IMG/VR virus record: IMGVR_UViG_3300018063_000650
Span: 1 to 36,217 of that record
Length of the DNA: 36,217 bases
Direction: 5' to 3' (one strand)
DNA from: a virus
Shown here: one piece after another, positions 1 to 36,217 of the stretch
Layout: every line of letters begins with the position of its first letter
Position numbering within the stretch: the stretch's first letter is position 1
Notes under the pieces: model-generated
Told to the model about the DNA's origin: nothing
The model's database searches: none
Seen by the model: only the letters and a program-made list of their open reading frames with translations
Position numbers and translations under genes: made by a program

Positions 1-1098
1 GTGTCACACCCCCAACGAGTCGGAACCCTATCTCACCTCCCCTCCGGCCTCTACCGTCGCGGACGCATCTACTACGGGTCCTACCCGGACCCCGAGACCG
101 GGAAGCGCTTGCGCAGGTCCCTGGGATCGGACCTCCGGGTAGCCCTCGCCCGACTGCGGAAGCTCGGGGGCCACACCGCACCCCCACGCAAGCGCAAGGG
201 AGCCGGGACCCTCGTCTCGGAAGTCCTCGCGGCCTACTTCGAGCGAATCACCGTCTACTCCAAACACTCCGTCGTCTTGCAGACTCGTTCCTCTGTGCGA
301 CGGCTCTCGGTACATCTTGGGGATCGCGATGCGTCGAAGCTCTGCCTGAAGGACCTTGAACCCTTCATCGCCGCACGTCGAGCCGACGGGGTTCGAGACT
401 GCACGATAAACGGTGACCTCGGGACATTGCGAACCGCGCTCAACCAGGCGCTTGAATCGAGGAAGCTCGACAAGCTTCCGTTCCGAGTTCGCCTTCTCCG
501 CACAACCAAACGTCGCATCCCGCACCTTCTCTCCGCGGACGATGGACGGAAGCTCCTTGAGAGCGCACGAAGCCTGCGCAAGGGGGGAGAGCGAGCCTAT
601 GGGATCCTGCTCGTATCGCTCTCTACCGGGTTTCGCATCGCCGAGACGTTGCACCTGACCTGGGGAGACTTGGACTTTGCAGCGCACCGAATCAACGTGC
701 GCTCGAAACCAGGAACCTGGACAACCAAGACCTACGCGGAGCGCTCGGTATTCGTGGCCCCTGCTGCAATGGACTATCTGCGCTCGCTCCGGGAGACCCG
801 ACGCGGCGAACCCTCGGAAGGGTGGATCTTCGCGACCAGAGCGGGAACCCCGATGAGCGTCGGAAATGCGGATCGCGTGTTGCGAACCGTCTTCAACCGT
901 GCGGGTCTCTACCGTCGCGGAGCGGGGACCTCCCATCGAATCCGGCACACGGTCGCTTCAACGATGCTTGCCAATGGGGTCGATCTACGGACGACTCAGG
1001 ATGTGCTCGGGCACGCGAGCATCACTACCACGAGCCTCTATCTGCATGTGGTGGATGAGCGGAAGCGAGAGGCAGCGAATCGAATCGGGCTGGTCTGA
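1..1098 (+). CDS. int: Tyrosine-type site-specific integrase
   Basis: Catalyses integration and excision of the prophage. The C-terminal catalytic domain has the full tyrosine-recombinase set: R212 in the box I motif STGFRIAE, a candidate Lys around 235-243, the H312-R-I-R315 box, H338 in LGHAS and the nucleophile Y347 in SLYLHV. The N-terminal part (about 60-160) fits a SAM-like core-binding domain, and the first 55 residues resemble a basic arm-binding domain. Length (365 aa) is normal for phage integrases. It begins with GTG at the first base of the window, so a longer N terminus or a different start upstream cannot be excluded. Its position at the left end, with a split tRNA-Arg at the right end, fits a tRNA-integrating prophage whose attL lies just outside the window. 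Confidence 0.93.
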   Translation: MSHPQRVGTLSHLPSGLYRRGRIYYGSYPDPETGKRLRRSLGSDLRVALARLRKLGGHTAPPRKRKGAGTLVSEVLAAYFERITVYSKHSVVLQTRSSVRRLSVHLGDRDASKLCLKDLEPFIAARRADGVRDCTINGDLGTLRTALNQALESRKLDKLPFRVRLLRTTKRRIPHLLSADDGRKLLESARSLRKGGERAYGILLVSLSTGFRIAETLHLTWGDLDFAAHRINVRSKPGTWTTKTYAERSVFVAPAAMDYLRSLRETRRGEPSEGWIFATRAGTPMSVGNADRVLRTVFNRAGLYRRGAGTSHRIRHTVASTMLANGVDLRTTQDVLGHASITTTSLYLHVVDERKREAANRIGLV

Positions 1099-1105
1099 CC
1101 CCGAC

Positions 1106-1342
1106 CTATCGGCAGCGACGCGTTTTCTGGTAGGCGTACGGCCCCTCTTGGACCTCGACGCATTGCATCCCGCAGTTCTTGAACCCACCGGCCTTGCAGT
1201 TGTTGCCCATGCCGTAGAGCGAGCACTCTGAGTTGTACGGCGGACAGTCATCGCCCGCGCATTCCGCTCGGTTGCTGCCTCCGACCAAGACCGCCGCCGT
1301 GAGGCCGACCAACAGGAGTCCGAAAACCAGTACCTTGCGCAT
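1106..1342 (-). CDS. Small exported cysteine-rich protein
   Basis: A 78-residue protein of unknown function. The start is ATG at 1342, preceded by GGAGGGG, rather than an upstream in-frame start that would add a non-hydrophobic leader. Residues 1-22 (MRKVLVFGLLLVGL...) form a clear signal peptide or membrane anchor. The mature part has seven Cys in about 50 residues (AEC, DDC, SEC, NNC, KNC, MQC, RRC), which suggests a disulfide-stabilised secreted peptide. It is the last of three minus-strand small genes next to int, a typical place for lysogenic-conversion cargo. It could also be a lipoprotein with Cys28 as lipid site, but no good lipobox is seen. No family was recognised. Confidence 0.6.
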   Translation of the reverse strand: MRKVLVFGLLLVGLTAAVLVGGSNRAECAGDDCPPYNSECSLYGMGNNCKAGGFKNCGMQCVEVQEGPYAYQKTRRCR

Positions 1343-1471
1343 CACCCCTCCCATCCCGGGTGGCGGTATCGACGATCCCTCCATCCCGCTTGAGGATGAG
1401 CGGGTATGAAGGCCGCGGAACTCGTCCAGCCGCAGAATTCGTGCCGGCGAGGTGCGGCCTCCAGACACCTT

Positions 1472-1708
1472 CTAGTGCTTCTTGTCCTCCGGCGGATGCG
1501 GGTCGTTGCCGTAGCTGTCGCTGTCGCGAATTCGTCCATCGGGACGATGAATCACGACCTCGACACCGTCGCGCTGAGCCCGCTCCTTCGCGGCGTCGAT
1601 CGCCTTACCCTGGGTGTCGTGGGTCGTACCGACGCGGCGAGAACCTTCGCGCCGCGTCGCCCAGTCTCCCTCGTGAGGCACCACGTGGATGTCACGCTTC
1701 TTCGACAT
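1472..1708 (-). CDS. DUF2188 family protein
   Basis: A 78-residue protein matching the small DUF2188 family. It has the family's opening KKRDIHVVPHEGDWATRREG, a central helix with QGKAIDAAKERAQ, and the closing IHRPDGRIRDSDSYGNDP. The role is unknown; the fold is predicted to be a small alpha/beta unit. I chose ATG at 1708 because GAGAGGAG lies 8 nt upstream; a GTG three codons earlier overlaps the ribosome site. It lies between the Cys-rich exported protein and the DUF3892 gene on the same strand, probably as one transcription unit reading toward the integrase. Confidence 0.8.
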   Translation of the reverse strand: MSKKRDIHVVPHEGDWATRREGSRRVGTTHDTQGKAIDAAKERAQRDGVEVVIHRPDGRIRDSDSYGNDPHPPEDKKH

Positions 1709-1726
1709 GTCTGTCACTCCTCTCGT

Positions 1727-1990
1727 TCAGCAGTTCGGCAGATCGTCCAAGTTGTTCTTTTTCGTCTTGTCCGGGTCCGTCCGCAGGTACTTCTTCCCCT
1801 GCGAATCCTTGGCTACGTGGATGTTCACGCGCCCCGTGCCCGTGATCTGGACAAAGTAGGTGTGAAGCTTCAGGTCGATGTCGTTGATGGCATCGGCCTT
1901 GTTGCGGGGCGACCAATACTCGCCCGAATGACACAACCTCGTGATGTCCCCGTCCTTGTCCTTTCCAGAGTGAGTGACCTCGCGGTCCAT
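1727..1990 (-). CDS. DUF3892 family protein
   Basis: An 87-residue protein with the DUF3892 pattern: an N-terminal basic strand, GEYWSPRNKADAINDID, LKLHTYFVQITGTGRVNIHVA, KYLRTDPD and the C-terminal NNLDDLPNC. Function is unknown. ATG at 1990 has AAGGAGAT 5 nt upstream, so the start is well supported. It is the first gene of the minus-strand trio ending at 1106 and is divergent from the XRE/ImmA regulator, sharing about 125 bp of intergenic DNA that probably holds both promoters. Confidence 0.8.
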   Translation of the reverse strand: MDREVTHSGKDKDGDITRLCHSGEYWSPRNKADAINDIDLKLHTYFVQITGTGRVNIHVAKDSQGKKYLRTDPDKTKKNNLDDLPNC

Positions 1991-2115
1991 TCAGTATCTC
2001 CTTGCGCATAGCGCATTCGTGTTGTACTCAACGTCCAACCCGATACCCCTCGGAGCAAAGAAAATCGGCCCCGAGGGAAGATCGGGTCCGTCCTGAAGAA
2101 AATAGCAGAGGCAGC

Positions 2116-3351
2116 ATGAGCGCCGCCAGTCCCCCGAAGCCGGAGTTCCCGGCCCGTCTCAAGGCGGCTCGGGAGCTCAGGGACTGGAACCAGGCCGTGC
2201 TCGCGCAGAAGGCGGGGTTTCAGGCCTCCGCGATCTCTCGATTCGAGACCGGGGCGGCGAAGCCTTCCCTGGACAATCTCCGCCGATTGGCGACCGCCCT
2301 TCGAGTGTCAACCGACTACTTGTTGGGCGTGGTGAACGAGCCCACTGGAACCAGCCGAAGCGACCCGCTGTATCGGAAGTTCCAAGAACTCACAGACGAC
2401 CACCGAGAATTCGCCGAGCGATTTTTGAATGACCTAGTGAAACTCGGTGAGAGGAGTAGCCGCGTGACTCCCTCTTCTCCTTCTCCCTACACGTGGGCCA
2501 CGCACCGAGCTGAGAAATTGGTTCGAGATTGGGGCATGAATACTCTGCCGATCGATGTGGAGAGCATCGCCAGAAATCACGCGATCGAAGTCCAGGCGAT
2601 GCCCGCCTCAATCAAGGGTGTCTCAGGAATGCTTCAGCGCGCGGGGGACAACTACGGTATCGCATACGCAACCAACATCGACAACGTGGGCTTCCAACGA
2701 TTCAGCATTGCGCACGAGTTGGGCCATTACTTTTTGGATGGGCACTTCGAGAAGCTTCTCAGCAAAACCGGAACGCATGAGTCGCAGGCTGGGTTTGGCT
2801 CAGGCGACAAGTTCGAAATGGAGGCAGACCATTTCGCCGCTGGTCTGTTGATGCCCAATCCTCTCTTCAAGGATGCTCTGGTTCGTGCCGGTAGTGGATT
2901 CACGGCAGTAGAGAGATTGTCTACTCAATTTGCCACGTCGCTCGAGGCTACTGCCATTCGCTACGCCGAGAACACAGATCAGGCTGCGGCGGTAATCGTC
3001 AGCGAGGGCCAAAAAGTCCGCTACTGCTTCATGTCTAATGCTCTCAGGGAGGCACGGGATCTGACCTGGATTCGCAAAGGTGAGATTGTTCCTGAGCACA
3101 CCACCACCGCAGTTTTCAATCGCGACTCAGAGAAGATTGAGCGCGCTGAGAAGGTGGAGGGAACCTGCAACTTGCACGATTGGTTCGGAGGTGGACCTGA
3201 CGTCGAAATGACTGAGGACGTCGTTGGTCTCGGTCGCTATGGCAAGACCCTGACAGTGCTGGTTGCAGACGAGTGGCCGGATGATGAAAACGAGGATGAC
3301 GAAGATCTCTCCGACTTCAATCCAACGTTCCACCGTTCGCGTCGTCGCTAG
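2116..3351 (+). CDS. XRE-family regulator fused to an ImmA/IrrE-type metalloprotease
   Basis: A 411-residue fusion. Residues 12-72 are a Cro/C1-type helix-turn-helix (NQAVLAQKAGFQASAISRFE, then a DNLRRLATAL helix). Residues 125-265 are a zinc metallopeptidase with HELGH at 200-204 and a downstream E-x-E-A-x-x-F-A segment near 234-241 that supplies the third ligand. The C-terminal 150 residues are less conserved and end in an acidic DDENEDDED stretch. ImmA/IrrE proteases cleave phage or element repressors; fusion to an HTH suggests one protein that both represses and responds to an inducing signal. ATG at 2116 is preferred over an earlier start at 2002, whose extra 38 residues look non-coding. 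No separate CI- or Cro-like gene is seen, so this is the best candidate lysogeny repressor. Confidence 0.85.
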   Translation: MSAASPPKPEFPARLKAARELRDWNQAVLAQKAGFQASAISRFETGAAKPSLDNLRRLATALRVSTDYLLGVVNEPTGTSRSDPLYRKFQELTDDHREFAERFLNDLVKLGERSSRVTPSSPSPYTWATHRAEKLVRDWGMNTLPIDVESIARNHAIEVQAMPASIKGVSGMLQRAGDNYGIAYATNIDNVGFQRFSIAHELGHYFLDGHFEKLLSKTGTHESQAGFGSGDKFEMEADHFAAGLLMPNPLFKDALVRAGSGFTAVERLSTQFATSLEATAIRYAENTDQAAAVIVSEGQKVRYCFMSNALREARDLTWIRKGEIVPEHTTTAVFNRDSEKIERAEKVEGTCNLHDWFGGGPDVEMTEDVVGLGRYGKTLTVLVADEWPDDENEDDEDLSDFNPTFHRSRRR

Positions 3352-3400
3352 CGAAACGTTGACGCGGCTGATCGAATCGGGTTGGTGTGAGCCACAAATC

Positions 3401-3637
3401 CTACGCAGAGTCTCCGCGCGAGAGTCGGTAGGAACCCTTTCCGTCCCAGGCGACCTCGCCGGACTTCTTTCGCCGCTGAAGGACGTTCCTTACGTTTCGT
3501 TTCCACGGCAGGTGCGGCTCACTCGTACCAACTCGCGCCTTGCTCTGCACGAGTCGATAAATCTCATCTAGAGACGTCCAGCTGTCCGGCTTGAGTCCGG
3601 TCTCCAACACCTTCCAGATTTCCTTCTGCGCAACCAC
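3401..3637 (-). CDS. Small winged-helix protein of the restriction module
   Basis: A 78-residue protein resembling the N-terminal winged-helix domain of Mrr-type and other restriction enzymes. Visible elements are SWTSLDEIYRLVQSKARV (recognition-type helices), LPWKRNVRNVLQRRKKSGEV and the wing WDGKGSYRL. The start is GTG at 3637, with GAGGAGGT 5 nt upstream. It follows the nuclease gene by 50 bp on the same strand, so it is the third gene of the restriction-modification operon. It may bind DNA to help target recognition or control expression; it lacks a nuclease domain of its own. Convergent with the XRE/ImmA gene, ending 50 bp away. Confidence 0.7.
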   Translation of the reverse strand: MVAQKEIWKVLETGLKPDSWTSLDEIYRLVQSKARVGTSEPHLPWKRNVRNVLQRRKKSGEVAWDGKGSYRLSRGDSA

Positions 3638-3687
3638 ACTGACCTCCTCACCTGGCTCAGATGGGGAGATTATATGCAGAGGGAGCC

Positions 3688-4692
3688 CTACACGTCGCCT
3701 CTTTCGAGGAGGGTCGCGAGGCCCTGAAGCCCGCGTTCGCTGAGATGCTTCAGGAAGTTGTCGAGAGGGGTAAGGTCCTTCGAAATCGAGAAGTGCATGT
3801 CCAGTTCGGCTCCACGGTAGTTCATGGCGAAGCCCCGGACTCGGACCGCATACACCCGTTCAAAGAGCAGCTTGCGCAGCAAAGCATCCGCTTTGCGAGC
3901 CGAAAGAACGGACCAAGGGGCCTTGTCGATTTGCTCTCGGAAGCCAGCGACGATGCTCTTGACTTTGTGGGGTTGATGGTCGTCGACCAGGTGTCGTACC
4001 ACCTCGTCTTCGACGGCTCGCTTTCCCGGCATTTCGGATTGAAGTACCAAGGAGCAGAAATGCGCCAAGGAACTGGGGAGCTGTTCTCCGACGGTCTCGC
4101 CGCGTAATCCTGGAACTCCGACAACGACGAAGAGGTAGGGCAGAGCCTCTGCTTCGTGCTTCTGAAGGCCCTGCTGAATCTTGTACGTAGCCAGGGCGAA
4201 GCAATCTTCGGGCTCGAGGCCAACCAATTCCTTCGCGTTGCGGAATTGGCTTCCGTGAAACTTGATGTTGATTCGAAAGACTTGACGATTCTGGCCGTCT
4301 AGAACTCGGTAGTCAGTATCAGTCCGTCCCTCTCGCGAGTCTTCCAGACGAAGGTCTCCAGCTCCCATCGTCTTCTTGTAAGTGTCTTCAAAGGCTCTCT
4401 CTGAAATCGTTCCCAAGAGCATCTGTCCGAGGTTCTTTCTGGCCTTTGACAGATTCGTCGGTTCTGCCGCCGCGGCGAGGGTCGTCTTCAGGACCTCCTT
4501 GATAGGGTCCCTCGACGATGAGATTGCCTTCAGCCGCTTAGCCGTTGTCTTGAGGGTCTTCGCCAGAACCCTCGGGTCCGCCCCCTTTTTCAGTTCGCGA
4601 ACCGAGAGCAGTAGTCGAAGGTACTTTGGAATCTCGCGCGACTGATAGACAGCCGAGACCGTGGCAGTGACGTCTTCTAGGCCGTTGAGCAT
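3688..4692 (-). CDS. Probable type II restriction endonuclease (PD-(D/E)XK-like)
   Basis: A 334-residue protein that I assign by context plus a nuclease-like core. Residues 95-105 ([10 protein letters not shown]) are followed by [12 protein letters not shown], with acidic residues at 125 and 127, and then [10 protein letters not shown], where N142-I-K144 sits at the place of the (D/E)XK motif. Asn where Asp/Glu is expected is unusual. The protein overlaps the end of the methyltransferase gene by 16 bp on the same strand, the normal arrangement of a type II restriction-modification pair. The start ATG is at 4692. Recognition sequence cannot be read from the sequence. A different role, such as a nuclease-related accessory protein, is possible. 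Confidence 0.6.
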
Positions 4693-5699
4693 TCCGTGGC
4701 GTTTTCGGGGGGTATTCCGAATCGCAGTTTGGAATTCTCAATGTACTTCGGCTCAGTCTCGAACGCCAGCCAACGCCGCTGGAGGGCCTCCGCTACAGCG
4801 CCGGTTGTATTGCTCCCGGCGAACGGGTCAATCACCAAATCCCCAGGCTTGGTCAGGAACTTGATGTAGAACTCGGGTAGGGCCGCAGGGAATCTTGCAG
4901 GATGCGGCTTCATCCCGTGCTCTTCGCACAACCTTATGTAGAGCGAGTTGCTCTCATTGTTCCCGCGTTCGAGAACATTCGACGGTATCGAACCGCCGTG
5001 GTCGAATGAGAACTTGGCAGTAATTTTGTGACCGCTGGGCCGGTCCTTCGCGCGGTATCCGCGCTGAAGAAGTCGGCGCATGTCGGGGCTGTACTCCTCA
5101 AGAACCTGCTTATTGTCGGCCTTCGGATGGGGTGTCTTGGACATCCACCAGACATACTCGACGGAATCCTTGATGCGAATGCGGCGGACGTTCACCCATT
5201 CAGCAGGGCTGGGTAGCTTCGCCGGATTGAACCAAAAGCATTCCTGGGCCAAGTGGAAGCCCAGGTCGTCGCAGAGCATCAGCAGTAGACGGAAGTGATA
5301 CAGGGAGCGAGTTGGAATGCCTGGGTTGTAGCTGCCGCCGATGTTGAGAACGAAGCTGCCGTCCTTCTTTAGGACTCGAAGTATCTGCGTTGCGAATGGC
5401 CTAAACCAATTGACGTAGTCCGACTTCTCCGCGTTCCCGTATTCCTTCTTGAAGTGGAGCGCGTAGGGGGGAGATGTAACTACGAGGTCGACGCTTTCTT
5501 TCGGAAGGGCAGCCAGGGCCTCAGAGGAATCGGCGTTGACCATCGCCCCGAAATCCGTCGTGTAGGCCGGCTCGGGCTGGAGAAGACGCCAGGGGTGTTG
5601 TGAGGGTTTGGGCCTGGCAAGCGGGAGAGGCGGAGCGGACTTCACTACAGCCAGTTGAACCGGCTTCTTCCTCGGCCTCCGGACAGACTTCCGCGCCAC
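4677..5699 (-). CDS. DNA methyltransferase of a type II restriction-modification system (beta class)
   Basis: A 340-residue methyltransferase. Motif IV (VVTSPPYAL, 73-81) precedes motif I ([10 protein letters not shown], 291-300), the beta-class order. TSPPY is more typical of N4-cytosine than of N6-adenine enzymes, and the layout recalls PvuII-type methylases; the exact target is not deducible. It transfers methyl from AdoMet to host DNA, protecting it from the nuclease encoded next. The N-terminal 40 residues are basic and Pro-rich and probably not part of the catalytic fold. The start is GTG at 5699 with GGGGGAG upstream. First gene of the operon methylase, nuclease, winged-helix protein, with its own promoter candidate upstream. 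Confidence 0.88.
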
Positions 5700-5725
5700 G
5701 CCTGCTCCCCCATCGAAGCACTCGC

Positions 5726-5754
5726 AGAATACCGGCTATGTTGGCTATCTACAA
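5726..5754 (-). promoter_or_regulatory. Candidate promoter of the restriction-modification operon
   Basis: Reading on the minus strand, TTGTAG (5754-5749) and TATTCT (5731-5726) are separated by 17 bp, about 27 bp before the GTG start of the methyltransferase. The spacer contains a direct repeat ATAGCC-N3-ATAGCC (5748-5734), which could be an operator for self-regulation. The -35 match is only partial. Confidence 0.35.
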
Positions 5755-5878
5755 TGGGTTTTCGCCCGAGACTGGACCGGACAGAAAGTCCAAGCGGCAA
5801 GTAGAGCTTACGCGGTCCGAGAGACGGCGTTTGGCTGAGCACCAGGAGAATTTCAGGAATCCCCGACCGGGCTGGTTG

Positions 5879-6661
5879 CTAGGCCACGATCCCAGCTTCA
5901 AGCCCAACCGGGTTCAGCCCCAAGCTCTCTGCGTATTCATTGAAGTAGCGCGCGAACCAGATCAGCTTCGAGCGAATGCCTCGATCCGCCTCTTTGATGA
6001 GAGCTGACTCTACGACCTTGCGCACGGTGTCCGGATCGAAGGCCAACGAAGCGGAGGCAGCGGCTGCATTCCCTTTTGGAAAGAGAACCGGCAAAAACCC
6101 CTTTATCCCTGGGCTCAGGTAGTGGAGATGCGCAATGCCATCGAAATCAATTCGTCGGAGGTCAGGAACCCCTGGAGCGGGCTGGTTTAGGAGCACCGAG
6201 GCGACGGTGCGATCTAGTACGATTCGCGGATAGCGCGCAACGCTGCGCTCGAGTTCGTACGCCTCAATCAGCGCGTCCCCAAACACGACATGCTCATCGT
6301 GATAAAGCGAACCGCAGGTGATACCGCCGCGAGTGAAGACTCCTAGCCCGAGGAGACGAAGGCAAAGAATGGAACTTGCCATCGCGATGAGTGCAGGGCT
6401 GTAGCGAGCTTCAGACGACAAAACAATGTTGTCCGAAAAGGCTGTTGCCGACAGCATGTTCTTCCACAGATCGGTCGGGCCTCCCTCGACTACTTCGGGT
6501 CGGTATGCCGCGACCTCCCTCAAGATCGCGAGTATCTCCTCAAAGAGATGACGCTCGCTGTGAACCCGCTTGACGAGGGCGGAGAAACCAAGGATGTCGA
6601 TGAACGCGACATATCGTCGATTGGCGAAGTAGTTCTGGTAGGTTTCTGTGGCGACTCCCAT
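5879..6661 (-). CDS. Class III nucleotidyl-cyclase-like protein (Pycsar PycC-like)
   Basis: A 260-residue soluble protein with the class III cyclase core. RYVAFIDILGFSALV (17-30) matches the first metal-binding strand, with D22. FSDNIVLSS (76-83) matches the second strand, with metal D77. RGGITCG (111-117) followed by VFGDALIEAYELE (126-138) matches the later core, where cyclases have RxGI...GD.VN.A.RLE. Cyclases with FIDILGFS-type cores include the Pycsar PycC enzymes, which make cCMP or cUMP on infection and trigger a TM or TIR effector. Substrate cannot be told from sequence. It is the last gene of a tight minus-strand operon that begins with a TIR protein, 11 bp after a small gene. A diguanylate cyclase is excluded by the lack of GG(D/E)EF. 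Function in defence is inferred. Confidence 0.75.
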   Translation of the reverse strand: MGVATETYQNYFANRRYVAFIDILGFSALVKRVHSERHLFEEILAILREVAAYRPEVVEGGPTDLWKNMLSATAFSDNIVLSSEARYSPALIAMASSILCLRLLGLGVFTRGGITCGSLYHDEHVVFGDALIEAYELERSVARYPRIVLDRTVASVLLNQPAPGVPDLRRIDFDGIAHLHYLSPGIKGFLPVLFPKGNAAAASASLAFDPDTVRKVVESALIKEADRGIRSKLIWFARYFNEYAESLGLNPVGLEAGIVA

Positions 6662-6672
6662 GAAACTAATAC

Positions 6673-6912
6673 CTAGCTGAACCGCGGTGCCGATGCCGAC
6701 TGCCTGAAGTCAGAGGGAATAAGGACTTCGTCCATCCAGGCACTCACAAACGAACCAGAGCAGTACGATCGCATGACGCCAGGTTCCGGGTAATCGGTCA
6801 CGTATAGACAGGCGCGATGGGCTACTGGATTCCTTCCCCGCTCATTGAGATAGCTATGGAGAATGGTTGAGGCGTGGGGCTGCTCGTGTCGCACGATCAG
6901 CGCTTTCATCAT
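6673..6912 (-). CDS. Small protein upstream of the cyclase-like gene
   Basis: A 79-residue protein of unknown family (MMKALIVRHEQPHASTILHS...). It is mixed alpha/beta, with no signal peptide or membrane segment, and contains HRACLYVTDYPEP and SAWMDEVLIPSDF. Its ATG overlaps the stop of the preceding small gene by 4 nt (ATGA) and its stop lies 11 bp before the cyclase start, so it is placed as if translationally coupled. No strong ribosome site precedes it, in line with coupling. It could be a modulator or partner of the cyclase. Reality of the gene rests mainly on spacing. Confidence 0.5.
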   Translation of the reverse strand: MMKALIVRHEQPHASTILHSYLNERGRNPVAHRACLYVTDYPEPGVMRSYCSGSFVSAWMDEVLIPSDFRQSASAPRFS

Positions 6913-7055
6913 CTGAATTGCGTTATCTCGGCTGATTCGATGCGCGGGAATGTGTTCATGATGAGATCATGATACTCACCCTGCTTGAATTCTCTCAACC
7001 GAAAGCACCTCTGCTTTGGCTTCAGCTGATCGCACAGTTGATAGCCAGAGTACAT
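6909..7055 (-). CDS. Very small protein of the TIR/cyclase operon
   Basis: A 48-residue candidate gene starting at ATG 7055, with GGAG 7 nt upstream. The reading frame is open back to an ATG at 7127, which overlaps the previous gene by 14 bp, but the extra 24 residues are Ser/Cys-rich and look non-coding. The product (MYSGYQLCDQLKPKQRCFRL, then EFKQGEYHDLIMNTFPRIE) looks like a genuine compact protein. Its TGA overlaps the next ATG by 4 nt. Unknown function. Confidence 0.4.
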   Translation of the reverse strand: MYSGYQLCDQLKPKQRCFRLREFKQGEYHDLIMNTFPRIESAEITQFR

Positions 7056-7113
7056 CCGGCGTCTCCACACTTGATAAGACCAACACAGACTGGTGCAGGA
7101 CAGGCTAGAGGCG

Positions 7114-7842
7114 CTAACGCGGCTCATCAGTCCCGGGTTCGAACAAGCGGACGGCCTGCGCAGCCTTCACGTTCTCTCGGACAACCGTTGCCAGCTCAAG
7201 CAGCCGAACCATCGAACCTACCCGCAGCGGCAGCTCCTTCCGATACGCTACACGCTTGCCCTCATCGAACTCACCACCATGTATGAAGCCGCCTGGTGGC
7301 GATAACTTTCTCTGTGTCGCTAGCGAAAGGCCGCCAGCGTGACTGTACTGGTCATAGAATTTGGAGATTTCATCAAAGGTTTTCCACCCTTGCGCGTTGA
7401 CTCCTAGGATCTCTCGGTTCCGCTTTCGCTGGACAAGTCCCAGCGCGGTATCAACTCGAAATCTTGTAGGGTCTCGGTCGAATCGCTCGAAGACGTCGAT
7501 TGCATGATGCGAACAAAGTAGAGCCATCGCGTATGCCTCACTGTAGTGGCGCATCAGGTTTCCCGCCGGAATCTGAAAGCCAGAAATAAACAGGTGGCAC
7601 GACGTAAGTGAACTGTTGAAGGCAGAATGGAGAAACGCCTCGACCCAAGCAGCGCGTAGTTCCTTGGCGAGTCCTTCGCCAAACCTATGCACTCCTCCAA
7701 TCGCGCGCGTCGACGTATCGAGGAACCTCTCAATTAGGTCGCCAAACTCCTCCCTGAATCGTGAGCGGACGTCGGCATTGTCGGCAAAGAGGATGCCCTC
7801 TAGGTCCCGTCGCTTGAGCTGGTAGGTCGATTCGCGCTTCAC
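7114..7842 (-). CDS. Helical protein of unknown function in the TIR/cyclase operon
   Basis: A 242-residue protein, second gene of the operon. The GTG start at 7842 overlaps the TIR stop by 4 nt (GTGA), so the two are almost certainly cotranslated. The sequence appears mostly alpha-helical: DVRSRFREEFGDLIERFLD, then a central hydrophobic but not clearly transmembrane segment (IPAGNLMRHYSEAYAMALLC) and a C-terminal helix (VGSMVRLLELATVVRENVKAA). Several conserved-looking His and Tyr are present (HYSEAY, YDQYSHAGG, FIHGGEF). The central helices recall proteins annotated as DUF5677-like, but this is weak. Probably the functional partner of the TIR protein. Confidence 0.7.
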   Translation of the reverse strand: MKRESTYQLKRRDLEGILFADNADVRSRFREEFGDLIERFLDTSTRAIGGVHRFGEGLAKELRAAWVEAFLHSAFNSSLTSCHLFISGFQIPAGNLMRHYSEAYAMALLCSHHAIDVFERFDRDPTRFRVDTALGLVQRKRNREILGVNAQGWKTFDEISKFYDQYSHAGGLSLATQRKLSPPGGFIHGGEFDEGKRVAYRKELPLRVGSMVRLLELATVVRENVKAAQAVRLFEPGTDEPR

Positions 7843-8600
7843 ACCAATTCGTGCTCCACGAGATAGCTGCGACCCTCATCTCTGAGAGAGTATGAACTGG
7901 GTCCGATGGGGTTGTAGTGCTCCTCAAGAAGTCCGCGCTCGTGAAGACGACTGATGTAGTGCTTGGTTCGTGTCAAATTCTCTTGGATCTGCCCTGCCAG
8001 TTCATCGGCAACAAGACCCCCATCTACGGATTCGTTATCAGACAGAACCTTGAGGATTCGGTGTTCCTTCTCACCAAGTGCGCCTTCACTCGACCGCGCG
8101 GGAGCTTGGGGCTGCCTTTGGCCCTTGGGTATTGCTTTGAAACGCGCCTCAATCCCCGGCCAACACACGTCGAATGACTGGGCAAGTCTGGCCTCCGCGA
8201 TTGGAGTTGAAGACACCTCATTGATGGATCGGGCGAGCTTTAGAAGATCTTCCTTACTGACGGAGGTGCACTGGAATTGCAGCAGAGGGCTTCCTTGAAG
8301 CTCCGATGTGCCTATTCCCACGAGTAGCGGCGCGAGACGACGATCCTTCAGGGCGCCAGCGATGGCCCCTGCTTCGAAATTCAGCCACGGACTTTGAAAG
8401 TTCCCCGCATCAACGCAAACGATGCCAAAGTCCGACTCCGCCAATTCACGAGCGATCTCGGCTGACCAGCGGTTTCCCTTCGCGATGTCCTCCGAAGAGA
8501 CCCAAGGCTCAGCAAACGGGAGCACCGTCGGCAACCAGTCGCGCATGGCCAATGCCACCGCGTGGCTTTGCGCTCCAGACCAACCCACGAAAATCTGCAT
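7839..8600 (-). CDS. TIR domain protein with C-terminal winged helix
   Basis: A 253-residue two-domain protein. Residues 1-150 form a TIR domain of the bacterial effector type: MQIFVGWSG (strand A), EPWVSSEDIAKGNRW (BB-loop region), SDFGIVCVDAGN and PWLNFEAGAIAG, in which E76 aligns with the catalytic Glu of TIR NADases. Residues 176-250 are a winged helix (HRILKVLSDN, VADELAGQI, TRTKHYISRLHERGLLEE, YSLRDEGRSYL). TIR proteins of defence systems such as Thoeris or Pycsar consume NAD when triggered; here the sensor domain typical of those is replaced by a DNA-binding-type domain. AAGGAG 6 nt before ATG gives a secure start. First gene of a five-gene operon ending in a cyclase-like gene. Confidence 0.85.
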   Translation of the reverse strand: MQIFVGWSGAQSHAVALAMRDWLPTVLPFAEPWVSSEDIAKGNRWSAEIARELAESDFGIVCVDAGNFQSPWLNFEAGAIAGALKDRRLAPLLVGIGTSELQGSPLLQFQCTSVSKEDLLKLARSINEVSSTPIAEARLAQSFDVCWPGIEARFKAIPKGQRQPQAPARSSEGALGEKEHRILKVLSDNESVDGGLVADELAGQIQENLTRTKHYISRLHERGLLEEHYNPIGPSSYSLRDEGRSYLVEHELV

Positions 8601-8920
8601 GACACGCTCCTTGGATCCACAAGCACGGACTGACGCAGGATAGCGTGCCTGGCGCTCGACGTTCCGCTGTGGCGAGCGATCGACTCTCGACCTGACCCTC
8701 CGGCTACCCGAGATTGGAAGGATCGTCCCCTCAGATTCGCCTGGACAAAGTGCCCTCGATTATCTTATTACTTGTGTAGAGACGAAGAGCGCGTTTCAGT
8801 CGCTGCGTCTCCCACCGAACCCCGCGACTCGCTCGCAGGGATCACCAGACAGAACCAAATAGTCGATACGCGTCGAGAGCTTCTCGACGATCCCCATCGG
8901 TGTGTGTTGAGGAGACGAAC
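8601..8920. promoter_or_regulatory. Divergent intergenic region between the TIR operon and the early region
   Basis: No gene is seen in these 320 bp. They separate the minus-strand TIR operon from plus-strand early genes, so promoters for both should lie here. An AT-rich patch around 8757-8780 contains a minus-strand GATAAT but no convincing -35. At 8871-8889 there is a perfect 8-bp inverted repeat (CGTCGAGA, 3-nt centre, TCTCGACG), an operator- or hairpin-like element about 30 bp before the NUMOD4 gene. Confidence 0.5.
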
Positions 8921-9286
8921 ATGAGCCACATCAAGCATTGGTACGAAGAGCAGGATCAGTTGGACGAACCAATAGACGCTGAGTGTCTTCCGCAGCGGAT
9001 TGGCACCGGCCCCGTGATCGAGCTCAACAGCGAGCGCTATCTCGACCCGACCCCGTTACCCGGGGAGGAGTTCCGACCGATCGTTGGCTATGAAGACGCG
9101 TACGAGGTCTCGAATCTCGGGCGCGTCCGATCGCTAGAACGCGAAGTGCCCGACAATACTGGAATGCGAATCGTCCGCGAGCGGATCTTGCGATCGGTAG
9201 CTGTCTTGTCCAGGAACGGTTCTCAGCGAGAACGCACCATCGCGTCGTTGATGCGAGAAGCGTTCCTCGAACAAGGAAGCCAATAG
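8921..9286 (+). CDS. NUMOD4-motif protein
   Basis: A 121-residue protein whose centre (EEFRPIVGYEDAYEVSNLGRV then RSLERE) is a clear NUMOD4 motif, a module normally joined to HNH homing endonucleases and thought to help DNA recognition. The C-terminal part (ERTIASLMREAFLEQ) resembles the helix that usually follows in such proteins (VxxLVxxAFL). The HNH catalytic domain is absent, so it is either a stand-alone DNA-binding protein or the remnant of a homing endonuclease. ATG at 8921 has GGAGAC 5 nt upstream and is preferred over a start seven codons earlier. Confidence 0.75.
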   Translation: MSHIKHWYEEQDQLDEPIDAECLPQRIGTGPVIELNSERYLDPTPLPGEEFRPIVGYEDAYEVSNLGRVRSLEREVPDNTGMRIVRERILRSVAVLSRNGSQRERTIASLMREAFLEQGSQ

Positions 9287-9320
9287 AAGGGGACGATACA
9301 CCGAAACAGGTCGATTCGTC

Positions 9321-9350
9321 TTGACTTTGACCCGCAAGAAGTCTTATGAT
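9321..9350 (+). promoter_or_regulatory. Sigma-70-type promoter for the early replication region
   Basis: TTGACT (9321-9326, 5/6 match to the -35 consensus) and TATGAT (9345-9350, 5/6 match to the -10) are separated by 18 bp. Transcription would begin near 9357, a few bases before the first of a series of stem-loops and about 300 nt before the replication-type gene at 9658. Confidence 0.65.
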
Positions 9351-9356
9351 TCCCTA

Positions 9357-9605
9357 TTGGAGCGCGCGTCGAACAGACGCGCTCCTACTCGTGGACTAAT
9401 CCTCTGAACAAAACTCCCTCCGCTCGCGAACAACGAGCGCGAGCGGTAGGGAACAAGGGAGACCGCTCCGGCGCGAGTAACGTCGTTACTAAAAGGCTCC
9501 TGTCCTGGCGTGAGCGGACGAACCAGGACACAAGACCCCGCGCAATCGGGGTTGATTCTCCCCCTATACGCGCATTGTTTCCGGCCGGGTAGCTCCCGGC
9601 CGGAG
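9357..9605 (+). ncRNA. Highly structured leader or non-coding RNA region
   Basis: This gene-free stretch contains six successive inverted repeats. H1: 9360-9366 with 9378-9384 (GAGCGCG/CGCGCTC). H2: 9420-9428 with 9438-9446 (9 bp perfect, CCGCTCGCG/CGCGAGCGG), extended by TCCCT/AGGGA after one bulged base. H3: 9476-9482 with 9484-9490. H4: 9501-9508 with 9523-9530 (TGTCCTGG/CCAGGACA). H5: 9535-9540 with 9547-9552. H6: 9580-9589 with 9595-9604 (10 bp, 5-nt loop). None is followed by a T-tract, so they are not ordinary terminators. It lies directly downstream of a good promoter. Could be a structured 5' UTR, an independent RNA, or a replication-linked DNA structure. Confidence 0.55.
9476..9490. 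promoter_or_regulatory. Operator-like palindrome
   Basis: AGTAACGTCGTTACT is a perfect 7-bp inverted repeat around a single central T, a form typical of a repressor-binding dyad. As RNA it would give only a 5-bp stem with a 5-nt loop. Located inside the structured leader between the early promoter and the replication-type gene. Confidence 0.4.
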
Positions 9606-9657
9606 CGCGCGGGGAGCGCACGAAGGAAATCGTATAGGAACCAAAAGGGAGAACTAG

Positions 9658-10278
9658 ATGCCATTAGAGACCAAAATCAACATGCACAAAATCAACGACT
9701 TCATTATCGAGAGCCCCGACCTATTCACCCATGCAGAAGCGCGCGTCGCCTACTTCTGCATGAATCTTGCCTATGGAGCGAACAAGGCCACATTCTTCGC
9801 CGGAGCCACTTACATAGCCGAGCGTCTTGGATGCTCGCGCGATGCGGTCTATGCCACCTGGGAAAAGCTCCAGCGCATGGGTTGGATCGCGGACACGGGA
9901 GAAAGGAAGGGACGCGCCACTGTCTGGAGAATCGACTATCGCAAAGCGTGGAACGACTACGTAATGTCGAGCCAGTCGACACTATCGTCGATTCAATCGA
10001 CAGTGAGTGTCGAACCAGTCGACACGAATGTCGACTCAACCCGCACTAATCCTCCGAAGGAAGCCTCCGAACTGAATCCACCTAAAGAATCCACAAGAAA
10101 TGCGACCTCGATTTCTTCGAAACCGGGTCGTGCTGTTGTTCAGGGTGGTAGGGAGGAAGAAGGGACGGCCAACCCTTCCTCTGGTCGAGTTCAGGGGAAG
10201 ATGAAGCGACGCACTGCGGCCCGCGACATTCTCGCTGACCTTGCTGACATGGATCGCCATGCCAACGGGTGGTGGTAG
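9658..10278 (+). CDS. Winged-helix replication-type protein
   Basis: A 206-residue protein. Residues 20-90 form a helix-turn-helix or winged-helix domain (HAEARVAYFCMNLAYG, ATYIAERLGCSRDAVYATWE, KLQRMGWIADTG, RATVWRIDY), the pattern of N-terminal domains of phage and plasmid replication initiators. The rest (100-185) is a low-complexity Ser/Thr/Pro-rich linker, then a basic C-terminal helix (GKMKRRTAARDILADLADMD). The linker-coding DNA holds a dense cluster of GTCGA dyads, as in lambdoid O-type genes that contain their own origin. ATG at 9658 follows GGGAGAA. It is the first gene after the early promoter and structured leader and overlaps the next methyltransferase gene by 10 bp. It might alternatively be only a regulator. 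Confidence 0.65.
   Translation: MPLETKINMHKINDFIIESPDLFTHAEARVAYFCMNLAYGANKATFFAGATYIAERLGCSRDAVYATWEKLQRMGWIADTGERKGRATVWRIDYRKAWNDYVMSSQSTLSSIQSTVSVEPVDTNVDSTRTNPPKEASELNPPKESTRNATSISSKPGRAVVQGGREEEGTANPSSGRVQGKMKRRTAARDILADLADMDRHANGWW
9965..10035. repeat. Cluster of GTCGA dyads inside the replication-type gene, possible origin
   Basis: Seven TCGA cores occur in 71 bp. A perfect palindrome GTCGATTCAATCGAC (9987-10001) is nested within TCGACACT (9976-9983) and its inverse AGTGTCGA (10006-10013). CCAGTCGACAC occurs twice as a direct repeat (9972-9982 and 10015-10025). The cluster encodes the Ser/Val/Asp-rich linker of the protein, where sequence is free to drift. The arrangement resembles iterons in an initiator gene; origin activity is inferred. 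Confidence 0.45.
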
Positions 10279-11168
10279 AGGTGCCCCCACCAGTAGCTGC
10301 GTACCAGAATCAGCTCTTCGCTCCTCCACTCGGACGAGCTGAGATCCTTCACGGAGACTGCCTCGAGCTACTGCAAGAGATCGACTCTTCCAGCATTGAT
10401 GCCGTGATCACTGACCCTCCCTACGCGGAGATTGGCCGAGACTACGGGCGACTCTCCGAACCCGATTGGCACGCACTCATGCGAGACGTGGTGCGAGAGA
10501 CCAGACGGGTTCTCAAGCCCCAGGGCTCCGCGGTCTTCATCCTGCAACCGAACTCCGAACACGTAGGACGCATGCGCACCTGGGTCTGGGAGTTCCTGGT
10601 TGAGCAAGCCAAGGACTGGAACCTGATCCAGGACGTGTACTGGTGGAACAACGCGGCTCTGCCCAACACCCACGTTCAAGCCCGATACGGGCTCCTGCGC
10701 CCAAGCGTCAAGATGTGCATTTGGCTCGGAGATCCCGACTGCTATCGGAACCAGGATGCAGTCCTGTGGTCGCCCTCTGAAGCTTCGATGAAGCTCGAGC
10801 AATCTGCGGACTGGACGCGACGTAGCCATCCCTCGGGACACACTACTTGCGCTGCGTCCTTTGCGCGGAGCCTCAAGGAACGCGGGAACAGAGTGACCCC
10901 GTTCAATCTACTTCCCCTCCCGAATACACGATCAACTGACTCCGCGGGAGCCTATGGGCACGGAGCCGGAACTCCTCAAGAGCTTTGCGACTGGTGGACG
11001 AGATACATCGTCCCCGACAACGGAACAGCCCTCGACCCATTTTGTGGAAGCGGATCAACTGGGCTCGCAGCCGTGAGCCGGGGCAAGAACTGGATCGGGA
11101 TAGAGAAGGAAGCGAGCTACGTCGAGATAGCTCGCACTAGACTGAACGAATACACCGCTCTGCAATGA
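10269..11168 (+). CDS. Solitary phage DNA methyltransferase (DPPY, beta class)
   Basis: A 299-residue AdoMet-dependent DNA methyltransferase. Motif IV is ITDPPYA (about 47-53) and motif I is DPFCGSGSTG (256-265), so beta class; DPPY suggests N6-adenine. After motif I, WIGIEKEASYVEIARTRL is the usual acidic-strand segment. Between the motifs lies a long target-recognition part. No nuclease gene is adjacent, so it probably protects phage DNA from host restriction or marks replicating DNA. It overlaps the upstream gene by 10 bp; GTG at 10269 is the start used here, with GTG at 10281 as an alternative and no strong ribosome site for either. Confidence 0.85.
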   Translation: MVVEVPPPVAAYQNQLFAPPLGRAEILHGDCLELLQEIDSSSIDAVITDPPYAEIGRDYGRLSEPDWHALMRDVVRETRRVLKPQGSAVFILQPNSEHVGRMRTWVWEFLVEQAKDWNLIQDVYWWNNAALPNTHVQARYGLLRPSVKMCIWLGDPDCYRNQDAVLWSPSEASMKLEQSADWTRRSHPSGHTTCAASFARSLKERGNRVTPFNLLPLPNTRSTDSAGAYGHGAGTPQELCDWWTRYIVPDNGTALDPFCGSGSTGLAAVSRGKNWIGIEKEASYVEIARTRLNEYTALQ

Positions 11169-11169
11169 G

Positions 11170-11799
11170 TCACTCAAGCGGCTTCATGCCGTTTCGTACG
11201 CGTTCCGCGTCCTCTTGAGCTAGTGCGTCCTTCAGGTAGTGCAGCAGTGTACGCGCATCGTTGGAGAGTGCCGGCTTGTCGTAAAAGGTGTGAGATTTCG
11301 ACTTGGAGTAGTGCCCTTCAATCAGGTTCATAAAGCGTCTGATCTTCTCCAGGATCTGATCCAGAGTCGTCGCTGCGATTCCCGGATCGGGCTCGTTCTT
11401 CAACGCAGTTGCTAGATCAGAATGAGCCAAAACCCGATTGCGAAGTCCTCTCAATGGCTGAGCAAGGGTCTCGATCTCGGAGAGAATCTTATCAAGCGAT
11501 TCAGCCAACGGATCATTGCGCAACTCGCGTACTCGCTCGGACAACATTGCCAACGAAGCGTTCTCTCTGCCGCCCGTGCGAGATCTATCCGTAAGGCGGG
11601 CAATGGCGAGCACGATGGAATCGAAGAACGTCGCGCGAACTGTCACGAAGAAGAACGAACCGGTGTGCTTGAGAATTCGAGCATTCTCGGAAGACCCATC
11701 AAACAGCTGGCGGAGCATGATCCACCGCACATGAAGGCGAACCACCTCTTGCCACCTGCTCTTGAATAGCTCTCGAATCTCTTCGGGTAGTGATTCCAT
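11170..11799 (-). CDS. HEPN/AbiU2-like protein
   Basis: A 209-residue helical protein. RGLRNRVLAHSD (117-128) contains R120-x5-H126, the R-x(4-6)-H motif of HEPN ribonucleases. The N-terminal helices (SRWQEVVRLHVRWIMLRQLF, then FFVTVRATFFDSIVLAIARL and TDRS) match the pattern of AbiU2-type HEPN proteins linked to abortive infection. If active, it would cut RNA; no antitoxin partner (MNT-type nucleotidyltransferase) lies next to it. It stands alone on the minus strand between early and late modules, ending 2 bp after the methyltransferase gene on the opposite strand, typical of an inserted moron with its own promoter. Assignment to AbiU2 is from memory of the motif pattern. Confidence 0.65.
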   Translation of the reverse strand: MESLPEEIRELFKSRWQEVVRLHVRWIMLRQLFDGSSENARILKHTGSFFFVTVRATFFDSIVLAIARLTDRSRTGGRENASLAMLSERVRELRNDPLAESLDKILSEIETLAQPLRGLRNRVLAHSDLATALKNEPDPGIAATTLDQILEKIRRFMNLIEGHYSKSKSHTFYDKPALSNDARTLLHYLKDALAQEDAERVRNGMKPLE

Positions 11800-11864
11800 C
11801 GCTTCCCTTCAATTCCTCCCCGATGGCGCAAGGCAACTACGACTGGCCATACACCCTACTGCAT

Positions 11865-11963
11865 CTCACCGTGGGAACAATCCGAGAGCAGACTGAGTGA
11901 GGGAACCACGGTGAGGGTTCGCCTGCGCAGACCTCGAGCCTCACCCGCTCTGACTGCGCGGGC
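11865..11963. other. Two tandem strong stem-loops before the late operon
   Basis: In the 200-bp gap between the HEPN gene and the late operon, CTCACCGTGG (11865-11874) pairs perfectly with CCACGGTGAG (11906-11915). Directly after it GCCTGCGCAG (11921-11930) pairs with CTGCGCGGGC (11954-11963) with one G-T wobble. No T-tract follows. They could be a leader RNA for the late transcript or part of the HEPN promoter region. Confidence 0.45.
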
Positions 11964-12000
11964 CCCTCACCAAACGATCACACGAGCAGGAAGGAAGTAG

Positions 12001-12219
12001 ATGAGCCCCATCAATGAGTACAACATCAAGAGCACCGTTAGGGATGCAGAAGCGTGGGAAGTCACGGCCCAACGGCTGTTCTCACAAGGATGCGTGGGAA
12101 TCCTTGAGGGAACCAACATCATCGCCCGAGTGGTGGGCTTCGTTGAAGATCCGATCTATGGGAAGTTGATCGCAATTCAACGATTAGATGATCCAAAGAT
12201 CAACGCGATAGCGGCTTGA
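12001..12219 (+). CDS. Small protein at the start of the late operon
   Basis: A 72-residue protein of unknown family. It begins with MSPINEYNIKSTVRD, and the middle (QGCVGILEGTNIIARVVGFV) suggests a small beta-rich domain; no signal or membrane segment. The start is supported by GGAAGGAAG just upstream. It precedes the small terminase by 169 bp and follows the tandem stem-loops. Such tiny genes before terminase are common in siphophages; no function is assigned. Confidence 0.6.
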   Translation: MSPINEYNIKSTVRDAEAWEVTAQRLFSQGCVGILEGTNIIARVVGFVEDPIYGKLIAIQRLDDPKINAIAA

Positions 12220-12388
12220 TCCGTTTCCTTGCGAGTTCCGCATCTTCATGCAGTCTCCCTATAGGGGGAAGGGGGATCAAATCTCTATGACTCTTGATGC
12301 GCCGCGACCGCGCCCCAGTCCTTCTCACACGCCCGCAGTTCCCGAGGCTTGGGGGTCAGCCCCAGTTCCCCGCAAAGGATAAACACCT
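12220..12388 (+). other. Gene-free stretch before terminase, possible packaging or regulatory region
   Basis: No gene is seen. It contains the 10-bp palindrome CCCTATAGGG (12257-12266), continued by a purine run GGGGGAAGGGGGA, and further on GGGGTCAGCCCC near 12352. In cos-type HK97-like phages the packaging site lies just upstream of the small terminase, so this is the natural place to look, but no cos sequence can be recognised directly. Confidence 0.3.
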
Positions 12389-12835
12389 ATGAACGCACCT
12401 ACTCCTACCGCTTTGAAGATCCTGAGGGGTAATCCTGGCCATCGTCCGCTCACTCCGGACGAACCCCAGCCGGCAAGCCCTCTCCAAGACCCACCAGACT
12501 ACCTCGATTCGATCGCCCTGGACGAATGGGAGCGGGTCTACCCCGAGCTTCATCGCTTGGGTCTTTTGACCTTGGTAGACCGCACCGCTCTCGCTGCTTA
12601 TTGCGTCAAGTACTCCGAATGGAGGCAAGCGCTCAAGGAGATAGAAGCTCACGGACGGACGATCACGACACCCAACGGGTTGCTTCAGACCTCACCCCAT
12701 GTGACGCAAGCGCGCGATGCGCTCTCGGAAATGATGCGCATCGCCAAGGAGTTCGGATTCACTCCGGCTTCCCGCGCCCGTCTTTCCGTGCAACCCGCTC
12801 CAGTCTCGGAGGATACAGAGGATCTACTCCAGTAG
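12389..12835 (+). CDS. terS: Phage terminase small subunit, P27 family
   Basis: A 148-residue DNA-binding packaging protein that recognises phage DNA and recruits the large subunit. The N-terminal PTALKILRGNPGHRPL is the hallmark of P27-family small terminases, and the following LDEWERVYPELHRLGLLTLVD, AAYCVKYSEWRQALKEIEAHG and TTPNGLLQTSPHVTQARDA segments are the family core. Length is usual. The ATG follows AAAGGATAAACACCT. Its TAG is directly adjacent to the large-terminase ATG, so the two are cotranscribed and probably coupled. Confidence 0.93.
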   Translation: MNAPTPTALKILRGNPGHRPLTPDEPQPASPLQDPPDYLDSIALDEWERVYPELHRLGLLTLVDRTALAAYCVKYSEWRQALKEIEAHGRTITTPNGLLQTSPHVTQARDALSEMMRIAKEFGFTPASRARLSVQPAPVSEDTEDLLQ

Positions 12836-14389
12836 ATGACCTCGCCAGAAACCAAAGCCGAAGCCTTCATCCGGGAATACGTCCGACACACCAGCTCGCA
12901 TCGGGGTCAACCTTTCAATCTCCTACCCTGGCAACGCGAGATACTCCGTCGGTTGTTCACCGATCTTCTCCCCGATGGACGGAGACGCATCCGGACCTTC
13001 TACCTCGGTCTAGCCAAGAAACAAGGGAAGTCGGAACTGCTTGCTGCCCTGGCTCTCTACTTCCTGCTCGTTGATCCCGAACCCGCTGCCGAAATCTACT
13101 CCGCAGCTGCCGACCGGGAGCAAGCCAAGATCATTCTTCGTGCTGCCACGAGCATGGTGGAGCAGGACGAGAGGCTCTCTTCGGTAGTGAAAACCTACCG
13201 GGACTGCCTCTCCTACACCCCGCGCAACGGGAGCGGAGAGCGAATCTATCGAGCGCTCTCTCACGAATCGGGAACCAAGCACGGGCTCCGACCCAACATC
13301 ATCATCGCTGACGAGCTCCACGCTTGGCAGGGGGAGGTTGGACGGGAGTTTTTCGAGACGCTGACCACGGGTTTCGGTGCCCGTCGAGAACCCTTGACCT
13401 TGATCGCGACCAACGCTGGTTGGGATCGCACTTCGATTTGCTGGGAGTTCGAGGAACTAATCCACAAGATCGACAAACGGATTACCCAAGATCCGTCCTT
13501 CGCTTACTTCATCGCGAGAGCGCCGGAGGAACTTCCTTGGGACTCGCTCGAAGCCTTCCAGCTGGCTAACCCGAGCTTCGGAACGACTTGTGATGAGGAC
13601 TTCTACCGCCGGGAAGTGATACGCGCCAAGAATTCACCCGCGTTTCAGAATACCTATCGCCGGTTCTACCTGAATCAATGGACGGATTCCGCTTCAGCTT
13701 ACATCCCGGTTGCTGAGTGGGACCATTGCCGAGAGCAGTTCCACCCCGATGACTTACTCGGAAGAGACTGCTTCGGGGGATTGGATCTTGCCGACACGAC
13801 TGATCTCGCTGCCTTCGTCCTCTTCTTTCCTCCCAACTCCGACGGAGAGACCGGTAAGGTTCTCCCCTTCTTTTGGATTCCGGGAGACAACCTTCATGAC
13901 CGCTGCCTCAAGGATCAAGTCCCTTACGAATCCTGGGCTCGAGACGGGTTCATCAACACCACGCCAGGGAACGTGATCGATCACGACGCGATCGAAGCCA
14001 AGATCCTTCAACTCCGCGACCTCTACAACATCCGCGAGATAGCCTTCGATCGCTGGGGAGCAGTGCGAATCTCTTCCCACCTCCAAGACGCAGGTATCAA
14101 GATGGTCCAGTTCCCGGGAGACTTCGCGAGCATGTCTATTCCAACGAAGGATCTACTTCATCAAGTCCTATCCAAGCGGATCGCTCATGACGGACACCCG
14201 GTTCTGCGTTGGAACATCGCAAGTCTGATCGTCAAGATTGATGGCGGTGGGAGAGTGAGACCGGACAAGAAGAAATCGCGAGAGAAGATCGACGGAGTCG
14301 TAGCCCTAGTGATGGCACTTGGGGGCGCAGCCGCACACATGACCGAACGACGCAGCGTGTATGAAGATCGCGGAATCCTGCTGCTCTAG
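12836..14389 (+). CDS. terL: Phage terminase large subunit (HK97-like)
   Basis: A 517-residue packaging motor. The ATPase half has the Walker A-type GLAKKQGKS (58-66) and Walker B NIIIADELHAW with D159/E160. The C-terminal nuclease half has acidic residues in FGGLDLADTTDLA (about 314-325), and further Asp/Glu in later strands (IREIAFDRWGA). Full length for the family. It cuts concatemeric DNA and pumps it through the portal. It begins directly after the small subunit stop and is followed 11 bp later by the portal gene. Confidence 0.95.
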   Translation: MTSPETKAEAFIREYVRHTSSHRGQPFNLLPWQREILRRLFTDLLPDGRRRIRTFYLGLAKKQGKSELLAALALYFLLVDPEPAAEIYSAAADREQAKIILRAATSMVEQDERLSSVVKTYRDCLSYTPRNGSGERIYRALSHESGTKHGLRPNIIIADELHAWQGEVGREFFETLTTGFGARREPLTLIATNAGWDRTSICWEFEELIHKIDKRITQDPSFAYFIARAPEELPWDSLEAFQLANPSFGTTCDEDFYRREVIRAKNSPAFQNTYRRFYLNQWTDSASAYIPVAEWDHCREQFHPDDLLGRDCFGGLDLADTTDLAAFVLFFPPNSDGETGKVLPFFWIPGDNLHDRCLKDQVPYESWARDGFINTTPGNVIDHDAIEAKILQLRDLYNIREIAFDRWGAVRISSHLQDAGIKMVQFPGDFASMSIPTKDLLHQVLSKRIAHDGHPVLRWNIASLIVKIDGGGRVRPDKKKSREKIDGVVALVMALGGAAAHMTERRSVYEDRGILLL

Positions 14390-14400
14390 ACGGAGGAAAC

Positions 14401-16473
14401 TTGAAACTCTTCGGACTCGAAATCAAGCGAGCAACGCAACCAACCTCCGAGGCTACCGAGCCTCCATCTACCGAAACCCGTTCCGAGTGGGCGATAGAAC
14501 CATGCAACGACCCGCTCTGGACCTTCCGAGAACCCATCTACGCTGAGAAACACGTCACCGCACAAACAGCGCAGAGCATCGCTGCGGTCTATGCCTGCGT
14601 GAAGGTGCTGAGCGAGTCCGTTGCTGGACTACCGCTCAAGCTCTATCGCACCCTACCCGACGGCTCGCGCCAGGAAGCGACAGACCATCCATTACATCCG
14701 ATTCTCCGTCGCGCTCCGAACAGCGAGCAGTCCGCCTACGAGTTCTGGGAAATGATGGTCGCGACACGAGCGCTGACCGGAAATGCGTTTGCTCTCGTCC
14801 AGTACAACGGACGCGGGGAAGTAGTTGCGCTTTGGCCTGTTCGCTACGACATGGTGCGCATCGAGCGCGACCGCACGACCAAGCGCCTAATTTACAAGAT
14901 CCGCGCCGGAGGGAAGGAGGAGAGCTACGACCCTGTAGAGGTGTTCCACTACCGCGGTCGCACGGTCGACGGAGTTTGGGGACTCTCCCCAATCTCTTAC
15001 ATGCGCCAATCTGTCGGCACTGCGCTGGCTACCGAGGAGTACGCTGGTCGCTTCTTTTCAAACGATGCAAGCCCCGGGGGTTGGCTCGAACATCCGAACC
15101 AACTCTCCGATGAAGCCGTAAAGCGCTTACGGGAATCCATCAAGGAGAAGAATCAAGGTGCCCGCAATGCTCATTCCCTGATGATTCTCGAAGAGGGTAT
15201 GAAGTTCAACAAGACGCAGATAACACCCGAAGATTCCCAGTTCCTCGAGACCCGTAAGTTCCAAGTCAGAGAAGTAGCCCGCTTCTTTCGCATGCCGCCG
15301 CACATGATCCAAGACCTAGAGCAAGCGACGTTCTCGAACATTGAAGAGCAAGCCCTGTCCTTCCTCGCGGACACTCTACAACCCTGGCTCGTCAGCCTGG
15401 AGCAGACGATCCACAAGACGCTGCTATCTCCGTCGGAACAACAGATCTACTACCCCGAGTTCCTTGTTGATGCCAAGCTCCGCACCAAGACTACCGAGCG
15501 TTTCAGTGCTTACGCGATCGCCCTCAACAACGGATGGATGACCCCGAACGAAGTCCGCGAGCGCGAAAACCTCAACCGCTTCGACGGGGGGGACACCTTC
15601 CGGACGCCACTAAACATGTCTCCGGCTGGAGAAGTCGATCAGTTCTCCCGCGAGATCCTCGGAGTTCTCCGACGCAATAGTGGGCGCAGTGAGCACCGGG
15701 AACACGATTGCCACGAGCACCAGCAAGTGAGCAGCCCTGCCCCATTAGAGAAGCGAGCTCTTCCGGAGCGCGTCTCCCTCTCCCACAACCGGAAAGAAGA
15801 CTTCGCCGGCGTTGCCAGAACGATCCTCGCGAGCGAGATACCCGCGGTCCGTAGGCTACTCGACCAGAATCCCGGGAACCGAGAAGCTCTTCTCTCTTCC
15901 CTGGAGAGATACTACGAAGCTCAGCAGCGTGAAGTAGAGGTGGTACTAGCCCCCGTCTACCGCTCCTATGCCGATGAGATCAGCCGGAGCGCAGCCCAGG
16001 AGGTGAACAAGACGCTTCCTGCCAACGATCGCAAGTTCCGAGACTTCATGGAGAGTGTCATCACTTTGGCTCCCAAGCGGTGGATCGCTGACTCCAGTAC
16101 TCAACTGCGCGCGCTGCTCGAAGAGAACCCCAATCCCGACAGCTTCACGGCTCGAGCCTCCCAACGTCTCGACGAATGGGAGAAGGACCGAGCCGAGAAG
16201 TTTGCTTCCTACGAAGCGAATCGAGTGGGGGGAGCGATAGCCCGAGCCTCATTCATCGCGCTCGGGTTCACCAAGTTAGCCAGCAACACTCCCGAAGGGT
16301 CCTCTTGCCCGTATTGCCATGAACTAAATGGAAAAGTGGTAGGGGTCGGAGACGCCTTTCTCTCCGGGGGAGACACGATTGAGCCGGAGGGTTTGCCTCC
16401 AATGAGAGCCAACATCAACTACAAGAATCCGCCCTATCACCAGTCTTGCGATTGCTGGGTCAGCCCAGCCTAA
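14401..16473 (+). CDS. Portal protein fused to a MuF-like minor head domain
   Basis: A 690-residue protein, much longer than a usual HK97-type portal of about 400-450. Residues 1-420 are a phage portal domain (AVYACVKVLSESVAGLPLKLY, FWEMMVATRALTGNAF, RFFRMPPHMIQDLEQATFSN). Residues 460-690 resemble the SPP1 gp7/MuF domain: long helices, then CPYCHELNGKVV (636 onward) and the closing PPYHQSCDCW with C683/C685, a four-Cys zinc-like motif. In most phages these are separate genes. The portal forms the dodecameric DNA entry vertex; the MuF part would be an internal minor head protein. The start is TTG at 14401, with CGGAGGAAAC directly upstream. Confidence 0.9.
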   Translation: MKLFGLEIKRATQPTSEATEPPSTETRSEWAIEPCNDPLWTFREPIYAEKHVTAQTAQSIAAVYACVKVLSESVAGLPLKLYRTLPDGSRQEATDHPLHPILRRAPNSEQSAYEFWEMMVATRALTGNAFALVQYNGRGEVVALWPVRYDMVRIERDRTTKRLIYKIRAGGKEESYDPVEVFHYRGRTVDGVWGLSPISYMRQSVGTALATEEYAGRFFSNDASPGGWLEHPNQLSDEAVKRLRESIKEKNQGARNAHSLMILEEGMKFNKTQITPEDSQFLETRKFQVREVARFFRMPPHMIQDLEQATFSNIEEQALSFLADTLQPWLVSLEQTIHKTLLSPSEQQIYYPEFLVDAKLRTKTTERFSAYAIALNNGWMTPNEVRERENLNRFDGGDTFRTPLNMSPAGEVDQFSREILGVLRRNSGRSEHREHDCHEHQQVSSPAPLEKRALPERVSLSHNRKEDFAGVARTILASEIPAVRRLLDQNPGNREALLSSLERYYEAQQREVEVVLAPVYRSYADEISRSAAQEVNKTLPANDRKFRDFMESVITLAPKRWIADSSTQLRALLEENPNPDSFTARASQRLDEWEKDRAEKFASYEANRVGGAIARASFIALGFTKLASNTPEGSSCPYCHELNGKVVGVGDAFLSGGDTIEPEGLPPMRANINYKNPPYHQSCDCWVSPA

Positions 16474-16486
16474 ACGAGGTATCCAC

Positions 16487-17113
16487 ATGACCAAACCACC
16501 ATACCCAACAATTGAACGTAGATGCGTCGCCGCGCAGATAGCGATACGAGCCGCTAACCCAGACCCAGAAGCTCCAACTTCCGCGACGGTAGTCGGTTAT
16601 GCGTCAATCTTTGACTCTCCAAGCGCCACAGCAACACCGGACTTCGTTGAAATCATCCGCCCCGGAGCCTTCACGCGGACACTCCGAGAGAACCCCGACG
16701 TTCGCGCCTTCTGGAACCACAACTTGGATTTCATCCTCGGACGCGCGAAGGCCAACACCCTTTCCCTTGAAGAGGACGCAAAGGGACTGCGCTTCGAGTT
16801 GATTCTCCCGGATTCTCCTACGGGACAAGATGCGCGCTCCGCGATCGAACGTGGGGACGTGGACGCCATGTCCTTTGGCTTCATCACTCGCAAGGACGAG
16901 ATGCGGAAGGATCAAGACGGAAGGATCGTCCGGGAGATCTTTGACGTGGACTTGATCGAAATTTCTCCCGTCATTTTCCCCGCCTACGAAGAGACTTCCG
17001 CTGAGCTTCGCTCCCGGGTGGAAGCTGTCCGCGCGAGCCAGGTCGAATCCGTCGATTGGTCGCGCCCCCATCGTATCGCTCTACGCGATCTAGAACTGAT
17101 CTACCGCCAGTAG
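16487..17113 (+). CDS. Prohead protease, HK97 family (S78)
   Basis: A 208-residue maturation protease that cleaves the scaffold part of the capsid protein. Typical features are TVVGYASIFDSP, FVEIIRPGAFTRTL, FWNHN with catalytic His78, ILGRAKANTL, DAMSFGF with catalytic Ser129, and the closing LIEISPVIFPAYE. Length is normal. It follows the portal by 13 bp, and the next gene encodes the capsid protein it acts on. Confidence 0.94.
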   Translation: MTKPPYPTIERRCVAAQIAIRAANPDPEAPTSATVVGYASIFDSPSATATPDFVEIIRPGAFTRTLRENPDVRAFWNHNLDFILGRAKANTLSLEEDAKGLRFELILPDSPTGQDARSAIERGDVDAMSFGFITRKDEMRKDQDGRIVREIFDVDLIEISPVIFPAYEETSAELRSRVEAVRASQVESVDWSRPHRIALRDLELIYRQ

Positions 17114-17133
17114 AGCCCAAGCAGGTTCTCCCT

Positions 17134-17205
17134 GCTCTGTCTGTGTCTATCTCCGAGCGTTGGTTCGGAATAGGGCTCGTCGGAGCCTCAGCCAAATGAC
17201 AGAGC
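17134..17205 (+). other. Potential three-way-junction RNA in the capsid gene leader
   Basis: The 131 bp between protease and capsid genes can form a closing stem GCTCTGTC/GACAGAGC (17134-17141 with 17198-17205) enclosing two hairpins: TCCGA/TCGGA (17152-17156 with 17165-17169, extendable by TAT/ATA) and GGCTC/GAGCC (17174-17178 with 17183-17187). The capsid ribosome site AAAGGAGAT lies 25-30 nt downstream. It may control the high expression of capsid protein or stabilise its mRNA. Confidence 0.4.
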
Positions 17206-17244
17206 GACCGGGAATCCTGAATCAACGCAAAAGGAGATAAACAC

Positions 17245-18435
17245 ATGCCAACACCATTACATGAACAGAAGGACTTGCTCCAAGAGCGAGCAAGGATCTT
17301 TGAGCGGATGAAGGAAGTCCGCCAGAACGCAGAAGCAGAGAACCGCGACCTGACCGCGGAGGAACAAAGCCACTGGGATCAGGGAATGAAGGACATGGAC
17401 TCTCTGAAGCAGAGAGCCGATCGCCAAGCCGCTGAAACTGCTACCGAGAAGGAACTCAACTCCGTAGTTCGTTCCATCGCTCGACCTGAGGTGGGAGAAC
17501 GCACTACCGCTTCCTTTACTTCGACTGCCGAGTACCGGGAAGCCTTCGATCACATGCTCCGCACTGGCAGCGAATCCAAGATGGTCGAGTTCCGGGCCAT
17601 GAGCGTAGGCTCTCTCACCGACGGTGGGTACCTGGTGCCGGATGAATTGCTCAACCGGGTTGCCGAATACGAAGACGCCGCGCTCGGGGTCAACTTCCTT
17701 GTAACCGAGTACGCTGCTTCCCGACCCTTCCAAATTGCCCGAGAAACCAATCGACCCACCGTATCTGGTGTAGCCGAAGTGGGTTCCTACTTGGAGGTCG
17801 GAGCGACTACCAACCTGATCACGTTCTCACCGTTCAAACTCGGCCGAATCGTCAAGGTATCCGAGGAACTGGTCATGGACTCCGTCGTAAGCCTGGACAC
17901 ATTCCTGGCTCGCAAGCTGGGTCAAGGTGCCGGAATCGAGAAGTCCCGACTCTTCCTCTCTGGTACTGGCTCTAGCCAACCGGAGGGTATCCTGACCTCT
18001 TGTACCGAGGGTTCTACAGGTGGCGCGATTTCCGCAACCGTCCTGAACAGCCTGATGTTCTCCGTTCCTCAAGCCTTCCGCATGAACGGATCTTGGGTCG
18101 GACACAGCACCGCTCTGTCCGCTATCCGTGCTCTCTCTGTTGCGGATAACGCGAGCCCGTACTGGACTCTGTCTCTCCAGCCGGGAGAACCGGATCGGTT
18201 GATGGGAAAGCCGATCTACGAAGACGACAACATGCCCACTCACGCGAACGGGAGCAAAGTCCTCTTGTTCGGTGACTTCGCGACTTACGAAGTCGCGTCG
18301 TTCATGCCTCCGACTATTCAGCGCTTGATTGAGCTCTACGCTGGTACTGGTCAAGTAGGCTTCCGCTATACCGAACGCTTCGACGGACACCCGACGAACG
18401 TTCGAGCGATCGCCTGGCACCGCAGAACTTCGTAG
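17245..18435 (+). CDS. Major capsid protein, HK97 fold
   Basis: A 396-residue capsid subunit. Residues 1-75 are a charged, coiled-coil-like delta domain (LHEQKDLLQERARIFERMKE, SHWDQGMKDMDSLKQRADRQ), normally removed by the protease encoded just upstream. The shell part starts around 105-120, with SVGSLTDGGYLVPDELLNRV, and contains typical HK97-fold strands (PFKLGRIVKVSEELVMDS, FLARKLGQGAGIEKSRLFLSG, LLFGDFATYEV). The ATG follows AAAGGAGATAAACAC, the strongest ribosome site in the late operon, fitting high expression. Confidence 0.94.
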   Translation: MPTPLHEQKDLLQERARIFERMKEVRQNAEAENRDLTAEEQSHWDQGMKDMDSLKQRADRQAAETATEKELNSVVRSIARPEVGERTTASFTSTAEYREAFDHMLRTGSESKMVEFRAMSVGSLTDGGYLVPDELLNRVAEYEDAALGVNFLVTEYAASRPFQIARETNRPTVSGVAEVGSYLEVGATTNLITFSPFKLGRIVKVSEELVMDSVVSLDTFLARKLGQGAGIEKSRLFLSGTGSSQPEGILTSCTEGSTGGAISATVLNSLMFSVPQAFRMNGSWVGHSTALSAIRALSVADNASPYWTLSLQPGEPDRLMGKPIYEDDNMPTHANGSKVLLFGDFATYEVASFMPPTIQRLIELYAGTGQVGFRYTERFDGHPTNVRAIAWHRRTS

Positions 18436-18465
18436 TTCATCCCAACTTCGACAAGCTCATGACGG

Positions 18466-18495
18466 ACGCTCTCTGCGCGCGAGCGTAGAGAGCGT
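18466..18495 (+). terminator. Stem-loop after the capsid gene
   Basis: ACGCTCTCT (18466-18474) pairs perfectly with AGAGAGCGT (18487-18495) across a 12-nt loop, about 30 nt after the capsid stop. No clear T-run follows, so it is more likely a partial terminator or an mRNA-stabilising 3' hairpin that sets capsid message apart from downstream genes. Confidence 0.4.
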
Positions 18496-18516
18496 TCACC
18501 AGAGGAGAGCCCCACA

Positions 18517-19326
18517 GTGCCAACAAACCGTCACGATTTCGCGATCCCAGCAGCCACTACAACCCTTGTGGTCTCTCACAATCTGAACGATCCAAGCCCA
18601 TTCTGGGTTCTCTACGACTCTAACGGGGAAGCGTTCTTCCCCACGTCAACGGTCGCGAACAACGCAAATACGCTGACATTTACGCTGTCCCCGCTCGGTT
18701 CGGCAGGGGTAGGCGTCATCGTCTCGATCCGGGACATCACGAACACCACCAATGCGGATTCATTCACGTCCGTCACCCAGGTCACGCAGTTCTTCAACAA
18801 CAGTCACATTCCGACGATTTCCGGCAAGGAGCTCGACATAGCCCTCACCATTGCCGGAGTCACCAGTTCCATGCAGGGCTACCTGGGTCGGCAAATCATC
18901 CAGATTCAGCACGTCGACGAACGCTACAACGGTGATGGTCAGACTTCGCTTCTGCTCAAGCACTACCCGGTCACAGTCACGGGGTCTCTCGCGCCGGTTC
19001 TGCGCCAGGACGGCTCCGCGATCGATGCGAACGAGTACGCCGTAGATCCCGAAACGGGTGTCCTCCAGCTGAAGTACTCCCGCTTCCCGCGCTCCCGCTG
19101 GAACAATCTCGGGGTGGACTACCAAAGCGGATACCCAGAAGTCCCTCAAGACCTCCAATACGCGGCCACTAAACAAGTGGCTTACGAGTGGGGATTGCGC
19201 GGAGACCGCGAAGACATTCGCCTGACCAGTTCAACCGTGATCGGTGTTTTTGCGGACGTGTATCGCACGGACAACTGGGCTCAGGGCGTCAGCGAAGTAA
19301 TGGATAGGTATCGAAGGAGAGCATAG
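18517..19326 (+). CDS. Head-tail connector (adaptor) with N-terminal beta domain
   Basis: A 269-residue protein in two parts. Residues 1-90 are beta-rich (NRHDFAIPAATTTLVVSHNL, TLTFTLSPLGSAGVGVIVSI), like a small decoration-type domain. Residues 95-269 match HK97 gp6/SPP1 gp15-type connectors (SGKELDIALTIAGVTSSMQG, YLGRQIIQIQHVDERYNGDG, YPVTVTGSLAPV, LKYSRFPRSRW). Connectors form the ring under the portal. An N-terminal extra domain is unusual; most connectors are about 100-200 aa. The start is GTG at 18517 with AGAGGAGAG upstream. Confidence 0.75.
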   Translation: MPTNRHDFAIPAATTTLVVSHNLNDPSPFWVLYDSNGEAFFPTSTVANNANTLTFTLSPLGSAGVGVIVSIRDITNTTNADSFTSVTQVTQFFNNSHIPTISGKELDIALTIAGVTSSMQGYLGRQIIQIQHVDERYNGDGQTSLLLKHYPVTVTGSLAPVLRQDGSAIDANEYAVDPETGVLQLKYSRFPRSRWNNLGVDYQSGYPEVPQDLQYAATKQVAYEWGLRGDREDIRLTSSTVIGVFADVYRTDNWAQGVSEVMDRYRRRA

Positions 19327-19515
19327 ATGCCAACAGCAAACATAGAATCCTTCATCCGCGGGGTTCCTACTCGCGAACTTGTCGACTACGAAGTCACCGG
19401 CCCCGCGACCAATGCCGAGGGCAAGCTTGTCGCATCTCTGAAGGTAGACCTTCAGCGATTCAACGCCTATCTACGCGGTGCGCGGGATGCAGTCCGCTTC
19501 CTATCGGGAGCGTAG
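19327..19515 (+). CDS. Small protein between connector and head-closure genes
   Basis: A 62-residue protein with no family recognised (MPTANIESFIRGVPTRELVD, then KVDLQRFNAYLRGARDAVRF). Starts directly after the connector stop and ends directly before the next start, so it is part of the tightly packed late operon and probably real. It may be an accessory head-tail joining factor. Confidence 0.65.
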   Translation: MPTANIESFIRGVPTRELVDYEVTGPATNAEGKLVASLKVDLQRFNAYLRGARDAVRFLSGA

Positions 19516-19851
19516 ATGGCAAAGTTCCCAAGACGCGCAACCAACGCCACGATGACGCTGATAAGCAAGAGCCCAGGGTCACGAAATACGTTCGGTGAAC
19601 GCCAATACTCCCAGTCCACCACTTCCGATGATGTGTTGATGCAATTCACCGATACGCTCGCTGATCCGCCAGCGGGGAACGTCCGTGTTCGTCTAATCAC
19701 GGCTGTTACCGATCCCCATCGCTTGAATCCGCGTGTTGATGACGAAGCGATAGTCGATGGCGTCACCTACCGCATCTTGAGAGTGGTTCCCGTCTACAGC
19801 AAAGGGGAGAAGATCGCCGACAAGTGCGAGCTGCAAGAGAGAGGTGCCTAA
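19516..19851 (+). CDS. Head closure (stopper) protein
   Basis: A 111-residue beta-rich protein with the SPP1 gp16-like head-tail joining pattern: LISKSPGSRNTFGERQY, then VRVRLITAVTDPHRL, a DDEAIVDGVTYRILRVVPV strand pair and a final KCELQE. It seals the capsid after packaging and forms the tail docking face. Its TAA overlaps the next ATG (TAATG), showing tight coupling. Confidence 0.75.
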   Translation: MAKFPRRATNATMTLISKSPGSRNTFGERQYSQSTTSDDVLMQFTDTLADPPAGNVRVRLITAVTDPHRLNPRVDDEAIVDGVTYRILRVVPVYSKGEKIADKCELQERGA

Positions 19852-20213
19852 TGCGAATGAAGGTGTCTGGTGATAAGGAACTGCAAAGAGCGCTCGACGG
19901 GATCGTTTCTGACGTGATGAAGGGACTTCCCGAGGCTGCGCTCGATAGCGTTCAGCTGATGGTCGACTCGGCCAAGGAAAAGGCTCCTGTCCAGACCGGA
20001 CACCTACGCGATTCGATCTCCGCAGACATCTCCGAACAGACTTCTACGTCCGTCACCATCGAAGTGGGGCCAACCGCGGAGTATGCAGACGACGTGGAGC
20101 TAGGGGGACTTCACCGCGCCGCCAAGCCGTTCTTGCGGCCCGCAGCGGATGAGACTGAAACCGCTGTCGTTGAAGACCTCGTAAAGAGGGTCAATCGTCT
20201 CCTGGAGCTGTAG
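19851..20213 (+). CDS. HK97 gp10-like tail completion protein
   Basis: A 120-residue protein matching the HK97 gp10 family: KVSGDKELQRALDGIVSDVM at the N terminus, then VDSAKEKAPVQTGHLRDSI, the signature of the family, and VEVGPTAEYADDVELGGLHRA with AKPFLRPAADE near the end. The ATG at 19851 overlaps the previous stop. It acts at the head-tail interface during tail completion. Confidence 0.88.
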   Translation: MRMKVSGDKELQRALDGIVSDVMKGLPEAALDSVQLMVDSAKEKAPVQTGHLRDSISADISEQTSTSVTIEVGPTAEYADDVELGGLHRAAKPFLRPAADETETAVVEDLVKRVNRLLEL

Positions 20214-20576
20214 ATGCCAACACCAGAAGAATCTCTCGTCTCTCGCTTGCAGACCGATCCCACAGTCTCAGCCCTTGTGGGGGACCGGATTTACCCCGTC
20301 AATCAAGTCGATTCGGCCAACTTTCCGCTGATCGTCTACCAGCGCATTTCTACGGTCCCGTTCCCCGTTCTCGTAGGAACGACCGAAATCCAGTCCGCGC
20401 GCATTCAAATCAGTGCGTGGGCCAAGACCTATTCCGAAACCAAGACCCTGTCCACCGCGATCAAGTCCGTGTTGGACGGGAATAGCAAGACAGTCTTGTC
20501 CAACGAAGCGGACCGCTTCGATGAAGACGTGGACATCAACTACGCAGTTCTGGACTTCATCGTCTGGAACAACTAA
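20214..20576 (+). CDS. Tail terminator protein (DUF3168-like)
   Basis: A 120-residue protein with the DUF3168 tail terminator pattern: EESLVSRLQTDPTVSALVGD, RIYPVNQVDSANFPLIVYQR, ARIQISAWAKTYSETKTLST and VLDFIVW. It caps the growing tail tube to fix its length and joins to the head. The start is the ATG directly after the previous stop. Confidence 0.85.
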   Translation: MPTPEESLVSRLQTDPTVSALVGDRIYPVNQVDSANFPLIVYQRISTVPFPVLVGTTEIQSARIQISAWAKTYSETKTLSTAIKSVLDGNSKTVLSNEADRFDEDVDINYAVLDFIVWNN

Positions 20577-20595
20577 CACACAGGAGACCAACACC

Positions 20596-21009
20596 ATGGC
20601 AGTAACCGCCGTTTCAAGTTTAGGAACCACACTCAAAAGAGAGGGGGTCACGATTGCCAACGTCAAGGGAATCTCCGGGCCATCTCTAACCCGAGATCTC
20701 GCCGACGTCACCAATCTGCTCTCGCCCAACGGATTCGAGGAAGTGATGCCGACGATTCTGCGAACGGGAGACGTAACATTCTCGCTCTCGTTTGACGCCG
20801 GCAACACACAACACACCACCCTGCGGAGCGATGTAGTCGCCGCTGTTGCCAAAAACTTCTCCATCGTATTTCCAGTGCCCGTGTCCGGAAGCCAACAGAC
20901 TCACTCGTTCACCGCGTTCGTAACCAGCTACGGCAACGAGTTTGAACTGGAGTCGGAGATCACTGCTGACATCACGTTGAAGCCGACATCTACGATCACA
21001 GTCACATAA
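20596..21009 (+). CDS. Major tail tube protein
   Basis: A 137-residue protein. The start ATG at 20596 follows CACAGGAGACCAACACC, a good ribosome site; the frame is open further upstream but only as a shadow of the previous gene. The sequence is beta-rich (TVTFSLSF-type strands, VPVSGSQQTHSFTAFVTSYG, DITLKPTSTITVT), as in siphophage tail tube subunits of the lambda gpV/HK97 gp6-tail type. Position between tail terminator and tail chaperone is diagnostic. Confidence 0.85.
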   Translation: MAVTAVSSLGTTLKREGVTIANVKGISGPSLTRDLADVTNLLSPNGFEEVMPTILRTGDVTFSLSFDAGNTQHTTLRSDVVAAVAKNFSIVFPVPVSGSQQTHSFTAFVTSYGNEFELESEITADITLKPTSTITVT

Positions 21010-21027
21010 TCAGAAGGGAGAGCAATC

Positions 21028-21414
21028 ATGCCATTAGTTTCAAAAGCTGACTTTCTCGCAATAGACGATGCTGCCTATGAAGAAGTAGAAGTCGCCAACT
21101 GGGGGAATGTGCGCCTGCGTTCCATGACGGGAGCAGACCGAGACAACTATCTGCGGGCAACCGTGGAAGTTCAATCGGATGGCACCCGGAAGTTCAAGAC
21201 GGAAGACGCAGAAGCCCGGCTTCTCGCCCTCTCCCTGGTGGACGAGAACGGAGTCCCCTGGTTCGACAACGTCGACGAAGGGGTGCGCTTTCTTCGACTG
21301 CGCAACTCAGGCTCGCTTCAGAAAGCGTTCAGCGTGGCCCTCCGTCTCAACAGCCTTGGGGCTGAAGCCGTAGAGGAAGCCGTCGCAAGTTTAGACGCAA
21401 CCCCGAGCAAATAG
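21028..21414 (+). CDS. Tail assembly chaperone (gpG-like)
   Basis: A 128-residue acidic protein (SKADFLAIDDAAYEEVEVAN, GNVRLRSMTGADRDNYLRAT, SLVDENGVPWFDNVDEGVRF) resembling siphophage tail assembly chaperones that coat the tape measure before tube assembly. It ends at 21414; the following frame (-1 relative) is open from 21366, as expected for a programmed frameshift giving a longer gpGT-like product. It lies between the tail tube and tape measure genes, the fixed place for these chaperones. Confidence 0.82.
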   Translation: MPLVSKADFLAIDDAAYEEVEVANWGNVRLRSMTGADRDNYLRATVEVQSDGTRKFKTEDAEARLLALSLVDENGVPWFDNVDEGVRFLRLRNSGSLQKAFSVALRLNSLGAEAVEEAVASLDATPSK

Positions 21415-21437
21415 CTTGGATCAGACTGAGCCTTGCT

Positions 21438-21752
21438 TTGGGGATCCCAACCCGAGAACTCCAACACCGAATCTCTTCAGCGGAGTTCGTGGAATACCTC
21501 GCCTACTTCCAAGTAGAGCCGTGGCCTGAAGAACGCGCAGACATCAACACAGCGATCATTGCGAGCATTCTCGCCAACACCGTTCGTGATTCCAAGACAA
21601 GACCAAAGCCCTTCACCATTCAAGACTTTATCATTCAGTATTGGAAAAACACTGCGCGCGAAGCGACGCAGCAATCCGTAGAACGAATGAAAGCGACGAT
21701 GTCCGCGCTCGCCACAACGCTCGAACGGAGCCTGGACAAAGGGAAACCCTAA
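21438..21752 (+). CDS. Frameshift extension of the tail chaperone (gpGT-like, DUF4035-type)
   Basis: A reading frame -1 relative to the chaperone gene, open from 21366 to 21752. It encodes LGIPTRELQHRISSAEFVEY, LAYFQVEPWPEERADINTAI, SILANTVRDSKTRPKPFTIQDF, the pattern of gpT-like tail assembly segments. No ATG/GTG start or ribosome site precedes it (only TTG at 21438), so it is probably made by -1 frameshifting within 21366-21414. The site is not a canonical heptamer; the run ACCCCG at 21400-21405 is the best slip candidate. Its stop overlaps the tape measure ATG. Confidence 0.75.
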   Translation: MGIPTRELQHRISSAEFVEYLAYFQVEPWPEERADINTAIIASILANTVRDSKTRPKPFTIQDFIIQYWKNTAREATQQSVERMKATMSALATTLERSLDKGKP

Positions 21753-24592
21753 TGGCAGGAACACTGAAAGCAATCAACGTTTTGTTCACGGTGGACGTGA
21801 AAGAACTTGAACAGAAGATCAAGATTGCCGAAGCCGCTGTCGGTGGCGCGACGAAGTCCATCGAAGGCGCAAACGCGCAGCTTGCCGCATCTCAAGAGGA
21901 AGTCGCCCAAGCCTCCGCGAAAGCGGCTCAGGCTATGGGTGACCAATCGCTCGCTACGAAGATTCTGTTAGCTCCGTTGAGAGCGTTGGAAGCGGTCTTG
22001 GGTGTGATGGGTGGAGCAGCGGGAGTTCTCCAGACGGTTCTATCGGCATCCACAAACAGCATGGCTGCTATGGCAATCGCTGTCGTGAAGTTGGTTGCGT
22101 TGATTCAATCCGCGTCGGGATGGATAGTCCAGTTTGGAGCAAGCCTGGAAGTCCTGACAGCAAAGGCAGTCAGACTGTCGTTTGACGGTCTGCAAAAACT
22201 TCATGCTGCGATGATCTCCCTTCAGGGGAGTTTTCCCATACTCGCAAAGGGAATCGACGTTGCAGGCCACTCTATCGGAGGACTGGTTCGCTGGACTGCG
22301 CTTGGGGCCGCGGGACTGGGCAAGTTCCTGAGTTCGCTCCCCGCGATTGCCCCAGCAGCGCGCATTGCAGAGACAGCGCTAACAGGTGTGACCCAGGGTT
22401 TGGGGTCGATGCTCAAATCAGCGTCCGAAGGAAGCCGAGTATTCGGGCCATTCACCAAGATCTTCTCCGCAATAGGCTCAACCGCTGTTCCGTTCCTAAA
22501 CGCTCTACTCAGAATCAGCTCTGTCATTCCGTCTATAGGTTTGGGACTGACCCTCTGGATCGGGGTCCCAGTCGCGAAGTGGTTTTTCAATGCCGCGCAG
22601 AATGCTTTGCAGTTCGCCAGACAACTTGCGGAGACGGCTTCCAATCTGGCCGACGCAAGCTCTCGAATGGGAATCCACGTTGAAACGCTTCAGCAGTATC
22701 ACTTCGCTGCGAAGCAATCGGGAATCGAAACATCCGCTCTGAACTCGGGATTCGAGCGCTTCCAGCGCAAGATTGCGGAAGCCCACCAAGGGACCGGCAC
22801 CTTTGGCAAGGAACTCCAACGACTCGGGGTCGCCCTGGTCGACAACAAGGGCTTCGTGCGCGAGGGAACTGCGGTCTTCGAAGACTACTTATCCGTAATC
22901 GGGAAGACGCAGAACAGCCAAGAGCAGTTGCGACTCGCGTTCGTTGCCTTCGGTCGAGAGGGAGCGTCCCTCGTCAATCTGGCCAAAGAGGGAGAAGAGG
23001 GCTTCGCGAATCTGCGCAGCGAATCTGAACGCTTGGGCACCGTGCTCTCCGTTGGCCTTCTACGGAACTACAAAGCGATCAACGATCAGTTGGATGCGAA
23101 CCAACAGCGTCTCGAATCCCTGCGATTGAGGAACAGCGTGTTCCTCGCGCAAATCGCGCTCAAGTGGGACAACCTCAAGACCAGCATCAAGGCCGCAACC
23201 CTGGAACTGATCGCCTTCCTGAACCCCTTGGAGACCCGGTCGGTCGCGAATCTCAGCGCGAAGCTGAAGGAAACTGAGATGGCGATCGAGCGCACCAAGA
23301 ACGCGCTCAACTCCAGTATCGCCAATCTCCCGTTGGTCACCGGAGTCCTTGAAGTCTTCCTGGGTGGGTTGATTCAAGATCAAGAGCGAATCCTGGAAGC
23401 GATCAAGATCGCGAAGGGAGAACAGCTACAAGTGAAAGCCGAACGTCCCGAAGACGTGACGGCGCAAATCAACGAACAGATCGCCGCGCGGGAGCTGGAA
23501 CTATCCCAGCAACAGCGACTACTCGAAGCGGCTAAGCAAGGTGAAGACGCTCGCTTGCGAATGGTCGCAGCCATTCAAGCCGAGAACGACGCGCGGGCTC
23601 TTGGAGCGCAAGCGACTTTCGATGAACAAGAGCGCATCAAGCAAACTGCCCTTGCCCTCGCGGATACCCAACAAGCACTGGAACAGGTCACCGCTGCGAA
23701 TCAGAACTTTGCAGCAGGTGAAGAGATTCGACTCGCGGCCCTGGAAAAGATAGGCACTTCGGCAGCGCGAACAGACCAAGCGCTTCTGTCGAATGTTCAG
23801 TCTCTCATGTTGCTTGGAAACGCGAGCATCAAGACCCAGATGGAGTTCCACGAACTCTCGGCCCGATTGGTCGAGTCCGCTGTGGCCCTGGACAAGCTCG
23901 AGAAAGAGCTGGCCCAGGGAGCCGGAGAAGGCGAAGACGCCAAGAAGAAGTTCGGCGAACTCTCCAAGGAAGCCGACAAGCTTCGCAACGCGGTCGAGCG
24001 CTCCCGCAGTGGCCTTGAGAAGATGGAGCAAAATCTCCGCACCTCAGCTGGTCTGGCTGACATAACAGGCAATGCCTTCGTTTCGATGGGCGCGGACTTC
24101 GCATCGTCAGCGCAAGGTGTCGACACCCTAAACGAGTCCCTATCGCGCAATCGAATGCAGCTCGAAGGCGTCGGGGATGCAGCGGAGTCAGCTGGGAACT
24201 CTTTCGCCAGCGCAGCTCGAGAGACCATCAATCTCGGGGCCGTGGTCGGGGGAGATGTAAACGACCCGACCAACATTCAACGGGCTCTCAACGCACTCAA
24301 CGCCAAACTGCGAGCCGTGCAATCCAGCTTTGGAGATGCCGGCCTTGGCTTCAAGGAAATCCAAAGCCGCGCACTGCTAGCACAGATCGAAGAGTTGGAA
24401 GCGAATCTTCGGCTTGCCAACGCAGAGACTACAAAGGGCATCATCCGCGCCGTGATTAGTGCCAACGAAGAGCTCAGCGGAGAGGCCCTGGACGCCAAGA
24501 TTGCCGAAGCGATTGCCACTCAGAAGCGCTACGGGCTCATACCCAGCGCTGGTTCCAGCCGACCTGGGTTCCGCTCCATGAGTGTGTCGTAA
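21752..24592 (+). CDS. Tail tape measure protein
   Basis: A 946-residue protein, the longest but one in the window. ATG at 21752 overlaps the preceding stop (TAATG). The N-terminal part has Ala/Gln-rich coiled coil (KELEQKIKIAEAAVGGATKS). Several hydrophobic stretches follow (around 100-150, GVMGGAAGVLQTVLSA and AMAIAVVKLVALIQ; about 190-220; and about 260-290, VIPSIGLGLTLWIGVPV). The second half is mostly heptad-like helices (AARELELSQQQRLLEAAKQ, VALDKLEKELAQGAG). It sets tail length and may enter the host membrane at injection. The size implies a tail of roughly 140 nm by the usual ratio. No embedded lysozyme or peptidase motif was noticed. Confidence 0.92.
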   Translation: MAGTLKAINVLFTVDVKELEQKIKIAEAAVGGATKSIEGANAQLAASQEEVAQASAKAAQAMGDQSLATKILLAPLRALEAVLGVMGGAAGVLQTVLSASTNSMAAMAIAVVKLVALIQSASGWIVQFGASLEVLTAKAVRLSFDGLQKLHAAMISLQGSFPILAKGIDVAGHSIGGLVRWTALGAAGLGKFLSSLPAIAPAARIAETALTGVTQGLGSMLKSASEGSRVFGPFTKIFSAIGSTAVPFLNALLRISSVIPSIGLGLTLWIGVPVAKWFFNAAQNALQFARQLAETASNLADASSRMGIHVETLQQYHFAAKQSGIETSALNSGFERFQRKIAEAHQGTGTFGKELQRLGVALVDNKGFVREGTAVFEDYLSVIGKTQNSQEQLRLAFVAFGREGASLVNLAKEGEEGFANLRSESERLGTVLSVGLLRNYKAINDQLDANQQRLESLRLRNSVFLAQIALKWDNLKTSIKAATLELIAFLNPLETRSVANLSAKLKETEMAIERTKNALNSSIANLPLVTGVLEVFLGGLIQDQERILEAIKIAKGEQLQVKAERPEDVTAQINEQIAARELELSQQQRLLEAAKQGEDARLRMVAAIQAENDARALGAQATFDEQERIKQTALALADTQQALEQVTAANQNFAAGEEIRLAALEKIGTSAARTDQALLSNVQSLMLLGNASIKTQMEFHELSARLVESAVALDKLEKELAQGAGEGEDAKKKFGELSKEADKLRNAVERSRSGLEKMEQNLRTSAGLADITGNAFVSMGADFASSAQGVDTLNESLSRNRMQLEGVGDAAESAGNSFASAARETINLGAVVGGDVNDPTNIQRALNALNAKLRAVQSSFGDAGLGFKEIQSRALLAQIEELEANLRLANAETTKGIIRAVISANEELSGEALDAKIAEAIATQKRYGLIPSAGSSRPGFRSMSVS

Positions 24593-25332
24593 TGGGCAAC
24601 ATTTCAATCCTCTACGCCAGCGTCCTCGATGACAGCACGTTCGCTGCTACAAACGTTTCAACGGAGTCGAGCGTCATCTACCTCGCCGACGATCGTCTCT
24701 CGTATCAGTTTGCGACCTCGGGAACGGACACAGTAGTTCAAGTGGATCAGCCAGGAAGCAGTATCGACCCATGGCGCTACTTGGTTCTTGCCGAGCATTC
24801 TATGGCGGGCGGAACAGCGGTCGTCCTCACCTATCCGAACTCTCTCCGCACAACCCCCACCGTGCTTTTCTCGGGCACGCTTACCGCGGATGATCCCAAC
24901 GTGACGGATCTTGGCTCGGAATCCTCCGCGCAATACATCGATGTGAAACTGACCGCGAGCGGAGTTAGCAGCACTGTGCGCCTGGGAGAACTGGGACTCA
25001 TGCGGAAGTTCGAATCCCCCAGGGCTCCGGACATCAACGTGGGAACTTCCACCAATCCAAAGCGGACGTTCATCGATCTCCCCAATGGCGAGCGTTTGAG
25101 CATTCGCCACGCCGGCCCAGGGAAGATCAAGTCCTACCGCATCCGTGGGTTGACTCAAGCGCAGGCAGGGACCTGGCTCGACATTTTCGAAGCCAACGAA
25201 GGGATCAAGCTCGTCTATCTCACGGATGACGAAGGCGAGACCTACCCCTGCTACATGAAGCAGATGTTCGTGCAGGATCGAGAACTCAATCTGTTCTCTG
25301 TCGATTTAGAGTTTTCGCAAGTGAAGCTTTAG
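24592..25332 (+). CDS. Distal tail-type protein
   Basis: A 246-residue, mostly beta-stranded protein directly after the tape measure, overlapping its stop (TAATG). Contains SSVIYLADDRLSYQF, YLVLAEHSMAGGTAVVLTYP, STVRLGELGLMRKFE and a C-terminal half with KRTFIDLPNGERLSIRHAG, QAGTWLDIFEANEG and VQDRELNLFSVDLEFSQ. This layout (galactose-binding-like or Ig-like N-part followed by a ring domain) fits distal tail proteins that connect tube and hub; assignment is mainly positional. Confidence 0.6.
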   Translation: MGNISILYASVLDDSTFAATNVSTESSVIYLADDRLSYQFATSGTDTVVQVDQPGSSIDPWRYLVLAEHSMAGGTAVVLTYPNSLRTTPTVLFSGTLTADDPNVTDLGSESSAQYIDVKLTASGVSSTVRLGELGLMRKFESPRAPDINVGTSTNPKRTFIDLPNGERLSIRHAGPGKIKSYRIRGLTQAQAGTWLDIFEANEGIKLVYLTDDEGETYPCYMKQMFVQDRELNLFSVDLEFSQVKL

Positions 25333-28300
25333 ATGCCCATCGACGTTCATAGCAGCCAGGAAACCCTACTGAAGCGCGGGAGCATCGCTCCAATCGTCCT
25401 GGTGGATGTCACCTCCACTTCGGGAACGCTGCGCTTCTGCACTGAGCGCGCGATCTCGTATCTCGGCCATCTCTACCAGCCCTACGTTGCTACCGCGGGA
25501 ACTCTGCGCACCGCAGCGAACTTCCCCGAGAACAACACCAGCAGCCAGAGCTTCCAGCTCCAGTTCAACAACTCCCCGATCGAGTATCAGGGACAGGTTT
25601 ACGATTATCTCTCGCAGATCTTCTACCCCGTCTTCCCTTGGGAGTTGGCCGACGTGGAAGTCCGGGTTCTATTGACCTCCGGGACTTCCGATCTACCCGC
25701 TTTCTCCGAAGACGTGGCAATGCGCTGGGTAGCAAGTGGAATCGCGGGAGCCCCAACGAGCATCGACCGCGAGAAGTTCATAGTTCCCGTCTACACGCGG
25801 AACTTCAAGCTCAACGACCAGATTCCAATGCGGGCTGTGACCCGACTCGAGTTCCCCGAGGCCGATCGAGACGAACTCGATGGGAAGACCTATCTCCCGA
25901 TCGTCGTGGGATCTGGGGTTCGCGTGCGAGCCCGCGCAACGGGAGCGGGAGCTACTACGACCATCACGGAGGAAGTGAGCGCGGGATCCAAGCTCAAGGT
26001 CTCTGAAGTCGATGGATTCGAAGCCGGAGACTCAATCATCATCAACGGGTTCATCAACAACCCGTTCACGATCGGTGCCGTCGATTCAGTAGGGAAACGC
26101 TTCGTTGCCGTCTCTCCCAACCTGAACACCCTCGGCACCACAATCACCGCTGGAACAGCAGTGCGTGAGGACAAGGCCGCGTATGACTACACGGTTGCCA
26201 ATCACCAATGCGTTGCGATCCGGGAAGTGCGCGTCACTCCCCACGGAGGGGGAGACCCAACCGTAATCAGCGGCTCTCAGTTTCAAATGGTCAGTGTGCC
26301 CGACCCAAGGGCTATTGGAGGGATCCGCACGGATGCTCGCATCAATCAACTGATTCCGTTCGGCTCCGAGTCCGCGGGAGAAGTTACACAGCAGCCCGTG
26401 GCAACGGTGGATGACGGGTTGCACGTCCATAACACCGGAGTCTTCTCTGACAGCATTCAAGTCACCTTTGCTGGTGCCACCAGCGGCCCTCCCGCTCACG
26501 CTAATGCGAACGACGGAAATGAAGATACGGGAGTGAGCGTCAATACGGGCACCGTGGGAGAAGACATCCTCACCTTCTCCAGCTTCCCAGGAGTGAACGG
26601 GGTCTTCAGTGAGCAGCGCTACTACGCTGTCATGAACGGCCCGTTGATTACAGGAAATGTGCGAATCAGACGGAGCGGATCAACCTTTCTCACGCTTTCC
26701 GCTGCGTTCAATAAGGGAGAGTTCCGCAGCACGATCGACACGGGGGGATCTGAAACCAGTGATTTCGAGATCGTCGTTCAGACCGACCCTACTCAAGTCA
26801 ATGTGTGGGAGGCTTGGAAGGAAGTAACCCATACCCCTCTGGTGTCGGAAGACACTAAAGATCTGCGTTTCACTACTCGAACAGCCGACGTGGCAATCGA
26901 CGTCTCCGGCGCGAACATCGAAGTCGGAGACCTGGTCGAAGCCGTGGTTGACGGAGTGCCCGTCCCTGACAACAGCGGCCTCTTCGGGAGTCCAACAGCA
27001 AGCGGAACAGCGATCCAGCGTCCCGACGCGGTAGCTCGTTGGCTGCTTACCCGGGCTCTCGGGCAAACCGAAGCCGTCATTGATGTAGCGACTTACTCGG
27101 GATCCGGCGCAGCCTACGACGCAAACGGAATCCGATTGGCCTTTGCCGTCGATCACCCGACCAAGCTCGACGCGCTGCTCGATCAGATAGCCGACAACTC
27201 CGAGAGCATGCACTGGTGGGGCCGGGAAGGCCACGCGCTGCGGTATCTCGATACCCCGGCATCTACGCACTCATTCGTTGAAGACCAGTCCGGAGTCATC
27301 TCGATCGATTGGCAGAACACCCATCAAGCCGCCGACATACGGAACTCGCCGACGGCTTACTTCGGGCGAGACTGGGTTGAGAGTGCGGGGAACACGTCGT
27401 CCTACGCTGGCAGTGTTACCGCTGGGGATGCCGATTCCCAAGCTCGCTTCGGAGTTCTGGGCAACGAAGTGGATTCGGGGGGTCGCAGCCTATTTCTGGA
27501 AATGACCACGACTTCCGGGCAGGCCCAGAACGTCTTGAATCGCATCCTCGCGGACAAGGCCAATCCCAAGAAACAGTTCACCGACGATACGGACTGGAGC
27601 TACGTGAACATCCAGCCAGGGGACGTGATTGTGCATTCGTCTCCGACCATCTCGTCACCAGTTACAGCCCGCGTGATTGAGAACACCGTTGACCCTCGGC
27701 TGTTTTGTCGGATCGTGGCCAAGGAGATCACACAGCCCCCTGCGAGAGTCGCGGAGGCTGAGGCCGGTAGCGGGGGAGCTTTCCACGCGAAGTCGGTGCA
27801 GCTCTACGACTCCGTAGGGTCCAAGTTCGCAGACAATACGCATCGAGACGTGGGGATCGCCAATGCGTTCACCATCTTCATGCGCTTCAAGCTGACGCAG
27901 GCTCAGACCAAGAGCCTTCTTGTGATAAAGGAAGTTGGCCCCGCATCAAACAAGAGCGCGATCATCCTCCGTCAGGAGTCGTCCCCAGCCGGAAACATCG
28001 AAGCCACTGTGCTGCGCGATTCAGACGGGGGGTTTGGCATCCGACGCAACTACAACGGAGCGGCGCTCACCGACGGATCCTGGCAGGAGCTGTTCTTCAC
28101 TTGGGACGGCTCCGACATCGCGCTCTACACGGGATTGACCGGAGCCTCGACGCTGCGCTCGGTGAGCTCCACCGAATCAGCGGTAGGTGGTGCGCTCGCT
28201 TCTCGTAACCGAGGAATCCTCTCCGATACGGGAGTCGTGGGCTACTACTACAATCTCGCGATTTGGAACGTGGTGCTTTCGTCCTCGTCTCGCACCGCGG

Positions 28301-28485
28301 TCTCCCAGAACGTCCAAGTGGATCTGACCGAGAACTTCGGCAACTACACGGACGCCAGTAGTCTCAAGTGTTACTTCCTGTTCGACGGGGACAAATCCAC
28401 CTGCATCAACTTCGGAAGTGCCGGAGGCTTCGATCTCTTCGCGGATGCGGGAGAGATAGTTGGCAGCACAGACACCCCCACATAG
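25333..28485 (+). CDS. Tail hub/baseplate protein with C-terminal LamG domain
   Basis: A 1050-residue protein beginning straight after the distal tail gene. The N-terminal 200 residues (LKRGSIAPIVLVDVTSTSGT, RAISYLGHLYQPYVATAGTL, SQSFQLQFNNSPIEYQGQ) fit a tail hub domain of the DUF2163-like kind. The middle (about 570-800) resembles hub domains of the gp27 type: RQP-like LLTRALGQTEAVIDVATYSG, LNRILADKANPKKQF and NIQPGDVIVHSS. The last 230 residues are a laminin-G/concanavalin-type jellyroll (IANAFTIFMRFKLTQAQTKS, SWQELFFTWDGSDIALYTG, YYNLAIWNVVLS), probably a carbohydrate-binding tip. Fusion of a lectin fold to the hub suggests host glycan contact at the tail tip. Confidence 0.75.
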   Translation: MPIDVHSSQETLLKRGSIAPIVLVDVTSTSGTLRFCTERAISYLGHLYQPYVATAGTLRTAANFPENNTSSQSFQLQFNNSPIEYQGQVYDYLSQIFYPVFPWELADVEVRVLLTSGTSDLPAFSEDVAMRWVASGIAGAPTSIDREKFIVPVYTRNFKLNDQIPMRAVTRLEFPEADRDELDGKTYLPIVVGSGVRVRARATGAGATTTITEEVSAGSKLKVSEVDGFEAGDSIIINGFINNPFTIGAVDSVGKRFVAVSPNLNTLGTTITAGTAVREDKAAYDYTVANHQCVAIREVRVTPHGGGDPTVISGSQFQMVSVPDPRAIGGIRTDARINQLIPFGSESAGEVTQQPVATVDDGLHVHNTGVFSDSIQVTFAGATSGPPAHANANDGNEDTGVSVNTGTVGEDILTFSSFPGVNGVFSEQRYYAVMNGPLITGNVRIRRSGSTFLTLSAAFNKGEFRSTIDTGGSETSDFEIVVQTDPTQVNVWEAWKEVTHTPLVSEDTKDLRFTTRTADVAIDVSGANIEVGDLVEAVVDGVPVPDNSGLFGSPTASGTAIQRPDAVARWLLTRALGQTEAVIDVATYSGSGAAYDANGIRLAFAVDHPTKLDALLDQIADNSESMHWWGREGHALRYLDTPASTHSFVEDQSGVISIDWQNTHQAADIRNSPTAYFGRDWVESAGNTSSYAGSVTAGDADSQARFGVLGNEVDSGGRSLFLEMTTTSGQAQNVLNRILADKANPKKQFTDDTDWSYVNIQPGDVIVHSSPTISSPVTARVIENTVDPRLFCRIVAKEITQPPARVAEAEAGSGGAFHAKSVQLYDSVGSKFADNTHRDVGIANAFTIFMRFKLTQAQTKSLLVIKEVGPASNKSAIILRQESSPAGNIEATVLRDSDGGFGIRRNYNGAALTDGSWQELFFTWDGSDIALYTGLTGASTLRSVSSTESAVGGALASRNRGILSDTGVVGYYYNLAIWNVVLSSSSRTAVSQNVQVDLTENFGNYTDASSLKCYFLFDGDKSTCINFGSAGGFDLFADAGEIVGSTDTPT

Positions 28486-28493
28486 GAGATTCG

Positions 28494-29123
28494 ATGCCAG
28501 AAACGAATACCGTCGCTTGCATGCTTTGCGGGAGGGAAGCTCCCCCGCTCGACATGGCTCCAGTTGGAGCCCAGGTGCTCGGGCACCATCTTGATTTCGC
28601 TCTCGCGTTCAAGTGGTTTTGCCCAGAGCCGTGCTTCAAGACCTACAAGCACTCCGCACATCTCCGCGGTCGTATCCGTCAGTTTCAGGACTCCGCAGTC
28701 GAGTGGGCTCGCACATGCGTGGCGAATGTCTCGGAGGAAGCGTTGCGCGAAATGGAAGAGCTACCCGAGGGTCTGCGGGTAGATGCTTCGGAACACCAGC
28801 GAGTTCAGGAGTTGCGGGAGCATCTGAAGCTTTTCATCGAAAAGGATTCGATCAAGAAAGCCGCGTTAGAAAAGCTTCGCAATGAAGAGCCCGTAGATCC
28901 TTCCTGGGTCACGAGATTCATGGCACTGAAGAAAGAGATCAAGGAAAAAGGCCCCATCGAGTCCTTCGAGGATAACCATTTGCTCCACCGGGTTTGCCGG
29001 AACATCAACAAGAATCCGTTTTACAACCCTCGTACTCACGCGTTCAAGTCATACGATCAACTCGTAAGTGACTTGAGAACGTTGGAGACGCTAACCGAAG
29101 ACGAAAGGAAACAACTTGAATAG
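28494..29123 (+). CDS. Unknown protein with N-terminal four-Cys motif
   Basis: A 209-residue protein, ATG at 28494 after TAGGAGATTCG. The N terminus has C9-x2-C12 and C43-x3-C47 (ACMLCGREA, WFCPEPCF), likely a zinc-binding finger. The rest is helical and charged (VQELREHLKLFIEKDSIKKA, ALKKEIKEKGPIE), with no similarity recognised. It lies between the hub and an HNH gene inside the tail region; its end overlaps the next start by 8 bp. Could be a tail-associated or regulatory factor; not an obvious lysis protein. Confidence 0.65.
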   Translation: MPETNTVACMLCGREAPPLDMAPVGAQVLGHHLDFALAFKWFCPEPCFKTYKHSAHLRGRIRQFQDSAVEWARTCVANVSEEALREMEELPEGLRVDASEHQRVQELREHLKLFIEKDSIKKAALEKLRNEEPVDPSWVTRFMALKKEIKEKGPIESFEDNHLLHRVCRNINKNPFYNPRTHAFKSYDQLVSDLRTLETLTEDERKQLE

Positions 29124-29553
29124 ACCACCATTAGAGAAAGACGTTGACCGATTTCTACAGAAGATCCGTCCGGGCGCTAACGGCTGCATCGAATGGGCTG
29201 CGCACAGAAACCGCGCGGGCTACGGGCAGTTCCAGCTCGGAAACAGACCCGTAGGTGCGCATCGCTTCGCTTATGAAGCGTTCGCGGGGCCGATCCCTTC
29301 CGGTCTCCAGCTCGACCACCTTTGCCGCAACCGGGCTTGCGTGAACCCCGACCACCTGGAACCCGTCACGAGCGGCGAGAACACGCGCAGGGGAGAGACT
29401 GGACGAAACAACCGAGACAAGAGCCATTGCAAGCACGGGCATGAATACACGGAAGAGAACACGCGGAACACCACGCAAAGGTCGCGCGCATGTCGGGAGT
29501 GCGACCGGCGCGCAGCTCGGGCGTATCGCGAACGCAGGAGGTTAGCCGCGTGA
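29116..29553 (+). CDS. HNH endonuclease (HNH_3 type)
   Basis: A 145-residue HNH nuclease. The core is LQLDHLCRNRACVNPDHLEPV, with H68, N77 and H80 as the catalytic/metal His-Asn-His, followed by NTRRGETGRNN and a C-terminal zinc-like part (SHCKHGHEYTEENTR, CRECDRR). The start is TTG at 29116, with AAAGGAAA upstream; it overlaps the preceding gene by 8 bp, and the tail fibre GTG overlaps its stop by 4 bp. Such genes are usually mobile intron-less homing nucleases. A second, related copy is at 34372-34830. Confidence 0.85.
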   Translation: MNRPPLEKDVDRFLQKIRPGANGCIEWAAHRNRAGYGQFQLGNRPVGAHRFAYEAFAGPIPSGLQLDHLCRNRACVNPDHLEPVTSGENTRRGETGRNNRDKSHCKHGHEYTEENTRNTTQRSRACRECDRRAARAYRERRRLAA

Positions 29554-30893
29554 AAACCCAGGGAACGTCAACAGCCACGGAAGCCGTAGTCTCCCCAACA
29601 GGGACTTTCTCTGAATCTCTCACCGTCTCGGGCTTTCCCGTCTCGACCGGGACGGGATCCTCCGTTGTGAGTATCCCCGTTGGACGTGTCCCCTTTGGCG
29701 ATTCGGGGTCGCTTCTCACCAGCGACAGTGGCCTTACCTTCGATGCGACGTATGGAGAACTGACCGTAGGCCCCCCGCTAACGACCGCACTTCTCGGGAG
29801 ACAAACGCAAGACTCGACCATCATCATAAACGCGGAAACCGGAGCTGATACGCGGGCTCGTCAGGTGTTCGCGCAAGAGGGACGCTCGCGCTTTGAGTGG
29901 TTATACACACCTACTGGCGGAGACCCTGGGCTGCACTTCCTCGACGTGGACAAGATCGTAAATCGAATCACCGTCTCCAGCGGAACTAACTCAACGCTGC
30001 ATAGGCAGCTTCATCTCGATGCAGACGGAAGAGTGCATTTCAGCAATCAGACTCTAACCACGTCGGGGGCGTTCTACCCGCAGACTCGCGGCATCGGAAT
30101 CGACGGCAACGTAACTGCTACCGGAACTATTGCCGGCGATTCGGGGAGATTCGGTAGTTCTGTCATTGTCGGCCGACCAGTTACCGATTTTCTTCCGGTC
30201 AACCCCAATGATGCTGGCGTAATCATTGCGAGTCGCGGAGGAGCTTCCAGTTCAGCCTATTTTGCCTTAGCCGTAAACGGGACTACTACCGACTACCTCA
30301 TTCTCTATACAGAAGCTCCTGGAGATCCAGGGTTGCACTTCTACGATGTGAAGGCTGGCCCGTTTGGCGTCAACCGAATCACGGTCTCTACCGGAACCAA
30401 CTCGAGCCTGCAACGACAGCTGCACCTATTAGCCAACGGCAGCACCAGACTTTCTTCCCGAGTTACCGCCAGCGGAAGCTTTGATAACCACATCCCGACG
30501 GAAGGGTTGGGAGTGGATGGGAACATCACGGCTACCGGAACGGTTGCCGGGACAAATGCTTCATTCTCAGCGTATCCGGGAATGGTCGAAGAGATAGACG
30601 GCCAATGGACGCAGCCTTCAACTGGAACTCTGTGTTTGGTTCGTAGCGCGAGCTACCCCTTCTCGATTCAAAGCTTCACAGCGCAGACGGTCTCTAACAG
30701 CACTACCTCTTCTCTCACTAAAGAAGGCGTGGTGATTACAGGGATCGATAACAAGACCATCAACACCACCGAAGCAACTTACTTCCCTACGTCTACCGCA
30801 AACGTGGCCGTCGGAGAGACGTTGCGGTTGACGAGCTCGGGCTCTACGGGCGCAGAAGACTTGAGCTTCACATTGAAGATGGTGAGGTTGTAA
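29550..30893 (+). CDS. Tail fibre-type protein with internal duplication
   Basis: A 447-residue, Ser/Thr/Gly-rich, beta-repetitive protein. The GTG at 29550 overlaps the HNH stop; an upstream ATG at 29490 would lie inside the HNH gene. Two similar blocks are visible (about 81-203 and 207-340), each with GDPGLHF, NRITVS-GTNS-L-RQLHL and then G-DGN-TATGT-AG. Such repeats form triple beta-helix shafts in fibres. The C-terminal part (about 345-447) differs and may be the receptor-binding or attachment end. No chaperone gene is evident. Name rests on composition and place. Confidence 0.65.
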   Translation: MKTQGTSTATEAVVSPTGTFSESLTVSGFPVSTGTGSSVVSIPVGRVPFGDSGSLLTSDSGLTFDATYGELTVGPPLTTALLGRQTQDSTIIINAETGADTRARQVFAQEGRSRFEWLYTPTGGDPGLHFLDVDKIVNRITVSSGTNSTLHRQLHLDADGRVHFSNQTLTTSGAFYPQTRGIGIDGNVTATGTIAGDSGRFGSSVIVGRPVTDFLPVNPNDAGVIIASRGGASSSAYFALAVNGTTTDYLILYTEAPGDPGLHFYDVKAGPFGVNRITVSTGTNSSLQRQLHLLANGSTRLSSRVTASGSFDNHIPTEGLGVDGNITATGTVAGTNASFSAYPGMVEEIDGQWTQPSTGTLCLVRSASYPFSIQSFTAQTVSNSTTSSLTKEGVVITGIDNKTINTTEATYFPTSTANVAVGETLRLTSSGSTGAEDLSFTLKMVRL

Positions 30894-31696
30894 TGCCACG
30901 TAAGTTTGTCTTCGCAGACGCTCCGCACCGCTCCGTCAATTTAGTAGCTGGCGAGCGCCTGAAGGACGGGAATCTTGCCCCGGCCAACGTAGGCAATGCT
31001 TGGGCTGTAGCCGTATGGGCCAAACCGTCTGGAGATTTCTCGGCCGACCGCGGGCTTTTCAGTATCGAGCACGAACTGACTCTGGCATTCCCGATAAACT
31101 TTCCGTTCAGCAACATTCGAATCATCTTCAGAACGAGCGGCACGAATAACATGACAGTGCAGACCTGGGCCGGCTTAGCCGCACCTATCAAAGACTACAC
31201 TTGGAACAGTTGGTGGACTCAAGACACCTGGATTCTCACGATGATTACGTGGAATGGAACCAGCTTACTGGCCTATCGAAATGGAGTTGCAGTAAGTCCC
31301 AGCACCATGACAACCGATGACGCCGGAAGTATGGGAACACCGCCGGCCAGACGTATAGGTGTGGGGAACTTGGTCAGCACCGGCCTTGCGGATAACGATT
31401 TCCAGGGAAGGATTTTCTCAGCGGGACTTTGGAACGTAGCCGTAGACGCGCCCGGAGTAGCCGCTCTGTATAACGGGGGTTATGGCGCAAATGTTGACTG
31501 GTTGATTCCCCGGCCGGGCTATACCGCTTCCGCCTTTCTTCAACACTACTGGCGCACAGGCCACTACTACCCTCCCGATTCAGGAATCGGTCGCGACTAC
31601 GGGGTGGCCTCGACCAATCGGAGAAACATTATGAACAACGCTGTCAACATCGATGGGTCGGACATCGTTTACGACTGGCCCGGAAAGGAGTTATAG
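30893..31696 (+). CDS. LamG/concanavalin-like lectin domain protein
   Basis: A 267-residue protein. The whole length is a laminin-G-type jellyroll: AWAVAVWAKPSGDFS, RGLFSIEHELTLAF, SWWTQDTWILTMITWNGTSL, LAYRNGVAVS, RIFSAGLWNVAVDAPGVAAL. It overlaps the fibre gene by 1 bp. The end of the tail hub carries a similar domain, so the two may be related by duplication. Likely a tail-tip or fibre component binding cell-surface sugars. Confidence 0.7.
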   Translation: MPRKFVFADAPHRSVNLVAGERLKDGNLAPANVGNAWAVAVWAKPSGDFSADRGLFSIEHELTLAFPINFPFSNIRIIFRTSGTNNMTVQTWAGLAAPIKDYTWNSWWTQDTWILTMITWNGTSLLAYRNGVAVSPSTMTTDDAGSMGTPPARRIGVGNLVSTGLADNDFQGRIFSAGLWNVAVDAPGVAALYNGGYGANVDWLIPRPGYTASAFLQHYWRTGHYYPPDSGIGRDYGVASTNRRNIMNNAVNIDGSDIVYDWPGKEL

Positions 31697-31891
31697 ATGG
31701 CCGCCGTTACCGGCTTCAAGGCGACCTTCTCCGGCACGCTCGAATCCGCGCTGCAAGAGGCTTTCATCAATGAGGAGCAGTTCGCTTATCTCCAAGCGTT
31801 GACCCCAGAGGAGCTTGGGATACCGGCGCAGACGTGGGAAGCAATAACGCACATCGAGATTTTTGAGAGCGCGCCACAAGGAACAACCTAA
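31697..31891 (+). CDS. Small protein after the tail-lectin gene
   Basis: A 64-residue protein of unknown family (AAVTGFKATFSGTLESALQE, then AYLQALTPEELGIPAQTWEA). It starts immediately after the previous stop with AAAGGAG nearby, so it is probably the last structural or accessory gene of the late operon. No membrane segment, which argues against a holin. Confidence 0.6.
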   Translation: MAAVTGFKATFSGTLESALQEAFINEEQFAYLQALTPEELGIPAQTWEAITHIEIFESAPQGTT

Positions 31892-31893
31892 GC

Positions 31894-32256
31894 GTGCCAA
31901 CCGCGGCCCCAAGACGTTGCAACGCTCCCGGTTGTACCGAGCTAATCCGCGGGAAACCCTCAAGGTGTACCGCACACGCGAGAGAGCTAGAGCGGAGCAG
32001 AGGGAATGCAACCCAACGCGGCTATGACTACGAATGGAGACTCACCCGCGCGCACTTCCTCAAGCGGCACCCTCACTGCGTCCATTGCATCCGTGAGGGA
32101 CGCTTGACCCGGGCCACCGAGGTAGACCACAAGATCCCTCGCAGACAGGACGGCACCGACGAATGGATCAACCTCCAAGCGCTCTGCAAACCCTGCCACT
32201 CGCGGAAGACAGCGACCGAAGATCGAGGCTTTGGGAACCCCGAGCGGATTCAGTAA
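31894..32256 (+). CDS. HNH endonuclease with zinc fingers
   Basis: A 120-residue McrA-type HNH nuclease. TEVDHKIPRRQDGTDEWINL contains D78-H79 and N93; C62-x2-C65 and C98-x2-C101-H102 frame the fold as zinc ligands. The early RGYDYEWRLTRAHFLKRHP is the typical lead-in of phage HNH proteins that work with terminase in DNA packaging. In most HK97-like phages this gene lies next to the small terminase; here it is at the other end of the prophage. The start is GTG at 31894. It is followed by a strong bidirectional terminator. Confidence 0.82.
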   Translation: MPTAAPRRCNAPGCTELIRGKPSRCTAHARELERSRGNATQRGYDYEWRLTRAHFLKRHPHCVHCIREGRLTRATEVDHKIPRRQDGTDEWINLQALCKPCHSRKTATEDRGFGNPERIQ

Positions 32257-32336
32257 GAGCTCCGGGTCGGCTAGTTCGTCTACTAGGACGAATGTGTCCC
32301 TCCGTCCAGCGCCCAATAAGTCGACACGCCAATGCA

Positions 32337-32363
32337 AACGCCCGGGATCAACCCCCGGGCGTT
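32337..32363. terminator. Bidirectional intrinsic terminator
   Basis: AACGCCCGGG (32337-32346) pairs perfectly with CCCGGGCGTT (32354-32363) across a 7-nt loop. Following bases are GCTGTTTCT on the plus strand and TGCATT on the minus, so the T-run is modest on both. It sits between the plus-strand HNH gene and the convergent TIR-like gene and would end both transcripts. Confidence 0.75.
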
Positions 32364-32392
32364 GCTGTTTCTGGCATTTGGAGGGCACCACG

Positions 32393-33349
32393 CTACTGCT
32401 CTTCAGGATCGTTCATTCGGGCCTCATCCGGGAGCGTCGCTCTGATAGTCGCTTTGAGATCGTCTGCGGCTTTCTTTGGCTCATCAGCGGTCCAGACAAC
32501 CGTATGCAAGTGGTTCGTATCGAAGTGGGTCTTCTCCCCTTTGAAAATCGACTCCTCGCAGGTATAGATAACTGGCTTGCCGAGCCCTTCAGCGAATCCG
32601 GCTTCCCAGTAGGCTCCGTGATTCCCGTCAGTAAGATCCGCGACTACGAAGCGTGCCCTGCGGATATCAACTCGCAGTCGCTCATCGATCAGTCCAGCCC
32701 TCGGCTCTTCGTCCAATCTGAAAAGATCGAATCCGGCCTGGCGCACAGCGGGTTTGAAGTGATTCTGAAATAGGCCGGTGAGGATGTCGTTCCCGAACTT
32801 CATCGCCATGAATGCGCGTGCTCCAGCGGATGAACCCCGGGTCAGTTTGTGGAACTCTTGCCAGCCTGCGAACGACAGACTTACGCGGGCTCCTTGCTGC
32901 GTGAGTTCACCTTCCAGCAGGCCGCTATTCAGTAGAGCTTGAACGATGAACGCAACACCATGTTCGTCGACAGCACCAACTATTGCTCGAACGTTCCAGT
33001 CGTCGTAGCTGATTGAGCTGCCGGGGTGCTCTTGTTCGTTCCCCAGCCACACAAGGAAGTTCTCGGCTTGCTCAGCTGGGTCAGGAAATCGACCGTCCTG
33101 TTGAATTCGTTCGACGTCATAGGAGGAGAGCATCGGCCACGAGTTGTTCCTCTGCATGCGTCGAATGGTGTGGCTGAGGATTGCGGCGAACATCCTTGAC
33201 TTCTCTACCCGTGCTTCCGCCTCTACTTTGCCCGTTCCGGTCAGGATGTACTGCCCGCAGTTGGGGCAATCGAAGCGATGCTGGTCCCCGGAGTGCCGGC
33301 TGTCGACAAGAATGGAACCGCATACGGGGCAGTTGGTGATTTGATCCAT
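32393..33349 (-). CDS. Zinc-ribbon/TIR-like (Rossmannoid) protein, predicted defence effector
   Basis: A 318-residue protein. The N terminus has a zinc ribbon (C7-x2-C10, C28-x2-C31; NCPVCGS, DCPNCGQ). The middle is helical. Residues 178-305 form a TIR/nucleoside-deoxyribosyltransferase-like domain: ARAFMAMKFG, then GFDLFRLDEEPRAGLI, RARFVVADLTDGNHGAYWEA, where E249 is the candidate catalytic Glu, GFAEGLGKPVIYTC and HFDTNHLHTVVW. Families with this pattern are often found near defence genes and are suspected NAD- or nucleotide-cleaving effectors; no substrate is shown here. I prefer the start at 33349, since an earlier ATG at 33421 overlaps the ATG of the divergent methyltransferase gene; neither has a strong ribosome site. 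Confidence 0.65.
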   Translation of the reverse strand: MDQITNCPVCGSILVDSRHSGDQHRFDCPNCGQYILTGTGKVEAEARVEKSRMFAAILSHTIRRMQRNNSWPMLSSYDVERIQQDGRFPDPAEQAENFLVWLGNEQEHPGSSISYDDWNVRAIVGAVDEHGVAFIVQALLNSGLLEGELTQQGARVSLSFAGWQEFHKLTRGSSAGARAFMAMKFGNDILTGLFQNHFKPAVRQAGFDLFRLDEEPRAGLIDERLRVDIRRARFVVADLTDGNHGAYWEAGFAEGLGKPVIYTCEESIFKGEKTHFDTNHLHTVVWTADEPKKAADDLKATIRATLPDEARMNDPEEQ

Positions 33350-33419
33350 GCGCGGCAGCGTAGCCAAGAGGAAAGAATCAGAGAAGAAGAAGTCCTTCGG
33401 ATGAAGGAGGACTTCATCC

Positions 33420-34049
33420 ATGAAGCCACTGACTCAACCGACCATCTATTTACTCAACGGTGATTTCCGAAAGCTCATCTACCGACTACTTCCCGCGTCC
33501 ATCGATCTTGTGGTGACTGATCCCCCCTACGGCCGAAGCTGGGACTCGCAATGGGGCCCCTTGGCTCAGGAATGTGTCCGCGTGCTCAAGCCTCAAGGAG
33601 TTTTCGCCTCCTATCTCGGCCACTACGGGTTACCCGGAGTTCTCTCGCGGTTGAGCCAGCATCTCGATTACCTGTGGCTGGCCAACATCGTCTTCAGCAA
33701 ATCGAACTATCGAGATGAACTCGGTCTGTTCACGATGAATCGGCCGCTGGGCATCTACTACAAGCCGCCCCGCCCGAGACCTATCTCGCAATTTGTGGAC
33801 ACCTTCATCAGTCCCCACAAGGAGAAGCAGCATCACCCGTGGCAGCAACCCGTCGAAGAGGCGCGAAGCTTGATAAGAAGCTTCTGCGCCCCAGGCGGTT
33901 GGGTACTCGATCCCTGCGCGGGATCGGGAACTACGCTGCTAGCGGCCTACGAGTCGGGGCGAAACGCGGTCGGATTCGAGCTCGATCCGCGAACCTATGA
34001 GACGGCCAGGAAGCGACTGGAATCCGCGGGAATCGCGGTAAGGGCCTGA
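33420..34049 (+). CDS. Solitary DNA methyltransferase (DPPY)
   Basis: A 209-residue minimal beta-class methyltransferase. Motif IV VVTDPPYGRSW (31-41) precedes motif I DPCAGSGTTL (164-173), followed by VGFELDPRTYETARKRL. It has little sequence for target recognition, typical of compact phage enzymes. The start is ATG at 33420 with AAGGAGG 10 nt upstream. Divergent from the zinc-ribbon/TIR-like gene. Third methyltransferase of the element; no partner nuclease nearby. Confidence 0.85.
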   Translation: MKPLTQPTIYLLNGDFRKLIYRLLPASIDLVVTDPPYGRSWDSQWGPLAQECVRVLKPQGVFASYLGHYGLPGVLSRLSQHLDYLWLANIVFSKSNYRDELGLFTMNRPLGIYYKPPRPRPISQFVDTFISPHKEKQHHPWQQPVEEARSLIRSFCAPGGWVLDPCAGSGTTLLAAYESGRNAVGFELDPRTYETARKRLESAGIAVRA

Positions 34050-34371
34050 CGCCCTCTGTGGCCCGCAACTTCAGCAGTATCAGAAGAGTGAGAAAATACT
34101 TGGAAGTTCCCTGAAGAGATCCCTTTGAGGATTGCTCTCGGAGGGTCGTACTCTCTGTACGTCTTCCCTGGGTAGTCTCTCAGCAGATTGGATCTATCAA
34201 GAAAGAGAGGAAATACATGGAAGTACTTCCCGGTGATCTTCTCTTATAGATCCCCCAGGGAGGTCATTAGTACTACCAAGATAAGATTGCGAGAACCGTG
34301 CCAACGCAATTTGCGTTCTCACGCGAATTATCAGATGTGTATAGGAAGGGCACAAGCCCAGGAGGAACTGA
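34050..34371. repeat. Gene-free right arm with a degenerate direct repeat and dyad
   Basis: No gene is seen in these 320 bp. Two related segments (34071-34130 and 34180-34263) share TCAGCAG, GAAATAC-TGGAAGT, TTCCC and AGATCCC blocks in the same order, about 110 bp apart. A perfect palindrome AACGCAATTTGCGTT lies at 34303-34317, flanked by GAGAAC/GTTCTC. The repeats could be arm-type recombination sites or regulator sites; they lie about 640-835 bp from the right attachment site. Confidence 0.5.
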
Positions 34372-34830
34372 ATGCCACCACGAAAGCCACTTGACCGCTT
34401 TGAACAGAAGATCGCGAAGGATCCCAGCGGATGCTGGGTCTGGAACGGAAACAGGAACCGAGACGGCTACGGGAGATTCTGGTTCAGCGGGACCAAGGTG
34501 CTAGCTCACCGCTGGATCTACCGGGAGCTGGTTTGTCCGATCCCAGACGATCACGAGATCGACCACCTCTGCCGCAACAGAGCCTGCGTCAACCCGGCGC
34601 ACCTTGAACCCGTCTCCCACGCGGAGAACGTCCGCAGGGGACTGACCGGGAAGGTCAACAACCCAAGTGCTCGCAAGACCCACTGTCCCCGCGGACACCC
34701 CTACGACGGGGTCTCTAACAGGCGAGGTGAGCGCACGGTGCGCTTTTGCCGGACGTGCAAGCGCGAGGGTGACCGGATCCAGAAAACAGCGCGGCCAGCG
34801 CGATTGCGGACGCTTCCCGACGCAGCTTGA
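34372..34830 (+). CDS. HNH endonuclease, related to the copy in the tail region
   Basis: A 152-residue HNH_3-type nuclease. HEIDHLCRNRACVNPAHLEP carries H65, N74 and H77; the stretch IDHLCRNRACVNP is nearly identical in the copy at 29116-29553, and both have PSG-C--W-G-RNR-GYG at the N terminus and NVRRG...CPRGH in the second half. ATG at 34372 is preceded by CAGGAGGAACTGA. Last gene of the prophage, 75 bp from the attachment core. Confidence 0.85.
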   Translation: MPPRKPLDRFEQKIAKDPSGCWVWNGNRNRDGYGRFWFSGTKVLAHRWIYRELVCPIPDDHEIDHLCRNRACVNPAHLEPVSHAENVRRGLTGKVNNPSARKTHCPRGHPYDGVSNRRGERTVRFCRTCKREGDRIQKTARPARLRTLPDAA

Positions 34831-34904
34831 CCCGGGGGTGTCACAGCTGATAGGACGGAGCCGGCATGGTCGAGCGGAATCGGGGACTTGGAAGCGTAGG
34901 GATC

Positions 34905-34912
34905 CTTCGAAG
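34905..34912. other. Right attachment site (attR) core
   Basis: The palindrome CTTCGAAG covers the anticodon loop of a tRNA-Arg. The sequence to the right (34913-34944) is tRNA 5' half and host DNA; to the left it no longer fits a tRNA and GC drops. This places phage-host crossover within a few bases of this core. The matching attL is outside the window, so the exact core length cannot be measured. Confidence 0.65.
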
Positions 34913-34944
34913 CCTGATGCTCTATCCAGCTGAGCTACCGGCGC
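34906..34944 (-). pseudogene. 5' half of tRNA-Arg (UCG), split by the prophage
   Basis: Read on the minus strand from 34944: acceptor strand GCGCCGG, TA, D-stem GCTC with loop AGCTGGATA and GAGC, then A, anticodon 5' stem TCAGG and loop CTTCGAA (anticodon TCG). A normal tRNA would continue with CCTGA to close the anticodon stem; here GGATC follows, with no variable loop, T-arm (GGTTCGA...) or CCGGCGC acceptor strand. The 3' half should be at the left end of the prophage. I cannot see whether the phage supplies a replacement 5' half there. Confidence 0.75.
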
Positions 34945-35001
34945 GCGAGGCGAGGTGGCAGGTTGGATACCGGAGGCGAGGGGAGCGCGCCAGCGGCGGG
35001 C

Positions 35002-36024
35002 TCAGTAGCCGCTCTTCTTCTTCTCGGCGGCCTGGATCTTCTGGTAGAGCGCCTCGAGCTGCGAGGAGAGCAGCTTGCTCCCGATCGAGACCTTGGCGCC
35101 GCCCCCGAAGCCCGTCACCTGGTCGGTGGAGGTGCGGTTCGTGTAGATCACGAGGGTGCCCTTCTGCATCGGGAGGAGCCCCGCGATGGCCTGCTCGGAG
35201 TTGTAGCCGCCGCTCACGTAGAACTGGCGCTGCGCGATCACCCAGGCGTCGCCCTCGGGTACGTAGAGGCTGTGCATGAGCGCGATCGTCGGCACGCCGT
35301 GGGCGTTGTAATGCTCCCAGCGGTAGGCCTCCTCGGTGCCCGGGGGCTTCGAGCCCGGGTAGTTGAGGAACAAGTCGTGGGCGTTGGGCACCATCGCCTG
35401 GAGCTTCTTGGTGGCCTGGGTGGCCGACCGGATCTCGTCGGCCGGCGAGCGCGGCTTCCCGCCGGCGCCTGCATAAGGCGTGATTCCCGCCAGCCCCTTG
35501 GCCTGATACGCCTGGAGGCGCGCGAGCAGCGCGCTGCGAACCGCCTGCTCGACGGCAGCCGTCGAGGCCCCGCTCCCGAGCTTGCCGAAGGCCGCGATCT
35601 CCTCGCTGGAAAGGTTGAGCGCGGTTCCGGGCTTCGCGTTCAGGTAGGCCTGCGTACGCTTCTGCGCGTCGGGCTGGAGCGTGAGCTTCGCGAAGCTGTC
35701 GAGGGTCGGCGCGCCCGAGAGCATCTCGAAGGCGATCACGTTCGAATCCATCTGGTCGATGAGACCCGACTTCAGCTGCTTCACGAGATCGGTCGGCGAG
35801 TCCTGCACCAGGAAGGCGAAGGCCGCGACGATCTCGCGCTCCGAGCTCGGCTGAATGCTGCCGCTCACGAAGCTTCCCGCCTCGACCTGGGCGATTTGAT
35901 CCTTGCTGAACCCGATCTCGGCGAGAAAGGTCGCGGCATCCGGGAGCTCCGCCGCGGCGGGCCGCCCGAGAGCGGCGACGAGGGCGAGCGAGAGCGCTCC
36001 GCGTGCGATCCAGGTCCGAAGCAT
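35002..36024 (-). CDS. Exported host protein of unknown function
   Basis: A 340-residue chromosomal protein. ATG at 36024 has ACGAGGAGACGACC upstream; an earlier ATG six codons back is less good. Residues 1-25 (MLRTWIARGALSLALVAALG, RPAAA) are a classic signal peptide with an Ala-x-Ala cleavage site. The mature part (FLAEIGFSKDQIAQVEAGSF, RTQAYLNAKPGTALNLSSEE, YVSGGYNSEQAIAGLLPMQK) is alpha/beta and ends in a Lys-rich tail. Unrecognised family; likely periplasmic or secreted. GC content is clearly higher than in the phage genes. It follows the partial gene upstream by 19 bp, probably in the same operon. Confidence 0.8.
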   Translation of the reverse strand: MLRTWIARGALSLALVAALGRPAAAELPDAATFLAEIGFSKDQIAQVEAGSFVSGSIQPSSEREIVAAFAFLVQDSPTDLVKQLKSGLIDQMDSNVIAFEMLSGAPTLDSFAKLTLQPDAQKRTQAYLNAKPGTALNLSSEEIAAFGKLGSGASTAAVEQAVRSALLARLQAYQAKGLAGITPYAGAGGKPRSPADEIRSATQATKKLQAMVPNAHDLFLNYPGSKPPGTEEAYRWEHYNAHGVPTIALMHSLYVPEGDAWVIAQRQFYVSGGYNSEQAIAGLLPMQKGTLVIYTNRTSTDQVTGFGGGAKVSIGSKLLSSQLEALYQKIQAAEKKKSGY

Positions 36025-36043
36025 GGTCGTCTCCTCGTTCATT

Positions 36044-36217
36044 TCATCCGGCGAGCTCGCGGAGCTCCTTGCCGACCTCCGGCAGCAGCCCCGATCGCTC
36101 GAGCCAGTAAGCGCAGAGCGTCGCGTAGAGCCGCTCGACGCAAGGGCGCTGGTAGTCGTAGCGAGCGTCCGTGTTGAACGACGCCCACAGCGTGGCGAAC
36201 GGATTTGGCTCGAAGAC
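36044..36217 (-). CDS. 3' end of an unidentified host gene (partial)
   Basis: The last 57 codons of a minus-strand gene whose start lies beyond the window. The visible C terminus reads VFEPNPFATLWASFNTDARY, then DYQRPCVERLYATLCAYWLE and RSGLLPEVGKELRELAG, ending in TGA at 36046-36044. Codon use is strongly GC-rich at third positions, as in its neighbour. Not enough remains to assign a family. Confidence 0.6.
   Translation of the reverse strand, partial: VFEPNPFATLWASFNTDARYDYQRPCVERLYATLCAYWLERSGLLPEVGKELRELAG

Follow-up and report, generated by a model that had tools for sequence, protein, structure and literature searches.

The window analysed here, which is the whole stretch of 36,217 bases of the IMG/VR virus record IMGVR_UViG_3300018063_000650, reads as a temperate tailed phage by gene content, with integrase and repressor genes near its start and terminase and structural genes beyond the replication region (Table 1). 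A structured non-coding stretch at about 9357-9657 lies between a gene for a NUMOD4 protein and an O-like replication initiation gene (rep), whose PHROG 678 match agrees with the replication-type gene that an earlier note on this DNA had placed there; searched by sequence against PDB, the rep protein gave no match. The iterons inside rep are a likely replication origin and lie 300-400 bp downstream of the structured stretch. Behind the stretch the co-directional run is short, consisting of rep and one methyltransferase gene followed by a reverse gene.

Several features of the neighbourhood are recorded as observations in their own right. Compared by eye, the NUMOD4 protein ends where relatives (e.g. 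L041 and L030) continue into an HNH-like domain, and it is probably truncated or a NUMOD4-only form. Reverse-strand cargo at 3688-8600 and 11170-11799 resembles a defence block, in which gene 3688-4692 could be the restriction endonuclease partner of the type II methyltransferase that it overlaps. At 34900-36217 a partial tRNA-like sequence, recognized by eye, is followed by DNA richer in GC (the last ~1.2 kb); ARAGORN reported no complete tRNA at this end, and the reverse-strand gene at 35002-36042 had no Pfam or NCBIfam match. Because this last ~1.2 kb is richer in GC and sits after the tRNA-like part it is probably host DNA, and 34900-36217 is probably an attachment site with host flank; a search for the host gene of this end in genome contigs gave no match.

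Table 1. Features of the window that bear on the structured stretch and its surroundings
Feature	Position	Strand	Details
Tyrosine integrase	1-1098		
XRE repressor with ImmA/IrrE-type peptidase domain	about 2116-3351		
Type II methyltransferase	4677-5699	reverse	overlaps gene 3688-4692
TIR-TM-like protein	7839-8600	reverse	
NUMOD4 protein	8921-9286	+	121 aa; precedes structured stretch
Sigma-70-like promoter	9321-9350	+	TTGACT 9321-9326, spacer 18, TATGAT 9345-9350; 10/12 matches; predicted start about 9357
Hairpin 1	9359-9385	+	8 bp; alternative 7 bp GCGCGTC/GACGCGC with GAACA loop
Hairpin 2	9415-9452	+	9 bp core 9420-9446, plus 5 bp extension TCCCT/AGGGA
SD copy GGAACAAGGGAGA	9449-9462	+	near copy of rep SD segment GGAACCAAAAGGGAGA; predicted competitor for anti-SD strand
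Hairpin 3	9476-9490	+	6 bp AGTAAC/GTTACT, 3-nt loop
Hairpin 4	9501-9530	+	8 bp TGTCCTGG/CCAGGACA
Hairpin 5	9535-9552	+	6 bp ACCCCG/CGGGGT; 3' arm alternatively pairs with 9712-9719 in rep coding sequence
Anti-SD strand	9556-9570	+	TTCTCCC (9556-9562) and CCTATACG (9563-9570)
Hairpin 6	9580-9604	+	10 bp TCCGGCCGGG/CCCGGCCGGA, 5-nt loop, enclosed by anti-SD helix
CGTATAGG	9631-9638	+	partner of 9563-9570
Shine-Dalgarno (SD) of rep, GGGAGAA	9647-9653	+	spacing to ATG 9658; pairs with 9556-9562
O-like replication initiation gene (rep)	9658-10278	+	206 aa; PHROG 678 replication initiation O-like, E 3e-10
Iterons TGTCGAaCCAGTCGACAC	9954-10034		inside rep, plus strand; period 21, 3.7 copies
DNA methyltransferase gene		+	next after rep; terminase and structural genes further on
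AbiU2-like HEPN protein	11170-11799	reverse	

The six consecutive stem-loops described in the earlier note are present as six non-overlapping perfect Watson-Crick hairpins of 6-10 bp within 9359-9604, and none of 2000 dinucleotide-preserving shuffles held six hairpins of at least 6 bp (shuffle mean 0.90). Four stems reached at least 8 bp against a shuffle mean of 0.058, and by a separate count no other 250-nt stretch of the window has three distinct hairpins of 7 bp or more. The minimum free energy (MFE) of 9351-9610 was -125.3 kcal/mol (z -5.8), with z values of -5.7 to -6.1 for longer versions of the plus strand. A 240-nt z-score scan of the plus strand (308 scanning windows, including additional ones placed over 9357-9657) gave four of its five lowest values on this stretch, the single lowest, -5.4, belonging to the scanning window at 34097. 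No frame of the six carries a coding signal in this stretch, in keeping with the lack of a protein-coding pattern reported before, and a coding function on either strand was rejected. No ATG precedes position 9658 in the leader; as a sign of a leader this depletion was set aside, being non-significant against dinucleotide shuffles (P 0.24). The structured non-coding stretch is genuine and strongly non-random. It had been described as ending 53 bp before rep, which is true of the hairpins (last base 9604), while the structured pairing extends to 9653.

This further pairing involves the rep ribosome-binding site. Two segments separated by an 8-base gap, CGTATAGG (9631-9638) and GGGAGAA (9647-9653), are both complementary to 9556-9570. 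For transcripts running from 9357 to at least 9720 the partition function gives an anti-SD/SD pairing probability of about 0.99, and the rep SD has an unpaired probability of 0.009 compared with means of 0.43 and 0.38 for shuffled leaders, a value as low being reached in none of 240 shuffles. The SD is thus predicted to be stably helical beyond chance, as is expected of cis-acting SD-sequestering leaders in general. Occlusion in the transcript from 9357 was stable across 15 to 55 C; it was kept for starts from 9355 on where the end was at least 9720, and for all tested starts where the end was 9850. The upstream SD copy (9449-9462) is predicted to hold the anti-SD strand in most transcripts ending before about 9690, to lose it after the early rep codons are transcribed, and to keep it where a transcript starts further upstream and ends by 9760; energies for 300-nt RNA folds are rough, and the balance between the two states varies with transcript start and end. 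Other phage genes behind long non-coding upstream stretches had an SD unpaired probability of about 0.19-0.40. Closed SDs were also predicted at two further phage genes, at 12836 and 19516, which counts against reading the stretch as a leader, although each of these follows a translated gene, so that ribosomes would alter the fold.

Signals for transcription were examined on both strands. The sigma-70-type promoter described as good in the earlier note has the sequence given there, but it does not exceed chance expectation: it was the sole match in 8300-12500, where shuffles predicted 1.4. Since this frequency is unremarkable, the only extra support for the promoter is its position right before hairpin 1. 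The T-tracts said to be missing are indeed missing, with no T-tract terminator found on the plus strand and none before rep. A consensus scan of the minus strand of 8600-9900, with other promoter types outside its reach, found no convincing antisense promoter; the sole promoter-like site there was weak (8/12 at 9372) and at the far end of the leader.

The expectation that the stretch would match no nameable RNA family agrees with a search of Rfam 15 across the window, which returned zero matches at the gathering score and chance matches only at E values up to 5. Within the searched collections the only other copy was a contig that showed no difference across the 10.6 kb compared, and because this sole copy is identical there is no covariation evidence for the stems. 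No DNA similarity to the stretch was detected in phages or PLSDB plasmids. The rep protein, sought in phages, viral contigs, six related virus records and two MAGs, was found in the identical contig only; its absence from 395 genomes belonging to the same phylum as one MAG with the terminase carries little weight, as this phylum may not be that of the host. Protein searches with NUMOD4, integrase, methyltransferase and terminase yielded no relative with the leader, and when the anti-SD helix, the SD segment or the iteron was sought as a DNA pattern, the hits were the phage's own contig and chance matches in coding sequence. The viral, genome, phage and plasmid collections thus gave no diverged relative of the leader, although these collections cannot show how widespread the leader is. 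Within the window, a 15-nt direct repeat at 19978 was dismissed because it is located in a gene and random segments give comparable repeats, and 34050-34370, considered as another copy of the element, had no real similarity to it on alignment. The region 34050-34371 is a second long non-coding structured stretch in its own right, directly 5' of an HNH endonuclease gene, with a whole-stretch z of -2.9 and no credible Rfam match.

We consider the most plausible role of the stretch, at a likelihood somewhat short of even, to be that of a cis-acting leader gating translation of the O-like replication initiator. The stretch from about 9357 to 9657 would be the 5' untranslated leader of the rep mRNA, acting in cis on rep translation. 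In the nascent leader the hairpins would form and the anti-SD bases 9556-9562 would be captured by the upstream SD copy (9457-9462). After transcription of the SD and the first codons, 9556-9562 would pair instead with the SD at 9647-9653, with the pairing of 9563-9570 and 9631-9638 acting as a clamp on this helix, and ribosome entry would be blocked. The gene would be opened by whatever favours the upstream pairing, whether a protein, an antisense RNA or the timing of transcription, and the overall effect would be low or brief synthesis of the initiator. Transcription of the leader, the switch and its trigger are inferred from the predicted folds. Of the roles suggested earlier for an untypical structured RNA (replication control, a riboregulator or an RNA with its own role), a replication-linked structured RNA is the best supported; a discrete RNA is less favoured than a cis-acting mRNA leader because the pairing reaches the rep SD.

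Comparison with known systems points to shared logic of mechanism. The rep leaders of I-complex plasmids use, among other devices, a leader peptide and a pseudoknot, and the P4 CI RNA and P1/P7 c4 RNA are structured phage RNAs in leaders beside key genes, with alternative internal pairing. In the repC leader of pT181, one strand has two alternative partners, an upstream pre-emptor and the segment that contains the rep ribosome-binding site (PMC5703833). The predicted competition of 9457-9462 and 9647-9653 for 9556-9562 follows similar pre-emptor logic; the pT181 switch, however, is set by antisense RNAI and acts mainly through transcription termination, whereas in the phage leader no terminator and no antisense promoter were found, and the gene behind it encodes an O-like initiator. 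Specifically, the minus-strand consensus scan of 8600-9900 found no promoter for a pT181-type counter-transcribed RNA in the leader or the start of rep, and the plus strand has no T-tract that would make the ribosome-binding-site stem an intrinsic terminator of the pT181 type. In the rep leader of pSK41 the initiator ribosome-binding site is sequestered in a stem and the effect is on translation (PMC5703833). Both would close this site in a structured rep leader without termination, but closure is triggered by an antisense RNA in pSK41 and predicted without one in the phage. The resemblance to pT181 and pSK41 would be one of mechanism, and a DNA search of PLSDB plasmids gave no sequence relation. 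The I-complex rep leaders (ColIb-P9, IncK) are likewise structured and control initiator translation, using antisense RNAI (PMC10724649), in contrast to which the phage leader has no ATG before 9658. The P4 CI and P1/P7 c4 RNAs work as antisense RNAs that pair with leader sequences (PMC7567579); the likeness lies in a structured phage leader with alternative pairing near key genes, but here no trans target beyond random segments and no Rfam match were found, and the leader is not assigned to the c4 type.

Other explanations have to be weighed against a leader that gates rep. The hairpins may act at the DNA level, as the earlier note also allowed. Whether as duplex or as single strands, they may, for instance, belong to the origin region, serve as a site of primosome assembly or single-strand initiation, or form an array beside rep to which a protein binds. 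This role, which we regard as unlikely, stays a candidate because both strands fold about equally (minus-strand z about -5.1, close to the plus strand) and the perfect Watson-Crick stems leave few G-U pairs (3 of the 83 pairs in the MFE), and the stretch adjoins a replication gene with iterons. However, the six stems have no sequence common to all, unlike a single protein-binding array, the likely origin is further downstream in rep, and the region is not AT-rich. The unpaired positions of the plus strand are also A-rich (53 A against 25 T, p 0.001), although the A/T skew of the whole stretch is only within the top 7% of the window. The perfection of the stems and the scarcity of G-U pairs would also suit functionless inverted repeats kept perfect by template switching in quasipalindromes, an explanation that the lack of conservation evidence allows as well; six independent hairpins in 250 bp, a concentration unique in a compact phage genome and beyond every shuffle, together with the SD occlusion, make it improbable.

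The promoter-like site and the strong compact fold would also suit an independent small RNA of ~250-300 nt that starts from the promoter at 9321-9350, is processed or terminates ahead of rep and acts in trans in immunity or riboregulation, as the P4 CI and P1 c4 RNAs do, and non-coding RNAs complementary to gene leaders have precedents in P1, P7, N15, P4 and phiR73 (PMC7567579). We find this equally hard to credit, since no terminator precedes rep, no Rfam family matches, the phage encodes a protein repressor (XRE with an ImmA-type domain), and a trans target in the phage was rejected, the longest complement being 12 nt, which is ordinary compared with random segments. An RNA antiterminator or elongation signal like HK022 put or EAR would suit stacked hairpins without T-tracts directly behind a promoter-like site, but it is very unlikely given that the short co-directional stretch offers little to antiterminate and that Rfam holds no match.

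The case for a rep leader is therefore made by structure and SD occlusion beyond shuffles, the competing SD copy, the A-rich unpaired positions, the non-coding nature of the stretch, the promoter-like site directly 5' of it and the O-like gene with internal iterons downstream, and is weakened by the nearly equal minus-strand z, a promoter at chance level, the lack of an antisense promoter and the lack of a diverged relative. It is doubtful, though conceivable, that the leader represents a new class of phage RNA switch, in which initiator synthesis would be timed or limited, without an antisense RNA, by six hairpins together with an internal copy of the ribosome-binding-site segment, perhaps by sensing a ligand, a protein or the speed of transcription.

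The leader model names the exact bases whose mutation could test gating of the SD. Translational gating of replication initiators by structured leaders is well known in plasmids, and O-type initiators of phages are usually discussed as transcriptionally controlled. If the proposed switch is true, an RNA brake of the plasmid kind would act on the replication gene of this prophage, and this would matter for the decision between induction and lysogeny in phages of uncultured bacteria.
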